Assembly (NCBI GenBank): GCA_902787955.1
Contig: CADAIJ010000009.1
Span: forward strand, 1 to 64,000
Source of the DNA: an uncultured Erysipelotrichaceae bacterium
Lineage (GTDB): Bacteria; Bacillota_I; Bacilli_A; RFN20; CAG-826
Direction of reading: 5' to 3'
Length of the DNA: 64,000 nucleotides
The notes beneath the pieces are model-generated. The model made no database searches. It was not told where the DNA came from and saw only the letters and a program-made list of their open reading frames with translations. Position 1 is the first letter of the stretch; each line of letters opens with the position of its first letter. The translations under genes and the position numbers were made by a program. Below, piece by piece: positions 1 to 64,000 of this stretch.

Positions 1-12
1 AGATATTGTAAC

Positions 13-104
13 AAAAGAGGCGATTTCTTACGATTTCACCTCTTTTTTGTAAACTAAAAGGGGCCTTGTCGCCTTTTAGGTTTCTTAACAGCCCCTTTTT
101 TGCT
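13..104 (+). terminator. Two successive terminator-like hairpins
   Basis: AAAAGAGG (13-20) can pair with CCTCTTTT (39-46), followed by T residues. AAAAGGGGC (56-64) can pair with GCCCCTTTT (91-99), also followed by T residues. They would stop plus-strand transcripts entering from the left edge. The second also works on the minus strand, downstream of the gene ending at 329. CTAAAAGG (54-61) can instead pair with CCTTTTAG (72-79), so the second hairpin has a competitor. Loops are long, so these are moderate calls. Confidence 0.4.
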
Positions 105-328
105 TATGGCTATGAATTAGTGATTTGATACCAATCGTACAAATTGAACACCCATCAGTCAGATAGCATTTTTATTCGATTGTATCTGCCTTTTTGTTAA
201 TTCATTTTTGGAACGCTATTATCACTTGATTATTCCCAATGGTTTGATTCCTATCACCAATTATTAGCCGGCAATCTCGTTTTGAATGCACGATTGGATT
301 CGTGTTTTGACATTTAATTAATTACATC
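105..328. other. Intergenic stretch without recognised gene
   Basis: I see no convincing coding frame, tRNA or known leader here. CCAATCGT near 131 and ACGATTGG near 288 are complementary over a long distance. Partial echoes of TTTGAT next to CCAAT/TATCACC occur near 126 and 243. It may be relic DNA beside the accessory pair that follows. Confidence 0.3.
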
Positions 329-1057
329 TTATTTAGCGGTATATTCAAACATATACATCCCTTGCTTTTCATAGCTTAACGCAATACAAGTATACTGATG
401 TTTTGACACAGCAGAGGCTGGATTATATGTTGAATCAGTAAAAGAATAAATCAAAAATCTATCAAAACCACTTCTTGTACTAAGAGCAAAAGTAGTTGGA
501 ACTATGTTGTTTTGATACGATGATGTCCAATTGCTATTTAATGAATTAACAAATGTTTGGTATGATTCATCTTTAGTAAACCTTGCTATACTTTCTACAT
601 TTATTTGAAAATTATCACTAGTGGTTTGTTTGTTGACGTCATATTCCATGGAAATAACTTTTAAATTATCTGAAAAATCAATGCTTAGTTTTTCACTTAA
701 TTCATCCCAACATTTAGTGGTTGTATTGTATTGAGGTTTAAAAATTGGAGTAAACGAACCATAGATTAAAAGCAAAAACGAAAAGATGGAGCCGATAACT
801 ATATTAGAAACAGCTTTGTATTTTTTAATCGATAAGAAAATGCCATAGCCTAAGCATCCTAAAGAAATTGGAAGCAATAAATAAAATACCCAAAGATTGC
901 TAACCATATAGTACATTTGATCGAACGAAACAATTCCTTCGTTGTTCTTGTCAAGAAGAGCAACCAACATCAAAGCAATAAATAATGTCGAACAAGTCAA
1001 CACTATTGAGATTATTTTAATTACTTTAAATGCACCACTTGTCTTTTGCTTTGTCAT
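329..1057 (-). CDS. Membrane protein of unknown function, partner of a nucleotidyltransferase
   Basis: This 242-aa protein is not recognised. It has a basic N-terminus followed by about three hydrophobic segments (roughly residues 14-35, 52-76 and 84-106). The remaining C-terminal 135 residues are hydrophilic and probably extracytoplasmic. Its start overlaps the stop of the upstream nucleotidyltransferase gene in an ATGA arrangement, so the two are translationally coupled. The pairing suggests one functional unit, possibly an accessory or defence-type module, but no catalytic or binding motif is visible. It is not closely similar to anything else in this window. Confidence 0.6.
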   Translation of the reverse strand: MTKQKTSGAFKVIKIISIVLTCSTLFIALMLVALLDKNNEGIVSFDQMYYMVSNLWVFYLLLPISLGCLGYGIFLSIKKYKAVSNIVIGSIFSFLLLIYGSFTPIFKPQYNTTTKCWDELSEKLSIDFSDNLKVISMEYDVNKQTTSDNFQINVESIARFTKDESYQTFVNSLNSNWTSSYQNNIVPTTFALSTRSGFDRFLIYSFTDSTYNPASAVSKHQYTCIALSYEKQGMYMFEYTAK

Positions 1058-1530
1058 ACTATTTTTATCCCGTCCTTCATGATTTCATAGACTAATTCCA
1101 AATTGTTTTCTAAATTATTGAACCTAATTAAATCAATCCTTTTATGCAGAACAGTTCGAATGGCTTCACTCAACCCAGCAAACCTTAATCCAGTAAGAGA
1201 AGTTGATACGCATAGATCTACATCGCTGTTGCCTTTAGCGTAGCCTTTTGCGTAACTACCAAACAGATAACAAAATTCAATTTTACCTTTGTATTCGCTG
1301 TCAAATAAAGAAGTTAATTCGTTCTTAATTGCTTCTATTGAAAGAATTCCCTTATCTTCCGTAATTTCATATTTATTCATTAGCTTTTGAATCATTGACT
1401 CTCGCTTCAAAGAGTTGCCGTAATCATTATTATTTTCATAGCGAATATACGTTCTTAAAGGGACATCAACACTACTAGCCGCCAATGCTTGCGATATTTG
1501 ATATTTATTTCTAATTTGTAAAAGAGTCAT
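1054..1530 (-). CDS. HTH protein with minimal nucleotidyltransferase domain
   Basis: The 158-aa protein has a helix-turn-helix-like N-terminus (about residues 3-50). A DNA polymerase beta-type nucleotidyltransferase domain follows, with the GS..(D)xD motif GSYAKGYAKGNSDVDL near residues 91-106 and a later IDLI (about 133) supplying the third acidic residue. Such MNT domains transfer nucleotides to proteins or small molecules; in MntA-HepT modules they AMPylate a HEPN toxin. Here the partner is a membrane protein rather than a HEPN protein. Paired direct repeats upstream suggest autoregulation through the HTH. The ribosome binding site is weak (AGAGATAG). Domain call is good; biological role unknown. 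Confidence 0.75.
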   Translation of the reverse strand: MTLLQIRNKYQISQALAASSVDVPLRTYIRYENNNDYGNSLKRESMIQKLMNKYEITEDKGILSIEAIKNELTSLFDSEYKGKIEFCYLFGSYAKGYAKGNSDVDLCVSTSLTGLRFAGLSEAIRTVLHKRIDLIRFNNLENNLELVYEIMKDGIKIV

Positions 1531-1548
1531 ATTTCTATCTCTGATTGC

Positions 1549-1577
1549 ATCCTATCATATTTGGCATACGTTTTCAA
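1549..1577 (-). promoter_or_regulatory. Predicted sigma-A promoter for nucleotidyltransferase pair
   Basis: On the minus strand TTGAAA (1577-1572) is separated by 17 bases from TAGGAT (1554-1549). The start codon lies 19 bases further on. The repeated operator-like sequences sit just upstream of the -35 box. Confidence 0.5.
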
Positions 1578-1584
1578 CATATAT

Positions 1585-1631
1585 ATGCCATTTTGTCATA
1601 TTACATAAAATATTCATGCCATTTTGTCATA
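1585..1631. repeat. Direct repeats, probable operator
   Basis: The 16-mer ATGCCATTTTGTCATA occurs at 1585-1600 and again at 1616-1631, exactly 31 bp apart, which is close to three helical turns. A related TTTGTCAT follows at 1633-1640. The position just upstream of the promoter suits binding by the HTH domain encoded downstream. Function is inferred. Confidence 0.55.
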
Positions 1632-1701
1632 CTTTGTCATCATCCATTGATAGATCCAATAATAGTTTTTATTTAATAAAAGATACACTTATGATAAAGT
1701 A

Positions 1702-2034
1702 AAATTGCTCATATTTTAGACCACAGGCGCTATGAACTAGCTAATTAAGCAAAGTCGACCATACGCAGGTAAACTGAGGCCAATGGATATATGAACTATC
1801 ACACTACGTGTTAGGGTGTGGTAATAGGGAAAGTATTGCCCAGTAATGATATGAGTCCTAAGGGAGGAGGTCGTAGGTAGAAGACGTCCTTAGGTACGAG
1901 AAGATCATCGCGCTCCCTACAATTAGTATTTAATTGAGCATGTGGCCATCACGAGGATGATGTAACACCAGTAGTTACGGGACTTAGTCGATAACTACAA
2001 AAGGTGTTTTCATTATGGTGATGGCTTTTATTAT
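1702..2034 (+). ncRNA. Candidate large structured RNA ending in an intrinsic terminator
   Basis: The stretch has no open frame but many nested pairings. CTCATAT (1708-1714) pairs with ATATGAG (1849-1855), closing a domain with CACAC (1800-1804)/GTGTG (1816-1820). CCTAAGG (1857-1863) pairs with CCTTAGG (1888-1894). A long rod is made by GCCATCAC (1945-1952)/GTGATGGC (2018-2025), AACACC (1964-1969)/GGTGTT (2003-2008) and GTAGTT (1971-1976)/AACTAC (1993-1998), followed by TTTTATTAT. A possible -10, TATGAT, is at 1690-1695. RNase P, tmRNA, SRP, 6S and T-box hallmarks are absent. It could be a known class I cannot recall (for example raiA-like) or a new one. Ends are approximate. Confidence 0.6.
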
Positions 2035-2082
2035 CTCCTTTTGAAGGCACCACTACTGTCTAAAGGAAGGGGGGAAGATTTA

Positions 2083-2412
2083 ATGCAATCTAAATATCAC
2101 TTTAGAAGATATAGGCTATCACAAAATCATCCATTTCTAGTTGCGCTCGTAACTGAAGAAAAAGATGAGAATGGAAAAGTATTAATTTCTGGTTTTAATA
2201 TGACTAGATCTATTACCTATGTATTAAGCAGGCCAAACAAATTCATTAGAATTGATAATCCAAATCCATTGGACGATGCCGAATGCTACATTTGTGTTGA
2301 TGCATTAAAAGATAAACCAATGAAGTATTTCTCAAAGCCATTAAAGGATTGGACATTATCTGAAGAAGACGAAAAAGTTATCGATGAATTAGTTAAACAA
2401 AAGCTTAAATAG
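2083..2412 (+). CDS. Small protein of unknown function next to the structured RNA
   Basis: The 109-aa protein starts at the ATG at 2083, which has a purine-rich AAGGAAGGGGGG just upstream. An in-frame ATG-less extension to 2041 looks like leader. It is soluble and mixed alpha/beta, with a central NPNPLDDAECYIC stretch and a C-terminal helix. The pattern HPFLVALV near residues 15-22 faintly recalls the small beta-barrel toxins of the PemK/MazF/ToxN fold, but no catalytic residue can be assigned. It begins 49 bases after the terminator-like end of the structured RNA, and a strong terminator follows. Together they form an isolated plus-strand module between minus-strand genes. Confidence 0.6.
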   Translation: MQSKYHFRRYRLSQNHPFLVALVTEEKDENGKVLISGFNMTRSITYVLSRPNKFIRIDNPNPLDDAECYICVDALKDKPMKYFSKPLKDWTLSEEDEKVIDELVKQKLK

Positions 2413-2428
2413 TCGCTTCAAAAAAACA

Positions 2429-2482
2429 AAAGCACTTTCTCATAATGATAGTCTTAGCTATCACAGGAAGTGCTTTTATTAT
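2429..2482 (+). terminator. Intrinsic terminator after the 109-aa gene
   Basis: AGCACTT (2431-2437) pairs with AAGTGCT (2468-2474) and an inner GATAG/CTATC extends the stem. TTTATTAT follows. Confidence 0.75.
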
Positions 2483-2615
2483 GCGCAAGCCCTCACTCGT
2501 CCCAACCAGTAAAGCCTATGGCTTTAATTAAGGTGCTTGCTATCTTCAGGAATGCTAATTAGCATTGGGAACCTGCAAGAATCTGTTGAATTGTATTAAT
2601 ATATTAATACAAATT
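2483..2615. repeat. Palindrome-rich spacer beside tRNA-Trp
   Basis: No gene is seen. The spacer holds AAAGCC(TAT)GGCTTT at 2511-2525, a perfect 16-bp palindrome AATGCTAATTAGCATT at 2551-2566 embedded in CAGG...CCTG, and a perfect 22-bp AT palindrome at 2591-2612 lying just past the 3' end of tRNA-Trp. The last may form the tRNA transcript's 3' hairpin, although no T-run follows. Confidence 0.5.
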
Positions 2616-2689
2616 TGGCAGGGGTGACAGGAATCGAACCCACATTCGCGGTTTTGGAGACCGATGCTCTACCATTGAACTACACCCCT
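2616..2689 (-). tRNA. tRNA-Trp (CCA)
   Basis: A full cloverleaf can be drawn: 7-bp acceptor AGGGGTG/CACCCCT, D-arm, anticodon loop CTCCAAA with anticodon CCA, T-arm GTGGG TTCGATT CCTGT, and an encoded CCA tail. Confidence 0.93.
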
Positions 2690-2745
2690 AGTGCAGCGGA
2701 TACTATTATAAATAATGTATCTCGCTTATTCAAATAAAATCTTAA

Positions 2746-3171
2746 CTAAAGTGAACGGGCCACTTTATTAACTAAACCCATATCAACTTTGCCTTCAAAA
2801 TTCGCTTTGAAGTGTTTCATGATGGATGGGATAGATTTATCTTCAAGTTTATTAATTTCGTTTCTAATTTCTTCTTCGGAAAGCATCTTTGGTAAGTATT
2901 TGGAGATGACTTCCATTTGTTTAACGATGTTATTAACATCCTCTACTCTATTTACTTTTTCATAACCCGCTTTTTCTTCTTCAAGTTCCTTTAAAACTTT
3001 AGAAATGATACGAATCATATCTTTATCGGAGATATCAACACCTTTAGCTTTAAGTTCGATACCTTCCATTTTGTATTTGTTAATTACTACGCTTAAAACA
3101 GCGCGACTAATTTGATCATGAGCTTTTAAAGCTTCGATATTAGCTTTAGTTAATTCATCAATAAGTGCCAT
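2746..3171 (-). CDS. yqeY: GatB/YqeY domain protein
   Basis: This 141-aa protein matches the YqeY family, which is related to the C-terminal tRNA-binding domain of GatB. It has the typical helical make-up, including EVISKYLPKMLSEEEI, and a C-terminal segment ending MGLVNKVAR(S)L like the family's MG.vmk.v...l. I chose the ATG at 3171 (MALIDELTKA) because AAAGGAAA precedes it at correct spacing; a longer frame to 3210 overlaps trkH. It begins one base after the trkH stop and so is probably the last gene of the trk operon. Exact function of YqeY is unsettled; a role linked to tRNA amidation or stress is assumed from the family. Confidence 0.85.
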   Translation of the reverse strand: MALIDELTKANIEALKAHDQISRAVLSVVINKYKMEGIELKAKGVDISDKDMIRIISKVLKELEEEKAGYEKVNRVEDVNNIVKQMEVISKYLPKMLSEEEIRNEINKLEDKSIPSIMKHFKANFEGKVDMGLVNKVARSL

Positions 3172-3172
3172 A

Positions 3173-4765
3173 TTAATAAGTTTCCTTTCTAGCGATATCT
3201 CTAATTCCACGGTTGATTGCTAATTGAACCGCGTAGATTTCAAGACGTCCTAAGAACATTCCAATAATAGTAATCCAGTTAATCCATGGATCTCTTAAGG
3301 CGGATAAACCATTTGATAAACCACAGGAAGAGATGCCATTAGCAAATTCAAACATTGTATCAGCAAAGGTTATTGGGTGTCCGTTTAGCATTAAACCTTG
3401 TCCGTTAGCGATAAGAACTTGCATGAGTGAAGCCACTACTACGATTAAGACATATAAGAAAATGTAGTTATATGAATCAGTGATTTCTTCACTTGATACT
3501 TCTTTAATTTCACCAAGTCGAGCAATGTTATGAGGGAAGATTTTACGTTTAGAGGCGCCTCTTTCTTTAATTGACCAATAGAATGATTTTAAAGCGACAA
3601 TTAGTCGATATTGTTTAACCCCACCAGAAGTTGAGCCCATGCCACCACCGATGATAGTCATGATGATGATAAGTGTTAAGGTTACTGGACCTAAAGATGG
3701 AATAGATGGGAAGTTAGCAAAACCAGAAGTTGTTATAGAAGAAATAAAGACATATGTTCCATAACGGAATGATTGAAGTGGGGTGTAACTTTCTAAGTTA
3801 GAGAAATAAACCGCGGCGAAGAAGATTGGAATAAAGATAATAAACATGATGACCATGAAACGGAATTCACAGTCTTTACCAATCTTTTTAAATTTCGCGG
3901 AGAAAATAAACATGTGGATTAAGAAGTTAGTGCCACCTAATAGCATTAAGATTGAGGAAACAATTTCAATTCCAAGCGGATTAACATGTAAACCAATTTC
4001 ATTTGTAATTCCCGCAGCGTAGTCAGCGGTCATAATTTCATAAAAACCACCAGCACGGGAAGAGAATCCACCGGTCGCTAAGCAAGCAGTTGAATGGTTA
4101 AATGAATCAAATAGATTCATTCCACCTATTAGCCATAAGCCTAATCCACCTAAAATAATGTAACCAGTATAAATACCAAGAATTAGTCGAGCGGATTTCG
4201 CTAAGTTAGGCATTAATTTATCATTATGACCTTCCGCGGTATATAGTTTTAAACCATATCGATCACTGATAGCACTTGTCACAACAAGAACTAAACCGAT
4301 ACCACCAAGGAAGATAAGAACGCTTCGATAAACGATATAGCATTTAGGAGCGACATCGCTACTAAAATCAAATAAAGTAAAACCAGTAGAAGAATAAGCA
4401 CTAGTTGTTTCAAAAATAGAATCAGTAAAGCTCATTCCTCCTCTTAAAAGGAAAGGAATTGAAGAAACTAAAATTGAAATAAGCCAGATTAAGACAAGTA
4501 AGACAGAGTCTTGGTGTTTTCCTAATCTTCCTTTTTCATGTCTAAAGATAGATAAGAATAAGCCAACACCTACGGCAACTGAGGCTAAACCTGGGATATA
4601 GAAGTAATGAGCATATGCTCCTTCTTCAGGGAATGCGAAAAGGGTTAAAAGAGGTAAAAGCATCGCAATACCGGTAACGATAAGGAAAATTCCGAGGTAG
4701 CCGATAATTAAACGGTAACCTCCGACAACTTTACCTGATTTATGATTTTTCGCTGTTAAGGTCAT
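3173..4765 (-). CDS. trkH: TrkH-type potassium uptake channel subunit
   Basis: The 530-aa integral membrane protein has about ten hydrophobic segments and the repeated membrane-pore-membrane pattern of the TrkH/KtrB superfamily. Pore-loop signatures are visible as TSAYSSTGFTLF (about 125), TACLATGGFSSRAGG (about 225), SSITTSGFANFP and FANGISSCGLS. The extra N-terminal membrane segments and length fit TrkH better than KtrB. It works with cytoplasmic RCK proteins, and the two genes upstream encode exactly those. It overlaps the adjacent trkA gene by four bases (ATGA), so subunits are co-translated. Likely a nucleotide-gated potassium importer. Confidence 0.93.
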   Translation of the reverse strand: MTLTAKNHKSGKVVGGYRLIIGYLGIFLIVTGIAMLLPLLTLFAFPEEGAYAHYFYIPGLASVAVGVGLFLSIFRHEKGRLGKHQDSVLLVLIWLISILVSSIPFLLRGGMSFTDSIFETTSAYSSTGFTLFDFSSDVAPKCYIVYRSVLIFLGGIGLVLVVTSAISDRYGLKLYTAEGHNDKLMPNLAKSARLILGIYTGYIILGGLGLWLIGGMNLFDSFNHSTACLATGGFSSRAGGFYEIMTADYAAGITNEIGLHVNPLGIEIVSSILMLLGGTNFLIHMFIFSAKFKKIGKDCEFRFMVIMFIIFIPIFFAAVYFSNLESYTPLQSFRYGTYVFISSITTSGFANFPSIPSLGPVTLTLIIIMTIIGGGMGSTSGGVKQYRLIVALKSFYWSIKERGASKRKIFPHNIARLGEIKEVSSEEITDSYNYIFLYVLIVVVASLMQVLIANGQGLMLNGHPITFADTMFEFANGISSCGLSNGLSALRDPWINWITIIGMFLGRLEIYAVQLAINRGIRDIARKETY

Positions 4766-5433
4766 ACTTCTTTAGTTCTAGAAACGTATTCAATAACTTT
4801 CTTTTGATCAATTGGGGCGGAAACAATTAAAAGCTTATCTTTAGGTAAGATAATTGTTTGGCCATTAGGGATAATAACGTTAGGTTTACGGTAAATGCAG
4901 GAGATGTTAGCGAATTTAGGGAAGTTAATTTCCATAATCTTTCTATTACAAATAGCGAAGTTTTCACTAACAGTGACTTCTACCATTGAAATCTTGTTAT
5001 CATCAAGAGTCATAGACTTAATTAAGGATTCAACAGAGGATTCTGCTCTAACAGAGTTACCTAAAAGGTAAGAAGAAGAGATTGGTGAATCAACACCGAG
5101 CTCTTTAAATAAATCAACGTTATTTGGGTTTTTAACAGTGCAGATGACTTTCTTAACGTTAAATAATGATTTAGCTAAAGTACAAATAACAAATTGGTTA
5201 GCGTCATTAGTTTCGTTAAGAGCGATTAAGACATCAGCGTTATAAATGTTAGCTTCTTCAAGAGTGTATTTCTTATAAGAATCACCATAAATAACTGGGA
5301 TACGATGGGTTTTAGATAAGTATGAAGCGTAATCTTTATCGTTATTAATAACAATAAGGGTGTTTTCTTTTTTCTTAAACATCTTAATGATGTAATCAGC
5401 TTCATTATGGCCATCACAAATAACAATTTTCAT
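4762..5433 (-). CDS. trkA: TrkA-type RCK regulatory subunit (RCK_N + RCK_C)
   Basis: The 223-aa cytosolic protein has a Rossmann-like RCK_N domain (about 1-120) and an RCK_C domain (about 135-220). The usual GxGxxG is degenerate here (CDGHNEADY), so nucleotide binding may be altered. The RCK_C half carries the usual VSENFAICNRKIMEI and PKDKLLIV patterns. It gates TrkH by binding nucleotides or small ligands. It overlaps trkH by four bases and shares a single base with the gene upstream. The degenerate glycine motif suggests it pairs with the other RCK protein, which keeps an intact one. Confidence 0.88.
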   Translation of the reverse strand: MKIVICDGHNEADYIIKMFKKKENTLIVINNDKDYASYLSKTHRIPVIYGDSYKKYTLEEANIYNADVLIALNETNDANQFVICTLAKSLFNVKKVICTVKNPNNVDLFKELGVDSPISSSYLLGNSVRAESSVESLIKSMTLDDNKISMVEVTVSENFAICNRKIMEINFPKFANISCIYRKPNVIIPNGQTIILPKDKLLIVSAPIDQKKVIEYVSRTKEV

Positions 5434-5966
5434 TATTTATTTCCTCCCTTCATTCTGATGCTCTCAAGCATATCAAAACTAAGTTTGAATGGGAGAATGA
5501 TTTCAATATCTTTGTTTTCAAGTAAGACAGACATGTTAGGATCATCTAAACGAACATAAATGTTTGGTACTTGATAGATATTACGGCATAAAAGAGCGAG
5601 GAAAATATTAATGTTATCATTACCAGTTGTGATAATGATTTCTTTAGCGGAAGTAATATAAGCGTTTTCTAAGGTTTTATAATCTAAAACATCTCCCACA
5701 ATGGTGTAACCACTGAAGGTGTCATCTAATAAATCAAAAGCGTTCTTATTGTTATCGACAACTAAGACGTTTTTACCATCTTTATTACCTTTATTAGCAA
5801 TAGAAGCACCTAAACGTCCACAGCCAACGACAATCGTTTTGTTGCGGAGTAAAGGTTTTTTACGATTCGGAATAAAAGCAAATAAATTCTCTTCTTCTAC
5901 TTTTGTAATTTTAGAAGAAGGAAGAGGTTTATTTTTTCCGAGCTTATCCTTTGTTTTAACTTTCAT
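5433..5966 (-). CDS. Second TrkA-like protein, RCK_N domain only
   Basis: This 177-aa protein has a classical dinucleotide-binding motif, VVGCGRLGASIANKG (about residues 46-60), followed by an acidic strand end VVDNNKNAF and a GDVLDYKTLENA stretch typical of RCK_N. There is no RCK_C domain, so it is about 40-50 residues shorter than a complete TrkA. The basic N-terminal 40 residues are unlike the family. It is the first gene of the trk operon and its stop shares one base with the next start (TAATG). It probably forms a mixed RCK ring with the neighbouring protein. Confidence 0.85.
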   Translation of the reverse strand: MKVKTKDKLGKNKPLPSSKITKVEEENLFAFIPNRKKPLLRNKTIVVGCGRLGASIANKGNKDGKNVLVVDNNKNAFDLLDDTFSGYTIVGDVLDYKTLENAYITSAKEIIITTGNDNINIFLALLCRNIYQVPNIYVRLDDPNMSVLLENKDIEIILPFKLSFDMLESIRMKGGNK

Positions 5967-6028
5967 ATTAATCTTCCTCGATTTGTGGTTATTATAAATA
6001 ACTTCTTAAAATTATCAAGTTATATAAA

Positions 6029-6988
6029 TTATTTTGGAGAATTTTCATTTAAAAATTCTTCGATAGTCTTATCAAACATTTCGGTGTTATCGTATCTTAC
6101 GTGAGAGTGTCTAGCGTTAGGAATATAAACAAGCTTTTTTGGCAATCCGCTGGAGTTCCTATATAGTTTTTGGGCTAATTTAGGTAAAGCAAACTTATCG
6201 AGTTCACCACTTATAATTAAAGTTGGAACAGTGACTTTTTTGATCATTTTGATAGGTTTAGCTTCGTAAGGATTAACATCATTATGTTTTTTAATTAAAT
6301 GGAATAATTCCCAAATAACTGGGTAGACTGGTTTATGTTCATCTTTAATATGTTCACGGTACATTTCAAAGAAAGAAATAAACATTCCATCAGCGATAAA
6401 CATATCAATATATTCTGGGCAGTCTTTATTAGTGAAAATGTAGTTAGCGCATGTTGCCCCACCACAAAGCCCATAAATACAAACATGTTTAATATTAAAT
6501 TTATCATGAAGAAGTTTAGCCCATTCAATGGTGTCTATCGCTTCATGTTTTCCTAAAGTAATATATTCTCCTTCGGAAAGACCATGGGCTCTTGGATCAA
6601 TCGCTAGCATGTTATAGCCACATTTCTTAAACGGAGGCATATAGTAAGGCGCGTAATAAGCTGTTTCCATTCTTCCTGGAAGAAGGATAACGCATTTATC
6701 AAAGCCGAAATCATAATATTCTCCATATAAATGGAGACCTTCGGAAATAATATCTACTTCCTTAATATATTGTTTATTCTCTTCTCTAATAGCCATGCCC
6801 TGATTAAACATATCTAAATGGTAATCAAATGATTTATCAGAGCAGCCTCTTTCAAAGCTATAATCTCCATGCCTTGTCCATTGGTCAGTATAAAGTTTCT
6901 TCGCAATTGGCATCGTATAGATAATAGAGAAAATCACTCCTCCTAAAAGGAGAACAAAAATAACACTTGCGATAATGATATATATCAT
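6029..6988 (-). CDS. Membrane-anchored alpha/beta hydrolase with Cys nucleophile
   Basis: The 319-aa protein has an N-terminal transmembrane segment (about 3-24), so its catalytic domain is probably outside the membrane. The hydrolase core shows an oxyanion region LLPGRMETAY (102-111), DPRAHGLSEG (131-140), the nucleophile elbow YGLCGGA (172-178), an acid at Asp264 (GELDKFA) and His294 or His296 (NARHSH). The elbow has Cys175 where most lipases and esterases have Ser; dienelactone hydrolase is a known Cys-type relative. Substrate unknown. It ends immediately downstream of degV with no gap, suggesting a shared transcript and perhaps acyl-lipid metabolism. Confidence 0.8.
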   Translation of the reverse strand: MIYIIIASVIFVLLLGGVIFSIIYTMPIAKKLYTDQWTRHGDYSFERGCSDKSFDYHLDMFNQGMAIREENKQYIKEVDIISEGLHLYGEYYDFGFDKCVILLPGRMETAYYAPYYMPPFKKCGYNMLAIDPRAHGLSEGEYITLGKHEAIDTIEWAKLLHDKFNIKHVCIYGLCGGATCANYIFTNKDCPEYIDMFIADGMFISFFEMYREHIKDEHKPVYPVIWELFHLIKKHNDVNPYEAKPIKMIKKVTVPTLIISGELDKFALPKLAQKLYRNSSGLPKKLVYIPNARHSHVRYDNTEMFDKTIEEFLNENSPK

Positions 6989-7921
6989 CTATTTTTGAGC
7001 CTCATTAAATGCGTCTAATTCCACTTTACGGTCTTCAGTTAATGGAGCGCCGACATAGAAATAGCAGCATAAACCTGGGCCAATATTTGGACCGCAGGAT
7101 TGACCAACTGAAGTGATGATAACATCTTTCACTTTAGTGGCTTTTAAGAGTTGACTCTTAAATTCATTAGCACGCGCTAAACGATCACTATGGGTGATGA
7201 TAACGATTTGATTTTCTAAATCAGTAGCAGTTTTAAGTAAATACTTAAGAGCAACTTCATTAGCGAGTTTTTCACCTTTAACAGTACCTAGTGGCGCAGA
7301 CATTCCTTGATGATTGAAATCAGCGATTGGGTTAACTCCAACTAAACCACCAAAGAAGGCTTTTGTCGCGGAGATTCTACCATTTTTAGCAAGGAAAGAT
7401 AAATCATCCATTGGTCCGGATTCATGAATACGATATCTAAATTCATTTGCGAAGTTAATATTATCTTCTAACGACATTCCTTTATCTCTATTTTGTGCCA
7501 TATAGTAGGCTAATAAAGAGATAGCGGAACTATATTTTAAAGAGTCAACTACTCCAATCTTTCTATCTGGATAAGATTCTAATAATTCATCAGCATAAAG
7601 CTTGAAGTTATTATATGTACCACTTATAGCGGTCGAAATAGTAACGATAATTGCGTCTTTACCTTCTTTTAAGATTGGTTCGATAACTCTTTTGAATTCT
7701 TCAAAGTTAGCGAAAGCAGTTCTAATTTTACCAGCGTTTCTTTTTACTAAAGTAAAGTATTGTTTTGGAGTGAAGTTTCTCCAATCAAGATCTGCTTTAA
7801 TTTCTTTATCTTCAGAAAGATAGACAATGTTTTGAATATAATCTTTATAAAGACCTAAACGAACTCTAAGTTCTTCGTTAGCGTCTCCAGTCGATTCAAT
7901 CACAATTTCATATTTATTCAT
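6989..7921 (-). CDS. DegV family fatty-acid-binding protein
   Basis: The 310-aa protein matches DegV/FakB: N-terminal IVIESTGDANEEL (6-18), the SGTYNNF stretch (about 104-110), DSLKYSS, GRISATKAFFGG (about 190) and C-terminal GPNIGPGLCCYF (about 275). FakB-type proteins hold a fatty acid for phosphorylation by FakA; no fakA is in this window. The adjoining hydrolase gene, reading out of degV, could supply or use acyl groups, but this is inference from position only. The initial STGD is close to the family's SS/T-x-D pattern. Confidence 0.87.
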   Translation of the reverse strand: MNKYEIVIESTGDANEELRVRLGLYKDYIQNIVYLSEDKEIKADLDWRNFTPKQYFTLVKRNAGKIRTAFANFEEFKRVIEPILKEGKDAIIVTISTAISGTYNNFKLYADELLESYPDRKIGVVDSLKYSSAISLLAYYMAQNRDKGMSLEDNINFANEFRYRIHESGPMDDLSFLAKNGRISATKAFFGGLVGVNPIADFNHQGMSAPLGTVKGEKLANEVALKYLLKTATDLENQIVIITHSDRLARANEFKSQLLKATKVKDVIITSVGQSCGPNIGPGLCCYFYVGAPLTEDRKVELDAFNEAQK

Positions 7922-7986
7922 TTAAAAATACCTCTTTACTATCAAGTAAAAATTTTAGTTCTTTTATAAATAAAAGCAATATTAAT

Positions 7987-9030
7987 TTATCCGCGAGAAG
8001 ATTCTAAGAATACTCCTACACCTTTAATAAGATAATATTTTGGGAAAATTGTTAAGAATATAGAAATTATATAAGTTAGATATATTGGGAGGTTTAATAA
8101 GCGAGTAAAGACAATAATAGAAACATAGTACGCGACTAAAACAAATATTTTATAAATTGAAGCTTTAAAGAATACTTTTCGTTTATGTCTTGGACGATAG
8201 AAAATAAATAAGAGAGATACTTTAGTTAATAAAGAAATAGCAAAGGCTGTAACCATTGATAGTTCAAGATTATATGTTCCAATATCTTTATAAACGAATA
8301 ATGAAAATAAGGTTACTGAAACTACTTCTAAAACAAGAGAAATCAACGAAATTAAACCAGCGTAAAAGATGGACTTTTGAATCAAAAAAGTATCAAGAAG
8401 TGGCCTGAAATGCGTTTTAGCGTTGTTATTTTCATATATCGTTTCGATCTCAGTTGTAGTGAAAGGAATCTCTTTTAAAATGAGTTCATTAATCACTCTC
8501 ATTTCGTATTCATAACGGTCCCCTTTAATCTTTAATAGGAGTGGGATATCTTTCACTAAAAAGCCTCTTAAACCGCATTGATTATCACTTAAATACTTTT
8601 CAGTAGCGAGACTTTGGGTGAACTTAGATAAACCATTACCTATTTTTGATTTAAATGGAACTTTAACATTAAAAGATCTTAAGCCCAAGACTGTTTTTTG
8701 TTTTTCTTTTAAAAGAAGGTCCACTCTTTTAATGTCTTTAATTAAGTGTTGGCCATCTCCATCAACTGTAATTAGACCAAGATAATCACTATATTTTTCA
8801 TTTATATAATTAAAGCCATATCTTAACGCATAGCCTTTACCTCTATTTGTTTCATAACGTAAAACATCAGCGAATTCTTCTACACTTGTAAATACGTTAT
8901 CAAAAGATGGTCCACTGCCATCATCTACAATAACGATATTAAATCCAGCTTCTTTTAATCCTTTAGAAAGATAATATAAGGTTTCATCGGGTTGATAAGA
9001 AGGAATTAAGATAAGGTTTTCATTTATCAT
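7987..9030 (-). CDS. Family 2 glycosyltransferase with C-terminal GtrA-like membrane domain
   Basis: This 347-aa protein starts with a GT-A fold resembling polyprenyl-phosphate sugar synthases: VIVDDGSG (33-40), the metal-binding TVDGDGQH (88-95) and a QCGLRGF acceptor loop. After about residue 215 come four hydrophobic segments like the GtrA family, with the usual ISIFLTIFPKYYLIK end. The architecture suggests transfer of a sugar to a lipid carrier and its movement across the membrane, as in glycolipid or glycoprotein decoration. No other polysaccharide genes are nearby, and it appears to be transcribed alone. Confidence 0.85.
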   Translation of the reverse strand: MINENLILIPSYQPDETLYYLSKGLKEAGFNIVIVDDGSGPSFDNVFTSVEEFADVLRYETNRGKGYALRYGFNYINEKYSDYLGLITVDGDGQHLIKDIKRVDLLLKEKQKTVLGLRSFNVKVPFKSKIGNGLSKFTQSLATEKYLSDNQCGLRGFLVKDIPLLLKIKGDRYEYEMRVINELILKEIPFTTTEIETIYENNNAKTHFRPLLDTFLIQKSIFYAGLISLISLVLEVVSVTLFSLFVYKDIGTYNLELSMVTAFAISLLTKVSLLFIFYRPRHKRKVFFKASIYKIFVLVAYYVSIIVFTRLLNLPIYLTYIISIFLTIFPKYYLIKGVGVFLESSRG

Positions 9031-9062
9031 GTAACTTATTCTAATCCATATTTATTTCTTTA

Positions 9063-9097
9063 TAAAGAAAAATCCCCAGCCTGAGGGGTTGGGGATT
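9063..9097 (-). terminator. Intrinsic terminator after lipoprotein gene
   Basis: AATCCCCA (9071-9078) and TGGGGATT (9090-9097) form an 8-bp stem. On the minus strand TTTTTCTTT follows, so it ends the transcript of the gene at 9121-10320. Confidence 0.85.
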
Positions 9098-9120
9098 TAT
9101 TAAGTTGATTAATTAAACTA

Positions 9121-10320
9121 TTAAGCAGCTAATGTAATAACAACTTTAGCGAGTTGGCCATTATACTTATCGGTTGTACATTGAATAGCAAAATATGTTT
9201 CTTCGCCAGTGAATGTGAATTCATATGATTTACCAGCGGCAACATTTTGTTCACCAGTAACATCTGTTGCGGCGGCTGTAATAGCGGAAGAGCCAACAAA
9301 AGCTAAGTATTTAGCAGAACCGGAAGCGCCAGATCCAGTAGTAATTTCAATAGATCTAATTGCCTTATTAGTAGCAGCGACGCTAGCAACGAAAGCTTGT
9401 CCTTTTGGTTCTTCTTTAGATTTGAGGAATAAATATCCATTATTAGCGTAAACATTAGAGTTAACAGTATATGTGGAATTATCAGCCATAGTTAAGACGC
9501 CATCTGCAATAGTGCCATAGTTTTCAACTGTAAAGTCTATAGTAATAGTTTCACCGACTGGAGCAGCATCATCAGCGGTTTCAACTTCGATAGTTAAGTT
9601 ACCAGCAAGTTCAACTTTATATGTACCTTCTGTAGCTTCAATCTTTTCGTCATAAGCTTTAACAGAAACTACTTTGTAGTTTTCGTCTGGTGTAACTGTG
9701 AATGATAATTCGGTATCATTAGCAGCAGTTTCTGGTAATTCGGAAACGGTAGCATGTTCAACTGTTACGGAAATAGTAGATGTACCAGCTTTACGAACTA
9801 ATGCTTCTGGATAAACCTTAGTTTCGCCTTCTAAACCATCAGCAATTTCTAATGTTTCACCCCAAAGTTTACCATAGCCTTTTAAAACTAGTTCGTCGTT
9901 TTGAGCTAATTTAGTAACGGTATCTGATTTGTTTATTGTATAAACTAAAACACCGTTTTCATCGTCTAATGTGTCGCCAAGATGGAAATTGCCCCAACCA
10001 TATTTGCTTGGGGTTGCAGCATCTGTGACAAAACCTTTAACAAACATTGGATGAAGTGTTGTCTTTTTGTCTTCTGTGCATTCTTCTTTCATAATAGCGT
10101 TAGCTTGAGCAACAGTTAATGGAGCTTCAAGAGAACCGTATTTGGAAAGGTCTTCTTCAGATGTTGTTTCGCTGGTTGTGCTTGTTGTTTCGCTTGTTGT
10201 GGATGTTGTGGATGGATCAGTCTTGGATGGATCTGTCTTAGATGGATCAGTATTGCCACCACCACAGGAAGCTAACATAAGCATAGCAGCAGGTAATAAA
10301 ACTAATAGTTTCTTATTCAT
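9121..10320 (-). CDS. Secreted lipoprotein with Ser/Thr-rich linker
   Basis: The 399-aa precursor has a lipoprotein signal peptide ending in LASC|GGG, so it should be anchored by Cys19. A 35-residue low-complexity linker of DPSKT and TTSE units follows (about 24-58). The next 115 residues resemble the OB-fold-like domain of gut lipoproteins (pattern PLTVAQANAIM...VKGFV...WGNFHLGD...VLVYTI, compare DUF6359). A beta-rich middle and a C-terminal beta domain follow. It is probably a surface protein of the outer leaflet, with binding function unknown. SD GGAGGATAAT precedes the start. It resembles the 9-kb-region lipoprotein at 12672-15461 only in linker style. Confidence 0.82.
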   Translation of the reverse strand: MNKKLLVLLPAAMLMLASCGGGNTDPSKTDPSKTDPSTTSTTSETTSTTSETTSEEDLSKYGSLEAPLTVAQANAIMKEECTEDKKTTLHPMFVKGFVTDAATPSKYGWGNFHLGDTLDDENGVLVYTINKSDTVTKLAQNDELVLKGYGKLWGETLEIADGLEGETKVYPEALVRKAGTSTISVTVEHATVSELPETAANDTELSFTVTPDENYKVVSVKAYDEKIEATEGTYKVELAGNLTIEVETADDAAPVGETITIDFTVENYGTIADGVLTMADNSTYTVNSNVYANNGYLFLKSKEEPKGQAFVASVAATNKAIRSIEITTGSGASGSAKYLAFVGSSAITAAATDVTGEQNVAAGKSYEFTFTGEETYFAIQCTTDKYNGQLAKVVITLAA

Positions 10321-10410
10321 ATTATCCTCCTTACTATTTGTTTTAATATATATTGACTTTATTTAATAAGATCGATCGTTTCCTACTAAATGAAGCTAAT
10401 ACCTAATTAA

Positions 10411-10443
10411 GAAAAAATAAAAATCCACACTAGATTGTGGATT
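10411..10443 (-). terminator. Intrinsic terminator of the 22-codon transcript
   Basis: AATCCACA (10422-10429) pairs with TGTGGATT (10436-10443). On the minus strand TTTATTTTTTC follows. It overlaps the stop codon of the tiny gene by two bases, leaving almost no 3' untranslated region. Confidence 0.85.
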
Positions 10444-10510
10444 ATAGGTGCCAAAAAGCTGTTACGTTCAATGTTTCCCAGCTTGTAGAACTATATTTTC
10501 CGGCAGCCAT
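10442..10510 (-). CDS. Putative 22-aa peptide gene, leaderless
   Basis: An ATG lies seven bases past a TATAAT -10 box, so the predicted transcript begins at or next to the start codon. Twenty-two codons (start MAAGKYSSTSW, end TAFWHL) run to a TAA that touches a strong terminator. The unit promoter-ORF-terminator is only about 130 bp and has no room for another gene. The RNA can also fold (AAGCTG 10483-10478 with CAGCTT 10461-10456; TGCC 10506-10503 with GGCA 10454-10451), so it may be a non-coding RNA with a chance frame. No known riboswitch or SRP motif was recognised. Confidence 0.45.
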   Translation of the reverse strand: MAAGKYSSTSWETLNVTAFWHL

Positions 10511-10516
10511 AAGAAT

Positions 10517-10545
10517 ATTATAGTTTTGTAAACTATGTTTATCAA
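10517..10545 (-). promoter_or_regulatory. Strong sigma-A promoter
   Basis: TTGATA (10545-10540), a 17-base spacer, then TATAAT (10522-10517). It reads into the 22-codon frame; the ATG is seven bases downstream of the -10 box. Confidence 0.8.
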
Positions 10546-10567
10546 GTTTAAAAACCGAAAAACATAA

Positions 10568-10594
10568 AATTAAAGAAAAGGATATGCAATATCC
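10568..10594 (-). terminator. Intrinsic terminator after carboxylesterase gene
   Basis: GGATAT(GCA)ATATCC at 10580-10594 is followed on the minus strand by TTTTCTTTAA. It isolates the small transcript downstream. Confidence 0.75.
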
Positions 10595-10614
10595 TTATTT
10601 GCTTCTTGAATATA

Positions 10615-12504
10615 TTATATTTCTTCTTTTAAGATTTGCGATTCGATAAATTCATCGATTATTGGATAGAGTTTTTGATATGGGTCATCAATTGGACCAA
10701 CATTACTTCCTAATTCCATAATCTTTTTATCAGTTAAATTATATGGGTTCCAAGTTGGGAGATTAGTTCCGTTTGGATCACCGGTTTTTACAAAGTTAAC
10801 CCAGTAAGATGACATGGTATCTGAAAGAGCGATATCGCTATCATCATAACGATAAGATGCTTTATCTCTTTCTTTTTTAACATTGTTATAGGCATAAATA
10901 ATTTCTCCAGAATGGTATGTACCTATAAATCCATTGCTTTTAGTGAATTGGTAGCGATATACTGTTTCACCATTTTTTAGGGCTTCTTCAGTCCAGGATT
11001 GATGTGGATGCATAAACCAGTAAGTTGAATAAATCTTATTAAAAGCAGTAAAAGCATCTGCTTCAATTTCATCTTCTAAAGCTTCCATAAGTTTCTTAGC
11101 GATACTGATACCAAAGAGAGGTTCTAATCTACTATATATATTATCTTTATTAGTAGGGTCTAAAAGGAAACTAGGAACAACAAAGGCATCCGCTTCTAAA
11201 ACATTAAAGCCGTTTAGTAAAGCTTCTTCATTATTCTCCCCTGCTTCATATACTTCATAAGGATATTTAGTTAAGGCATAGCCATCTATAGTCATAGAGT
11301 CATTGTTATAGGATGTATTAATTAATTCTTTAGCAGGAATTTTTCTAAGTTCTTCAATACTAGTTACATTAAATTCTTTAAAAGTATCTTTCCCTACCTT
11401 CAAAGCTTTTTCCATGGTGCGGAAGGTATGAGGAGGTCTTTTTACTACGACGGAGGAAGATTCTCCAATTGCTCTTTTAAATAAGCCGCTCGCTAATGGT
11501 GAAGAACATATAGCTGACACTGAGGATGATCCAGCACTTTCTCCAGCGATAGTGATATTAGATTTATCACCACCAAAGTAGCTAGCGTTATCATTAACCC
11601 ATTTTAAAGCTTTGATTTGGTCAAGTAAGCCATAATTACCAGTTGTATGATTAACTGATTCATTGCGGAGTTCCTGATGCGCAAAATAGCCAAATATTCC
11701 TAAACGATAAGAAACTGTAATCATGATGATACCTTTCTTTGCCATCATTTCACCATTAAAGCCATCATCAGCAGAACTACCTGAAGTTAATGAACCACCA
11801 TGGTAATAGATAAGAATAGGAAGATTAGGTTCGCTAGTGTGAGGTTTCCAAATATTTAAATATAAACAATCTTCGCTTTGATCTTGTACATAAGTTGTTA
11901 AATAGTTTGGATGCCAGCTTTTTTCAGCATATAGATCCACTAAAGAAGAGATAGCAGCTGGTCTAGAAGATTGAACTGCCATAGGAGCAAAATATGAACA
12001 ATCTTTAATTCCTTCCCAGTTAGTAACATCCTCTGGTTCTTTCCAACGATATTCTCCGACTGGTGCTTTAGCATAAGGTATACCAGCGTAGACTTCTACT
12101 GTTTCATCGTTATTATATATGCCTCTAACTTTTCCGTTTTGAAGCTCAAGAACTTCGGTTGGAGTGGCGTTTAAATTACCTGTTGCGTGTTTCTTTACAA
12201 TAATAGGATTCGCTAAAGGAAGAAGAATCGCTGTAATTATAAAGAAAGCAGAAAGAGGAATTAAACGGAAATACACTCTTTTGTTTCGAAAGATAATGGT
12301 GAGAACTACCGCTACAGCAATATTAATAAATTCAATGATTGTAATAGCAAGAGGACCTCTAGCTAAATCGAGATAGAAGACCATTAAAGCGGTTATTAAT
12401 AAAGAAACAAAAGGAAATATAATCCAAAAGATTATGGCTTGCTTTTTACTCATGCCACATGGCTTTTCGTTTTCTTTATTAATAGTCTTTTCTTCTTCAC
12501 TCAT
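10615..12504 (-). CDS. Membrane-anchored type B carboxylesterase
   Basis: This 629-aa protein begins with about 105 residues containing three to four membrane segments. A full carboxylesterase/para-nitrobenzyl esterase domain follows: NGKVRGI, GIPYAKAPVGEYRW, EDCLYLNIW (about 210), YYHGGSLTSG oxyanion motif and GESAGSSS (nucleophile Ser, about 320). The acid and His lie in the C-terminal half, with TYHSGEI as the likely His region. A fused membrane N-terminus is not usual for this family. It sits between two surface lipoproteins but has its own terminator. Substrate is probably an ester outside the cell; identity unknown. Confidence 0.88.
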   Translation of the reverse strand: MSEEEKTINKENEKPCGMSKKQAIIFWIIFPFVSLLITALMVFYLDLARGPLAITIIEFINIAVAVVLTIIFRNKRVYFRLIPLSAFFIITAILLPLANPIIVKKHATGNLNATPTEVLELQNGKVRGIYNNDETVEVYAGIPYAKAPVGEYRWKEPEDVTNWEGIKDCSYFAPMAVQSSRPAAISSLVDLYAEKSWHPNYLTTYVQDQSEDCLYLNIWKPHTSEPNLPILIYYHGGSLTSGSSADDGFNGEMMAKKGIIMITVSYRLGIFGYFAHQELRNESVNHTTGNYGLLDQIKALKWVNDNASYFGGDKSNITIAGESAGSSSVSAICSSPLASGLFKRAIGESSSVVVKRPPHTFRTMEKALKVGKDTFKEFNVTSIEELRKIPAKELINTSYNNDSMTIDGYALTKYPYEVYEAGENNEEALLNGFNVLEADAFVVPSFLLDPTNKDNIYSRLEPLFGISIAKKLMEALEDEIEADAFTAFNKIYSTYWFMHPHQSWTEEALKNGETVYRYQFTKSNGFIGTYHSGEIIYAYNNVKKERDKASYRYDDSDIALSDTMSSYWVNFVKTGDPNGTNLPTWNPYNLTDKKIMELGSNVGPIDDPYQKLYPIIDEFIESQILKEEI

Positions 12505-12614
12505 TTAAAAATCCTCTTAACAATGTTAATACAAAAGAAGGACTTATCGCACTAATTTTGCATCAAAATCGAAAAATAATTTATAGGAAGTCCATTGGAT
12601 GGGAAAAATTGTCT

Positions 12615-12649
12615 CAATATAAAAGGGGCGATGCCTAAGCACCGCACCC
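12615..12649 (-). terminator. Intrinsic terminator of the large lipoprotein gene
   Basis: On the minus strand GGGTGCGGTGC, loop TTAG and GCATCGCCCC form a GC-rich hairpin (12649-12625) followed by TTTTAT. Confidence 0.85.
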
Positions 12650-12671
12650 TAATAAAGAAATACTCTTAAGA

Positions 12672-15461
12672 TTACAATTCGTAGAAGAATCCGAGCATTA
12701 CTACATAGCAGTCTTCGCCTTCTTCACCGCCAAAGTAACAAACATCAAAGAAATCTTCGTTTTGGCAACCTGGGAACTCGCCATATACTAATTCTTCACC
12801 ATATGTGAAACCATAATCTTCTTGTAAAGATGTAAGGAAAGTTTCAATTGCAGCAGTAGCTTCTGCTTCGGTTTCAAAATAAACTAATAATGTTATAATT
12901 CCGTAATCGAGTTCTTCTTCATCATATACTTCATATAAGAAAGCACCTTCAAGAGTTGGTAATTCGCCATCATATTCAGTAACTTCTTTAATGAGGTCGA
13001 TTGGGAATTCAGTAATTGCTTCTTCAGGCTCTAAGAAATAGATATCAATGCAAACACATTCATACCAATCATCATAGTATGGAACTAATTCAAATTCACC
13101 ACTTGGGGCAACATATGCATAATCGCCACCATAATAGTGAGTATTTTCAACTGGAGTAAATCCAGCTAAGAGTTCAACGTAAGCTTCAACTGCTTCTTCT
13201 GGATCAGCATCAGGAAGAAGACCAAGCATTAATTCAACGCCTTCACTTAATCGATAAGCTTCGACAGTAACAGTATTTGGGAACATTGGAATTTGAGCAA
13301 GGAGGTCTTCGCCGAGGATTTCAGCAAGATCTTCTGGCCATTCAGTTAATGCTTCAAGAGGAGTATTAATGAGTTCTTCGATTAATAATAAGACATCATC
13401 ATCTTCAAATGTGCCTAAGTTAGAAACTGTGAAAACATAATCATCTTCACCAATAGTTGCAGTAATTGTGATTTCAGTTCCATCTTTAGCAAGTTCAAAT
13501 GATGCAGCGCTAGCACTATAATCATGAACGTCTAATCCAGCAAGATCAGCGAATGCATCAGCAGCATATCTTCCTAATTTGGAGATAGTAAGTGTTCCGT
13601 TATAAGAATCATCATCTTCTTCAACAAATGTAGCAGCGGATGGTAAGTTGCTATTAATAATATCAAACAGTGAATAGAAATTGTCATAAGTGAATTCATA
13701 GTTAACACTTTCAGCAAAAGCAAATCCTTCACCTTCATTAAGATAAACATAGCCTTTTCCTTCATAGTTAAAGTCAAGTTCGCTAACACCTGTAACGGTA
13801 TTAGTTCTTAACATGACTAAATCACCTAAATATTCAACGCTACCAACGCCTTCGACTTCGAGAAGACCATTATGTGCTGCAGAATCATCAGCAATTTTCT
13901 TAATAGCAGTTAAGTAACCTTCTGGAATAGATGGATCAATTTGTGGATTAAGAATGCCATCAATGATACCAGCAATTCTTTCATCTTTAAAAGTACCTAA
14001 TTGAGAAACTGTAACAATTTCAGTATAAGAACCCATAGTGACAGTAAAGACAATTCCAGTACCATCTTTTGCCATAGCAAATGAAACAGCGGAAGCACTA
14101 TAGGAAGCACCATAACCAGTTAAAACACTGAAAGCTTTTCCAGCATAAGAGAATGCATTTAAATTGAGTGCACCTTCATAAGCAGTATCAGTTTCACTAG
14201 CAAATACAGCGCCGGTTAAGAATTCATCATTAATAATATCAAATAAGGTATAGAAGTTATCATAGGTATAGCCACCTTCTCTGGATTTGTAAAGTTCATA
14301 GCCAGTACCTTCATCATAATATTCATAACCAGTGCCTTCGTGGTTAAACACTAAGTGTTTATATGGAGATTGAAGACCAAAAACGTCTTCAAAGATAGTG
14401 TAATTACCAACATATTCAATGGTTGACCAGTTAGCAACTTCAACTAAGGCAATGCCTGTCTTAGCATCGTTAACTAATTTAGCAACAGCAGTAGTAAATC
14501 CTTCTGGGACAGTTGGTGGTTCATATGGTGGAAGATTCTTAACAAAGTTTTCGATATCTTCGTTAGTGTGTGTTCCGAATTCGGTAACACTAGATTTAAA
14601 ATCATAAACACTGCCTTCATGATTAACTTTAGCGTTAATATCAAAAGCAGTTGCATCTTTATAAAGAGTTAAATTGACTTCGGTGATTTCGCTAGCAAAA
14701 TTACCAATGCCAAGGAGGTTTGCGAATACTTTAAGATAGAATGTAACATATGGATTTGTAGCGCCAAGATCAAATGAGACAACAAAAGCATCATCAGTTT
14801 CACTTGTTTCTGTAATAAAGACAGCTAAATCCTCATCGACGAAATCGAATGGTGAATAAATCATATAATCATAGACACCATGTCCTTCGCCTTCCATAAA
14901 TTCATCGAAAACGAATTCAGTTTCGCCTGCTGCGCGAGTATAGACAAATCCACCTTGTTCTGTTTCAAAGTATAAATTAGCACCATATTGAGCATAATTA
15001 CCAAGATAAGTATTCATGGCGATAGTTGGTCCTAAATATTCCCATTCAACAAAGCCATCAACTAATAATTTGCCTCTCTTTGCAGGAGCTTTTAATAAAA
15101 GTTGGCCAACAACTTCTGCTAAAGTAACACCAGCTTCAGAAGTAGTTTCGGATGTTGTTTCTTCAGAAGTAGTTTCTTCGGATGTGGTCTCTTCAGATGT
15201 AGTTTCTTCTGATGTTGTTTCTTCGGATGTGGTCTCTTCTGAGGTTGTTTCTTCAGAAGTAGTTTCAACTGAAGTATCGGATGTACCTTCAGATGTAGTT
15301 TCGCTTGTTGTGCTTGTACCTTCGGATGTGGTTTCACTTGGATTCACGGATGTATCAGTAGTTTTTCCACTGTCGGAGGTAGGAGTAGATGGGTTACAAG
15401 ATGCGAGTAAACCCATGGTTAACAAAAGAACAACAAGTTTTGTTTTACTTGAATTTTTCAT
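12672..15461 (-). CDS. Large secreted lipoprotein with Thr/Ser/Glu tract and repeated domains
   Basis: The 929-aa precursor (start at 15461, where GAAAGGAG sits at good spacing) has a signal peptide ending LLASC|NPS. A long tract of TTSEE/TTSET units (about residues 25-105) follows. At least three related domains of about 170-180 residues come next, each starting near a PEGF/PEGY-T.(A)..K(L/I) motif and containing a YTYDNFYSLFDIIN-like core and a YSASA(V/A)SF(A/E)(M/L)AKDGT strand. An acidic C-terminal domain of about 200 residues ends the protein. No catalytic motif is visible. The linker should lift the domains off the membrane. Family not recognised; likely a surface adhesin or ligand binder. 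Confidence 0.8.
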   Translation of the reverse strand: MKNSSKTKLVVLLLTMGLLASCNPSTPTSDSGKTTDTSVNPSETTSEGTSTTSETTSEGTSDTSVETTSEETTSEETTSEETTSEETTSEETTSEETTSEETTSETTSEAGVTLAEVVGQLLLKAPAKRGKLLVDGFVEWEYLGPTIAMNTYLGNYAQYGANLYFETEQGGFVYTRAAGETEFVFDEFMEGEGHGVYDYMIYSPFDFVDEDLAVFITETSETDDAFVVSFDLGATNPYVTFYLKVFANLLGIGNFASEITEVNLTLYKDATAFDINAKVNHEGSVYDFKSSVTEFGTHTNEDIENFVKNLPPYEPPTVPEGFTTAVAKLVNDAKTGIALVEVANWSTIEYVGNYTIFEDVFGLQSPYKHLVFNHEGTGYEYYDEGTGYELYKSREGGYTYDNFYTLFDIINDEFLTGAVFASETDTAYEGALNLNAFSYAGKAFSVLTGYGASYSASAVSFAMAKDGTGIVFTVTMGSYTEIVTVSQLGTFKDERIAGIIDGILNPQIDPSIPEGYLTAIKKIADDSAAHNGLLEVEGVGSVEYLGDLVMLRTNTVTGVSELDFNYEGKGYVYLNEGEGFAFAESVNYEFTYDNFYSLFDIINSNLPSAATFVEEDDDSYNGTLTISKLGRYAADAFADLAGLDVHDYSASAASFELAKDGTEITITATIGEDDYVFTVSNLGTFEDDDVLLLIEELINTPLEALTEWPEDLAEILGEDLLAQIPMFPNTVTVEAYRLSEGVELMLGLLPDADPEEAVEAYVELLAGFTPVENTHYYGGDYAYVAPSGEFELVPYYDDWYECVCIDIYFLEPEEAITEFPIDLIKEVTEYDGELPTLEGAFLYEVYDEEELDYGIITLLVYFETEAEATAAIETFLTSLQEDYGFTYGEELVYGEFPGCQNEDFFDVCYFGGEEGEDCYVVMLGFFYEL

Positions 15462-15611
15462 GTAATTTTCTCCTTTCACAGTAAATATGGGAAAAAAATA
15501 AGAAAAAGTTTCGAATTAATCAACATTTTTTTATGTTAATAACTGTGAGAAGAGTTAGAAAACGCTTACAGAGAAAGTTTGAATCTATCGAATCTTTTAA
15601 AATGACTAATT

Positions 15612-15648
15612 TGTCACTAATAAAAAGCTCCTTATTTCTAAAGAGCTC
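15612..15648 (-). terminator. Intrinsic terminator after cysK
   Basis: AGCTCCTT (15626-15633) and AAGAGCT (15641-15647) form a stem; TTTTTATT follows on the minus strand. Confidence 0.7.
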
Positions 15649-15666
15649 TTATAGATACTTTATTAA

Positions 15667-16596
15667 CTATTCTTCATCAAATAATGGAGTGGATAAATAT
15701 CTATCTCCACTATCAGGGAATAAGACAACAATGTTTTTACCTTTATTTTCTTTTCTTTGGGCTACTTTAATTGCAGCGGATAAAGCTGCTCCTGAAGATA
15801 TACCAACTAAGATTCCTTCTTTATGAGAAACTAGTTTAGCGTATTTAAAGGCTTCATCATTATCGATAGCTATTACTTCATCATAGCCATTTTGATCTAA
15901 GGTTTCTGGGATGAAGTTAGCGCCTATTCCTTGAATCTTATGTGGACCAGCGTGACCTAAAGATAGTAATGGAGAGGTAAGTGGCTCCACTGCTACTACC
16001 TTTATATTATTATTCTTTTCTTTTAAATAATTACTAACTCCACTAACGGTGCCACCAGTTCCAACACCACCAACAAAGATATCGACATTTCCGTTTAAAT
16101 CTTTATATATTTCTGGTCCAGTAGTTTTGTAATGAATGTATGGGTTAGCAGGATTAACAAATTGACCAAGGATAATGGAGTTAGGAATTTCTTTAACAAG
16201 TTCATTAGCCTTATCAACGCTTCCTTTCATTCCTAAAGAAGCAGGAGTTAAAACAAGTTCTGCTCCATAAGCCTTTAAAAGTTTTCTTCTTTCAATAGAC
16301 ATACTTTCTGGCATGGTTAAGATAACTCGGTAACCTTTCATAACGCCTATTGAGGCTAAACCGATTCCGGTGTTACCACTTGTCGGTTCAATAATAACTG
16401 ATCCTTCTTTAAGTAAGCCTTTTTCTTCAGCATCATTAATCATTGCTAAAGCAATACGATCTTTAACGCTTCCCGCAGGATTAAAATATTCAACCTTTGC
16501 AAATAGTTTTGCTTCTAAGGCGAATTCTTTCTCTAAAGCACTTAGTTCAAGTAAAGGGGTGCCTCCAACTAATTCAAAAGCATGTTTGACTAGCAT
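15667..16596 (-). CDS. cysK: Cysteine synthase (O-acetylserine sulfhydrylase)
   Basis: The 309-aa protein is a typical fold-type II PLP enzyme. NPAGSVKDR places the PLP lysine at Lys45, EPTSGNTGIG (about 69-78) binds substrate carboxylate, GGVGTGGTVSG (about 175) binds the PLP phosphate and PDSGDRYLST marks the C-terminus. It makes cysteine from O-acetylserine and sulfide in the cytosol. No cysE is in the window, so O-acetylserine would come from elsewhere. It is a single-gene unit bounded by a terminator and by tRNA genes. Confidence 0.95.
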   Translation of the reverse strand: MLVKHAFELVGGTPLLELSALEKEFALEAKLFAKVEYFNPAGSVKDRIALAMINDAEEKGLLKEGSVIIEPTSGNTGIGLASIGVMKGYRVILTMPESMSIERRKLLKAYGAELVLTPASLGMKGSVDKANELVKEIPNSIILGQFVNPANPYIHYKTTGPEIYKDLNGNVDIFVGGVGTGGTVSGVSNYLKEKNNNIKVVAVEPLTSPLLSLGHAGPHKIQGIGANFIPETLDQNGYDEVIAIDNDEAFKYAKLVSHKEGILVGISSGAALSAAIKVAQRKENKGKNIVVLFPDSGDRYLSTPLFDEE

Positions 16597-16657
16597 AATT
16601 TTTTCCTTCTTTTTGCTAATATTATTTATCTTTTTGTTATTATTTCAAGCAATGTGA

Positions 16658-16691
16658 TAAAAAAGAAAAAAGTAGCGACAAATCCGCTACT
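16658..16691 (-). terminator. Intrinsic terminator of the tRNA-Arg/tRNA-Pro transcript
   Basis: AGTAGCG (16671-16677) pairs with CGCTACT (16685-16691). On the minus strand TTTTTTCTTTTTT follows. Confidence 0.85.
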
Positions 16692-16704
16692 AATTACTTT
16701 CAAA

Positions 16705-16781
16705 TGGTCGGGATGACAGGATTTGAACCTGCGGCCTTCTCATCCCAAATGAGACGCGATACCAAGCTACGCTACATCCCG
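16705..16781 (-). tRNA. tRNA-Pro (TGG)
   Basis: Acceptor CGGGATG/CATCCCG, anticodon stem TCTCA/TGAGA with loop TTTGGGA (anticodon TGG), T-arm with GTTCAAATC, encoded CCA. Confidence 0.95.
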
Positions 16782-16793
16782 ATATATTTATAA

Positions 16794-16870
16794 TGGCGCG
16801 CTTGACATGAATCGAACATGCAACCCTCAGATTCGTAGTCTGATACTCTATCCAGTTGAGCTACAAGCGC
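16794..16870 (-). tRNA. tRNA-Arg (ACG)
   Basis: Acceptor GCGCTTG/CAAGCGC, anticodon loop CTACGAA with anticodon ACG (wobble A to be deaminated), T-arm GTTCGATTC, encoded CCA. It is the promoter-proximal gene of a tRNA-Arg/tRNA-Pro pair. Confidence 0.95.
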
Positions 16871-17029
16871 AATTACATCTAGCCCGGCAACAACATATAT
16901 TATTATTAGGATAAAATATTTTCAAGGAAAATTTTGACTTTTTATGATGGTTTTACATGCTAGTCGGCTTTTTTAATGTTTTAAAGAGTATCATAGATGG
17001 TTTTATTAATAAAAGTTCATAAAATATTC

Positions 17030-17058
17030 TTGCTTATTAATTAATCACTCTTTATAAT
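17030..17058 (+). promoter_or_regulatory. Promoter of the tRNA-Ala/tRNA-Met pair
   Basis: TTGCTT (17030-17035), 17-base spacer, TATAAT (17053-17058). It lies 41 bp before tRNA-Ala. Confidence 0.85.
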
Positions 17059-17099
17059 AAGTCACTCGAGGCCATAATCGGCTTCGAAAAAAATGTTTT

Positions 17100-17175
17100 G
17101 GGGCTATAGCTCAGCTGGGAGAGCGCCTGATTTGCATTCAGGAGGTCATGGGTTCGATCCCCACTAGCTCCACCA
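17100..17175 (+). tRNA. tRNA-Ala (TGC)
   Basis: Acceptor GGGGCTA/TAGCTCC with one G-U pair, anticodon loop TTTGCAT (TGC), T-arm GGTTCGATCC, encoded CCA. Confidence 0.95.
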
Positions 17176-17184
17176 AAACAAAAT

Positions 17185-17261
17185 GGCTGAGTAGCTCAGC
17201 TGGTTAGAGCAGCCGGCTCATACCCGACGTGCCGGGGGTTCAAGTCCCTCCTCAGCTACCA
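17185..17261 (+). tRNA. tRNA-Met (CAT)
   Basis: Acceptor GGCTGAG/CTCAGCT, anticodon loop CTCATAC (CAT), T-arm GGTTCAAGTCC, encoded CCA. A G1-U72 pair replaces the mismatch expected of an initiator, so it is read as elongator Met; an Ile2 tRNA modified at C34 is the alternative. Confidence 0.9.
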
Positions 17262-17271
17262 TTTGATTGTT

Positions 17272-17302
17272 ACCGAGATGATTGAATCATCCCGGTTTTT
17301 AT
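17272..17302 (+). terminator. Intrinsic terminator of the tRNA pair
   Basis: ACCGAGATGAT (17272-17282), loop TGA, ATCATCCCGGT (17286-17296) then TTTTTATTTG. It overlaps the 3' end of the convergent regulator gene. Confidence 0.9.
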
Positions 17303-17796
17303 TTGTTTTTCTTTATAGGAAAATCATATTTATTGAATAAATTAATTAAAGCCTGATTATATAACTCTGAGCCTAAAGTTTTAAAAGCACCTTTAATAGC
17401 AAAATATTCTTTTACAAAATCAACCACGTGAGAGTTCTCAGAACTAAGTGTTACTTTTTCATTTGGGTTATATGGATTTTGAGAGATATATTGTATATCG
17501 AATAGTTTTGCAATAGTTAATTGATAAACATATATACCAACATCCTTATAAGTTTTTATATCTTTATCTATAGCTTTGTTTTCAAGGCCTAAAAGAAGAT
17601 AATCCAATGATGTGTCAAGTTTTTTTGCAATAATAATTAAATAATTTACTGATGGAAAAGAATGACCATTCTCCCATCCGCTAATCATTTGCACTGTCGG
17701 CGCTCCGATAAGTTCTTTAAACTCTTCCTGGTTTAATTTTTTAGACTTTCTAATCTCGGCAATACGCTTACCGAGTTCTTTTTTTATTTCATTCAT
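17299..17796 (-). CDS. Xre-family HTH regulator
   Basis: The 165-aa protein begins with a Cro/C1-type helix-turn-helix: LGKRIAEIRKSKKLNQEEFKELIG (about 9-32), then QMISGWENGHSFPSVNYLIIIAKKLDTSLDYLL. The start at 17796 is set by GGAGGTTAC upstream. The C-terminal 100 residues are unfamiliar and may sense a ligand or partner. It is divergent from the DUF4417 gene, with an extended -10 (TGCTATAAT, minus strand near 17834-17826). Divergent Xre regulators commonly control the accessory genes beside them, so it is the likely repressor of the small island at 18.0-19.7 kb. Confidence 0.85.
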   Translation of the reverse strand: MNEIKKELGKRIAEIRKSKKLNQEEFKELIGAPTVQMISGWENGHSFPSVNYLIIIAKKLDTSLDYLLLGLENKAIDKDIKTYKDVGIYVYQLTIAKLFDIQYISQNPYNPNEKVTLSSENSHVVDFVKEYFAIKGAFKTLGSELYNQALINLFNKYDFPIKKNK

Positions 17797-18027
17797 AAAA
17801 GTAACCTCCATTTATGTTTGTAAGTAAATTATAGCATGCAAAATTACTGAATTAAATAAATTTTACTTCTTTAAATAAGTTCTATTAAAAAAGTTGCTTC
17901 AACATACGATGTTTTTGTAAGCAAGCAAAAAGCAATGATTTTTCAAAAGCGGGTTTATATTTATGGTAGCAAATTGCGAGTCATTATTTGCCAAATCTCG
18001 CTTTATAAGTTCAATGGAGGTGATTGC

Positions 18028-18702
18028 ATGAAAAAAATGAAGATGGATGATGATTTCCAAAGCTATCTAGTTGATGGCGCAATTTTCGATGGCGATGCAG
18101 ATATTCCTTGCATGTTAGAGTTCGAAAATCTTATTATTCCTAAAAGTTTAGTCCCTTTTACCGCACGAAAAAGAGTAAAAAATAAAAGAGTCTTTTTGCA
18201 TTGTTTTATACACGATTATCAGTTTTCTTCATTAATTACTGAAACAAAAAAACATGTTGAAGAATTAACACAGTTTGAAGGAGTGATATGTCCTGATCCA
18301 ACAATTACTGTCGGTGGATCAAAAACAATTAATCAAGCACAGGTTTATTTTTCTAGAGCTGTAGGATTTTACCTTCAAAAGAATGGCATCTTTGCAATTC
18401 CGTGTGTTAGATGGGGCGATTCATCAACATATGATTATTGTTTCTTGGGTGTTCCTAAATACTACATTATTGCAATAAGTACACATGGATGTATTTCCCC
18501 ATGCAAAGAAAACAATAATGAATTGCGTAACGCATTTATAAGAGGTCTGCCAGTTATGTTTGAAAGGTTAAAACCAAAATACGTAATTGTTTATGGCCGA
18601 ATGCCTGATGAAATCTTTAATCCTTATAAATCATTAACAACGTTCATACATTTCGAAAGTGATTTGCAAACTTTTTTTAACAAAAGAAAGGAAAATAACT
18701 AA
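18028..18702 (+). CDS. DUF4417-like protein
   Basis: The 224-aa protein (start at 18028, preceded by GGAGGTGATTGC) matches the DUF4417 pattern: a Ile-Pro start region, CPDPTITVGG, RAVGFYLQKNGIFAIPCVRWGD (about 104-125), STHGCISPCKENN and a late PKYVIVYGR. The family is common in phages and mobile elements of Firmicutes and has no assigned activity. The conserved Cys and His pattern near STHGCISPC could bind metal. Its stop nearly touches the next start, so it is co-transcribed with the toxin-like and immunity-like genes. Assignment is from remembered motif pattern, not a search. Confidence 0.7.
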   Translation: MKKMKMDDDFQSYLVDGAIFDGDADIPCMLEFENLIIPKSLVPFTARKRVKNKRVFLHCFIHDYQFSSLITETKKHVEELTQFEGVICPDPTITVGGSKTINQAQVYFSRAVGFYLQKNGIFAIPCVRWGDSSTYDYCFLGVPKYYIIAISTHGCISPCKENNNELRNAFIRGLPVMFERLKPKYVIVYGRMPDEIFNPYKSLTTFIHFESDLQTFFNKRKENN

Positions 18703-18703
18703 T

Positions 18704-19084
18704 ATGGGCGTTAGAGTTCACTATGTAGGAAGAAAGCAGCAATTTCGCTCTCTTGATCAGAATATAAATTCAACAATCTCATCATATCCGATAACTAATG
18801 GTTATTTTGGTATGCGAGGTTCCTCTTTTAAAGTAAGAGAAATACATTCTAGAAACCACGAGGAAACAGCAAAGGATTTCTTTAATAAAATTGCAAAAGG
18901 CGGGATTCTTGACTTGCAAACAATTAAAGGCGGCGTTGTTTCAAGATTGAAAGATGGCACTATTATTTCTTATAGAAAAATAACTAGTTCAAGTAATAGT
19001 CCTGCAGTGGAAATTAGATTTCGAAAAATAAATTCAAAATATGGAATTAAAGATCAAAAAATTCACTTTGTACAGGATAAATAA
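18704..19084 (+). CDS. Small basic protein resembling a polymorphic-toxin C-terminal domain
   Basis: The 126-aa protein starts at 18704 after AAAGGAAAATAACTAAT. It is basic. Its end, LKDGTIISYRKITSSSNSP...EIRF followed by KIHF, is like the closing beta-hairpin of polymorphic toxin tips (pattern DG..i.yR..S.sg.p.i.i...KI.f). A Phe-rich KDFFNKIAKGG precedes it, also as in those domains. Unlike a polymorphic toxin it has no delivery or LXG region and no signal peptide. It could be an orphan cassette or a stand-alone nuclease. The next gene could be the cognate immunity protein. Low to moderate confidence. Confidence 0.5.
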   Translation: MGVRVHYVGRKQQFRSLDQNINSTISSYPITNGYFGMRGSSFKVREIHSRNHEETAKDFFNKIAKGGILDLQTIKGGVVSRLKDGTIISYRKITSSSNSPAVEIRFRKINSKYGIKDQKIHFVQDK

Positions 19085-19102
19085 ATGGAGGATAATATCA
19101 TT

Positions 19103-19657
19103 ATGGTAGATATACGTTTGAATAATGAAGGAAAAAACCTTCTTAAAGATTTAATAGGGAAAAAACTAATTAAATACAGACACGATCCATTAGATAAATT
19201 TGGTGGAGAAATGATCTATGAAAGAGTTGAGTTATTTTTTGATGATTCAACAATTCTAGTCGAATACGATTATACGCCTTATCCAATATTTGGAAGTAAG
19301 GATGACGAACATCCAGTATTTTCAATTAAAAGGATTTCTAGTGAAGATGCTGTTTCAGCATTAAAAGATGTCTCCCAAATTAATGTAAGATATGACAAAA
19401 CCATTACTGGAATAACACTTATTGAAGATCATGTTGAAATTGAGTGGAATGGTAAAAAAGACGACATCAAGTTTCATAAAGCACTAATATTCGAATTTGG
19501 AAAAGAAGAAATAGCATTACAAGGCGATTATATGATGCCTTTACTAAAAATCATTAAGGGAGAAAACTCTATATCTAAACTACTCGAACCTGGAGATGAA
19601 TTTAAAGACGACCCAGAAGTACAATATAGCGCTCAAAGATTTTTAATTAAGTTATAA
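19103..19657 (+). CDS. Immunity-like protein of unknown function
   Basis: The 184-aa acidic protein follows the toxin-like gene directly. I prefer the ATG at 19103, which has GGAGG eleven bases upstream; an alternative ATG at 19085 overlaps that GGAGG. The sequence is all soluble, with an N-terminal LIGKKLIKYRHDP helix-strand, many Asp/Glu and no catalytic motif. Its acidity opposite a basic neighbour, and the tandem order, fit an immunity or antitoxin partner, but this rests on context only. Confidence 0.5.
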   Translation: MVDIRLNNEGKNLLKDLIGKKLIKYRHDPLDKFGGEMIYERVELFFDDSTILVEYDYTPYPIFGSKDDEHPVFSIKRISSEDAVSALKDVSQINVRYDKTITGITLIEDHVEIEWNGKKDDIKFHKALIFEFGKEEIALQGDYMMPLLKIIKGENSISKLLEPGDEFKDDPEVQYSAQRFLIKL

Positions 19658-19659
19658 AT

Positions 19660-19690
19660 AAAAAGGCGATTATATTTTTAAATCGCCTTC
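19660..19690. terminator. Bidirectional terminator
   Basis: AAGGCGAT (19663-19670) pairs with ATCGCCTT (19682-19689). On the minus strand TTTTTATTT follows; on the plus strand CTTT follows. It separates the island from the convergent PTS gene and overlaps that gene's stop codon. Confidence 0.8.
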
Positions 19691-20845
19691 TTTAATCCAT
19701 CCAATTTTTCTAAATAATAAATCAATTCCAAATACGAGTATGCCTGGGAGAACTATTTCAAGTAGTAAGAGAAAGACCCAAGTTTCCCAATGATCCGCTC
19801 CCATAGAGGCAATCGTTCCGATTTGTCCAACTAATCCTGCTGTTCCCATACCTGCACTTGAACCCATGCATGAGAGTTTAAGCCAACATGTTGAAATTGG
19901 ACCAAGGATTGCAGAAGCAATAATAGTTGGTAACCACACTACTGGTTTCTTTAAGATATTTTTGAATTGGAACATTGATGTACCAATACCAATTGATATC
20001 ACTGTGCCAATGTTATTATCTTTTCTCGATTGAATAGCAAAGCCCACCATTTGAGTGGAACAGCCAATAACAGCGGCACCTGAAGCAATAATTAAACCTT
20101 GATACATAGAAGGATCAGCTGAAGCTGGAATGACAAAGACCATCGCGGCTATTGCAGCAGATGATATTGGAGCGGTTAAGGCCATGCCCATTAAAACTGC
20201 AACAATAATACCCATTAAGAATGGAACAGCGTTTGTTCCAGCGTTAATGACCCATTGAATAGCAAAGGTAACATAGATAGCAGGATAGCGTAAAAGAAGT
20301 GATAAGATTGCTCCAGCAGTAACTCCAAATAATGGAACTAAGATAATATCTACTGGGGTTTTCTTTCTAAGAACATATTTAATTAATAAGGCGACAGAGA
20401 TACAGACTAGATAAATTGTTAATGGGTCCCCCACTTTTAACGCATTAGCAGTAACTCCATCCGTAACAAATTTCGTGGATAAAGAGAAATAGCCAGCAAG
20501 TTCACCTACCGCGGCTAAAATAATAGTTTTCATTGGATCAAACTTTAAAGCGATAGCAATTCCAACCCCTATTCCTGCGCCAGTTAAGATATTTAAGACA
20601 TAGGAAAGACCACTACTACCGGTACCGATAACAGTGACCATAAAATCACAGAAAGGATTTCCATTTCCGTATTTAAATAAGGTACCGATAGTACCAAAGA
20701 TAGTTCCGATAATTAAAGTGGCAAATAAACCATAAGCCATTCCGTTAAGAGTTTTAATAAAGAAATCTTTAACGGTTAGCTTTTCTTCTTTTTTATCGTT
20801 AGCCTCTTGAATCGGCTTCTTCTCTTCTTTTTCGTCCATAGGCAA
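19670..20845 (-). CDS. PTS-like EIIC membrane transporter
   Basis: The 391-aa protein has a charged N-terminus (about 25 residues) followed by ten or so membrane segments. The pattern NGMAYGLFATLIIGTI..., GVAGAILSLL and FLMGIIVAVLMGMALTAPISSAAI fits the EIIC_2 (PF13303) group of phosphotransferase IIC proteins. No EIIA or EIIB domain is fused or adjacent. Orphan members of this group are frequent in low-GC gut bacteria; transported substrate and phosphorylation are unknown. Single-gene unit. Confidence 0.8.
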   Translation of the reverse strand: MPMDEKEEKKPIQEANDKKEEKLTVKDFFIKTLNGMAYGLFATLIIGTIFGTIGTLFKYGNGNPFCDFMVTVIGTGSSGLSYVLNILTGAGIGVGIAIALKFDPMKTIILAAVGELAGYFSLSTKFVTDGVTANALKVGDPLTIYLVCISVALLIKYVLRKKTPVDIILVPLFGVTAGAILSLLLRYPAIYVTFAIQWVINAGTNAVPFLMGIIVAVLMGMALTAPISSAAIAAMVFVIPASADPSMYQGLIIASGAAVIGCSTQMVGFAIQSRKDNNIGTVISIGIGTSMFQFKNILKKPVVWLPTIIASAILGPISTCWLKLSCMGSSAGMGTAGLVGQIGTIASMGADHWETWVFLLLLEIVLPGILVFGIDLLFRKIGWIKEGDLKI

Positions 20846-20899
20846 TATTTTATTCTTTCTTTATAAAGAGTAAAGAATTTCTCTTAAAAATTTGAGCTT

Positions 20900-20933
20900 A
20901 AAAAGAGAAAAGCCACCAAGCGAGCTTGATGGC
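20900..20933 (-). terminator. Intrinsic terminator after aquaporin
   Basis: GCCACCAAG (20912-20920) pairs with CTTGATGGC (20925-20933). TTTTCTCTTTTT follows on the minus strand. Confidence 0.85.
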
Positions 20934-20952
20934 AATTCAAGTTAAATGTTAA

Positions 20953-21669
20953 TTATTCAGCACTTTTTTCTTCTTTATGAAGTAAACCATAAACTAAAGC
21001 GGCGAGAACACCACCAAGTAATGGAGCAACAATAAATAAGAAAACTTGAGCTAAAGCATCGGTTGTGCCGTTAAAGATAGCGGCGGCAACAGCAGTAGCA
21101 ATGCTTCTAGCAGGGTTAACAGAAGTACCAGTTAATGGAATACCAACTAAGTGGACTAAGGTTAAGGTTAAGCCAATGATTAAGCCAGCTTTTTTACCAA
21201 CGCCTTCGTTTTTAGAATCAGTGACGTTAAAGATAACGTAGACGAAGATGAAAGTTAAGACGACTTCGACTAAGATTGTGCCGATGATTTGGCCAACTTG
21301 CCAATCGCCACCAGTGTAACCGACCATACCGTTACAAGCATCACCAACTAAGGCTAAGTTACTCATTTTAGCGATACCGAATAATAAGATAGCGCCGAGT
21401 AAACCACCAACTAATTGAGCACAGACATAAACTAAGAATTCTTTGACGCTCATCTTTTTAGCAATTAGCATAGCTAAAGAGACAGCTGGGTTAATGTGGC
21501 AACCAGAGATACGGCCGATAGAATAAGCCATCGCGACGATAACTAAACCAAAGGCTAAAGCGGTTGCAACAAGTTGACCACCAGTTAAAGCGGCAACACC
21601 ACAAGCAAAGAAAACGAGTACGAAAGTGCCAAGGCATTCAGCAATTGCTTTCTTTAATAAGTCTTTCAT
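20953..21669 (-). CDS. Aquaporin / major intrinsic protein
   Basis: The 238-aa protein has six membrane segments and both half-helix signatures, SGCHINPAVSLA (about 75-86) and TSVNPARSIA (about 192-201). Length and the second motif (NPARS rather than NPARD) suit an AqpZ-type water channel more than a glycerol facilitator. The GGAGG-containing site upstream sets the start. Monocistronic, with its own terminator. Confidence 0.93.
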   Translation of the reverse strand: MKDLLKKAIAECLGTFVLVFFACGVAALTGGQLVATALAFGLVIVAMAYSIGRISGCHINPAVSLAMLIAKKMSVKEFLVYVCAQLVGGLLGAILLFGIAKMSNLALVGDACNGMVGYTGGDWQVGQIIGTILVEVVLTFIFVYVIFNVTDSKNEGVGKKAGLIIGLTLTLVHLVGIPLTGTSVNPARSIATAVAAAIFNGTTDALAQVFLFIVAPLLGGVLAALVYGLLHKEEKSAE

Positions 21670-21707
21670 ATATTTTCCTCCGCGAATATTATAGTCCCAT
21701 TTTTCAA

Positions 21708-21737
21708 ATTAAAAAGAAAAACCAACACAAAGTTGGC
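21708..21737 (-). terminator. Intrinsic terminator after acyl carrier protein gene
   Basis: CCAAC (21722-21726) pairs with GTTGG (21732-21736); TTTTTCTTTTT follows on the minus strand. Confidence 0.75.
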
Positions 21738-21763
21738 TTCCTTATATTATTTATCTAGATTAA

Positions 21764-21991
21764 TTATTTGTTTAATTGAGCTTCGATAGCGTCGAGTAAA
21801 TCTTGAACGGTTGTGATATTAGTCATATCAACATCATCAAAGTGAATGCCGTATTCTTCTTCGAGTTGGAGAAGTAATTCAACAATATCAAGTGAATCAA
21901 GGCCTAATTCTTTAAAATTAGCGCTAGTATCGATTTCGTCTTTATGTAAAGCTTCAGCTAAACGTGATTTAATTTCTTCAATTTTGGTCAT
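21764..21991 (-). CDS. acpP: Acyl carrier protein
   Basis: The 75-aa acidic protein has the phosphopantetheine site LGLDSLDIVELL with Ser33 as attachment point, and the usual four-helix pattern. I start at 21991 (MTKIEEIKSR) with a purine-rich AAGAAGAGGAAC upstream; a longer frame to 22054 lacks such a site. It carries acyl intermediates in fatty acid or phospholipid synthesis. No other fab genes adjoin it. Confidence 0.94.
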   Translation of the reverse strand: MTKIEEIKSRLAEALHKDEIDTSANFKELGLDSLDIVELLLQLEEEYGIHFDDVDMTNITTVQDLLDAIEAQLNK

Positions 21992-22094
21992 AATTAGTTC
22001 CTCTTCTTTTATAACTTTAATTAGTTTAAACCATAAAGTATGGAATTGACACAAAATTAAATCTTTTCTTTGAAACTATCTCATTAAAAGTTAG

Positions 22095-22128
22095 CTTTAA
22101 AGAAGAGATTCCCTTTATATCTCTTCAT
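22095..22128. terminator. Terminator at the end of the Tad-like operon
   Basis: GAAGAGAT (22102-22109) pairs with ATCTCTTC (22119-22126). TTTAAAG follows on the minus strand and ATTTTTTAATT on the plus, so it can act in both directions. Confidence 0.75.
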
Positions 22129-22135
22129 TTTTTAA

Positions 22136-22282
22136 TTAATGGCTAGTTTCAACAGCAGCTTCAGCATTTTCACCAATAGTATTAGAAACATTAGTGAAGG
22201 TTGTGGTCATAAGAGTTAAAACGACACCAAACATCGCAATTGCAAGAACAATTGATAATAATGTACCTTTAATTTCAGACAT
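22136..22282 (-). CDS. 48-aa pilin-like peptide (Flp/Tad type)
   Basis: The short frame has an excellent ribosome site (AAAGGAGAAGAAGT before ATG). It encodes six polar residues (MSEIKG), one hydrophobic helix of about 22 residues (TLLSIVLAIAMFGVVLTLM) and a small polar tail rich in Thr, Asn and Glu. That is the shape of Flp-type pilins. It lacks the conserved glutamate five residues after the usual cleavage glycine. It is the last gene of the Tad-like operon, 14 bp after the previous stop, and lies before the terminator. It is the best candidate for the structural subunit. Confidence 0.65.
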   Translation of the reverse strand: MSEIKGTLLSIVLAIAMFGVVLTLMTTTFTNVSNTIGENAEAAVETSH

Positions 22283-22296
22283 ACTTCTTCTCCTTT

Positions 22297-22638
22297 CTAG
22301 CTATAATAGCCAATTACTACACTTCTAATGACATAGACTTCCATAGGTTCATCTTTAATAATGTATGGATCATAAGAAGTGTAGATTTTATATTCAAATA
22401 TAGATCCAAACATTGGAGTAGTATCCCCTACTTGGACTATTTGAGCGTTTCCTTCATTTTCGCATAAGCGAATAACTTCATCTGTAATCATTCCTTTTTG
22501 GGAAATTATGTGTCCCGCGGTAACTGATATAGCATCGAGATTTGTGTAGATAAATTGAATAGACATTAAATCCCCCACCATAACGAAAAGTTGAACGACA
22601 AAGATTAAAGATAAAATAAAACCCATTTTATATCCCAT
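22297..22638 (-). CDS. TadE/pseudopilin-like protein
   Basis: The 113-aa protein has one N-terminal membrane helix (about 6-28) and a small extracytoplasmic domain of about 80 residues. The arrangement is typical of TadE/TadF-like minor pilins. A conserved N-terminal glutamate is absent. Its start overlaps the tadC-like gene by eleven bases, so translation is coupled. It probably sits at the tip or base of the filament made by the 48-aa peptide. Confidence 0.6.
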   Translation of the reverse strand: MGYKMGFILSLIFVVQLFVMVGDLMSIQFIYTNLDAISVTAGHIISQKGMITDEVIRLCENEGNAQIVQVGDTTPMFGSIFEYKIYTSYDPYIIKDEPMEVYVIRSVVIGYYS

Positions 22639-23299
22639 TTAGCATTTCTCCTATAATGGCCACTACTCCAAAACAAATCATCACGATTAATAAAGCGGAC
22701 GCTACTAAAGGGAAGATTGTCATCGTATTGAGCCTTTTTTCTTTTTTGGTGTATTCTTTTTCATAACTTTCTTCACTAAGCTTAGAGAAAAGGAGTTCGA
22801 ATTGGCGAAGATAAGAAGTGTTATTTCCTCCATCGATCATCTGATAAATATTTATCATTAGTTGTTCAATGATTAAGATATCGAAGCTTCGAGCGAAATG
22901 GATGAAAGGTGTGACACTTTTATCGTTATCGATTTCATGGATTAATTCGCTTAATCTTTCCATGACGTAAGGATTAGCAAACGCTCCTATTTCTTTTAAC
23001 GCAGTATAAACGTTATAGCCGTTATTTATATAGATTCTAAAGAAAGTAAAGATAGAGACGAAATTCTTAATATTTTCTTCCTTATCTTTTTCAATAAGTG
23101 AACTGTATCTACTTAAGTAGATAAAATTGAATAAAACTAGAAACGCAACTGAAGTGGAAATAATTAAAACATCAATCTTATAGAAATAAAGAATTGCCGC
23201 AATCATTAGTAAAAGTAATACATTAGCGATTACTAAGATTGAGATCTCTTTTTTATAATTTAACCCACTTCTTATAATTTTATTTTTTAAACTAGACAT
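22628..23299 (-). CDS. TadC-like inner-membrane platform protein
   Basis: The 223-aa protein has membrane segments near the N-terminus (about 15-35 and 38-56) and at the C-terminus (about 195-220), with a cytoplasmic helical domain between. INIYQMIDGGNNTSYLRQFE resembles the type II secretion F/TadC domain. It overlaps the tadB-like gene by eight bases. In Tad systems TadB and TadC together form the platform that couples the ATPase to pilin assembly. Confidence 0.78.
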   Translation of the reverse strand: MSSLKNKIIRSGLNYKKEISILVIANVLLLLMIAAILYFYKIDVLIISTSVAFLVLFNFIYLSRYSSLIEKDKEENIKNFVSIFTFFRIYINNGYNVYTALKEIGAFANPYVMERLSELIHEIDNDKSVTPFIHFARSFDILIIEQLMINIYQMIDGGNNTSYLRQFELLFSKLSEESYEKEYTKKEKRLNTMTIFPLVASALLIVMICFGVVAIIGEMLNGI

Positions 23300-23999
23300 C
23301 TAATCTATCCCCCTTAATATAGATATTTGTCGCTCTTATAATGAAGATATGAACGGAAAGAATAAATAAGACAAAGAAGAGGCAGAGAGTTACGAAAAAT
23401 GGTATGGAAGTTAACATAGTTAAATAGAACTCTTGCACTCCAAAACGAAGGAAGACAAGCACTCCAAAGGTAATTAACCATAACACTCCAAACTCAATAG
23501 CGATTTTCTTTATTGAGCGGTTTGATTTATTTAAGGTGTCTTCAATTCTAGTTGTCTCTTGGAGCAGGGCCTCCCCCATTGATAATAATCTTCCTCCCTG
23601 ATCCAAGTAGATGTTTAAAACATTGATAAACATCTTATAGACAGCTAGATTGAAGTATTTCCTTAGATACTCGATTTTGTCCATAGTCGGCATATTATTT
23701 AGTTCATTAACAATATCGAGATATTCTCCACTAGCGCCTTGCGTGGCGTTAAAGTAAGAATCATCTAAGGAATCTTTCACCGACATATTAATTAGAAATG
23801 AATTGATGAAATGATAACAACTATGGATACGGAAATTTGTGGATAAATATTGTTTAATCTTTCTACTTCCAATAACTAAATAATAAAAAAGGAAAATAAC
23901 TGGGACACTTCCTGCTAAGTAATAGTTATTCGAAGTAAAATAGGCAATTATACCTAGTACTAAAGAGACAAAGATAGCAATTAGATTAGCGTTTTTCAT
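23292..23999 (-). CDS. TadB-like inner-membrane platform protein
   Basis: The 235-aa protein has two N-terminal hydrophobic segments, a cytoplasmic helical domain with NVLNIYLDQGGRLLSMGEALLQE (the T2SF-like core), and two C-terminal membrane segments ending in a short basic tail. It overlaps the ATPase gene by fourteen bases. Paired with TadC, it is the second platform subunit. It is shorter than typical TadB proteins (about 280-320 aa). Confidence 0.78.
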   Translation of the reverse strand: MKNANLIAIFVSLVLGIIAYFTSNNYYLAGSVPVIFLFYYLVIGSRKIKQYLSTNFRIHSCYHFINSFLINMSVKDSLDDSYFNATQGASGEYLDIVNELNNMPTMDKIEYLRKYFNLAVYKMFINVLNIYLDQGGRLLSMGEALLQETTRIEDTLNKSNRSIKKIAIEFGVLWLITFGVLVFLRFGVQEFYLTMLTSIPFFVTLCLFFVLFILSVHIFIIRATNIYIKGDRLDV

Positions 24000-24960
24000 T
24001 TCTTGTTTCCTTTCGGTAGATTATTTCAAGTTTTTTATGATTTAAGTCGGTTTTCGCAATTGTTTCGATATAGCGATGTACTTTGTTATTTTCATCAAAA
24101 TATTTATTCAAATAAATATAGTATGGGATATGTTCTAAGATATCGCTCATGATATCGTCATATTTTTGAGTGCTATCTGACATCTCCACCATACGAGCCA
24201 TACGGTGCGGCATCATCATGACGTTTTGCGCGTGAAGGGTAGAAATTATTGGGTGTCCTGACATGACTGAATTTAAGACATCATTCATTTCTTTACCCCT
24301 ACTTTCAGCGATGACAAGCCAATCAGGATTACTTCTTAAGGCGTTTCTAATTAGTTCTTCAAAGGTCCCAATTGAGTTATTTGGATTAACTTGCCAAGAG
24401 GTGATATCTAGTTCTTTATTAACCCGAACGAATTCAAGTTCTTGGATATTATCGATAATGATTATCCTTGTATTTTCTTTTAAAGAAGAAAGAAGGTATT
24501 TTTGAAGTTCGGTTTTTCCACTTCCGGTAGGACCAGCGATAACTATTGATTTATTTTCTTTTAAGGCGGTTTCTAATATCGTTTTAGCTTTATCATCCAT
24601 AAACTCTTTATCGTTATTGATACGTAGTTCTTTAGAAGCGATACGCATCGAGAAAGATAAAGCTTTATCGTTATTGACTCTAGTTATCGAAGAATGAACC
24701 GCGTTAATACGATATCGATCAATTGAAATATCAAGGAAGGGTGAGGTGAAAGAAAACTGCTTTTCAGACATATTCGCGATTTGTCTTATAAAGTCATTAA
24801 TCTCATCGCTAGTCACGAATAAACGAGCTTTCTTTCTTCCAAAGACATTATGTTGATAGAATAACGAGACTCCGTTATAAGAAATATCAGTTACACCTGA
24901 ATCCATAAGTAAAGGAGCAAGGAAAGAATTATCGATATAACTAAGTAAATTATTGTTCAT
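23986..24960 (-). CDS. TadA/CpaF-type secretion ATPase
   Basis: The 324-aa cytoplasmic ATPase shows Walker A GPTGSGKTE (143-151), an aspartate box, a Walker B-like region LVIAESRGKEMNDVLN and the His box HPIISTLHAQN typical of TadA/CpaF. It powers pilin assembly or secretion. It is shorter than full CpaF (about 450 aa), lacking most of the N-terminal extension. It overlaps genes on both sides. The Walker B glutamate is present (AES where GEV/GEI is common). Confidence 0.9.
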   Translation of the reverse strand: MNNNLLSYIDNSFLAPLLMDSGVTDISYNGVSLFYQHNVFGRKKARLFVTSDEINDFIRQIANMSEKQFSFTSPFLDISIDRYRINAVHSSITRVNNDKALSFSMRIASKELRINNDKEFMDDKAKTILETALKENKSIVIAGPTGSGKTELQKYLLSSLKENTRIIIIDNIQELEFVRVNKELDITSWQVNPNNSIGTFEELIRNALRSNPDWLVIAESRGKEMNDVLNSVMSGHPIISTLHAQNVMMMPHRMARMVEMSDSTQKYDDIMSDILEHIPYYIYLNKYFDENNKVHRYIETIAKTDLNHKKLEIIYRKETRNEKR

Positions 24961-25354
24961 TACTTATTCTCCCCTCCACTATAGAAAATGTTTTAGCTTT
25001 CTCATAAGAGAAGAAACCAGCGATATCCGCTTTTAAGGATATCTTGAAAGCATCACATTCATGGTCTAAACAGACGAGATTAGAATCGCTATGAAAGTAA
25101 TAATAAGAAACAGTGTAGTGTTTAACATATCGCTTCAAATTCTTTTCAAAATAGCGATCGATATATTCTTCTAAAACAGCCTCATTAAAATATGGTTTAG
25201 TTTCACCTTCCTTATCGATTGTAGCGACAGAGACTTCGAAAGCCCCGCGATAAAGGAGTTGGAAAGTGCGATGTACTCCGGAGAACTTTGTCGCTCCAAT
25301 CGAAAAGTCGAGAAATAAAGTCATTATTAAGATGTAGAAAATATTGTTAATCAT
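24950..25354 (-). CDS. TadE-like single-pass protein
   Basis: The 134-aa protein has an N-terminal hydrophobic helix (about 3-20) and a 110-residue extracytoplasmic domain with two Cys close together (LVCLDHECDAF). This is the layout of TadE-like minor pilins; the cysteines could form a disulfide. It overlaps the ATPase gene by eleven bases and shares one base with the lipoprotein stop upstream. Role in the filament is inferred from operon position. Confidence 0.6.
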   Translation of the reverse strand: MINNIFYILIMTLFLDFSIGATKFSGVHRTFQLLYRGAFEVSVATIDKEGETKPYFNEAVLEEYIDRYFEKNLKRYVKHYTVSYYYFHSDSNLVCLDHECDAFKISLKADIAGFFSYEKAKTFSIVEGRISNEQ

Positions 25355-26490
25355 TAGTTTTCCTTCGATGTTCCTATAGTAAAATCAGGTGTGGAATCTG
25401 AGCTTTGAATGCAGTATTCACTGTTATCGCAGCTCCCCACTAAATTGTTTGGACTAAGACATAGTCTTAAAACGTAAGTAATATAAGTTCTACTTAATCC
25501 AAAATAGCCGCCTAAAGTCAGCATGTTAAGATCTGGATTAGTATCTTTAAGTTTTTCATACGCACCTAAAGGGAAATAAAGTTGATTAGTTAAGATTCTT
25601 CCCTCTTTATAATCGTTATAAAGAATTCTAGTTATTGGATCGATATAGAAAGTTGTTTCGGGAATAAAATGATAATAGCCATCATTTTGATAGCTAACTT
25701 TGCCTTTAAAAGTAACCACTTTATTTATAGCGATATTTGGAAATAAGTTTTCGATATCGAAATAATACATTTCCATAGGTGTGTTATTTAAATATGGTTT
25801 TAGATCCATTAGCATCGTGTTGTATTTAAATAATGGATAAGATAGATTTACACAGTTATCAGCGTTTAAATCGTAATAATAATCTTCATTAGAAATAGAG
25901 CTAAATTCAAAGCTATCAGTTTGGAAAGTATCTCCTTCGGCATAAGTATAAGAATAGATATTCATCTTAGAAGTATTAATTCCATGGTCATAAAGATTAG
26001 TAAGGCCATCTTCACTTACATATGAAGTGCTACAAGTTTTATCGATAGTTATAGTGTTTGAACTATTTTTTACGATGAAGCGGAATTTAGGCCCTTTAGT
26101 GTCTGAGGTATTAACGTAATATCTTTGGGCGAACTCTTCTAAATAAGTAAAACTATCTGAATATGAAGTATCAAATGTTGATTTACTATATAGTAAAGTA
26201 TCTTCACCACCTCTTGGATTTAGGTGATAAACACTGATGGTTTTTCTTTCTAAAGCATCTTGAGCGAAGGAGAAATAAATCTTCGTATTTTGCCCGTTTT
26301 TAGAAGGAGGAATAACAATTCGTTCAAACCTATCTCCTCTTCCTAAAGGTGTAAATGGATCAATATCGATAAAGGTAATATCACCAATATCAATTGGATC
26401 ATGGATTGTTATTGGCTCATGATTAAAAGAACATAGTAAAAGAGTTACTAAAGGTAAGGCTGGAATTAAACTATTGAACTTTATATTCAT
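25354..26490 (-). CDS. Lipoprotein encoded in the Tad-like operon
   Basis: I place the start at 26490 (MNIKFNSLIPALPLVTLLLC), where a lipoprotein signal peptide ends with LLLC|SFN; a longer frame to 26631 runs through the upstream gene. The mature 359-aa protein is Tyr/Asn/Ser/Asp-rich with beta-strand character and contains late cysteines (CLSPNNLVGSCDNSEYC). It has no recognised domain. It overlaps the regulator-like gene by twenty bases and the next gene by one, so it belongs to the operon. In a single-membrane cell a lipoprotein could serve as surface guide or anchor for the filament. Confidence 0.68.
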   Translation of the reverse strand: MNIKFNSLIPALPLVTLLLCSFNHEPITIHDPIDIGDITFIDIDPFTPLGRGDRFERIVIPPSKNGQNTKIYFSFAQDALERKTISVYHLNPRGGEDTLLYSKSTFDTSYSDSFTYLEEFAQRYYVNTSDTKGPKFRFIVKNSSNTITIDKTCSTSYVSEDGLTNLYDHGINTSKMNIYSYTYAEGDTFQTDSFEFSSISNEDYYYDLNADNCVNLSYPLFKYNTMLMDLKPYLNNTPMEMYYFDIENLFPNIAINKVVTFKGKVSYQNDGYYHFIPETTFYIDPITRILYNDYKEGRILTNQLYFPLGAYEKLKDTNPDLNMLTLGGYFGLSRTYITYVLRLCLSPNNLVGSCDNSEYCIQSSDSTPDFTIGTSKEN

Positions 26491-26863
26491 AATCTGACCT
26501 ATTAAATGCCTCGACAAATAAATGACAGGCAGCCTTTCTATAACGATAAAAAGATGATTTAGAGAAATGATGATAAATATGACCGTGGCGATTTTGGAAA
26601 AATTCCTCCACGACAATTTCGCGGTGCACAATTGTTAAAGAGTTAAGCGCGTACTCCACTCTATAAACGTATCTTTCACATTGTTCTTTTAGTTTCTTAA
26701 GGCTTTTAAGTTCCCTACTTTCAAGTTCATTTCGAAAAGTACTAATTGAATCAGAATGTTTGATTCTTTCAATAAGTTTTAAGTTATGAAGATGACTTTT
26801 AGCGATGTTTTTCGTTAATATAACAGGACTAATATCGCCGGTGATAGTTTGATAATTTTGCAT
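26471..26863 (-). CDS. ArpU/sigma-like HTH protein, first gene of the Tad-like operon
   Basis: The 130-aa protein is helical and basic. Its C-terminal half reads VEYALNSLTIVHREIVVEEFFQN...FSKSSFYRYRKAAC, the layout of ArpU/RinA-like late-gene regulators and of sigma-70 region 4 (a YR.A helix after a turn). It may drive or modulate its own operon. Two inverted repeats lie upstream (TTTTATGA...TTCATAAAA near 26895-26920 and ATGTATT(AAA)AATACAT at 26936-26952). ATG is preceded by GAGGGGG. Family assignment is by pattern only. Confidence 0.55.
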   Translation of the reverse strand: MQNYQTITGDISPVILTKNIAKSHLHNLKLIERIKHSDSISTFRNELESRELKSLKKLKEQCERYVYRVEYALNSLTIVHREIVVEEFFQNRHGHIYHHFSKSSFYRYRKAACHLFVEAFNRSDYEYKVQ

Positions 26864-26935
26864 ATTTTTACCCCCTCATCATTAAGTAGGGAATTTTTAT
26901 GAAAAAACGCTCATAAAATTTTTCTATTAGGAAAG

Positions 26936-26952
26936 ATGTATTAAAAATACAT
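26936..26952. promoter_or_regulatory. Inverted repeat upstream of the Tad-like operon
   Basis: ATGTATT(AAA)AATACAT is a perfect 7-bp inverted repeat about 75 bp before the first gene. It could be an operator. No clear -35/-10 pair could be fixed in this AT-rich stretch. Confidence 0.4.
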
Positions 26953-26984
26953 AATGAGTAATAAGATTTTTCATTATTTTTAAA

Positions 26985-27023
26985 AACACAACAAAAAAAC
27001 ACACTTTTTTTCATCAAGTGTGT
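26985..27023 (-). terminator. Intrinsic terminator after valS
   Basis: ACACACTT (26999-27006) pairs with AAGTGTGT (27016-27023). TTTTTTTG follows on the minus strand. Confidence 0.9.
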
Positions 27024-27042
27024 CTTTAAGATTTAGTTAATT

Positions 27043-29595
27043 TTATTTAAGAAGTTCTTCGAGTTTAGCGCGATATTGTTCAAGTTTCGCTTTCTCTAAT
27101 TCGACTTTTTCTTTAGGAGCTTTCGCTAAGAAGTTTTCATTAGAGAGAATCTTTTCACTACGGGCAATTTCGTTTTTATAGAACTCGATATCTTTTTGTT
27201 TCTTGAGAGCTTTTTCTTCATCGGAAGTATCGTCAAGAAGATACATAGTGGCGTTATCATAAACGAATTTAACTCCACTATTATCGCTTGTTTCGATAAA
27301 GCCAAGAGATTTAGCAAATGAGAAACGAGAGAGATGATCTTTTAAGGAAATCAAATCTTCATCTTTAGTTGCAACGAGTAAGTTTACTTTCGCGTTAGGA
27401 GCGAGTTTATTGCTTACTTTATAGTTTCTAATATCACTAATCATCTTATATAAAGTATCAACTGCGGTAGCGTTATATTGTCCAACCTCTACTTCACTAG
27501 GGAATACTTCAAGCATGATAGATTCGAGGTGGGTTGGAAGAGATAAATATAATTCTTCACCAATAAATGGAGCAAAAGGATAAATCATAATAATGATTGC
27601 TCTTAAGACAGTGACAAGAACATTTTTAACAATGTTACGATATTCTTCATCGCTATTATTTAAGGTGACTTTAGACATCTCTAAGTAAGTGCTACAGAAG
27701 TCATCATAAACAAAGTTATAAAGATAAGTAGAAGCGAGAGAATATTCATATTTATCCATATAAATGGATACATTCTTAATTGTGTTATTGAGTTTGGTAA
27801 GAATATCCTTCTCTAATAAGCCTAATTTAGATGGATCAATCTTAAATGGTTTAAAATCTTCTCCAACTGTTTCAAGAACGTAACGAGCGCTGTTCCAAAT
27901 CTTATTAAGATAGTTACTAGAAGCAATGACTTTTTCTTCAATGTAACGGATATCTTGTCCTGGAGCACTACCGGTTGTTAAGAAATAACGTAATGCATCA
28001 ACGCCATATGTATTAATAACATCAATTGGGTCAATACCATTATTAGAGGATTTAGACATCTTCTTTCCATGAGCGTCACGAATAAGACCATGGATCAAGC
28101 ATTTTTCAAATGGAGATTCTTTGGTGAATTCTAAGGAATCAAAAATCATACGAGAAACCCAGAAGAAAATAATGTCATACGCTGTAACCATTAAACTATT
28201 TGGGAAGTAGCGTTCAAAGTCAGGAGTTTTTTCTGGCCAACCTAAGGTTGCAAATGGCCAAAGAGCACTGCTGAACCAAGTATCTAAAACGTCTTCATCT
28301 TGATGATAACCTGGAAGATTAACTGGTTTATCGCTAACGATAACATCTCCAGTTTCATCATTATAATAAGCTGGGATACGATGCCCCCACCAAAGTTGAC
28401 GGGAAATACACCAATCATCAGCGTTTTCCATCCATTGTCTAAATGTATCTCTAAATCTTTCTGGAATAAATTCAACACTAGATTTAGCTAAAGCTTGTTC
28501 GGCAAGAGGTCTCATTTTAACAAACCATTGTTTAGATAAATATGGTTCAACAACCGCACCACTACGTTCACTATGACCGACTGGGTGAACAATATCTTCA
28601 ATCTTAACTAAGTGTCCGCTAGCTTCAATATCTTTAACTAAAGCTTCACGACATTCGTAGCGGTCCATACCTTGGTATTTACCAGCAATTTCATTCATCT
28701 TAGCATCTAAATCCATGCAGCGGATGAATGGCATATCGTATTTCTTTGCTAAAGCAAAGTCATTAGGGTCATGGGCTGGAGTACATTTCATTGCACCAGT
28801 ACCAAATTCAATATCAACATATGAATCTGCCATTAAAGGTAATTCTTCTCCGTTAGCAGGATTGATTACTTTCTTACCGATTAAATGTTTATATCTAGGA
28901 TCCTCAGGATTAACAAATACCGCAGTATCTCCAAACATTGTTTCTGGTCTTGTTGTAGCGACAATTAATGATTCATTTGTGCCAACTACATCATATTTAA
29001 AGTAATAGAATTTACCTTTATCATCTTCATAAACAACTTCAATATTTGATAAGGCAGTCTTAAGTTCAGGGTCATAGTTAATGATTCTTTCACCACGGTA
29101 GATTAAGCCTTTATCATATAGGGTTTTAAAGACGTGAAGAACGGCGTTATTGAGTCCTTCATCAAGAGTGAATCTTTCTCTTGTATAATCGAGCATTAAG
29201 CCCATTTTAGCCCATTGTTCATGAATGTTATTGGCGTATTCAGCTTTCCATTCCCAAGCTTTCTCTAAAAACTTTTCACGACCGAGGTCATAACGGGAGA
29301 TACCTTCTTTTCGAAGCTTTGCTTCGACTTTAGCTTGTGTAGCGATACCAGCATGGTCCATACCTGGTAACCATAAAACATCATAGCCTCTTAACTTTTT
29401 ATAACGAGCAGTTATATCTTGAATGGTTGTATTCCAAGCGTGACCTAAATGTAATTTACCAGTTACATTTGGAGGAGGAATAACCATTGAAAAAGGATTT
29501 TTGGTTTTATCACCTGCAGTGAAATAGCCTTTACTTTTCCAATTTTCGTATTTACCTTCTTCTACCTTTTTTGGATCATAGCGTTTGTCGAGCAT
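27043..29595 (-). CDS. valS: Valyl-tRNA synthetase
   Basis: The 850-aa class I synthetase has GKLHLGHAWN (HIGH-like, about 46-55), the editing domain with TTRPETMFGDTAV, WCISRQLWWGHRIPAYY and the KMSKSSNNGIDP catalytic loop. A C-terminal coiled coil (last 60 residues, rich in Lys/Glu) is as expected. It charges tRNA-Val. A T-box leader precedes it, so expression should rise when uncharged tRNA-Val accumulates. Confidence 0.97.
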   Translation of the reverse strand: MLDKRYDPKKVEEGKYENWKSKGYFTAGDKTKNPFSMVIPPPNVTGKLHLGHAWNTTIQDITARYKKLRGYDVLWLPGMDHAGIATQAKVEAKLRKEGISRYDLGREKFLEKAWEWKAEYANNIHEQWAKMGLMLDYTRERFTLDEGLNNAVLHVFKTLYDKGLIYRGERIINYDPELKTALSNIEVVYEDDKGKFYYFKYDVVGTNESLIVATTRPETMFGDTAVFVNPEDPRYKHLIGKKVINPANGEELPLMADSYVDIEFGTGAMKCTPAHDPNDFALAKKYDMPFIRCMDLDAKMNEIAGKYQGMDRYECREALVKDIEASGHLVKIEDIVHPVGHSERSGAVVEPYLSKQWFVKMRPLAEQALAKSSVEFIPERFRDTFRQWMENADDWCISRQLWWGHRIPAYYNDETGDVIVSDKPVNLPGYHQDEDVLDTWFSSALWPFATLGWPEKTPDFERYFPNSLMVTAYDIIFFWVSRMIFDSLEFTKESPFEKCLIHGLIRDAHGKKMSKSSNNGIDPIDVINTYGVDALRYFLTTGSAPGQDIRYIEEKVIASSNYLNKIWNSARYVLETVGEDFKPFKIDPSKLGLLEKDILTKLNNTIKNVSIYMDKYEYSLASTYLYNFVYDDFCSTYLEMSKVTLNNSDEEYRNIVKNVLVTVLRAIIIMIYPFAPFIGEELYLSLPTHLESIMLEVFPSEVEVGQYNATAVDTLYKMISDIRNYKVSNKLAPNAKVNLLVATKDEDLISLKDHLSRFSFAKSLGFIETSDNSGVKFVYDNATMYLLDDTSDEEKALKKQKDIEFYKNEIARSEKILSNENFLAKAPKEKVELEKAKLEQYRAKLEELLK

Positions 29596-29616
29596 ATTGT
29601 GTCCTCCCTAATAAAT

Positions 29617-29823
29617 AAAAAAGTCCTTAATCATAAGGACGAATTATCGCGGTACCACCTTAATTCTATATAAACTATATATAGCACTTCATTAGCTTGT
29701 AACGTAAGCTTACGGAATATTCCTATTCAGCCTCTTAAGCGACAACATTTAGTAATTATCTGTAGTGCTTCCACCATCCACTACTCTCTATAAGTTTTCC
29801 TAAATGACCTCTTCGTCATCGGC
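29617..29823 (-). promoter_or_regulatory. T-box leader of valS
   Basis: On the minus strand the leader carries the T-box sequence AAGGTGGTACCGCG (29661-29648) and the terminator GTCCTT(ATGATT)AAGGAC with a T-run (29640-29617). Stem I contains a GGTGGAA-type loop and a GTC triplet at 29743-29741, which fits a Val specifier. A -10 box TATAAT lies at 29835-29830. Uncharged tRNA-Val should stabilise the antiterminator. Confidence 0.93.
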
Positions 29824-29921
29824 GAGATTATTATAGCAAATCATTTACTAAAGTTAACTATTTCTTTAGAAAACGAATTTGTTAATGGTATTTTAAGATA
29901 ACTCACTAGGAACCCCACTAT

Positions 29922-29942
29922 TTGAGACAAATTGTCCCAAAC
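29922..29942. repeat. Imperfect palindrome after engB
   Basis: TTTGAGACAAATTGTCCCAAA forms a 9-bp imperfect hairpin. It matches sequences seen at 12599-12616 and 42441-42457 in other gene ends, so it may be a small dispersed element. Confidence 0.4.
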
Positions 29943-29961
29943 AGCTCAGTTCTTATATGTT

Positions 29962-30540
29962 TTACACGATTTTTGCTATCTCTTTTTTCAAAACATCAAT
30001 ACCTGTTTTATTAGTACTACTCGTAAATATTGAATGAATAAAGTCAGTGTTTTCAATATTTAAGGAATCACGTTTAAGCATCTTAGCTTTTTCAGATTGA
30101 TTAAGTTTATCGCACTTTGTGTATGTTACTAAAACAGGTAAATTTTTGGTTAAGATAAATTCAAAGAAATCTTTATCGTCTCTACTCATTTCATGACGAG
30201 AATCGATTAAGAAGATAATTCCTTTGAGTTTTGGATTATCAAAGTAGCTTTCCATCATCTTAGCAAAGCTATCGAGATGTTTACTACCAGTTAATGTGTA
30301 GCCATACCCAGGAGCGTCCACTAAATAAAATGAATCATCAATTAAAAAGTAATTGAGTAATTTAGTGTGACCTGGTTTGGATGAAGTTTTAGCTAAGTTA
30401 GAGTTATTGGTAAGTGCATTAATTAATGTAGATTTACCTACATTAGACTTACCAATAACAATGATTTCAGCCTTATCAAAAGGCCCCTCCCTATAGGAAG
30501 GAGCACTTTTTATAAATTTGGCTTTGTTAAAATTAATCAT
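29962..30540 (-). CDS. engB: Ribosome biogenesis GTPase EngB (YsxC/YihA)
   Basis: The 192-aa protein has all GTPase motifs: GKSNVGKST (G1), SSKPGHTK (G2), DAPGYG (G3), TYTKCDK (G4) and FTSSTNKTG (G5-like). It helps assemble the large ribosomal subunit. Its start overlaps the end of lon by eight bases, an arrangement common in Firmicutes, where lon and ysxC are neighbours. That conserved order supports both calls. Confidence 0.96.
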   Translation of the reverse strand: MINFNKAKFIKSAPSYREGPFDKAEIIVIGKSNVGKSTLINALTNNSNLAKTSSKPGHTKLLNYFLIDDSFYLVDAPGYGYTLTGSKHLDSFAKMMESYFDNPKLKGIIFLIDSRHEMSRDDKDFFEFILTKNLPVLVTYTKCDKLNQSEKAKMLKRDSLNIENTDFIHSIFTSSTNKTGIDVLKKEIAKIV

Positions 30541-32854
30541 CCTTAATAGCTACTTTAACAGCGTCATCAACATTCTTCATAAAGAGAATATTGAGACCAT
30601 CTTTAACTTCTTGAGGTAATTCATCAACATCGCGTTTGTTACCTTCTGGAACAATGATAGTCTTAATGCCACTTCTTAAGGCTGCTAAAGATTTTTCTCT
30701 TAAGCCACCAATCATAAGAGCTTGACCACGAAGGGTAACTTCACCAGTCATAGCGACATCTTTATCGACTTTACGATGAGATAAACAAGATATGATTGCA
30801 GTTGTTAACGCCACACCTGCGCTTGGGCCATCTTTTGGAACAGCACCTTCTGGGACGTGGATATGAACATCATTATCCGCAAAAATATTTGGATCAACTT
30901 TATATTTTTCAGCGTTAGCGCGAACGTAGTCTAAAGCGATAGTCGCAGATTCTTTCATAACATCACCTAACTTACCAGTTAAGATTAATCCACCTTTGCC
31001 TTTGAAGTAATTAACTTCAATTGGGAGGATATCTCCACCGAATTGGGTATATGCTAAACCAGTGACTACACCGATAGAATCTTCTTTTTCTTTAGTGCTA
31101 TTTTCGAAGATTGGTTTTCCTAAATATTCACCAATTTTCTTTTCATCAACTTTAACTGATTTAACTTTGCCATCACTAGTTAAGATTTCAACTGCGGACT
31201 TTCTCATTAAAGAAGCAATAAGTCTTTGAAGTTCTCTAACACCAGCTTCACGAGTATAGTAATTAATTAAATACTTAATTGCACTTTCAGTGATGCTAAA
31301 TTGCTTTTTATTAAGACCGTTTTGTTCGAGTTCTTTCTTAACTAACCAGTTTTTAGCGATCTCAATTTTTTCAAATTCCGTATAGGAATTGACTTCAATT
31401 AACTCTAAACGATCACGAAGTGGTTCAGGAACATTTTCTAAGTAGTTCGCTGTGCAGATGAATAAGACATTGCTTAAATCATATGGTTCTTCGAGATAGT
31501 TATCGTTAAATTGAGTATTTTGAGATGGATCTAAAACTTCAAGTAAGGCACTTGCTGGATCACCTTTATAAGAGGAAGCGAGTTTATCAACTTCATCTAA
31601 AAGGAAGACAGGGTTAGTAACACCAACGCGTTTCATGCCAGCGATAATACGGCCAGGCATAGAACCAACGTATGTACGACGGTGACCACGGATTTCCGCT
31701 TCATCAGAAATACCACCTAAGCTTGCTTTAAAGAATTTTCTTCCTAAAGCGCGAGCGATAGACGCGCCTAATGAAGTTTTACCGCATCCTGGTGGACCAT
31801 AGAAACAAAGAATAGGAGCTTTAAGTGTTCCAGTCATCTTCTTAACAGAAAGATATTCGATGATACGTTCTTTAACCTTCTTAAGACCATAATGGTCTTC
31901 GTCTAAGATTTTCTTAACGTTATTTAAGTCATCATTATCTTCAGTCTTTTGATACCATGGGACCGCCATAAGAGTTTCAACGTAAGACATAATAAGAGAT
32001 GCTTCTAAAGAAGAAGGTGGCATCATGTCGAAACGTTTTAATTCCGCTTTTACTTTGTTTTTAACATGTTCTGGATAAGGTTCTTTTTCGAGTTTTTCAC
32101 GAATTGAATCGGAGTCATCATCAGAATCTTCACCAAGTTCATGCTTAATTGCTTTTAATTTTTCTCTTAAGATGTAGTCTCTTTGAGCCTTTTCAGTGGA
32201 TTCATTGAGATCTTTAGAGAGTTGAGCATCGACATCAGATTCAATCTTTTTAAGATTTAAAGTGACGGCGATTGATTTAATACGAGCGTTGATATCAATA
32301 GATTCAAGGACTGTTTGTCTCACACTATTTTTAAGTGGAAGAGCTGCGGCTAAAGTATCGCATAAATCACCAGCGCTTAATTCTTCGGAAAGGATTCTAT
32401 TGATAACACTACCGGAAATATTTCCAAGAGATTCAGGGTGAACAGTAATTTCATCGATAATGTATTTTCTTAACGCTTCAGTTGCGTCTGGATCACTATC
32501 GAATTCATCCACTAATTCGCCTTCTCCAACGAAATATCCTTGTTCATCAAAAGCAATGTTATTGAGTTTGACACGATTTAAGCCGCTTAAACGAATGCGA
32601 ATGTAATTCTTAGCTTGGGTAACAGAAGTGATACGGCATAAAGTACCAACTTCAAAAATATCTTTACCGGTTGGGGTTTCAACAGTGTTTGTTTTTTGTG
32701 AAACCACAATGATTAAGGAATCATTTTGAGCAAGCGAAACATTCGCGGCTTTGACCGTGAAATTTCTAGCGGCGTCAATTCTTTCCTCTTTTTGATTTGG
32801 AATAATTGAAGTCGCTTTGGTGATAAGTAATGGTAAGATAACATTATTGGCCAT
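30533..32854 (-). CDS. lon: Lon ATP-dependent protease
   Basis: The 773-aa protein has the N-terminal substrate domain (about 1-200), a coiled segment, an AAA+ module with GPPGCGKTS and SLGGISDEAEIRGHRRTY, and the C-terminal Ser-Lys protease domain with PKDGPSAG (catalytic Ser) and GGLREKSLAA (catalytic Lys). It degrades misfolded and regulatory proteins. It follows tig (28 bp) and overlaps engB. A tig-lon-engB order fits a proteostasis cluster. Confidence 0.97.
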   Translation of the reverse strand: MANNVILPLLITKATSIIPNQKEERIDAARNFTVKAANVSLAQNDSLIIVVSQKTNTVETPTGKDIFEVGTLCRITSVTQAKNYIRIRLSGLNRVKLNNIAFDEQGYFVGEGELVDEFDSDPDATEALRKYIIDEITVHPESLGNISGSVINRILSEELSAGDLCDTLAAALPLKNSVRQTVLESIDINARIKSIAVTLNLKKIESDVDAQLSKDLNESTEKAQRDYILREKLKAIKHELGEDSDDDSDSIREKLEKEPYPEHVKNKVKAELKRFDMMPPSSLEASLIMSYVETLMAVPWYQKTEDNDDLNNVKKILDEDHYGLKKVKERIIEYLSVKKMTGTLKAPILCFYGPPGCGKTSLGASIARALGRKFFKASLGGISDEAEIRGHRRTYVGSMPGRIIAGMKRVGVTNPVFLLDEVDKLASSYKGDPASALLEVLDPSQNTQFNDNYLEEPYDLSNVLFICTANYLENVPEPLRDRLELIEVNSYTEFEKIEIAKNWLVKKELEQNGLNKKQFSITESAIKYLINYYTREAGVRELQRLIASLMRKSAVEILTSDGKVKSVKVDEKKIGEYLGKPIFENSTKEKEDSIGVVTGLAYTQFGGDILPIEVNYFKGKGGLILTGKLGDVMKESATIALDYVRANAEKYKVDPNIFADNDVHIHVPEGAVPKDGPSAGVALTTAIISCLSHRKVDKDVAMTGEVTLRGQALMIGGLREKSLAALRSGIKTIIVPEGNKRDVDELPQEVKDGLNILFMKNVDDAVKVAIKDD

Positions 32855-32882
32855 TATTCATCCTCCTTATAACTTTATAAAG

Positions 32883-34163
32883 TTATTTCTTAAGGTTATT
32901 CTCTAATAAGAATTCTTGTAATTTACGATTTAAGAGATCGTTTTTGAAGGAAGCCAATTGAGGTTTTAAAATTTCTCTAATCTTCTCAACTTCCATCTTG
33001 TATTGTTCAGCCATCTTGTTGAGTTCAGCATCAACTTCTTCATCGGTGACTGTTAATTTTTCAGATTCGATAATCTTAGAAAGAACGGCGCTAGCAGTAA
33101 CTTGTTTTTGAGCATCACCTTTAACTTGTTCTTCCCATTTTTCTTCGGTTAAACCAGTGATATCAAGATATTGTTTGAAATCTAAACCTTGTTGATTTAA
33201 ACGGCTTTCGGTTTCATGTCTCATTTCATGAATTCTTTCTTTAACCGCTTCTTCTGGGAGTTCAATCTTTGAACCTTCAACAATCTTATCTAAGATAGCG
33301 TCTAAAGCGTGACCCTTAGCTTGTTGTTCTTTTTGTTCAAGGATACGAGCTCTTTCATGAGCTTTAAGTTCATCAACAGTTTTAACACCTTCAATATTGA
33401 GTTCTTTAATGAGTTCTTCATCGAGTTCTGGTAAAACTTTTTCTTTAACTTCGTGAACTTTAACTTTAAAGATAGCGTCTTTTCCAGCGAGGGATTCGAC
33501 ATATTGTTTTGGGAAAGTGACTTTAACTTCAACTTCTTCTTCCGCGGATTTACCGATTAATTGATCTTCGAATCCAGGGATGAAAGTGTTGGAGCCAAGT
33601 TCGAGAGAGTAGTTTTCAGCTTTACCACCATCGAATGGAACACCGTCAACACTACCTTCGAAATCGATAACAACAGTATCGCCTTTTTGAGATGGGCGTT
33701 CAGCAAGAACTAAGTTAGCGTTATTTTCAACGAGTTTCTTAATGCTAGCTTCAACTTCTTCTTCATTAACTGTTGGGACTTCTTTTTCAACGTTTAAGCC
33801 TTTATAAGTACCGAGTTCAACTTCTGGAGTGGTAATGATAATGAATTTAAGAGTTAATTCAGTATCACTTACTTTAGTAACATCGACAGATGGTTGAGTG
33901 AATGGTACTAATTTGGTTTCTTTAAGGACTTCTCTAAAGACTGGGTTTAAAGAGTCATTGATAGCGCCATCGAGAACTTTAGCAGGATCAACATGCTTTT
34001 TAGCGAGTTCTTTTGGAGCTTTTCCAGGACGGAAACCATCGATATGAACTTTAGCAATTTCTTTATCTAATGATTTTTCTTGGGCTTCTTTCCAAAGTTT
34101 GCTGTCGACTTCGACTTCGACTTCGTACTTTGCAGGAGCGACCTTGTTTGATGTGATTTTCAT
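32883..34163 (-). CDS. tig: Trigger factor
   Basis: The 426-aa ribosome-bound chaperone has the N-terminal ribosome-binding signature GFRPGKAPKEL (about 44-54), an FKBP-type prolyl isomerase domain (about 150-235, KGDTVVIDFEGSVDG) and the helical C-terminal arms. AAGGAGATATA is well placed before the ATG. It is the first gene before lon. Confidence 0.97.
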   Translation of the reverse strand: MKITSNKVAPAKYEVEVEVDSKLWKEAQEKSLDKEIAKVHIDGFRPGKAPKELAKKHVDPAKVLDGAINDSLNPVFREVLKETKLVPFTQPSVDVTKVSDTELTLKFIIITTPEVELGTYKGLNVEKEVPTVNEEEVEASIKKLVENNANLVLAERPSQKGDTVVIDFEGSVDGVPFDGGKAENYSLELGSNTFIPGFEDQLIGKSAEEEVEVKVTFPKQYVESLAGKDAIFKVKVHEVKEKVLPELDEELIKELNIEGVKTVDELKAHERARILEQKEQQAKGHALDAILDKIVEGSKIELPEEAVKERIHEMRHETESRLNQQGLDFKQYLDITGLTEEKWEEQVKGDAQKQVTASAVLSKIIESEKLTVTDEEVDAELNKMAEQYKMEVEKIREILKPQLASFKNDLLNRKLQEFLLENNLKK

Positions 34164-34264
34164 ATATTAAATATATCTCCTTTTAGAATATCGAAAAGAA
34201 TTATACAAAACGCGTTAATTCGTAGCAAGTTAAATAATTTATTTAAAACAAATTTGGGAAAATA

Positions 34265-35161
34265 TCAGCTGATGATTTTCTCTATTTTACTAGCGATTTC
34301 GTTAATTTTATCGCTTACTTTCACTTCGTTATTCGCCATATATTTTTTAGATAAATATAAGCACGCTTCAGCGATATCTTTTTCATCTAGTTCATCATTT
34401 CTTGGAAAAGAGATTAGATTATATAAGTTGAAGATATTTAAAGCGTTTTTCTTAACGGTGAAATCGTTTTCGGATAAGTCTTCGATAAATTTATAAATAG
34501 TTTTAAATCTAGGGGTTTGATGAGGTGGGATTAAACCATTTGGTTTAACTTTGATTAATCCCTCTATTGAAAGAAAGTCTAATTCTTCCTCACATTTATT
34601 ATCGATTGTAATGGCGAGCGCTACACTTCTAAGCTCTTGAGGAAGTTTATCGTTTATTAATGTTTTCTTAATACTTTCTTTATAGTCTTTGAATTCATAT
34701 TTTTCAGTGAAAGAATACGCTTTATAAAGCTCTATGATATCAGTTGATTCTTCTAAAATTTTATTTAGTTCTTCAAGAGATAATTCTTCATCTGCGACTT
34801 TTTTAGCGTCTTCTTCACTTTCGATGAATTTATCAAGTTCTTGAAATGTCTCCTCTACTTCCTGAGAAATATATGGGAGATTCTTATAATAATCTAAGGC
34901 TTTAAAAGCTTTAGTGAATTGATCCATATAAACGAGAGTTTTAACATGAAGCTTAATCGTTTTTACTGGTTCATATTTCACTAAGACAGCCTTATTATTC
35001 TCGATAGTTTCAAGAACATTTTTATAGTCGCCTTTTCCAAGATAACCAATCACTTTATAGAATAATAAAGATTCGTCATTAACTTTGTTAAAAGCGTCTA
35101 AAAGTTCATCGAATTTACGATCAAACACTAATTTATCTAAATATTTATTATCTATATTCAT
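34265..35161 (-). CDS. Helical TPR-like protein
   Basis: The 298-aa soluble protein is composed of repeated helix pairs, such as FDELLDAFNKVNDES, IGYLGKGDYKNVLETIENN and YMDQFTKAFKALDYYKN, consistent with tetratricopeptide-like repeats. The family resembles the DUF3196 group of Firmicutes and Mollicutes; this is a weak recollection. It shares one base with the glutathione peroxidase gene (TAATG) and is therefore co-translated with it. No enzymatic motif is seen; it probably serves as a scaffold. Confidence 0.62.
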   Translation of the reverse strand: MNIDNKYLDKLVFDRKFDELLDAFNKVNDESLLFYKVIGYLGKGDYKNVLETIENNKAVLVKYEPVKTIKLHVKTLVYMDQFTKAFKALDYYKNLPYISQEVEETFQELDKFIESEEDAKKVADEELSLEELNKILEESTDIIELYKAYSFTEKYEFKDYKESIKKTLINDKLPQELRSVALAITIDNKCEEELDFLSIEGLIKVKPNGLIPPHQTPRFKTIYKFIEDLSENDFTVKKNALNIFNLYNLISFPRNDELDEKDIAEACLYLSKKYMANNEVKVSDKINEIASKIEKIIS

Positions 35162-35637
35162 TAGCCTAATAATTCTGCTACTTTAGCGTCGAAACTTTCT
35201 GGTTTTTCTGCTGGACCAAAACGATTGACAATATTACCATCGCGGTCCACTAAAAACTTAGTGAAGTTCCATTTAATCTTTTTGCCAGTATCGACAGGAC
35301 AGTTTTCTTTTAAATAAGTATAAAGTGGGTGTTCGTTTTTGCCATTAACATCAATCTTTTCAAATTGAGGGAATGCAATCGCAAAACGTAAAACACAGGC
35401 ATCATGAATCTCTTCACTTGTTCCTGGAGCTTGTTTAAAGAATTGGTTGCATGGGAAATCTAAAATCTCAAAACCTTGATCTTTATATTTAGCATACATT
35501 GCTTCTAAAGCATCATATTGAGGGGTAAAACCACACTTGGTAGCAGTGTTAACAATTAATAATACTTTTCCTTTATATTTTTCTAAGGAAACTTCATAGC
35601 CTTTATAATCATTTACTTTGAAATCATAAATTGACAT
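35161..35637 (-). CDS. Glutathione peroxidase-like thiol peroxidase
   Basis: The 158-aa protein has the family signatures NTATKCGFTPQ (peroxidatic Cys36), DFPCNQFFKQAPG and WNFTKFLVDRDG. The peroxidatic residue is Cys, not selenocysteine, so it probably uses thioredoxin. It detoxifies hydroperoxides in the cytosol. A perfect palindrome GATACTATAGTATC (35662-35675) overlaps the predicted promoter (TTGCAT, 17 bases, TACTAT). SD GGAGGACGAG fixes the start. Confidence 0.93.
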   Translation of the reverse strand: MSIYDFKVNDYKGYEVSLEKYKGKVLLIVNTATKCGFTPQYDALEAMYAKYKDQGFEILDFPCNQFFKQAPGTSEEIHDACVLRFAIAFPQFEKIDVNGKNEHPLYTYLKENCPVDTGKKIKWNFTKFLVDRDGNIVNRFGPAEKPESFDAKVAELLG

Positions 35638-35661
35638 ATTCTCGTCCTCCTAAATTTTACT

Positions 35662-35675
35662 GATACTATAGTATC
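35662..35675. promoter_or_regulatory. Palindromic operator at the peroxidase promoter
   Basis: GATACTATAGTATC is a perfect 14-bp palindrome at the -10 region, 25 bp before the peroxidase start. It does not match the PerR consensus that I know, so the regulator is open. Confidence 0.45.
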
Positions 35676-35705
35676 GATTATTAAAAAGTGATGCAAGCAA
35701 TATGC

Positions 35706-35757
35706 ATTTTAGATAAAAGAAAAAACCAACAACATAAAGGGGGGATGTTGTTGGCGA
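35706..35757 (-). ncRNA. Short hairpin RNA with six-cytosine loop
   Basis: On the minus strand CCAACAACAT and ATGTTGTTGG (10 perfect pairs, 35754-35726) enclose the loop CCCCCCTTT, followed by TTTTTTCTTTT. A promoter lies directly upstream, so the predicted transcript is little more than this terminator hairpin. The exposed C-run is complementary to Shine-Dalgarno-like purine runs. It may be a small regulatory RNA or an attenuator for the peroxidase gene. Confidence 0.45.
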
Positions 35758-35762
35758 TAATA

Positions 35763-35790
35763 ATTGTAGTTCATTAGGCAAAAATTTCAA
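35763..35790 (-). promoter_or_regulatory. Promoter of the C-loop hairpin RNA
   Basis: TTGAAA (35790-35785), 16-base spacer, TACAAT (35768-35763) on the minus strand. It points to the hairpin at 35754-35726. Confidence 0.55.
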
Positions 35791-35843
35791 CAGAAAAATA
35801 ATTATATTTTACTTTTTAAAATCAATAGTAAAGTTTTAAATTT

Positions 35844-35915
35844 TTAGCACTCTCTATTGACGAGTGCCAAATTCGTACTATAATATAGTTAGCACTCGAG
35901 ATATGAGAGTGCCAA
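35844..35915 (+). promoter_or_regulatory. Double CIRCE operator and promoter of clpB
   Basis: Two copies of TTAGCACTC-N9-GAGTGCCAA lie at 35844-35870 and 35889-35915. They flank and overlap a promoter, TTGACG (35857-35862), 16 bases, TATAAT (35879-35884). CIRCE is the binding site of the heat-shock repressor HrcA, so clpB should be induced by heat. GGAGGTATCTTT precedes the start. Confidence 0.95.
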
Positions 35916-35942
35916 ATTCATGTTAGAAAAGGAGGTATCTTT

Positions 35943-38057
35943 ATGAATCAAAATGAAATGAACGATTACCAAAATGACGAGAACATCTTAGAGAAGTTTG
36001 GTCGAGATATTACTAAAGACTCTAGAGATGGAAAAATTGATCCTGTCATCGGTCGAGATGATGAAATCAGAAAAATCATCGAAGTTTTGGCGAGAAAAAA
36101 TAAGAATAACGTCATTCTATTAGGTGAACCTGGTGTCGGCAAAACCGCGATTATCGAAGGTTTAGCGGAAAGAATTGTTAAAAACGACGTTCCTCTTTCT
36201 TTAAGAGATAAAACAATCTATGAACTAGATATGGGTGCGCTTGTTGCAGGTGCAAAGTATCGTGGTGAATTTGAAGAGAGACTAAAAGCTGTTTTAAACA
36301 AAATTAAGGAATCTAATGGAAAGATTATCTTATTTATTGATGAAATCCATCTAATTGTTGGAGCAGGTCGAACTGATGGTGCTTTAGACGCGGCTAACTT
36401 ACTTAAACCGATGTTAGCAAGAGGCGACATTGATTGTATTGGTGCCACCACATTAAACGAATATCGTAACTATATAGAAAAAGACCGCGCTCTCGAGCGT
36501 AGATTCCAACCTGTTTTAGTAGGAGAACCAACGCTAGAAGACACAATTTCAATTCTTCGTGGTTTAAAAGAGAAATTTGAAACTCATCATGGGGTTAAGA
36601 TTACCGATAATGCTTTAGTCGCTGCGGTTAATTTGTCTAATCGATATATCACTAATAGATTTCTTCCAGATAAAGCAATCGATCTAGTAGATGAAGCTTG
36701 TGCGATGATTAGAGTAGAAATTGAATCCACCCCTACTGAACTTGATGAATTAAGAAGAAAGATTAAACAACTCGAAATTGAAAGAGTAGCACTTAAAAAA
36801 GAGAAAGATGAATCCGCTCTTAAACGTCTTGAAAAACTTGAGTATTCTTTAGAAGAACTTAAGAATAAAGAGAATGAACTCACTAAAAAGTGGGAGAAAG
36901 AAAAGAACGAAATCATCGAAGCTAAGAATCTTAAGATTGCTCTTGATAAAGCCAAATTCAATTTGAATAATGCTTTCTTAAATGGCGATTACGAGAAAGC
37001 TTCTAAACTTCAATATCAAGATATTCCAGAGATGGAAAAGAAACTTAAAAATATTGAAGAAAATGAGAAGAAAGGCAAAATCTTATCCGAAGTTGTTACG
37101 GAAGATGAGATTGCTAAGATAGTCGCTAAGATGGCTAATATTCCAGTTGGAAAGATTAATGAAAGTGAAAGAGATAAAGTCCTTCATTTGAATGAAACCT
37201 TAAGACGTAGAGTTATTGGTCAAGATGAAGCGATTGATTTAGTTAGTAACGCTATCTTAAGACAAAGAGCAGGCATCAAAGATCAAAATAAACCTATTGG
37301 TTCATTTATGTTCCTTGGTCCTACTGGTGTAGGTAAAACAGAAGTTAGCCGTGCTCTTGCGGAATCCTTATTCGATTCAGAAAGCCATATGATCAGAATT
37401 GATATGTCTGAATATATGGAAAAATATAGCACATCTCGTTTAATTGGTGCCCCACCAGGCTATGTTGGCTATGAAGAAGGTGGCCAATTAACTGAACAAG
37501 TAAGAAGAAACCCATATTCAATCGTCTTATTCGATGAAATCGAAAAAGCACATCCAGAAGTATTTAACCTCTTACTTCAAATCCTTGATGATGGTAGACT
37601 AACCGATTCTCAAGGTCGAGTTGTTGATTTCAAAAATACAATCATCATTATGACTTCTAATCTTGGTAGTGATTTATTACTCCATAATAGAAGAGATGAA
37701 GTTGAAGAATTATTAAGAAGAACATTTAAGCCAGAATTCCTTAATCGAATTGATGAGATTGTTTACTTCTCACCACTTAATAAGGAAGTTCAACTTAAAG
37801 TCACTGAAAAATTACTCAACTTACTTAGTGAAAGACTTAAAGAAAACTATTATTCCTTCAAGTTTAGCGACACTTTAAAACATTATATTCTTGATTCTGC
37901 TTACTCTATTGAATTTGGAGCAAGACCATTAAAGAGATTCATTCAAAATAATGTTGAAACTGTTATTGCTAAAGCGATTGTGATGGGAGAAGTCAATACT
38001 TCAAGCCTTTACTTAGTTGATTACGAAAACGATAAAGTAGTAATCAAAAAGCAATAA
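35943..38057 (+). CDS. clpB: ClpB disaggregase lacking the N-terminal domain
   Basis: The 704-aa protein starts almost directly with the first AAA+ module: [13 protein letters not shown], Walker [10 protein letters not shown] (about 60), [22 protein letters not shown] coiled middle domain (about 255-380) follows, then the second module with [24 protein letters not shown] and FNRID-like [10 protein letters not shown]. Full ClpB is about 860 aa; the missing 150 residues are the N-domain. The same form occurs in Mollicutes. It has no ClpP-binding tripeptide that I can identify, in line with a disaggregase. It is regulated by two CIRCE elements. Confidence 0.93.
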
Positions 38058-38071
38058 GCTTTATTAAATAA

Positions 38072-38107
38072 AATATGTCCAGGCATCTCGCTTGGGCATA
38101 TTTTTTA
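38072..38107 (+). terminator. Intrinsic terminator after clpB
   Basis: AATATGTCCA (38072-38081) pairs with TTGGGCATATT (38092-38102) with G-U pairs, then TTTTT. It overlaps the convergent gene's stop. Confidence 0.8.
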
Positions 38108-38665
38108 TTCTTCTTTTTTATCTTCTTCGTCTGGGACTTTTTTCCCATCCGCTTGATTATCTATAGGTTTTTCTTCGTTTTCTTTATTAAGAGCGGCTTC
38201 TTTTTCTTTCTTGGCTTCTAAATCAAGCAAGGCCGCTTCGACAAGAGATGGAAGAGGATGTTTGAAGTGATAATAAGCTTGGAAAGAATACGCTAATGCA
38301 ATATAGATAAACGCTGATGTCATCCCATAAAGATAAACTTCATATGGAAGAGCGTTCCAATTAACTAAGCAAATAATATCAAAAGTAATTAAATAAACTC
38401 CCAAAGGAAGCATCATAACTTTATCGAGTAAAGAGTTTCTAGATCTTCTCTTTTTAGATAATAAAACCCAAACGAAATCTGTAATTATCCATAAGCCACC
38501 TGCTAAAGTAACAAAGTTAAAGATCATATGATGTCTTTCACTTATGGTAATTACTCTAGTTAATTCTAAGGTCGCAATAACAATAAAAACTATCGCGATA
38601 ACAATGAGTTCAATCGTATAAATTAATTTCGTCTTTTTAATTTCTTTAAGTTGTTCTTCAGTCAT
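38105..38665 (-). CDS. Four-helix membrane protein of unknown function
   Basis: The 186-aa protein has four hydrophobic segments (about 14-35, 47-68, 84-103 and 110-130) and a charged cytoplasmic tail of about 45 residues rich in Lys and Glu. No family motif was recognised. It is monocistronic, convergent to clpB, and preceded by the terminator of the HdeD-like gene. Confidence 0.6.
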   Translation of the reverse strand: MTEEQLKEIKKTKLIYTIELIVIAIVFIVIATLELTRVITISERHHMIFNFVTLAGGLWIITDFVWVLLSKKRRSRNSLLDKVMMLPLGVYLITFDIICLVNWNALPYEVYLYGMTSAFIYIALAYSFQAYYHFKHPLPSLVEAALLDLEAKKEKEAALNKENEEKPIDNQADGKKVPDEEDKKEE

Positions 38666-38718
38666 GGTGAATATTCTATTTTATATTTTTATATAAGTAA
38701 AGAATGGCGATATTATTC

Positions 38719-38746
38719 TACAAAAAAAGTCCCAAACGAGGGACTT
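38719..38746 (-). terminator. Intrinsic terminator after HdeD-like gene
   Basis: AAGTCCC (38728-38734) pairs with GGGACTT (38740-38746). TTTTTTTG follows on the minus strand. A degraded look-alike of this element occurs at 51862-51893. Confidence 0.88.
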
Positions 38747-38763
38747 CTTATGGGTTTATCTAA

Positions 38764-39297
38764 TTATTTAGCTGTAACAGTTTTGACTCCGTCCTTATCT
38801 AAAAGGATCATAACAATCGCATAAATTGCAAGTAAGATGATTGTGATACCAAAGATAATGGAAACAGCTTGAGCAAATTCAGGAACAGTTAAAAGTAAGA
38901 TACCAATGACGACAAGTGCAATACCAATAACAAGCTTAATGATAAATACAACTAAGACGTCATGCTTGTTAACAAATTTTCCAAAAATACCATCGAGAAT
39001 GATAATAGAACCACCGACGATAAGAAGATATGGAACAAATGCAAAGATAATTCCAACGGCTTTTGCAACAAGGCAATAAATACCAAGGGCTAAGAATAAG
39101 CCACCACCAAAGCCAACATTTGTTAATAAACTCTTTGTTCCGACAAAGGAAATTGCTAAGAAAACAACACCAGCGATAATTAAACCAGCACCGACGATAA
39201 CTGATAAAACATCTGTGGCTAAGCCAAAGCAGAATAAAATACCAACTACTAAGAGAACGCCAGCTTCAACTAAGGCAATAATCTTTTCTTTTGACAT
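38764..39297 (-). CDS. HdeD/DUF308-like membrane protein
   Basis: The 177-aa protein (start at 39297, with GGAGGTAAACACA upstream) is almost entirely hydrophobic with about six membrane helices and repeated glycine-rich motifs (VGILFCFG, VGAGLIIAGVVFLA, VVIGILLLTVP). This matches the DUF308/HdeD group of small stress-related membrane proteins. No partner gene adjoins it. Physiological function is unknown. Confidence 0.72.
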   Translation of the reverse strand: MSKEKIIALVEAGVLLVVGILFCFGLATDVLSVIVGAGLIIAGVVFLAISFVGTKSLLTNVGFGGGLFLALGIYCLVAKAVGIIFAFVPYLLIVGGSIIILDGIFGKFVNKHDVLVVFIIKLVIGIALVVIGILLLTVPEFAQAVSIIFGITIILLAIYAIVMILLDKDGVKTVTAK

Positions 39298-39392
39298 TGT
39301 GTTTACCTCCAATCCAAATAGAAATAATGCACACGAAATATTAATATTTCAATACCAAATTTTATTTTTTTCAAAGAAAACGCTATCTTTTT

Positions 39393-40598
39393 TTATTCTT
39401 TATGTTCGAGATCAGCGAATTTTTCTTTCATTGTATCGTTGTTTTTAGTTAATTTACGTACTTCTAAGTTAGGAAGTTGATTCTTTGCTTTTTCAATCCA
39501 ACCAGTCGCAGTCTTAAATTCTTTTCTAAATGTTTCAACCTTTTTAATAATTCCATCGCACATATCATCAACTTCTGAATAAATAGCCGCGGCTCTTTCA
39601 TAGTCGGTGTTAATCTTATCGGCGATAGTTTTAACTGCTTCTTCAAAGTTAGTAATATCTAAATTCTCTCTTTGATATGCGATCACTTGTTTTTTATATG
39701 CATAAGAATTAAGGGCCATATTTCTAATTAAACCGATGATGGTAAGGAAGAATTGAGGTCTTACCACAAACATCTTCGGATAACGATGAGAGACATCAAC
39801 GATACCGTTATTAAATAATTTGCTATCTTCTTCAAGAGTTGAAACTAAAACGGCATATTCACATCCTTTGGATGTTCTATTCTTATCAAGCTTAGCGTAG
39901 AAGTCTTCGTTTTTATGCTTAGTTTTTGTTGTGTCTTTTTGGTTTTTCATCTCAAACATAATCGACACTACTTCAATTCCATCTTGATAATCTCTAAAGA
40001 TAAAGTCACCTTTGCCTTCTTCATCAACATCATTATCTTTTTCAAAATATGCATTAGGAAAAGCATATGGTCTCATTTCATCAAAGGCATCATGGCAATA
40101 GTTTTCGAGTGATTCACCTAAATCTTTAGTGGAATCGCCCATTCTAAAGTCTTTATATTTTTGGATTTCTTCATCTTTTGCTTTTAATAAGAACTCGTAT
40201 TTTTCTTTTAATTGTTGAGCGGAGATTTCATTATCTTTCTTAGCGTCTTTTACATCGCTTTGAAGTTTAACAATTTCTTGTTCTTTTTTGTTAAGTTCAC
40301 TCTTAGTGGATTCGAGAGCCTTTGAAACCGCAAGAGCGAGATCTTTATCCGCACCTTTAAGCTTTTCTTCAAGTACTGAAATAGTAGATTTAAGTTCAGA
40401 GATTTGTTTTTCTTGGTTAAGCTTAGCTTTATTTTGTTCTAAGGCTAATTCAGATTTATATTTTTCTTCGATAAGTTTAGTTTGTTCATTAACTCTTTTA
40501 TTTACTTCATCTTTTTCAATTTCGTTTAATAAAGCATCATAACTACTCTTATCGAGTTTAATAATTTCACCACAATTTGGGCATTTGATTTCCGCCAT
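39393..40598 (-). CDS. DUF2130 protein (zinc ribbon, coiled coil, nuclease-like domain)
   Basis: The 401-aa protein starts with a CPNCGE half zinc ribbon, continues as a long coiled coil (about 20-150, Glu/Lys-rich), then a conserved domain. There the pattern GDFIFRDY...MFEMKNQKD resembles a PD-(D/E)xK nuclease core, with EMK as the E-x-K element. ENYCHDAFDEMRPYAFPNA is characteristic of DUF2130. The family is widespread in gut bacteria and its role is unknown; a nucleic-acid-linked function is plausible. AAAGGAGGATTT sets the start. Confidence 0.83.
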   Translation of the reverse strand: MAEIKCPNCGEIIKLDKSSYDALLNEIEKDEVNKRVNEQTKLIEEKYKSELALEQNKAKLNQEKQISELKSTISVLEEKLKGADKDLALAVSKALESTKSELNKKEQEIVKLQSDVKDAKKDNEISAQQLKEKYEFLLKAKDEEIQKYKDFRMGDSTKDLGESLENYCHDAFDEMRPYAFPNAYFEKDNDVDEEGKGDFIFRDYQDGIEVVSIMFEMKNQKDTTKTKHKNEDFYAKLDKNRTSKGCEYAVLVSTLEEDSKLFNNGIVDVSHRYPKMFVVRPQFFLTIIGLIRNMALNSYAYKKQVIAYQRENLDITNFEEAVKTIADKINTDYERAAAIYSEVDDMCDGIIKKVETFRKEFKTATGWIEKAKNQLPNLEVRKLTKNNDTMKEKFADLEHKE

Positions 40599-40623
40599 AA
40601 TATAAATCCTCCTTTTTAGATAA

Positions 40624-40698
40624 TAAAAATCCCTTTTGAATTAACTAATAATGACAATGGTTGATTATAATTATTAATCAATTTCGAGGGATTTTCAA
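40624..40698 (-). terminator. Terminator after the antiporter gene
   Basis: AAAATCCC (40626-40633) pairs with GGGATTTT (40689-40696). The inner segment folds through TTGATTATAATTATTAATCAA. TTTTTATTATC follows on the minus strand. Confidence 0.65.
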
Positions 40699-40725
40699 AG
40701 TAATCTAATAAGAGAAGATAATTTT

Positions 40726-42015
40726 CTATTCTTCTTTGATTTCGCCCGCTTTTGATAGAGCGTATTTTGCGGTTAATGGTCCAATTAATTCATAGATTAA
40801 AGTTGAAGTTAATACGATAGCCATTACTAAGGCACCAGTTTCTTGAGTGGCTGGGTTTTCACCAAATAATTTAGCAGCGTTTGTCGCTAAACCAATTGCA
40901 ACACCTGCTTGAGGAACTAAAGCAAAACCTAAATATTTTTTAACTTGTGGTTCACATTTAGTAAGTGCCGCACCAGAGAACGCTCCAAACCATTTGCCAA
41001 CAAAACGGGAAACAATATAAACGGCAGCGATACCTAAGATTAATAATCCTTCTTCATTAAAGAACACTCTTAAATCTAATGATGCTCCACTTAAAACAAA
41101 GAAGAACATATAGATAGGAGAGGTGAAACGATCAAGAACATCGAAGGTACGGTAAGAATCTTCACGTAGGTTAGCGTATAACGCACCTGCCATCATGCAC
41201 ATAAGAAGGGATGAAAGTTCAAAGCCACCTAGCCATTCGTTTTTGAATAAGAAATATAATCCTAAAGCGGCAAAAATAGAGAAAATCACTATAACAAGTC
41301 GGTTGTTTCTTGATTTAAAGAATTTATTCATAAAGACAATAACAAGTCCTAAAACGGCACCTATTGCAATAGAAATAATTATTTCAAGTAATGGTTTAAT
41401 AAGCATAGCGTAGAAACTAAAATCTCCACCGCCAGCTAAGTTAGTAGCAATTTGGAATAAGACTGCAAATAAGATTAAAGCCGCAGCATCATCTAAAGCT
41501 ACAACTGGAAGAAGAGTATTAACTAATGGTCCTTCGGCTCGATATTGTTTAATAACCATTAAGGTAGCGGCTGGCGCTGTAGCAGCGGCAATCGCACTTA
41601 AGGTTAAAACAAGTTCGATTTTAATCTTATCTGGGAATATAGCGTATAAAACAAATAAAGAAGCTATAACTAAAATAGATGCTCCTAAAGCTTCTAAAAT
41701 AGTAATAACCACCACTCTTTTTCCAACTGATTTAATTGTTTGTCTTTTAAAAGATGTACCAATTGAGAAAGCGATGAAGCCTAGAGCTACTTGGCTAACC
41801 CATGATAAAGAATTAACAAATTTATAAATAGAGCTGTTATCGATATTATCGTAAGTAAAATTATTAAATAATAATCCGAAGACAAAAGGACCCATAATGA
41901 TACCAGTGATAATAAAACCGGTGACGTTTGGGAGTTTAATAATTTTCATTAAGCGTGTTGATAATAAGGCGACAAGTAAAAAACACGCGATATAAAGAAA
42001 GATTGATATATCCAT
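40726..42015 (-). CDS. CPA2-family cation/proton antiporter
   Basis: The 429-aa membrane protein has about twelve helices and the CPA2 pattern: LPNVTGFIITGIIMGP (about 28-43), SWVSQVALGFIAFSIGTSF, VALDDAAALILFAV (the ion-binding Asp pair) and the late LVPQAGVAIGLA. There is no TrkA-like domain, so it is unlike KefB/KefC and closer to a Na+/H+ or K+/H+ antiporter. It begins directly after the stop of the 109-aa protein upstream, which may regulate it. Confidence 0.9.
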   Translation of the reverse strand: MDISIFLYIACFLLVALLSTRLMKIIKLPNVTGFIITGIIMGPFVFGLLFNNFTYDNIDNSSIYKFVNSLSWVSQVALGFIAFSIGTSFKRQTIKSVGKRVVVITILEALGASILVIASLFVLYAIFPDKIKIELVLTLSAIAAATAPAATLMVIKQYRAEGPLVNTLLPVVALDDAAALILFAVLFQIATNLAGGGDFSFYAMLIKPLLEIIISIAIGAVLGLVIVFMNKFFKSRNNRLVIVIFSIFAALGLYFLFKNEWLGGFELSSLLMCMMAGALYANLREDSYRTFDVLDRFTSPIYMFFFVLSGASLDLRVFFNEEGLLILGIAAVYIVSRFVGKWFGAFSGAALTKCEPQVKKYLGFALVPQAGVAIGLATNAAKLFGENPATQETGALVMAIVLTSTLIYELIGPLTAKYALSKAGEIKEE

Positions 42016-42345
42016 TTAAATTGTGCCTTCGTAATCCTTGAGTTCATATGTATACATGAACCCTTTAATGCGCTTAAAGTTGTCAGTAGATTCACGAATA
42101 ATCTTTTTTAAAGGTTCAACTCGATCATTTTCTACGACAAATATACAGAAAATAGAAGCTAAATATTCATCTTTTTCAAAATGTCTTAAAGTATAGAAAT
42201 TGTGTTCTTCAGGTAAGGTGTCAACTGCGTGACGAATGGATTCAGTATTAATTAATGTACCGTTAAAGCCATCTTCACGTAATAATTCGAGAGTGTGGAA
42301 TGCATCTTCTGTGCTTTTAAGAACGAGATATAAAGCAGTTTTCAT
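42016..42345 (-). CDS. Small PII-like (ferredoxin-fold) protein
   Basis: The 109-aa protein has a beta-alpha-beta-beta-alpha-beta pattern: KTALYLVLKS, a helix EDAFHTLELLREDG, NGTLINTES, a loop, then ASIFCIFVVE and a helix LKKIIRESTDNF. This matches the ferredoxin-like fold of PII/CutA proteins, but the phosphate-binding T-loop motif is not evident. It precedes the antiporter without a gap. PII-like proteins often control the transporter next to them, so a regulatory subunit is plausible. Inference from pattern and context. Confidence 0.6.
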   Translation of the reverse strand: MKTALYLVLKSTEDAFHTLELLREDGFNGTLINTESIRHAVDTLPEEHNFYTLRHFEKDEYLASIFCIFVVENDRVEPLKKIIRESTDNFKRIKGFMYTYELKDYEGTI

Positions 42346-42353
42346 AATTTGTA

Positions 42354-42366
42354 ATCCTCGGAGGAT
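42354..42366. promoter_or_regulatory. Palindrome covering the ribosome-binding site
   Basis: ATCCTC(G)GAGGAT is a 13-bp palindrome centred about 15 bases upstream of the PII-like gene's start. On the minus strand it includes the GAGGAT that acts as Shine-Dalgarno. Folding would hide it. Confidence 0.4.
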
Positions 42367-42410
42367 ATTGTATACCTATTTTTTTATTTGTTAATAAAAG
42401 AGTAGAATTT

Positions 42411-42441
42411 CATTAAAAAAGCCAGCAGAACTGGCTTTTTT
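42411..42441 (-). terminator. Intrinsic terminator after asnA
   Basis: AAAAAAGCCAG (42415-42425) and CTGGCTTTTTT (42431-42441) make an 11-bp stem. TTAATGAAATTC follows on the minus strand. Confidence 0.9.
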
Positions 42442-42461
42442 GGGAAAATTTGTCTCATTAA

Positions 42462-43469
42462 TTAGAGCAAGAATATGCCTTTTTCTTTTAAGGAATTGAT
42501 CTCTTTCTCATCCCATATTGAGACTTGCACTTCACCAATATGAGCTTTTTGAAGAAGGAACATTGATAATCTAGATTGACCAATACCTCCTCCAATCGTA
42601 AGAGGAATCTTATCGTTTATGATTGCCTGACAATATGGGTTATCAACTTTAGATAATTCGTTTGCTGCTTTTAATTGTTTGAGTAAACGATCTTTATTGA
42701 CACGAATTCCCATGCTGGATAATTCAAAAGCCATATCATAGAGTGGATTATAAACTAAGATATCGCCATTTAAGTTCCAGTCATCATAGTCCGCAGCGCG
42801 GCTATCATGAGGCATCTTGTCTTTTAACTTATTACCAATTTGATATAAGAAGACAGATTTATATTCTCTACATATAGCGTCTTCTCTTTCTTTACGAGAT
42901 AATTCTGGGTAGCGTTTTTCAAGTTCCTTTGTAGAGATAAATACAATATCTTTTGCAAGTTGATTCTTTAACTCTGGATATTTCTTTTCAATATCTAGAC
43001 TTACTTTATATAAAGAAGAATAAATCTTACGAACTATCTTTCTAAGATAGGACAGTTTACGATCTTCATTAGAAATAACTACTTCCCAGTCCCATTGGTC
43101 AACATAAATTGAATGCATAAAATCAAGCGTTTCATCTTTTCGAATCGCATTCATATCTGTATAAAGCCCAGTGTGTAAAGCAAAGTTATATTTACCTAAA
43201 GCTTGTCTTTTCCATTTCGCTAAAGAATGAACAATTTCAACTGTATCATCAATATTTTTAACTTCAAATGAAATTGGTTTTTCCACTCCACTTAAGCCAT
43301 CATTAAGACCACTGCCATTTTTAACAAATAATGGAGCGGACACTCTTAAAAGAGAAAGCTTCTTAGCTAAATAGATTTCAAATCTTTCTTTAATAAATTT
43401 AATAGCCTTTTGAGTTTCTAAAACATCAAGTTTGTTTTGATAGTTAATTGAATAAATAGATTTACGCAT
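42462..43469 (-). CDS. asnA: Aspartate-ammonia ligase (asparagine synthetase A)
   Basis: The 335-aa protein matches AsnA throughout: NGSGLNDGLSGVEKPISF (about 51-68), LHTGLYTDMNAIRKDE, SIYVDQWDWE, NGDILVYNP and GGGIGQSRLSMFLLQK. The fold is related to class II tRNA synthetases. It makes asparagine from aspartate, ammonia and ATP. No Shine-Dalgarno is evident; the ATG at 43469 follows TGGAAAATTATTCCCA, an imperfect palindrome. It lies 42 bp behind the ABC permease gene. Confidence 0.96.
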   Translation of the reverse strand: MRKSIYSINYQNKLDVLETQKAIKFIKERFEIYLAKKLSLLRVSAPLFVKNGSGLNDGLSGVEKPISFEVKNIDDTVEIVHSLAKWKRQALGKYNFALHTGLYTDMNAIRKDETLDFMHSIYVDQWDWEVVISNEDRKLSYLRKIVRKIYSSLYKVSLDIEKKYPELKNQLAKDIVFISTKELEKRYPELSRKEREDAICREYKSVFLYQIGNKLKDKMPHDSRAADYDDWNLNGDILVYNPLYDMAFELSSMGIRVNKDRLLKQLKAANELSKVDNPYCQAIINDKIPLTIGGGIGQSRLSMFLLQKAHIGEVQVSIWDEKEINSLKEKGIFLL

Positions 43470-43511
43470 AAATGGGAATAATTTTCCAAAAGAGGGGACT
43501 TCCTATAGGTT

Positions 43512-44318
43512 TTACTTAACATCTCTTGTACGGAAGAGGACTAATCCACCAGTAAAGAAGATAGCAATATAAACAACATTAACAATGATACCAGTTATAA
43601 AACGATCGTCTGGATAGCTAATAACTCCACCTTCATTAGATATCGCTACTAAGGCATGAAGTGGGTTAATGTATCTAACAATTTGTTCTGCCTCAGGATT
43701 AACATTTGAAATGATAAATGAAGAGAAATAAGCAATCATAATAAAGATGATTACAACTGGGATACATGGTCCAATACTTCTAAATGTGGTAGCAAAGAAG
43801 ATAGTTATTGAGGTAATCGTGGTATAAACAATAACGGTGAGAAGAATTGTTTTAAGAATATATTCTGGGCTTGATAAGCCTGGGAATATACCAGCTAAAA
43901 CCATTCCATTTGGATCAAAGCCACCGAAAATGGAGCCTAAGCCAAAAGAAATGCCAGCGTAAGCAGCTAAAATTACTAAAGTGAAAACTAATCCACTAAA
44001 GAATAAGCTTACATAGATTTTTAACTTAGAGTTACCAGCGATAATCTTATTTCTAATGGTGCCTTGAGTGAACTCAAGAACTGTGAAAGAAATTAAGTTA
44101 ACTGGAATAGCGATACCAAAGTTTTGAGCAGGTGATAAAGAAGAAATAAGCATGTTTTGACCAGTGCATAATTCTTTTGACCCACTTAAGTTATCAATAC
44201 CAAAATAGATTAAACTCATAATCACTGCTAAGCCTAAACCGATAAACATTGTGATTCTAAAAGTTAAATCTTTTCTAATCTTAAATAAGAAGGCTTTGAA
44301 TAAATTAAACATTTCCAT
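43512..44318 (-). CDS. ABC-2 type transporter permease
   Basis: The 268-aa protein has six membrane helices in the ABC-2 layout, with a first helix after FKIRKDLTFRITMFIGLG, a large outward loop and a final membrane segment before RTRDVK. VLEFTQGTIRNKIIAG is the typical coupling region. It overlaps the ATPase gene by fourteen bases; together they form a BcrAB/YtrEF-like exporter. Position just after the Nif11-like gene suggests that it could export or resist a peptide, but a terminator separates them. Confidence 0.87.
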   Translation of the reverse strand: MEMFNLFKAFLFKIRKDLTFRITMFIGLGLAVIMSLIYFGIDNLSGSKELCTGQNMLISSLSPAQNFGIAIPVNLISFTVLEFTQGTIRNKIIAGNSKLKIYVSLFFSGLVFTLVILAAYAGISFGLGSIFGGFDPNGMVLAGIFPGLSSPEYILKTILLTVIVYTTITSITIFFATTFRSIGPCIPVVIIFIMIAYFSSFIISNVNPEAEQIVRYINPLHALVAISNEGGVISYPDDRFITGIIVNVVYIAIFFTGGLVLFRTRDVK

Positions 44319-45225
44319 TACCTCCTCCGATTAAGTTTAGATAGAATTCTTCAACACTTTCGTCTGAAGATTTAATCGCTAAAATTTTAATCTTATTACT
44401 ATGTAATAAAGTAACAACACTTCCGATATCAACATCATCAAAAATGTTAATGTTACCATTTGGAGAAATATTAAGTTCTTTCATGCCATGGCTCTTAAGA
44501 AGGGCTTCGGCTTGATTGATATTATCAACTTTAACTAATAAGGATTTGCGTGAACTATTTTGAAGTTCTTCGAATGTAAGTTCTTTAATGAGCTTACCAT
44601 GAGAAATAAATCCATAGATTGAAGCAATCTTTTCAAGTTCAGAAAGAATATGAGAAGAAATTAAAACAGTGATTCCTTCTTCACGGTTAAGTTCAATAAG
44701 TAAATCTCTTAATTCGGCGATACCTTGAGGGTCTAAACCGTTCATAGGTTCATCAAGAAGCATGAGTCTTGGTTTATTGATAAGCGCTAAAGCGATACCT
44801 AAACGTTGTCTCATCCCTAAAGAGAAGTTTTTAACTTTCTTTTTGCCAACTGATTCAAGATGGACTTTAGTTAAAAGTTCCATTCTTTCTTTGTCAGTTA
44901 ATTTGATACCAAGATACATTTCTTGGAAAATCATATTATCTCTAGCGGTCATTGTTGGGACTAATGAAGTTGTTTCAACAATCGCAGCGATATTTTTACG
45001 AGCACCATAGATTTTACGATCTTTATGGCTAATACCAAATAAACTATAGCTACCTTTAGAAGGTTCAGCTAGACCAGTAAGCATACGCATAATCGTGGTT
45101 TTACCAGATCCGTTTTCTCCAACAAATCCATAAATGGATCCTTCAGGAATATGCATATTTACATGATCAACAACTGCTCGACCGGAGTAAATCTTAGTCA
45201 ATTCATTTGTTTCGATGATATTCAT
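44305..45225 (-). CDS. ABC transporter ATP-binding protein
   Basis: The 306-aa ATPase has Walker A GENGSGKTT (about 36-44), Q-loop VETTSL, signature LGMRQRLGIA (the S of LSGGQ replaced by L/M), Walker B RLMLLDEP and the H-loop ISSHIL. It belongs to the CcmA/BcrA class. The C-terminal extension (about 215-306) is regulatory in type. AAAGGAAA precedes the start. It is the first gene of a two-gene operon with operator-like repeats in front. Confidence 0.93.
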   Translation of the reverse strand: MNIIETNELTKIYSGRAVVDHVNMHIPEGSIYGFVGENGSGKTTIMRMLTGLAEPSKGSYSLFGISHKDRKIYGARKNIAAIVETTSLVPTMTARDNMIFQEMYLGIKLTDKERMELLTKVHLESVGKKKVKNFSLGMRQRLGIALALINKPRLMLLDEPMNGLDPQGIAELRDLLIELNREEGITVLISSHILSELEKIASIYGFISHGKLIKELTFEELQNSSRKSLLVKVDNINQAEALLKSHGMKELNISPNGNINIFDDVDIGSVVTLLHSNKIKILAIKSSDESVEEFYLNLIGGGNGNV

Positions 45226-45253
45226 AAAAGATTTCCTTTCATTCTAAATAAAG

Positions 45254-45294
45254 ATAACACAATTTAAAAATAAAGCCACACATATATGTGTTAT
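45254..45294. promoter_or_regulatory. Operator-like repeats before the ABC operon
   Basis: ATAACACA (45254-45261) is inversely repeated as TGTGTTAT (45287-45294), and a perfect palindrome ACACATATATGTGT lies at 45278-45291. They sit 29-69 bp before the ATPase gene. A repressor of the GntR or TetR kind could bind here; identity unknown. Confidence 0.5.
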
Positions 45295-45296
45295 GG

Positions 45297-45326
45297 TAAA
45301 GAAAACACCCACATAATGTGAGTGTT
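45297..45326 (-). terminator. Intrinsic terminator after the Nif11-like gene
   Basis: AACACCCACAT (45304-45314) and ATGTGAGTGTT (45316-45326) form a long stem; TTTTCTTTACC follows on the minus strand. Confidence 0.8.
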
Positions 45327-45385
45327 CGATATAAAAGATAAATAATTAATTAAAATTAACTAGCAATACCTCTCCATGAGAGTGA

Positions 45386-45670
45386 TTATTTTTTCTCCCA
45401 AGTATAATCGCAATCAGGACAATGAAGTTCATAACCATAAAATGGGAACCAGGTCCATCCTGGATTATGGGATCCACATTTTGGACATACTAGTTTGTCA
45501 CCTCTTGGAGGTTCAGATGTACATCCACCACCAGTAACTGCGGCTAATTGTTCGTCATTTAGTTCAATTCCTTCATGTTTAGCTAAAGCTAATAATTCAT
45601 CCTGGGTTTTACAATGTTTAACCTTTTCGATTAATTCTTCACTTAACCCATTAAGTAATTCTTTTTTCAT
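45386..45670 (-). CDS. Nif11-like leader fused to a zinc-ribbon core
   Basis: The 94-aa protein has a Nif11-type leader: LSEELIEKVKHCKTQDELLA (about 9-28), HEGIELNDEQLAAVTGGGC (32-50). TGGG at 46-49 is a double-glycine cleavage site. The expected core after it contains four cysteines as CPKCG (62-66) and CPDC (84-87), a zinc-ribbon arrangement, with aromatic residues between (GWTWFPFYGY). Nif11 leaders guide post-translational modification of peptides. No modification enzyme or peptidase transporter is in the window, so it may be an exported metal-binding peptide or a RiPP precursor served in trans. Start fixed by AAAGGAG. Confidence 0.75.
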   Translation of the reverse strand: MKKELLNGLSEELIEKVKHCKTQDELLALAKHEGIELNDEQLAAVTGGGCTSEPPRGDKLVCPKCGSHNPGWTWFPFYGYELHCPDCDYTWEKK

Positions 45671-45691
45671 ATTAAGGTTCTCCTTTGCTTT

Positions 45692-45727
45692 TTTATAGTA
45701 GCATAGTGGCTGTCACAAAAGTGCCAC
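45692..45727 (-). promoter_or_regulatory. Promoter and inverted repeat before the Nif11-like gene
   Basis: A -10 TATAAA (45697-45692) lies 17 bases after a weak -35 TTTTGT (45720-45715). GTGGC (45706-45710) and GCCAC (45723-45727) are inverted around the -35, so a regulator could block it. Confidence 0.45.
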
Positions 45728-45763
45728 ATTTTTATATAAAGAAACCATAATTATTATAAAGAT

Positions 45764-45797
45764 AAAAAAAATAACATCCTGAGGTTTTCAGAATGTT
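45764..45797 (-). terminator. Intrinsic terminator after the type III toxin gene
   Basis: AACAT-CTGA (45773-45782) pairs with TCAG-ATGTT (45788-45797). ATTTTTTTT follows on the minus strand. Confidence 0.8.
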
Positions 45798-45819
45798 AAA
45801 TTCTATTAAGTGTCTTGGT

Positions 45820-45863
45820 GTAACGGAGTTAATATTCAATTAGCAATTTGTAACGGAGTTAAT
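45820..45863. repeat. Direct repeat just past the toxin gene
   Basis: GTAACGGAGTTAAT occurs at 45820-45833 and again at 45850-45863, 30 bp apart. The second copy ends 7 bp before the toxin stop codon. Origin unknown; possibly a relic of a longer repeat or an insertion boundary. Confidence 0.6.
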
Positions 45864-45870
45864 AATCGTA

Positions 45871-46326
45871 TTAGTTTAACAAAAACTCATCAAAATATTT
45901 AAGCGTAGAGAATTTATATCTCCTAGCTATATATTCGTTTCCACCATTCTTTTTGAAAGAAATGTAGTCGAATACATATTTCTTGAATTTGTTGATGATA
46001 AAAAACGCTTTTTCTTGTAATTCTAAATATTCTTTATCATTAATGTCGGTTTCTTTGCCTAAGTAATTATCTTTTGATATCACTACAGCTTTACTAAAAT
46101 CGATACCGGTTGATGATTTGGTTTCACGATTAGATGTTTTAAATTTATAGCAATAAGAATGACGAATATTGGTTCTTAGTGGAATAGCAAATTTCAAATT
46201 ATCAATTTCCACAAGTAAAACAACATAAGGCCTACCTAATTTAGCTTCCATCTCTGGAAATTCATTGTGAGGATAAGCTTTATAAAACTCTTTTGATAGT
46301 TTTCTTAGTTCTACAATTTTAGCCAT
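45871..46326 (-). CDS. Type III toxin, ToxN/AbiQ superfamily (CptN/TenpN-like)
   Basis: The 151-aa protein has the pattern of the type III endoribonuclease toxins: LRKLSKEFYKAY (7-18), RPYVVLLVEIDNLKFAIPLRTNIRHSY (about 32-58), STGIDFSKAVVI (about 72-83). They fold like MazF/Kid and cut RNA, and are held inactive by a repeat RNA. The start lies only 13 bases after a terminator hairpin, and no Shine-Dalgarno is visible; the next Met is at residue 25. Tandem RNA repeats, terminator and promoter upstream complete the type III layout. Its exact subfamily is uncertain. Confidence 0.82.
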   Translation of the reverse strand: MAKIVELRKLSKEFYKAYPHNEFPEMEAKLGRPYVVLLVEIDNLKFAIPLRTNIRHSYCYKFKTSNRETKSSTGIDFSKAVVISKDNYLGKETDINDKEYLELQEKAFFIINKFKKYVFDYISFKKNGGNEYIARRYKFSTLKYFDEFLLN

Positions 46327-46329
46327 AAA

Positions 46330-46356
46330 GATAATAAAAGCTTGGAATATCCAAGC
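46330..46356 (-). terminator. Terminator between antitoxin RNA and toxin
   Basis: GCTTGG (46340-46345) pairs with CCAAGC (46351-46356) around AATAT. TTTTATTAT follows on the minus strand. Read-through would set the toxin to antitoxin ratio. Confidence 0.88.
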
Positions 46357-46470
46357 AAGTTCATTTGGGATTTCTTTTTAAGGTCTTACCCTCGGACCAT
46401 ATCTTCGTTTGGGATTTCTTTTTAAGGTCTTACCCTCAGACCATGTCTATCAAGAGGTTTCCCTTTTGAC
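46340..46470 (-). ncRNA. Type III antitoxin RNA with two 44-nt repeats
   Basis: Two near-identical 44-nt repeats lie at 46408-46451 and 46364-46407 (identical over their first 30 bases on the plus strand; differences toward the far end). On the minus strand each contains GGTC-(T/C)GAGGGTA-(A)GACC, a hairpin whose GGG loop can pair with the CCC in the AAATCCC that follows, i.e. an H-type pseudoknot. A promoter starts transcription near 46470 and a terminator ends it at 46340. This is how ToxI/CptI/TenpI antitoxins are built: the toxin cuts the precursor into units that inhibit it. Confidence 0.82.
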
Positions 46471-46476
46471 ACTTTC

Positions 46477-46505
46477 ATAATACAAAATAAAACCCTATTT
46501 TTCAA
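46477..46505 (-). promoter_or_regulatory. Promoter of the type III toxin-antitoxin locus
   Basis: TTGAAA (46505-46500), 17-base spacer, TATTAT (46482-46477) on the minus strand. The -35 box lies inside the terminator hairpin of tRNA-Arg, so the locus is packed against the tRNA. Confidence 0.85.
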
Positions 46506-46510
46506 TAGGG
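46484..46510 (-). terminator. Intrinsic terminator of tRNA-Arg
   Basis: CCCTATT (46493-46499) pairs with AATAGGG (46504-46510). TTTTATTTTG follows on the minus strand. Confidence 0.85.
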
Positions 46511-46521
46511 AATTAAATCAA

Positions 46522-46598
<77 letters not shown>

Positions 46599-46620
46599 AA
46601 GCGCAGTTATTTATAATAAA

Positions 46621-48396
46621 CTATTTTCTATCTTTTTCAACTGCTTTTATTCTTTCAAGAAGATTTTTTGCTACTTCTTCTGGGATGAGTTGGGATAGTT
46701 CTTCTAAACTAGCAGATTTTAGTAAATCTAAGCTTGGATATCTTAATCTAATAATTTCCTGACGTTTACTTCCTAAACCTTTCACATCATCAAGGATTCC
46801 TTTTGTGAACGATTTAGAGCGTTTATCGTGATGGAAAGATATAGCGAATCTATGGACTTCATCTTGCATTCTAACAAGCATGAAGAATAAAGATTTATTA
46901 TCAATAGGATAAGTATTCCCTTCTTTATCCATGATTCCTTTAGTTTGGTGTTTATCGTTTTTATAAAGACCATAGACTGGGATATTTAAGCCTAATTCGT
47001 TAATTATTTCGTTACCAGCGTGGATTTGAGTAAGACCACCATCGACGAGAATTAAATCAGGCATATCCTGCTCTTCTTCTTTCATTCTTTTATAGCGGCG
47101 AAGCATTACTTCTTTCATTGAAGCAAAGTCATCACGCTTTTCCATGTGCTCAATATTGTATTTTCGGTATAGTTTTTTAACTGGTTCCCCGTTTATAAAG
47201 ACCACTGCCACACCAACTGGAGAGTCACCTTGGATATGGGAGTTATCAAAAAGTTCAACGCGATATGGAGTTGGAATAGATATGATATGTCCTAAGTCTT
47301 CTAATAAAGCAACTTTATCATCTTCAAGTCGAGCGGAAACAAAGTGAGAATCTAAAGCGTTTTTTGCATTTAATGACGCCATCTCGATGAGTTCAAGTTG
47401 ATCACCTTTAGTGATGGAATTAACTCTTACATCATAAATGGATTCAATTTGTTCTTTAATGTTTGGAATATTGATTAAGATTTCATGAGGCAAATCATGA
47501 GTGGAATAATAATGAAGAATTGCGTTAGTAATCTGTTCGATATTGTCCCCAAATTCTTCTAAGATAAAGGCTTCTTTTCCAAGTAAAATACCTCTTCGAT
47601 AAGTGAGTAACGCTAAAGAAAGATAACCATTTCGAGAAGTGTAGGCAAAAACATCTCGAGATACTCTATTTTTATCTTCAACACCTTGGAAGGAAGTAAT
47701 ATGTTCAATTGCTTTTAATGTTTTAGCGATTTCCCCGGCTTTTTCAAACTCGAGGTTATTTGAATATTCTTCCATTTCGAGTTTGAGCTTAGCTTTGATT
47801 TCTTGGGTATCTCCATTTAAGAAATCGCGGATTTTATTATATAACTCCTCATATTTTTGAGGATCAATCTTATTTATACAAGGACCTAAACACATTCCCA
47901 TATGGTAATAAAGACATGGAGTTTTAGGGATAGTGCGACATTTACGAGTAGGAAATAGTTTATTTAAAAGATTAATTACTTCATAAGCATATGATGAAGT
48001 TGAGAAAGGTCCAAAATAATAATATTCACTTCTTTTATCATTATTGCTTCTAGCGATTTTTAAATATGGATCGCCTTTCTTTTTTAAAGCAATATAAGGA
48101 TAATGCTTTCCATCTTTAAGAAGAATGTTGTAGCGAGGATAATAAGTGTGAATTAGGTTTTCTTCTAAAAGAAATGCTTCTTTATCTGTTTTAGTTAGAA
48201 TCGTTTCGAAATGGTCGACATTTTCCACCATCTTGGCGACTTTACCTACTTGAGGACGAAGAAAATATTGACTTACACGGTTATATAGATTGATAGCTTT
48301 TCCAACATAGATGACTTTGTCATCCTTGTTTTTCATTAGATAAACACCTGGAGAATGAGGAAGAAGAGGAATGGCTTTTTCTACTTTTTCAGTCAT
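46621..48396 (-). CDS. uvrC: UvrABC system protein C
   Basis: The 591-aa nuclease subunit has an N-terminal GIY-YIG domain (SPGVYLMKNKDDKVIYVGKA, 15-34), a Cys-rich CRTIPKTPCLYYHMGMCLGPC, a UVR motif near 210 (EYSNNLEFEKAGEIAK), the RNase H-like 5' endonuclease domain with VELFDNSHIQG and DLILVDGG, and a short C-terminal helix-hairpin-helix. It cuts damaged DNA on both sides of a lesion with UvrB. It overlaps mutS2 by four bases (ATGA). Confidence 0.96.
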   Translation of the reverse strand: MTEKVEKAIPLLPHSPGVYLMKNKDDKVIYVGKAINLYNRVSQYFLRPQVGKVAKMVENVDHFETILTKTDKEAFLLEENLIHTYYPRYNILLKDGKHYPYIALKKKGDPYLKIARSNNDKRSEYYYFGPFSTSSYAYEVINLLNKLFPTRKCRTIPKTPCLYYHMGMCLGPCINKIDPQKYEELYNKIRDFLNGDTQEIKAKLKLEMEEYSNNLEFEKAGEIAKTLKAIEHITSFQGVEDKNRVSRDVFAYTSRNGYLSLALLTYRRGILLGKEAFILEEFGDNIEQITNAILHYYSTHDLPHEILINIPNIKEQIESIYDVRVNSITKGDQLELIEMASLNAKNALDSHFVSARLEDDKVALLEDLGHIISIPTPYRVELFDNSHIQGDSPVGVAVVFINGEPVKKLYRKYNIEHMEKRDDFASMKEVMLRRYKRMKEEEQDMPDLILVDGGLTQIHAGNEIINELGLNIPVYGLYKNDKHQTKGIMDKEGNTYPIDNKSLFFMLVRMQDEVHRFAISFHHDKRSKSFTKGILDDVKGLGSKRQEIIRLRYPSLDLLKSASLEELSQLIPEEVAKNLLERIKAVEKDRK

Positions 48397-50708
48397 TTCA
48401 AAGTAACAACGGTCGCTCCGTCGCCTCCATCATAATAGCCAGCAGAATGGAATTCTTCGACAAATGAACATTTTGCTAAATAATCTCTAACTAGATTACG
48501 AAGTGCGCCTGAGCCTTTTCCGTGGACAATACGAACTGTCTTAAAATGTTTAAGTCTAGCGTCATCAAGATATTTCGCTAAATGGTCTTTGGCCTCATCA
48601 ATATGTTCTCCAATAATATTGAGTTCAAGCTTAACATCACTTTTGATTTTAACCATTTTATCCACTGAACTTGGTTGAATTACTTTATGTGGTTTTTCAT
48701 TAGTCTTTTTAACTTTATTTCGATCAATTTTTAAGGTCATTCCTTCACTGGTAATGAGATTTAAATTATCCCCTTTAATTGAGACAATTTTTCCCATTAA
48801 GCCGAGACCCTCGACTTTAACGTAGTCTCCAAGGTTAAGGTTTTCATTAGAAAGTTCAAATTCTTCTTCCTTAATAATCTCATCTAATTCTTCTCTAGCA
48901 GCGAGTAATTCTTTTTGAGTTACTTTTGGATTTGAAAGCACCCGTAAAGCGTCTTTTATTTGTTCTTTGGCTTCTTCGATTAATTTCTCTCTCGTCTCTT
49001 CAACATCTTTAAGAAGATTCTCTTTTTTATCATTTAAATTCTCTTCTTTGTTTTTGAGTTCAGTTTCTTTAATCGCATTTAGTCTTTCTTTTTCTTTTAA
49101 AGATTCTTTAAGTTCTTCGTTTTCTAAGATTAATTTGTTAAGTTTTTCGATTGTGTCATTGATATCGGTTTTCTTATTTCTTGCTAAACGTTTTTTTGCT
49201 GATTTAATAATATCTTCATCAAGATGATATCTTTTTGCCATTTCTAAACCATAACTTCGACCTGGAAGACCGATATGAAGTTTATAAGTAGGAAGAAGTT
49301 TAGTGTCATCGAAAATCATCATTGCATTAACGATGCCATCTTTTGAATAAGCATACTCTTTAACTTGATCAAAGTGAGATGAAATTAAGGCAAAACATTC
49401 TTTGTTAAATAAGAATTCAATAACTGAGATTGCTATAGCTTCTCCTTCTTTTGGAGAGGTGCCTGTTCCAAGTTCATCAATTAAGACCAAATCATTCGGA
49501 CTCACAAAGTGAGTGATACGAGAAATGTTTGAGATATGAGCGGAGAAAGTAGAAAGATTATCACTTAAAGATTGATTATCGCCAATGTCGGCAAAAATCT
49601 TAGGAAAGAATGATAATCTAGCTTTTTTAGATGTTGGTAAAGCTAAACCCATCTCCGCCATCATGACAAGAAGACCTAGTGTTTTTAAAGCAACAGTTTT
49701 ACCACCAGCATTAGGACCAGAGATAACGATTAAACGTTGAGTCTTATCAAGATAAAAAGTATTAGGAACCACCACATCTTTATTAATTAATGGGTGACGA
49801 GCATTTTCAAAATCAATAATTCTTTCATCTTCAACAAAATCAGGAGCTTCCATTTGATTTTCAATCGCGTATTTTGCTTTAGCGTTTAAGAAATCAAGTT
49901 CAGCGATGATAACGTTATTTGTGACAATTTGTTCTTCTAAACTAATTACTTTTTGAGTTAGTTCTTTTAATAAACGAGTTATCTCTTCTTTTTCCTTATT
50001 TTTAAGAATAAAGATGTTATTAGAAAGTTCCACCAAAGGTGCAGGTTCAATAAAAGTGGTCATTCCGGAATCAGAAATATCATGAATAATACCTGGGATC
50101 TTACTTTTATCTGAGGTTTTAACAGGAAGAACAAAGTGATCTCCTCTAATCGTATAAGTTGCTTCATTAAGGTTATCTTTGTAGCGGTTCACTAAAGATA
50201 AAGTGAGTTTACGGAGATCATCTTCTTTAACATAAATTTGTCTTCTAATTCTTGCTAATTCAGGAGAAGCATCATCTAAGATAGTTAAATTAGGTGAGAT
50301 AACTCGATGAATAGATTTTTCTAAATCGGTTAAATCGAAAAGCTTATCCACAATTTCAATGATGATTGGATATTTAGATCTTTCGATTTTTCTAAAATAG
50401 TTATTAATTTTTAAGCAAGTTAAGACATCTGAAGCAACATGGTCTAAATCAAGAGGAGTTAGTATTCCTCCTTTTTTAGCGAAATCAATATAGTTAGATA
50501 AGTTAAAAGAAACTTCGATTGGAAGCTCGCCATGTCGATAATTTAAGATAATCATCTCATCAAGTTTTTGGCTCTCAAGTTTTGCCTCATTAAGATTCGA
50601 TAACATCTTAAGGTTTTCGATTCTTTCTTTAGCGATTTCACCACGAGCAAAAAATGAAATATTATCCAAGACTTGTTTGATTTCTAAAGTTGCATATATG
50701 TCTAGCAT
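48393..50708 (-). CDS. mutS2: MutS2 protein with Smr nuclease domain
   Basis: The 771-aa protein has the MutS core with Walker A SGPNAGGKTV (about 328), Walker B LVLIDELGTGTSP, a long coiled coil (about 510-620) and a C-terminal Smr domain ending VRIVHGKGSGALRNLVRDYL. MutS2 acts on collided ribosomes and on recombination intermediates, not mismatch repair. The start at 50708 is seven bases past a TATAAT box, with no Shine-Dalgarno, so the message is predicted leaderless. It overlaps uvrC by four bases. Confidence 0.94.
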   Translation of the reverse strand: MLDIYATLEIKQVLDNISFFARGEIAKERIENLKMLSNLNEAKLESQKLDEMIILNYRHGELPIEVSFNLSNYIDFAKKGGILTPLDLDHVASDVLTCLKINNYFRKIERSKYPIIIEIVDKLFDLTDLEKSIHRVISPNLTILDDASPELARIRRQIYVKEDDLRKLTLSLVNRYKDNLNEATYTIRGDHFVLPVKTSDKSKIPGIIHDISDSGMTTFIEPAPLVELSNNIFILKNKEKEEITRLLKELTQKVISLEEQIVTNNVIIAELDFLNAKAKYAIENQMEAPDFVEDERIIDFENARHPLINKDVVVPNTFYLDKTQRLIVISGPNAGGKTVALKTLGLLVMMAEMGLALPTSKKARLSFFPKIFADIGDNQSLSDNLSTFSAHISNISRITHFVSPNDLVLIDELGTGTSPKEGEAIAISVIEFLFNKECFALISSHFDQVKEYAYSKDGIVNAMMIFDDTKLLPTYKLHIGLPGRSYGLEMAKRYHLDEDIIKSAKKRLARNKKTDINDTIEKLNKLILENEELKESLKEKERLNAIKETELKNKEENLNDKKENLLKDVEETREKLIEEAKEQIKDALRVLSNPKVTQKELLAAREELDEIIKEEEFELSNENLNLGDYVKVEGLGLMGKIVSIKGDNLNLITSEGMTLKIDRNKVKKTNEKPHKVIQPSSVDKMVKIKSDVKLELNIIGEHIDEAKDHLAKYLDDARLKHFKTVRIVHGKGSGALRNLVRDYLAKCSFVEEFHSAGYYDGGDGATVVTLK

Positions 50709-50724
50709 AGTTAGGATTATAACA
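50705..50724 (-). repeat. Promoter/start element, copy 1 (mutS2)
   Basis: GCATAGTTAGGATTATAACA is identical to 51811-51830. On the minus strand it reads TGTTATAATCCTAACTATGC: extended -10 (TGT-TATAAT) and, seven bases on, the ATG of mutS2. The transcript should start at or near the ATG. Confidence 0.8.
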
Positions 50725-50815
50725 CTAAGTTGCAATGATTTCTTTAAAGTCGCTTTTCAAATAATTGATTATATTATGGTTATTTCAATATAAAACCAAT
50801 AATATTTAAAAAAAT

Positions 50816-51733
50816 TTACAATTTAATGAATGGTTTTTTAAAAATATCTTTGTATTCAATTCTTTTGATTTCGCAGACAGATTTGACGATTTTATCCATT
50901 TCTTCATTTCTAGGAACAACCACATATTTTGCACTGCTTTCAAAAAGAATATACCCTTGTATCTTGGTTGTTTGTTTTTTCTTAAATGTGGGTAAAAGAA
51001 CTAATGTTGGTTCTATGAGATTTACTTTTGATAAATCTACAGTTTTTGCCTTTCCAATCATCTTTTTCACGAGCAAGTGGTTATTATCAAATAATATGTA
51101 ATACGAATAACAACCTTTTAAAAAGAGATACCAAACGTAAATAAAAATGGGATCAATCAACAAAAAACAAACGGCAGAAAATATAGATTCTTTTGACAAA
51201 CCATAATTTATTATTAAAAAAATGAAAATAAGATTAAAAAGAATGCCAAAAATAGAAGACACATTATAAAAAATTGATGCATCTCCATTGAAATATACTT
51301 TCTTCCCTCTCACTATCTTTCCATCAAAAACTTCATAACTTGTATCAACTAGTTTTAGCGCGCGATCGCGCAACTCAATAAACACAAACACGAAGATAAT
51401 GAAAAATATATCTATAATTACACCTGGAACAACAAAGATACGTTCAAAATAAAAGATTATTGATAATACAATAAGCGAAACTGAAATAGAATAATAAACT
51501 ATTCCTAAAACCAAATAAAACACAAAAGAGAATTTGATTGGAGTATCATCATTCAAGTTAAGTCTCTTTTTTAATTCAAAACTGAAAATCGCTAAAAAGT
51601 TCTTTTTGTGAAAAGACACATTGTTTTTTGTTGGTTTGTTTCCTAATACTAAAACATATGCCAAGGAATAGTAAAACATTATTGGAAAAAAGAGAAACAA
51701 AATTGCATATATAGAAAAAATAAAACTTTCCAT
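50816..51733 (-). CDS. Inserted membrane protein of unknown function
   Basis: The 305-aa protein has about six hydrophobic segments (about 2-26, 65-90, 98-118, 155-175, 185-205) and a C-terminal soluble domain of about 80 residues. It is rich in Phe, Ile and Lys and lower in GC than its neighbours. No family is recognised. GTG TAA ATG couples it to a 26-codon frame just upstream. It lies between mutS2 and rnhC, genes that belong to the same conserved neighbourhood in Bacilli, and identical 20-bp elements flank it, so it looks inserted. Confidence 0.65.
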   Translation of the reverse strand: MESFIFSIYAILFLFFPIMFYYSLAYVLVLGNKPTKNNVSFHKKNFLAIFSFELKKRLNLNDDTPIKFSFVFYLVLGIVYYSISVSLIVLSIIFYFERIFVVPGVIIDIFFIIFVFVFIELRDRALKLVDTSYEVFDGKIVRGKKVYFNGDASIFYNVSSIFGILFNLIFIFLIINYGLSKESIFSAVCFLLIDPIFIYVWYLFLKGCYSYYILFDNNHLLVKKMIGKAKTVDLSKVNLIEPTLVLLPTFKKKQTTKIQGYILFESSAKYVVVPRNEEMDKIVKSVCEIKRIEYKDIFKKPFIKL

Positions 51734-51814
51734 TTACACCTCTAATTTATATTCAAGAATTGCCTTGCCAGAAGAATTCTTAATAGGAAGGCAAGTGATT
51801 AAAGTGTTCTGCAT
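51734..51814 (-). CDS. 26-aa upstream frame, leaderless and coupled
   Basis: An ATG placed like that of mutS2, seven bases past TATAAT in an identical 20-bp element, opens 26 codons (MQNTLITCLPIKNSSG... ending LEYKLEV). Its TAA directly precedes the ATG of the membrane protein, and AGAGGTG within its last codons serves as that gene's ribosome site. It may be a leader peptide that permits translation of the main gene by reinitiation, or a short protein. No other support. Confidence 0.5.
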   Translation of the reverse strand: MQNTLITCLPIKNSSGKAILEYKLEV

Positions 51815-51830
51815 AGTTAGGATTATAACA
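51811..51830 (-). repeat. Promoter/start element, copy 2 (upstream frame)
   Basis: Identical to 50705-50724. On the minus strand it gives TGT-TATAAT, CCTAACT and ATG. The next bases (TTA) also match copy 1 except for one substitution. Confidence 0.8.
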
Positions 51831-51951
51831 TTATGTAAAAAAATTACATAAAAAATTTCATATAAGAAGTCGATTAGATGGGACTTTTTGAAAAAAATTA
51901 TCATTGAAATATAGAAAAAAATAACAAATTTCTTTATAATGAAAATAATCT

Positions 51952-52884
51952 ATGGGCATAGAGATGGCAACTATCAACGTAAGTAAAAACGTGGTAGAAA
52001 ATATCACGGATTTTTATGCTCAATACTCACAAAATAATAGTGGCGAATACATCGTCTTTTTTGCTAAATATAACGATATCAATATCACAATTTATCGAAC
52101 CAAAGATGAAGAAGAAACTAATAAAGTTCTTTTCAGTGGTAAGGGCGCATTAGCGGAAGCCAAGAAATGGGACGATACCGCTGAACTAAAAGAATTAAAG
52201 ATTAAAAGAGAAGGCACAAAAGCCAACTGGATTGATTTAGACTTGCAAATTGGTTCTGATGAAGTTGGCACTGGTGATTTGTTTGGTCCAGTTGTTGTCG
52301 TAGCCTCTCGCGTTAAAAAAGAAGATATCACTTATCTCAAATCCATCGGTGTGGATGATTCTAAACGTTTATCCGATATTGAAATTAAAAGAATCGCTCC
52401 TATTTTAGCGAAACGTATAAAATACGTTCATGTTTGCTTGGATAACGAAAAATATAATCAATTCGTCGAAAAAGGTGCAAATATGAATGCAATTAAAGCT
52501 ATCCTCCATAATAAAGTCTTATTTGCCCTTAAAGAAAAATATCCTGAAGTTGAAAATCTTTATGTCGATCAATTCTGTGAGCCAGAAAAATATTATGCTT
52601 ACTTAAAAGGAACAAAATCACTTCAAACTGGAATTACTTTTAAAACTAAAGGTGAAAGTAAATATCCTAGTGTTGCAGTTTCTTCTATTATTGCTCGTTA
52701 TTCCTTCTTAAAGAAAATGGAGGAAATCAGTGCAAAATATGGTATTGAAATACCTCATGGTGCTTCTGAAAAAGTCGACTTAGTAGCAAAAGAGTTCCTC
52801 GCTAAATTCGGTAAAGAAGAACTCGATAAGATTATTAAGAAGAATTTCGTTAATTATAAGAATTTATTTGTTAACGAAGAGTAG
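51952..52884 (+). CDS. rnhC: Ribonuclease HIII
   Basis: The 310-aa protein has an N-terminal TBP-like domain and the type 2 RNase H core: LQIGSDEVGTGDLFGPVVV (first acidic residues, about 102), DDSKRLSD, and later NLYVDQFC (acidic) near 205. HIII is the Firmicutes enzyme removing RNA from RNA/DNA hybrids. TATAAT (51935-51940) lies only 11 bases before the ATG and there is no ribosome site, so the 5' untranslated region would be a few bases at most. A second ATG is at 51964. The 3' end overlaps rluD (convergent) by fourteen bases. Confidence 0.93.
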   Translation: MGIEMATINVSKNVVENITDFYAQYSQNNSGEYIVFFAKYNDINITIYRTKDEEETNKVLFSGKGALAEAKKWDDTAELKELKIKREGTKANWIDLDLQIGSDEVGTGDLFGPVVVVASRVKKEDITYLKSIGVDDSKRLSDIEIKRIAPILAKRIKYVHVCLDNEKYNQFVEKGANMNAIKAILHNKVLFALKEKYPEVENLYVDQFCEPEKYYAYLKGTKSLQTGITFKTKGESKYPSVAVSSIIARYSFLKKMEEISAKYGIEIPHGASEKVDLVAKEFLAKFGKEELDKIIKKNFVNYKNLFVNEE

Positions 52885-53773
52885 CTAATACATCTAAGAA
52901 GAATTTTGGGAGAGGAACTTCATATTCTCTCCTTTTTTTATCTTTAGGATGAATAAAACTTATTTTATAAGCGGTTAATAATTGGCCCTTATCATAAATA
53001 CGCTTATTACCTTTTCCGTATAAATTATCTCCGACAAGAGGATGATTGATGTAATTTAAATGAACTCTAATTTGATGAGTACGGCCAGTTTCTAATGAAC
53101 ATTCAATCAAAGTGCAGTCTTTGTAGCGCTTAATAACTTTAAAGTATGTAACAGCGTCTTTTCCATGGATTAGGTCCACTGCCATTTTCTTACGATCGTT
53201 TTTATCTCGGCCAATTGGAGCGATGATTTTGCCTTCATCTTCAGTGAAATTTCCCATCACAAGTGCCATATATTTTCTTCCAAGGGTGTGATCAACGAGT
53301 TGAGAAGAAAGAAATTCATGAGCTTCGTTTGTTTTAGCGACAACAAGCAAACCAGAAGTATCTTTATCTATTCGATGAACAATACCAGGACGGAAATCGC
53401 CGTTATTTGTGCTTAAGTTATCGCTATAAGCTTTAAGACCATTAGCAAGTGTTCCATGAGTATTTCCTGCACCTGGATGAACAACTAAGCCAACTGGTTT
53501 ATTAATAACCATTAAGTATTCATCTTCATAGATAATATCGATATCCATTTTTTCAGAAACTAAATCACTAGTTTCCTTAGGAAACTCTTTGAAAGATATT
53601 ACATCATTTAAAGATAATTTATATGAAGCGTTTTTCATAACTCCATTAACAAGGATATAACCTTCATCAATGTAAGTTTGAATCTTAGAACGAGAAAAAG
53701 ATTCGAGAGTTTCACTTAAAAACTTATCGAGTCTTTTGTTGATATTATTTTCGTCAACTAAGATATTATTCAT
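52871..53773 (-). CDS. RluD-type pseudouridine synthase
   Basis: The protein of about 300 aa has an S4 domain (NKRLDKFLSETLESFSRSKI) and the RluA/RluD catalytic core with HRIDKDTSGLLVVAK (catalytic Asp) and LETGRTHQIRVHL. It modifies uridines in 23S rRNA. The start is taken as the ATG at 53773, overlapping the lspA stop by a few bases; 53782 is an alternative. The lspA-rluD pair is a common Firmicutes neighbourhood. Confidence 0.93.
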   Translation of the reverse strand: MNNILVDENNINKRLDKFLSETLESFSRSKIQTYIDEGYILVNGVMKNASYKLSLNDVISFKEFPKETSDLVSEKMDIDIIYEDEYLMVINKPVGLVVHPGAGNTHGTLANGLKAYSDNLSTNNGDFRPGIVHRIDKDTSGLLVVAKTNEAHEFLSSQLVDHTLGRKYMALVMGNFTEDEGKIIAPIGRDKNDRKKMAVDLIHGKDAVTYFKVIKRYKDCTLIECSLETGRTHQIRVHLNYINHPLVGDNLYGKGNKRIYDKGQLLTAYKISFIHPKDKKRREYEVPLPKFFLDVLATLR

Positions 53774-54485
53774 TATCGTCATTAACTGGTTCTTCGACAT
53801 GATTTTCTTCTTCTTTGGAAGATTCTTCATCAGTCGAATTTTCTATAGGTTCTCCCTTATTTTCATCTTTTTTCTTGTTATTTAGTTGGGCTTCAAGTTC
53901 TTTAGGAGAATACTTATATTCGCCTCTTTTACCTTTTTCAATACCTTCTTTAACAAGTTCAATAATAAAGAGAACAAGTAAAATTGCTGCACCGATAACT
54001 AAGGATGAATCAGCAATATTAAAGATAGGTGGGAAGAAAGAGATAGAAATCCAGTCGATAACTCCATCAAAACCAACAATCGCGTTCCAATAGAAGCAAC
54101 GATCAATCATATTACCAACTGCCCCTGCAATCATTAAAGCAAGAGCAACCTTATAGCTTTTAGCGAGTTTCTTATAGTTTTTAACATATACAAAAACTAA
54201 AGCGATTGACATAATAACAGAGATAGAAATCCAAAGGATTCTAAATGGAATTGATCCATCGCTACCCATTCCGAATGATGCACCTAGATTATAAGAAAGA
54301 GTAAAACTAATAAAGCCAGGAATAAAATCAACTTTTTGTCCTGGAGTTAAGTTATTTTGAATAATCCATTTTGAAACAATATCGATAACAAAAATTAACA
54401 CCATTAACCACACTAAAGAACGGAAAAACTCTTTCCAGAATTCTTTAGTTTTCATGCTAAGTAAGAATTGTTTAATTTTGTCCAT
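53766..54485 (-). CDS. lspA: Lipoprotein signal peptidase with acidic C-terminal tail
   Basis: The 239-aa protein has four membrane helices and the catalytic aspartate motifs GAVGNMIDRCF (about 125-135) and FNIADSSLV (about 160). It cleaves prolipoproteins; several lipoproteins are encoded in this window. A hydrophilic tail of about 65 residues (from about 175), rich in Lys then Glu/Asp/Asn, extends past the normal length of about 165 aa. Its purpose is unknown. Lies three bases after ileS. Confidence 0.94.
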   Translation of the reverse strand: MDKIKQFLLSMKTKEFWKEFFRSLVWLMVLIFVIDIVSKWIIQNNLTPGQKVDFIPGFISFTLSYNLGASFGMGSDGSIPFRILWISISVIMSIALVFVYVKNYKKLAKSYKVALALMIAGAVGNMIDRCFYWNAIVGFDGVIDWISISFFPPIFNIADSSLVIGAAILLVLFIIELVKEGIEKGKRGEYKYSPKELEAQLNNKKKDENKGEPIENSTDEESSKEEENHVEEPVNDDNE

Positions 54486-54488
54486 AAT

Positions 54489-57209
54489 TTATTTTCCTAA
54501 TAATGTTTCATAGCAGCGATGGCAGACACATGTTTCTTCATCAACTTTTTCAAGGTGAGAAACATAGTTCCAACAACGTGGACACTTTTCACCGCTGGTG
54601 CGTTTTGCCATCAATTTATCACCAACTTGAACGTTAGAAACAATGAATAAACGCGCAAGTTCTTCGGTGTTTTGATCTAAACCATACTTTTTAAGTAAGT
54701 CACTATTTGGAATAGTTAAATCAACTTCTTGAGCAGAACCAACTTCACCTTTAGTTCTAATTTCTTCAATAGCTTTATTAACGTCATTTCTTAAGTTTAA
54801 GAATTCACGGTAATCTTTTAAAACACTGCTATCGAATCTATTTGAGCGTTTTGGAAGATCAAGTAAAGCAACGTTTCTACCATCATAGGTTGGCATATTT
54901 GCGTATACTTCTTCCATTGTAAATGGAAGGATTGGAGCGAGTAATCTCATTAAAGTATCACTTACTTCAAAGATAACGTTTTGCATCATCTTTCTTCTAA
55001 GTGAATCTTTAGCGTTACAGTAAAGGATATCTTTACCAATATCTAAGTAGAAACTAGATAAATCAGTTGATAAGAAAGTCATAATTTTAGAAATGACATT
55101 AGCGAATTCAAAATGATCATAAGCATCTAAAACGCTATTCTTAAGATTTTCTAAGTTAGCAAGGATAAAAGTATCCACTGCTTCTAAATGGTCAACTTTA
55201 TCTTTAATAGGATCAAATTTAGATTCTTCACCATTAGCTAAGTTACCGAGTAAGAACTTAAAGGTATTACGAATCTTACGATATTGGTCAGCTACTTGAG
55301 CGATTAAGCCATCAGAAAGTGGTACATCTTGTTGATAGTCAACTGTGGCGACCCAAAGACGCAAGATATCGGCGCCATAAACGTTAGCGACTTTAATTGG
55401 GTCAATACCGTTTCCTTTAGATTTAGACATCTTTTCGCTCTTTTCATCTAAAACCCAACCATGAGAAACAACAGTCTTATAAGGGGCTTTATTGTAGCAA
55501 GCTGTGGAAACGATTAAAGAAGAGTTAAACCAACCACGATATTGATCACTACCTTCTAAATATAAATCACATGGGAAGGAATGACCGCCTTCAACCATAA
55601 CAGCGTTAAAGGAACTTCCGGAGTCAAACCAGACGTCCATGATATCTTTTTCTTTAGTGAACTTGCCGCTTGGAGAATGTTCGTTTTTATATCCTTCTGG
55701 GAGGAAATAATAAGCGTCATTTCTAAACCAGGAATCACTACCTTCCTTAAGGAAGATTCTTACAATATTATCAAAGATTTCTTTTTCAATGATTGGAGTT
55801 CCATCTTCGGCATAGATGATTGGAATTGGTACACCCCAGATTCTTTGACGGGAGATACACCAGTCAACACGATCTTTAATCATGTTAGTCATTCTATCTT
55901 TACCCCAGGCTGGAACCCAGTTAACTTTTTCAACTTCTTCTAGTAATTCGTTTTTAATTTTAGAAATAGAACAGAACCATTGAGGTGTCGCTCTAAAGAT
56001 AAGAGGTTTTCCTGTTCTCCAGTCATGAGGATAAGCGTGAACAATTTCTTCTTGTTTTAATAAGTGTTTGTTATTAGTTAAGATTTCGAGAACTTTTAAG
56101 TTAGCATCTTCATAGAATAAGCCAGCAAGTTCAGGTCCAACTTCAGCGGTAAGTTTACCATGATCATCGACTGGGCAATAAACTTCGATACCATATTTTT
56201 GACATACGACATAGTCGTCTGCACCAAGACCAGGCGCGGTATGAACTAAACCAGTACCAGTTTCATTTGTGACGTGTTCACCTAAAATAACAACAGATTC
56301 ACGGTCATAGAATGGGTGTTTAGCTTTAATAAATTCGAAGTCTTGTCCTTTAAATTCTTTAAGTAAATTACAAGTAGTTAAGCCTAATTCTTTGACTAAT
56401 CTTTCTTCAAATTCTTCTAAGAAGACGAGTTTACCTAAATTAGTTTCATATAAGCCGTAGGTGAATTTTGGATTAGCGCTTATTGCTAAGTTAGATGGAA
56501 GAGTCCAAGGAGTAGTAGTCCAAATTACGATTTTAGCGTCATTTGGAAGGACATTTTTACCATCTAAAATATCAAAGGCAACATATATGGAATAAGACTT
56601 AACATCTTTATATTCGATTTCAGCTTCCGCTAAAGCGGACTCACTTGACCAAGACCAATAAACTGGTTTTAAACCTTTATAAATTAAACCTCTTAAAGCC
56701 ATCTTAGCGAAGACTTCGATTTGATGAGCTTCAAATTCACGGTTTAAAGTTAAATATGGGTGAGCTAAATCCCCTACAACACCTAAACGCTTAATTTGTT
56801 CTGATTGATGAGCAACTTGAGTTAAAGCATATTGTCTACATTTCTCTCTAAATTCATCAGGTGGGGTTGTTTTACGATTAACACCTTGTTTAATGACTTG
56901 GTTTTCAATTGGAAGACCATGTGTATCAAAACCAAAAATGAATGGAACTATATATCCTTCCATCGTTTTTTCTCTAACGATAAAGTCTTTTAAGATACGA
57001 TTAAGCATGTGACCACAGTGAATATCACCATTAGCGTATGGTGGGCCATCATGGAAAGAGTATTCTTTAGCGCCTTCACGATTTTTTAATAAGTTTTCAT
57101 AGAGATGTTCTTCATACCATTTTTCAATTAACTTCGGTTCTTTTTGAGCTAAATTACCTCTCATTTCGAAGTTGGTTTTTGGCATTAATAATGTTTTCTT
57201 GAGTTCCAT
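54489..57209 (-). CDS. ileS: Isoleucyl-tRNA synthetase
   Basis: The 906-aa class I enzyme shows PPYANGDIHCGHMLNR (HIGH-like, about 55-70), the editing domain with TTTPWTLPSN, DVWFDSGSS and SEKMSKSKGNGIDP, and a C-terminal Cys4 zinc finger CPRCW...CHRC. It charges tRNA-Ile. A T-box leader controls it. The order ftsZ, ileS, lspA, rluD is a recognisable Bacilli arrangement. Confidence 0.97.
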   Translation of the reverse strand: MELKKTLLMPKTNFEMRGNLAQKEPKLIEKWYEEHLYENLLKNREGAKEYSFHDGPPYANGDIHCGHMLNRILKDFIVREKTMEGYIVPFIFGFDTHGLPIENQVIKQGVNRKTTPPDEFREKCRQYALTQVAHQSEQIKRLGVVGDLAHPYLTLNREFEAHQIEVFAKMALRGLIYKGLKPVYWSWSSESALAEAEIEYKDVKSYSIYVAFDILDGKNVLPNDAKIVIWTTTPWTLPSNLAISANPKFTYGLYETNLGKLVFLEEFEERLVKELGLTTCNLLKEFKGQDFEFIKAKHPFYDRESVVILGEHVTNETGTGLVHTAPGLGADDYVVCQKYGIEVYCPVDDHGKLTAEVGPELAGLFYEDANLKVLEILTNNKHLLKQEEIVHAYPHDWRTGKPLIFRATPQWFCSISKIKNELLEEVEKVNWVPAWGKDRMTNMIKDRVDWCISRQRIWGVPIPIIYAEDGTPIIEKEIFDNIVRIFLKEGSDSWFRNDAYYFLPEGYKNEHSPSGKFTKEKDIMDVWFDSGSSFNAVMVEGGHSFPCDLYLEGSDQYRGWFNSSLIVSTACYNKAPYKTVVSHGWVLDEKSEKMSKSKGNGIDPIKVANVYGADILRLWVATVDYQQDVPLSDGLIAQVADQYRKIRNTFKFLLGNLANGEESKFDPIKDKVDHLEAVDTFILANLENLKNSVLDAYDHFEFANVISKIMTFLSTDLSSFYLDIGKDILYCNAKDSLRRKMMQNVIFEVSDTLMRLLAPILPFTMEEVYANMPTYDGRNVALLDLPKRSNRFDSSVLKDYREFLNLRNDVNKAIEEIRTKGEVGSAQEVDLTIPNSDLLKKYGLDQNTEELARLFIVSNVQVGDKLMAKRTSGEKCPRCWNYVSHLEKVDEETCVCHRCYETLLGK

Positions 57210-57227
57210 AAAGTCTCCTTTTTAAGT

Positions 57228-57445
57228 AAATAAAACTCCCCCTTATTTAAGGACGAGTTATCGCGGTACCACCTTAATTCTATATACACTGTATATAGCA
57301 CTTATATTCTCTTTAACGGGAGAAGCGGTTAGCTTACTTTTAGTTCAGCTAGCGTGCTCAGAAGTGATATTTCTAACTAAGTGATGAGCTTTCACCATCC
57401 TCATCTCGCTAAGTTTGTTAGAAACGTGTCTTCGTCTTAGCAAAT
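57228..57445 (-). promoter_or_regulatory. T-box leader of ileS
   Basis: The T-box AAGGTGGTACCGCG is at 57275-57262, followed by a terminator (stem with CCTT/AAGG and CTC/GAG, then TTTTATTT, about 57258-57225). Stem I shows GAGGATGGTGAAAGCTC and an ATC triplet at 57368-57366 fitting an Ile specifier. It is nearly identical to the valS leader in its antiterminator region (TATAGAATTAAGGTGG). Confidence 0.93.
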
Positions 57446-57463
57446 TAAATATCTATAAACGAA

Positions 57464-58648
57464 TTATTCGATATTTTTTGATTTTAAGAATTCTGGAAGG
57501 AAGGAGGAATTGAAATCTTCTTCTTGGAGATTTGGTTCTTTTTTAGAATCCTCGGTTTCCTCTTCTTTAGTTTCTTCCTCTTTAACTTCAGGTGTGTTTT
57601 CTGGAGTATTAAGGACTAAACTATCGCCAGTATTTGGAGTGATTCTTGGACGATGGAAATTAAATTGTCCAGTTGGCGCGGTGGCTTGGAAGTCAAATTC
57701 TTCGGCAAAGTCACTAGCGATAACACTCACTAAAATTTGATCGCTAAGTTGGTCATTAATTGAAACGCCAAATTTAATATCAATTGTGTCTCCAGCTGCT
57801 TCAATAATTCTTTCAACAGTGTCTTGAGCTTCATAAAGTGAAACGTTTGGACCACAGGTAACAGCGCATATAGCGCGTCTAGCACCCGCAATACCTGTTT
57901 CAAGAAGTGGGCATGTGATAGCGTTATTAGCAGCGTCTTGAGCTTTATTTGGACCTTGGCCCATACCAAATCCGATTAAAGCCACCCCACTATTTTGTAA
58001 GGTGTTACGGACATCAGCAAAGTCAAGGTTAATAACGGCAGGCATTAAGATTAAATCAGTAACGGTCTTAACAGATTGAGCAAGGACGCGGTCACTTTCG
58101 GAGAAAGCTTCGCTTATCGCGCTTGTTCCATTAACCATAAGTAATTTATCGTTTGAAACAACAATAATTGAATCAACTGCTTCTTTAAGTTCATTTAAAC
58201 CTTCAACGGAGTTAGCAATTCTTCTTTTACCTTCAAATCCAAATGGACGGGTAACAATTGCTACAGTTAAAGCGCCTTCTTCTTTCGCAACGCGGGCAAT
58301 AATTGGGGCTGCACCTGTACCGGTACCTCCACCCATACCTGCGGCGATAAAGACCATGTTAGCGCCTCTAACGATATTTCTAATATCTTCGATAGAAGCT
58401 TCAGCAGCGGCTTGACCAACATCTGGCATACCACCTGCTCCTAAACCTTTAGTAATTTCATCCCCTAAAACTAATCTATTCGTGGCTTTGGAAGTAGCAA
58501 GAGCTTGTTTATCTGTATTTGCAACGTAAAATTCGACGGATGAAATATCTTCATCAATCATTCTATTAACAGCGTTATTACCAGCACCACCGACACCGAT
58601 AACAACGATACGAGCTACTGGTTCATAATTATCTAAATCATAATTCAT
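57464..58648 (-). CDS. ftsZ: Cell division protein FtsZ
   Basis: The 394-aa tubulin homologue has [15 protein letters not shown] (16-30), the GTP-binding [10 protein letters not shown] (about 105), [11 protein letters not shown] (T7 loop) and a C-terminal linker rich in Glu ending with a LPEFLKSK peptide that should bind FtsA. It polymerises into the division ring. It directly follows ftsA. Confidence 0.98.
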
Positions 58649-58663
58649 AATTTTCTTGCTCCT

Positions 58664-59878
58664 TTACTTCTTAGAAGGGTTTTCTCTACTTACTTGACTA
58701 ACTTTGGCTCTTTGATCACTAAGTGATCCACGGTAACCACTACTGAGATAGAGGGCACCTGTAATAGCGCCTAAGCTTGCGTCACGTAAGCCGATATGTT
58801 TTGGGGAATAAAATTCAATTGAGGCGTAGTCAGAATAACGGGATTTAGCGAACCTATCAAAACCGAGGAGTTTAGATAATTCGCCAGTGAAGACAAGTGG
58901 AAGTGTCTTTTTAACATCATCTGGATAATCACCAAGTAAGGTTTGAAGAGCGACATCGAATGATTTGAAATATTCTTCCATAAAATTTGAAATAACATTT
59001 CGTAAATCTTTTTCGGTGTAACCATAATGTCCACCATCTTCAGTTTCTACTTCAACGATATTTGGATAGAAGTCATTTTTAGTTGTGCTATAGCCATAAC
59101 AATCGAGAAGTTCTTTAGCTTTGAGTTTATCGATATTAAATTCAGTGGCCACTCTTTCTCTTAAAGTGATATTGCCATAGAACATATATCTTGAATTAAT
59201 TGGGAAATGAGAACCGACGAGAGTGAAGGTTGTAATATCTTCTCCCATATCAACAAGGATATAGTTTGGTTTAATATCTGTTTCGCGTTTAATTGCTTCA
59301 GTGAAAGCGTAACTAGAAACAACACTTCTTTTTACATGTATACCAGCGGACTCAACGACACGGGTGTAGTCGCTTATGAGTCTACGTGGAAGAGTGTGAA
59401 CGTAAGCGCGTATCGCAATGGAGGAAGATTTTTCTCCGATTGGAGGAGCGATAAATTGTCTATTTCCTTCAAGAAGGAACGCTGCAGGAATAATATCTAA
59501 TATATCAGAGCCATTTGAGACAGTTTCTTTTTGCACAAGAGAAATAGCGTTTTGAATATCTAAGTGTTGCACTAAAGATGAAGTAGAAACAACATTAGTG
59601 ATTTTATCGGATTGGAATATTTCAAAACCGATCGCTGGGAAAATGATTGTGGCGTCTGTGATTGATAAACGTAAGCGAGCTTCTGGATCACTAATTTGTT
59701 TAAAAGATGCGATTGCGTTAGTAAGGCCGCCATAATCAATGATTTCGCCATTTTTCACGAATTCACTAGCAGGAATTGAACGGGTATAAATAACCGCTGG
59801 TTTATCATCAACAACAAAACCAGTGACAAGTTTTATTGCACTGCTAGTTATCTCAATTACGGCACTTGGCTTTTCCAT
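58664..59878 (-). CDS. ftsA: Cell division protein FtsA
   Basis: The 404-aa actin-like protein begins VIEITSSAIKLVTGF and has YILVDMGEDITTFTLV (about 208-223), the 1C subdomain between, and a late VFTGELSKL. A C-terminal amphipathic helix is short (SQVSRENPSKK ends the protein), so membrane attachment may be weak. It tethers FtsZ to the membrane. Upstream lies TATAAT (minus strand, near 59921) and no good Shine-Dalgarno. Confidence 0.93.
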   Translation of the reverse strand: MEKPSAVIEITSSAIKLVTGFVVDDKPAVIYTRSIPASEFVKNGEIIDYGGLTNAIASFKQISDPEARLRLSITDATIIFPAIGFEIFQSDKITNVVSTSSLVQHLDIQNAISLVQKETVSNGSDILDIIPAAFLLEGNRQFIAPPIGEKSSSIAIRAYVHTLPRRLISDYTRVVESAGIHVKRSVVSSYAFTEAIKRETDIKPNYILVDMGEDITTFTLVGSHFPINSRYMFYGNITLRERVATEFNIDKLKAKELLDCYGYSTTKNDFYPNIVEVETEDGGHYGYTEKDLRNVISNFMEEYFKSFDVALQTLLGDYPDDVKKTLPLVFTGELSKLLGFDRFAKSRYSDYASIEFYSPKHIGLRDASLGAITGALYLSSGYRGSLSDQRAKVSQVSRENPSKK

Positions 59879-59994
59879 ACGTACTTAAAAATCCCTATAT
59901 GTTCACGCATATATTATAATTCGTAAAAGTTTGCTAGCAACATTTTCTTTTAAAAAGAAAAAGGAAATTTGTACTATTTTAGGTTCTTTTAGGC

Positions 59995-60135
59995 TCAGAA
60001 TCCTTTAACTAATGAAATAGTTATTGGGAGAGCAAATGCGGTTAAAACAACTAAAGAGATGATTAAGATAATGAAAAGGCGACGGTACATAAAATATGAT
60101 GGCTTACGGTTATGTTTAGTAAGTTTATCTTTCAT
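59995..60135 (-). CDS. 46-aa single-pass membrane protein in the ftsL position
   Basis: This short gene has a good site, AAAGGAGCAAAATT, and ends with TGA. It encodes a basic N-terminal region (MKDKLTKHNRKP), a hydrophobic helix (about 20-38, FIILIISLVVLTAF) and a small tail. It sits between rsmH and ftsA, where ftsL and pbpB lie in walled Firmicutes. It lacks the coiled coil of FtsL. It may be a reduced FtsL-like division protein or an unrelated micro-protein. Confidence 0.65.
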   Translation of the reverse strand: MKDKLTKHNRKPSYFMYRRLFIILIISLVVLTAFALPITISLVKGF

Positions 60136-60148
60136 AATTTTGCTCCTT

Positions 60149-61087
60149 TCATTTCTTTTCTAAGATGCGCATTTTCGCGCTTTTACTACGTGGATTAACT
60201 TCCATCTCTTCTTCACTAGGAAGAATAACTTTATGGGAAATTAATCTAAATTTAGCTTCATCTTCTTCACTAGGAAGAGAATAAACATTATGTCTATTTC
60301 CTTCGACTTTAGAGACCTTTAAGAATTCGTTTTTAACGATTCTATCTTCTAAGGAATGGAAGGAAATTATAACAAATCTTCCTGAAGCATTTAACAAAGT
60401 TAAACCTTGTTCAATTGCCTCTTTTAAGGCACCTAATTCATCGTTAACTTCAATACGAATAGCTTGGAAGATTTGTTTAGCAGGATGTCCCTTCTTTTGA
60501 AGTTCTTTTTGAGGCTTACTTTCCTTAATGATTTCCACTAAATCGAAGGTGGTTTCAATGGGATTATTTTCGCGATGTTTAACGATATTTTTAGCGATTT
60601 GGTAAGAATATTTATCTTCACCATATTCGCGGAAAACTCTGGTTAATTCGTTAAGTGAATATGAGTTAACTACTTCAAACGCGCTTAATTCTTGTTCTTG
60701 ATCCATTCTCATATCGAGTCTAGATTCGTTACGATAAGAGAAACCTCTACTAGCGTCATCAAATTGAGGGGAAGACACTCCTAAATCCATAATGATTCCA
60801 TCAACTTTATTAACTCCAAGTTTTTGAAGTTCTTCAGTTAAATTTCTAAAGTCGCTATGGATAAGAGTGAAGTTATTACCTATTTTTTCTAAGACTTCTT
60901 GGGATTTATTAATTGCTTCAATGTCTTTATCGAAAGCATATAAGTGACCAGACTTATTTAGTTTTGAAAGAATTAAACTAGAGTGGCCACCTCTACCCAA
61001 GGTTAAATCAACATATATTCCGTCTTTTTTTATATTTAAGCCATCAACAGCTTCATTTAATAAAACAGTAACGTGCTCTTTATTCAT
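60149..61087 (-). CDS. rsmH: 16S rRNA m4C1402 methyltransferase RsmH
   Basis: The 312-aa protein (start 61087, MNKEHVTVLLNEAVDGL) carries YVDLTLGRGGHSSLILSK (SAM binding), IMDLGVSSPQFDDASRGFSYR, HPAKQIFQAIRIEVNDEL and ISFHSLEDR. It methylates C1402 in 16S rRNA. It overlaps mraZ by eight bases, as is typical. Confidence 0.97.
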   Translation of the reverse strand: MNKEHVTVLLNEAVDGLNIKKDGIYVDLTLGRGGHSSLILSKLNKSGHLYAFDKDIEAINKSQEVLEKIGNNFTLIHSDFRNLTEELQKLGVNKVDGIIMDLGVSSPQFDDASRGFSYRNESRLDMRMDQEQELSAFEVVNSYSLNELTRVFREYGEDKYSYQIAKNIVKHRENNPIETTFDLVEIIKESKPQKELQKKGHPAKQIFQAIRIEVNDELGALKEAIEQGLTLLNASGRFVIISFHSLEDRIVKNEFLKVSKVEGNRHNVYSLPSEEDEAKFRLISHKVILPSEEEMEVNPRSKSAKMRILEKK

Positions 61088-61505
61088 TAAGTAAAGCCTC
61101 GGATTTAGCTTCGAATTCTTTTTCGTTAAGAGAGTTATATTCGTCCCATTTATCCTTGTTCCAGATTTCAATATGGTCGATAACTCCTACAATAACGATT
61201 TCTTTAGAGATGGAATATTTGTTTAAAAGTTGCGCCGGGATTTGGATTCGATATTGTTTATCAATGTTTAGTTCAAAGACACTAGATAAAGCAATACGAA
61301 CGATATCACGGTTGTTCTTAGAAGTGTATGGGAGAGAAGATAATTTAGCTAAGTAAGAATTGAATTCGGCTTCTTTATAAATGGTTAAAGAACCTTCGTA
61401 TCCACGAAGAATATAAAGCTTCTCACAGAGTTCACTTCTAAATTTAGAAGGAAGGACGAGACGGCCTTTATCATCTAGATTATGTTCAAAGGATCCGAAA
61501 AACAT
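61080..61505 (-). CDS. mraZ: Transcriptional regulator MraZ
   Basis: The 141-aa protein starts MFFGSFEHNLDDKGRLVLPSKFR and contains two AbrB-like repeats; the second has LNIDKQYRIQIPAQLL. It is the first gene of the division cluster and binds repeats in front of itself. Confidence 0.97.
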   Translation of the reverse strand: MFFGSFEHNLDDKGRLVLPSKFRSELCEKLYILRGYEGSLTIYKEAEFNSYLAKLSSLPYTSKNNRDIVRIALSSVFELNIDKQYRIQIPAQLLNKYSISKEIVIVGVIDHIEIWNKDKWDEYNSLNEKEFEAKSEALLNE

Positions 61506-61530
61506 TCCACTTTACTCCACTTTCTCCCAC
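61506..61530 (-). promoter_or_regulatory. MraZ-binding repeats
   Basis: On the minus strand GTGGG (61530-61526), GTGGA (61520-61516) and GTGGA (61510-61506) occur every 10 bases, directly in front of the ATG. This matches the known MraZ box of GTGG repeats, so the cluster is probably autoregulated. A possible -10 (TATACT) is at 61547-61542. Confidence 0.88.
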
Positions 61531-61599
61531 AAGGTAGTTATAGTATATGAATTCGTTAATTAGTTTTCTATTAGAAATTTATATAATTTTTGACACTGT

Positions 61600-61632
61600 A
61601 TGAAAAATAAAAGCCTCATCGATTGATGAGAC
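61600..61632 (-). terminator. Intrinsic terminator after yceD
   Basis: CTCATC (61615-61620) pairs with GATGAG (61625-61630). GCTTTTATTTTT follows on the minus strand. Confidence 0.78.
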
Positions 61633-61678
61633 TATTAAGGATAAAACTTAGTTTTATTTTTGTAAGTTTTAGTACACA

Positions 61679-61725
61679 ATTAGTAGTTTTGTGGTAGCAC
61701 TTCTAAAAGAGTAAAAACTACTAAT
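61679..61725. repeat. Inverted repeat at the end of yceD
   Basis: ATTAGTAGTTTT (61679-61690) is complementary to AAAACTACTAAT (61714-61725) over 12 bases with a 23-base loop. It overlaps the stop codon of the yceD gene. Without a T-run it is not an ordinary terminator; it may protect the 3' end or retard transcription. Confidence 0.6.
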
Positions 61726-62218
61726 CTATATCCAAATCTTTGAGTTTATCGAATTTAGAATTACCGTTTTCTTTCTGTTCTAATTCAAATTCATCGGAAG
61801 ATATAACACGGTAACCATCCCCACTTTCAGGCTTCTTCGCGTTAGGAGCGATTGGTTTAAGCGGGATAGCGCTTATCACTAAATCATAGATATATTCATC
61901 AAGATTTAAGATGTTTCCTTTTAATAAAAGGATGTCGTCTTCTGCATCGTCTTCATAGAAAGCAAAGTTAAGGTTATCGCTAGCATGTAAAGTAGTGTTA
62001 AAAGGTTTTAAAGAATAAGAGCAAATCAAAGTAACTTTAGCTTTTATTTTTAGATCCAAATTTACAAAGTCTTCATATTTATGCGCAGTAGCAATAACAT
62101 CGACACTTTCAATGTCATTAAGAGGGAAGATAGAAGGATATTTTTCCTTATCTAAAACTACTACTTCTTTTAAAGTAAGTTCTTTTGTATGAGGAATTTT
62201 ATTAACTTCTAAACGCAT
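61721..62218 (-). CDS. yceD: YceD (DUF177) family protein
   Basis: The 165-aa protein fits the DUF177/YceD family: a central VDVIATAHKYEDFVNLDLKIKAKVTLICSYSLKPF pattern with a single Cys, then EYIYDLVISAIPLKPIAPNA, which mirrors the family's l...e.i.lslP..p.h. The usual gene after it is rpmF (ribosomal protein L32), but no L32 frame follows here. It begins on the last base of pheT's stop. Confidence 0.85.
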   Translation of the reverse strand: MRLEVNKIPHTKELTLKEVVVLDKEKYPSIFPLNDIESVDVIATAHKYEDFVNLDLKIKAKVTLICSYSLKPFNTTLHASDNLNFAFYEDDAEDDILLLKGNILNLDEYIYDLVISAIPLKPIAPNAKKPESGDGYRVISSDEFELEQKENGNSKFDKLKDLDID

Positions 62219-64000
62219 TATTTTCTTAACTCAATTCCAAATTTAGATTCTAACGCTTTGATGATACTTTCTTCTAATGAAGAAACCTCTTCTGCTACTA
62301 AAGTCTTTTCAAAGCTAGAATAGGTTAAGGAGAGGGCTAAAGAATAATAGCCTTCTTTCATATGGCTTCCTTCATAAACATCAAAGACTTCGACGTTTTT
62401 AATAAGTTCACGGTTAACTTTATAGATTTCTTTAATGATTTCTTCTGAGGTAATTCCTTTTTTAACCACTAAAGCGAGGTCATGGTTAACTGGTGGGAAC
62501 TTAGATAATTCTGACATCTTCTTTTGACCAGTTTTAATGCTGAATAAAACGTCTAAATCCATTTCAAGAACATAAGCTGGTTCTTTTAAAGAATATCTTT
62601 CTAAGGCAAATGGATGAAGTTCACCAAAGACGGCGAGAGGTTTATTATCCACTTTCACTAAAGCGGATTTACCTGGGTGAAGATCTTTATTAGTGCTTCT
62701 TTCAATTAAGACGCGTTTATTATCGATACTATAAAGGTTAAGTAAACCTTCAACGATACCTTTTAAATCATAGAAACTATATGGTTCACTAACAAGTTTA
62801 CCTCTTCTAAGTTTATTTCCATATAAGACAACGCCTAAACGGATATGTTTAACTCCACCTTCACTAAAGATATCACTAACCTCGAAGAAGGAGACGTTAT
62901 TATTGCCGTGGTTGATATTATAAATAAGAGCGTTCATTAAGGATGGAAGAACATTAGTTCTAACGTATTCTCTTTCATCAGTTAATGGATTCATTACTTT
63001 ATAAGGTTCTTCCACTTTAAAGAAGGATAAATCTTGAGCTTCTTTTTCATCCACTAAAGTGTAGGTTAATTGTTCATCAAGGCCAATACCTCTTAAGTAT
63101 GAGCGGACAATACGTTTATTGTTAACATTTGGATCAAGTCCACCAACCGATAACTTAATTTCTGGGAGAGTGGAAACAATCTTATCAAAACCTAAGATAC
63201 GAATAACTTCTTCGCTTAAATCCGCTTCAGAATTGATGTCAATTCGATTATCTGGGATTAAGGCAGTGAATTTATCATTATCGAGTTCAGTTACTTTAAT
63301 AAAGGCTTTTTCAAGGGTTTCTTTAATTAAAGAATGATCAAAGGATGTACCAAGTCTTTTATTAATATAAGTGCAGGAAGAAGATAAGGTAAGTGGCTTA
63401 TATTCTTCTTTCAAATAGGTGTTAACACTAGAGTTTTCTTTGGCTTCACATAAATCTTTTAACAAGGCTAATGTGAGGGACATAACCTCGTTATATTGGT
63501 TTGGATTGATTCCTTTAACAAAGCGTTGAGAGGAATCCGAAACAAGCGCTAAACGAGTGGATGTACGACGAATAGAAGCGAAATTAAAGTTAGCGGCTTC
63601 TACGGCAACATTTTTCGTATTTTCATCAATCGCACATTCAAGTGAACCCATAACGCCACCTAAGCACATTACTTTAGAGTCAGATGTTATAGTGATATCA
63701 CCTTTTTGGAGTTTATATGTCTTTTCATCTAAAGCGACAAAATCACCTTCTAAATCATCTCTTACAATGAGTTCTTTCTTTGGTAATTTATCAAGGTCAT
63801 ACATATGTAATGGCTGACCAGTTAAAAGCATAACGTAGTTACCAATATCTACGATATTATTGATGGAACGGATTCCACTAGAACGGAGAGCTTCTTTCAT
63901 CCAATCTGGTGATTCTTTAACTTTAATACCTTTAACCACCATTAAGGAGAATTGAGGACAATTTGGAGTTAAAGAATTAACTTCGATTTCGTTTTTATCT
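62218..64000 (-). CDS. pheT: Phenylalanyl-tRNA synthetase beta subunit (5' part outside window)
   Basis: The visible 594 codons cover the B3/B4 core, including SPDWMKEALRSSGIRSINNIVDI, NYVMLLTGQPLHMYDL, the B5 DNA-binding-like region, the catalytic-like domain with VRTNVLPSLMNALI and FFEVSDIF, and the C-terminal FDX-ACB domain (FPPVNHDLALVV to the end). The frame is open to the right edge, where it reads NSLTPNCPQFS, so about 200 N-terminal residues (tRNA-binding domain) lie outside. A Met at 63942 is internal, not the start. It forms the alpha2-beta2 enzyme with PheS. Confidence 0.95.
   Translation of the reverse strand, partial: DKNEIEVNSLTPNCPQFSLMVVKGIKVKESPDWMKEALRSSGIRSINNIVDIGNYVMLLTGQPLHMYDLDKLPKKELIVRDDLEGDFVALDEKTYKLQKGDITITSDSKVMCLGGVMGSLECAIDENTKNVAVEAANFNFASIRRTSTRLALVSDSSQRFVKGINPNQYNEVMSLTLALLKDLCEAKENSSVNTYLKEEYKPLTLSSSCTYINKRLGTSFDHSLIKETLEKAFIKVTELDNDKFTALIPDNRIDINSEADLSEEVIRILGFDKIVSTLPEIKLSVGGLDPNVNNKRIVRSYLRGIGLDEQLTYTLVDEKEAQDLSFFKVEEPYKVMNPLTDEREYVRTNVLPSLMNALIYNINHGNNNVSFFEVSDIFSEGGVKHIRLGVVLYGNKLRRGKLVSEPYSFYDLKGIVEGLLNLYSIDNKRVLIERSTNKDLHPGKSALVKVDNKPLAVFGELHPFALERYSLKEPAYVLEMDLDVLFSIKTGQKKMSELSKFPPVNHDLALVVKKGITSEEIIKEIYKVNRELIKNVEVFDVYEGSHMKEGYYSLALSLTYSSFEKTLVAEEVSSLEESIIKALESKFGIELRK

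Follow-up and report, generated by a model that had tools for sequence, protein, structure and literature searches.

Why does a large structured RNA with its own terminator stand directly in front of a gene for a small protein? This arrangement occurs in the window, the 64,000-nucleotide stretch of DNA from an uncultured Erysipelotrichaceae bacterium that was analyzed here. A preliminary description had noted that the order of RNA, terminator and small protein echoes type III toxin-antitoxin (TA) loci, and that the start of the protein loosely recalls small beta-barrel toxins. The plus-strand transcription unit consists of a TATAAT-type box, the RNA, the gene for a 109-residue protein and a second terminator (Table 1). 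As had been described, the protein gene has a terminator of its own, and the unit lies between minus-strand genes on both sides and adjoins tRNA-Trp (2616–2689). The −10 box was missed by a simple two-box promoter scan, which returned one promoter-like match at 2007–2034 and a number of sites not above that in shuffled sequences. Within the stretch searched, TATAAT was exact in 47 of 91 loci and matched at five of six positions in a further 42. On the basis of this conserved box 5′ of the RNA, we argue that a single promoter would serve both RNA and gene, with transcription starting near 1702–1704. Upstream, the minus strand at 329–1530 carries an HTH plus Pol-beta nucleotidyltransferase gene (MntA-antitoxin-like, below the NCBIfam cut-off) and a membrane-protein gene, which are possibly another defence or TA pair. 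The window also contains two T-box leaders, both on the minus strand (29632–29828 and 57246–57447).

Table 1. Features of the RNA-gene module, with positions in the window.
Feature	Positions	Strand	Evidence
−10 promoter hexamer TATGAT	1690–1695	+	TATAAT-type hexamer conserved immediately 5′ of the RNA
Full structured leader RNA, ~330 nt, promoter to U-run	1703–2033	+	Conservation over the whole length in 90 aligned loci; covarying helices
Helix P2 (GCG.TATG/CATACGC), 5′ domain	1727–1766	+	RNAalifold, 31 sequences; nearly invariant
Hairpin P3	1797–1823	+	9 bp, 8 of them with compensatory changes
Long-range helix P4	1825–1830 with 1914–1919 (span 1825–1919)	+	Unbroken; double changes at two pairs, in 11 and 15 of the 31 sequences
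Segment matched by Rfam RF02941 (COG3943 RNA)	1909–2007	+	81.6 bits against a gathering score of 71.8; E 5.9e-15; model 1–108 of 108
Switch segment X (GCCATCAC)	1945–1952	+	Covaries with both Y and Z
Segment Y (TGATG), local anti-terminator hairpin with X	1958–1962	+	94 loci: A-U/G-C and A-U/C-G/U-A exchanges; tree-aware p < 1/2000 at two pairs
Segment Z (GTGATGGC) plus TTTT, intrinsic terminator with X	2018–2029	+	X:Z covaries, p < 1/2000 at three pairs
Predicted anti-SD (TCTCCTTTT, 2034–2042)/SD (GGAAGGGGG, ~2065–2073) hairpin	2034–2073	+	SD pairing prediction
109-aa MazF/ToxN-fold protein, putative endoribonuclease toxin	2083–2412	+	AF2 pLDDT 86.2, pTM 0.78; Foldseek
Terminator of the protein gene	2428–2478	+	Inverted repeat AAAAGCACTT...AAGTGCTTTT seen in the sequence itself

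Judged by its score, the leader RNA is a member of Rfam family RF02941, the COG3943 RNA. The earlier statement that none of the common RNAs fits was thus wrong, because RF02941 was matched above its gathering score. The covariance-model search proposed at that time also named raiA, ROOL, GOLLD, OLE and HEARO, and these gave no match. In the Rfam scan, RF02941 alone reached its threshold and nothing else credible appeared up to E = 1. Weak TIR and mir-302 matches were discarded as chance. Rfam labels the family "Gene; sRNA" and gives it no known job. The motif reportedly stems from Weinberg 2017, and no paper naming RF02941 or "COG3943 RNA" was found in the literature searched. The family was sought in 96 relatives, 392 genomes of the phylum and 224 genomes of the family. 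It was present in 64 of the 224 same-family genomes and rare in one sister family, and none was found outside the order in the sampled genomes. The 94 RNA loci gathered in this way come nearly all from one bacterial family, and most of the source genomes are metagenome-assembled. DNA and protein searches of phage and plasmid collections gave no match. At the end of an IMG/VR viral contig (L080, 9790–10140), the RNA occurs as an orphan copy. The terminator behind it is a different one, and no SD or gene follows within the contig.

The Rfam model covers the 3′ third alone of the ~330-nt RNA. The aligned loci have in common the promoter box, all 330 nt, the terminator and the gene start. The leader folded at −91.8 kcal/mol against −80.3 ± 4.9 kcal/mol in dinucleotide shuffles (z −2.35), which is a modest signal when taken alone; the comparative evidence was decisive. 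Among 31 diverse sequences of the commonest type, RNAalifold returned 50 pairs, of which 27 showed compensatory double changes, in agreement with the earlier reading of this noncoding stretch as a structured RNA. Helix P2 gave no covariation evidence because it is nearly invariant, and it is confined to the commonest type of 5′ domain; several alternative 5′ types occur. The ~330-nt RNA is one folded object, in which helix P4 encloses a variable stem P5 (~1857–1894) and connects the 5′ domain, made up of ~200 nt of upstream sequence, to bases that Rfam draws as an unpaired 5′ tail. The nearly invariant loop of hairpin P3, GTGTTA (1808–1813), is complementary to TAACAC (1963–1968) next to segment Y. 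With both sides invariant, this complementarity is conserved and shows no covariation; contact between the two could plausibly link the 5′ domain with the switch. At the 3′ end, the rod of ~80 nt with a T-run that had been described was recovered as an 81-nt rod, in which 1945–1952 pairs with 2018–2025 and encloses 1965–1969 paired with 2003–2007, followed by TTTT at 2026–2029.

Segment X, the 5′ strand of this rod, has two partners. It pairs with Y in the hairpin that is present in the Rfam model, and with Z in the terminator, and the two helices are mutually exclusive. Over the 94 loci, X, Y and Z changed together, as in CCATC/GATG/GATGGC, CCGTC/GACG/GACGGC and CCACC/GGTG/GGTGGC. Position X6 was A, C or T with matching bases in both Y and Z, and X3 paired with Y3 in 88 of 90 loci and with Z4 in 90 of 90. 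Double changes on a single branch of the tree were found on 10 branches for X3-Y3 and on 6 for X3-Z4. For X3 and X6, the fit with both partners exceeded all 2000 simulated scatterings on the RNA tree (p < 1/2000), where the tree was built without those bases and the null was our own approximation of R-scape. When the 3′ half was screened globally for covariation against a tree null, just three pairs stood out from it, as most columns do not vary, and the targeted tests were therefore used. Since one segment covaries with two competing partners, a switch is implied, and it has the mutually exclusive terminator and anti-terminator helices expected of an attenuator. The terminator stem and U-run were present in all 94 loci, with at least five U within 8 nt 3′ of the stem. 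When the 3′ part alone was folded, the terminator form was the more stable one in 93 of 94 loci (mean 9.8 kcal/mol). From this stability and the universal U-run we infer the direction of switching: the default state is expected to be off, and X:Y would need to be favoured. A leader peptide (uORF) was also considered as the sensor and rejected, because an SD-led ORF of at least five codons was absent in 44 of 92 loci and is thus not conserved.

A second lock may act at the ribosome site, where the anti-SD (TCTCC...) faces the SD. This anti-SD/SD arrangement is conserved, and the SD is predicted to be paired at most loci. The mean SD pairing was 0.94 compared to 0.77 in shuffles (77 loci), but as a criterion SD shielding discriminates weakly, since shuffled sequences with the same composition pair well too. 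In the window itself, where the SD is a variant, pairing was 0.78 compared to 0.77 in shuffles, so the margin is nil. The downstream gene starts 55–86 nt past the RNA core in most loci.

The ORF of the small protein is real, as in other genomes the same RNA is followed directly by homologues with 42–91% identity. Its suspected resemblance to small beta-barrel toxins is supported by the AlphaFold2 model, whose predicted fold is closest to MazF and also resembles CptN, AbiQ and ToxN. The seven best PDB matches in Foldseek were all MazF, from Staphylococcus aureus and Bacillus (prob 1.00, TM 0.57–0.64, E 0.04–0.07). CptN, AbiQ and ToxN ranked lower, with CptN at prob 0.87 and TM 0.55, and there was no sequence match to type III toxins. 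The viral structure list was headed by a phage PemK-like protein. The protein gave no match in Pfam, NCBIfam or PADLOC, nor by sequence in the PDB; the motifs HFR, HP, T-x-S and NP are common to 17 homologues, and H6, R8 and H16 are among the conserved residues. By its model, the protein has a predicted MazF-like SH3-barrel fold and is probably an RNA-cleaving toxin. At one locus (L024), a diverged MazF-like relative is followed by a CopG/BrnA-type antitoxin gene. Two other loci (L002 and L049) have a 60-aa, weakly DUF1040-like ORF between the RNA and the MazF-like gene, which is a candidate protein antitoxin. MazF-like genes without the RNA adjoin what we read as an apparent tmRNA gene on the opposite strand at L028 and L121 (G044:C4 and G247:C14). 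Several diverged MazF-like paralogues per genome, of the HFRGH...HPxYIVG type, were seen at L122, L125, L126, L131, L132, L135, L138, L141 and L144; RF02941 was not found in the relatives that carry them.

The MazF-like gene is one of several that follow this RNA. The classes were DUF1016/YhcG nuclease (49), the window-type small protein (20), RhuM (16), BrnT-BrnA (4) and KilA-N (1), as labelled automatically by our own scripts, with a few loci that have a short first ORF probably mislabelled. The one RhuM scanned contained a Fic domain, and several downstream genes are PADLOC phage-defence candidates (PDC-S02, PDC-S23 and PDC-S05). Some YhcG genes sit behind a 56-aa DUF4314-like ORF; DUF4314/KOW-like ORFs of 51–60 aa were seen 5′ of YhcG at L005, L007, L100, L103, L106 and others, and at L007 the ORF is fused to YhcG. 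In the 41 RNA-bearing genomes, the first gene behind the RNA accounted for 32 of 64 YhcG, 12 of 51 RhuM and 4 of 11 BrnT genes. The genes are exchanged behind almost unchanged RNAs. In genome G538, RNAs that are 99% identical over 387 bp precede a single DUF1016 gene in one case and a RhuM-DUF1016-BrnT operon in the other, and near-identical RNAs before different genes of the same genome were also found in G527 (96%), G529 (93%) and G423 (95%). Over the 86 tips of the RNA tree, gene class changed 27 times, compared to a mean of 33.4 and a minimum of 27 in shuffles. The histories of RNA and gene are thus nearly uncoupled. This is a strong argument for regarding the RNA as a controller of general use rather than as a partner reserved for a single protein.

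We consider it rather probable that the module is self-contained and acts in cis as an attenuator leader of toxin and defence genes. The promoter would make the ~330-nt RNA, which, left alone, would end at the X:Z terminator. Any message that reads through would hide its ribosome site in the anti-SD hairpin, so that the gene would be doubly off. The 5′ domain (P2–P4, where the P3 loop may bind the TAACAC next to Y) would hold the X:Y form, in which the terminator is blocked and the gene is transcribed. In the window, the leader would gate the gene for the MazF-fold protein; elsewhere it would gate YhcG/DUF1016, RhuM-Fic, BrnTA or KilA-N. More tentatively, and with doubts of our own, we suggest a general signal-sensing switch, a single ~330-nt class of RNA portable among unrelated toxin and phage-defence genes. 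It would open both the terminator and the ribosome-site lock on a common cue, and the presumed trigger may be phage infection, a metabolite, or transcription or translation stress. The toxicity of the products and their role in defence are likewise presumed.

The same order of parts might reflect a type III-like pair, in which the ~330-nt RNA binds and neutralizes the MazF-like protein and the terminator merely sets the RNA:toxin ratio. We regard this as unlikely. It would account for the gene order with a terminator between RNA and toxin gene (94 of 94 loci), for the fold match to CptN, AbiQ and ToxN besides MazF, and for the MazF-like genes that have no obvious adjoining protein antitoxin in most loci, and the RCd22-AbiF pair provides a precedent (PMC12373285). 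However, the RNA precedes at least five unrelated gene classes and serves unrelated folds, its sequence barely tracks gene class, BrnT already has BrnA, and the relative at L024 has its CopG/BrnA-type antitoxin. Tandem repeats were also absent: no array was found in 1690–2060, and the search gave a 12-nt × 2 repeat upstream at 1642–1665, a 22-nt pair at 73% and nothing more. Because repeats and toxin specificity are absent, the module is not filed as a type III TA system; the echo noted in the preliminary description stands for the order of parts and for the toxin fold, and falls for membership.

Less likely still is an independent gene for a trans-acting sRNA, with the downstream genes as cargo expressed by promoter read-through and the RNA acting elsewhere. 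The competition between X:Y and X:Z and the anti-SD fit such a plain sRNA poorly, and about half of the YhcG genes in RNA-bearing genomes come first behind the RNA, even if the Rfam label, the terminator at every locus, the conserved promoter box, the orphan copy without a gene and the near-identical paralogues within one genome would all suit an sRNA gene.

The site next to tRNA-Trp is a turnover site, a local hot spot. In genomes G003 and G023, ~1 kb with the RNA and the MazF-like gene separates a zinc-ribbon gene from tRNA-Trp; in G021, RNA and gene are absent and the two neighbours are separated by ~22 bp. At this site, relatives carry different genes (L147–L150, L157 and L159), including KilA-N-like and ORF6N-like ones by our own reading of the translations. 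That the RNA serves chiefly as a platform for recombination or insertion, by which toxin and defence genes are swapped, with regulation secondary, would agree with this ~1 kb insertion, the mobile-type genes at the same spot and the near-identical RNAs with different genes, but is very improbable, given that no recombinase, target-site duplication or shared insertion ends were found at the site and that compensatory changes maintain the RNA structure, including what look like a functional terminator and SD lock.

Work on toxin-antitoxin and abortive-infection genes usually takes one family at a time, each with its own antitoxin. If the reading as a general attenuator leader is true, some bacteria put unrelated toxins (MazF-like, BrnT, RhuM-Fic, YhcG and KilA-N) under one RNA sensor. 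An Rfam family of unknown function gains a structure over its full length and a function that can be tested, and the RNA could be used as a marker for new toxin and defence genes, such as the MazF-fold family that has no Pfam, NCBIfam or PADLOC entry. As far as the literature searched goes, the full-length RNA, the switch with two partners, the wide range of toxin and defence genes that follow the RNA, and the MazF-fold family are new.

Compared to the Rfam model of RF02941, the RNA described here is ~3 times longer, with P4 joining the modelled part to the remaining RNA, and it includes the terminator and the SD lock, which are absent from the model. The RhuM (COG3943) genes are one downstream class, with further classes besides. 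The small protein resembles MazF/PemK in predicted fold, length and its isolated toxin-like gene, whereas it has no sequence-level match to them and its conserved HFR, HP and T-x-S motifs are the own signature of the window-type family. The module shares the order of parts and the predicted SH3-barrel, MazF-type toxin fold with the type III systems ToxIN, CptIN, AbiQ and TenpIN, but its RNA has no repeats and is not toxin-specific. In Clostridioides difficile, the leader RNA RCd22 stays unprocessed between its motifs; it acts in cis to repress abiF and in trans to neutralize it (PMC12373285). The abiF RNA (RF03085) and the module here are alike in having a structured RNA, a terminator, a toxin gene without its own promoter, and cis repression, which here is proposed. 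RCd22-AbiF has two ~35-nt motifs and one protein family, in contrast to one large RNA and many families here (PMC12373285). The topAI-yjhQ leader, which contains the uORF toiL and gates a TA operon, is similar in that leader structure hides the ribosome site of the toxin and TA expression is gated in cis (PMC12121999). Whereas topAI-yjhQ uses the uORF and Rho, the leader here has no conserved uORF and ends in an intrinsic terminator (PMC12121999).
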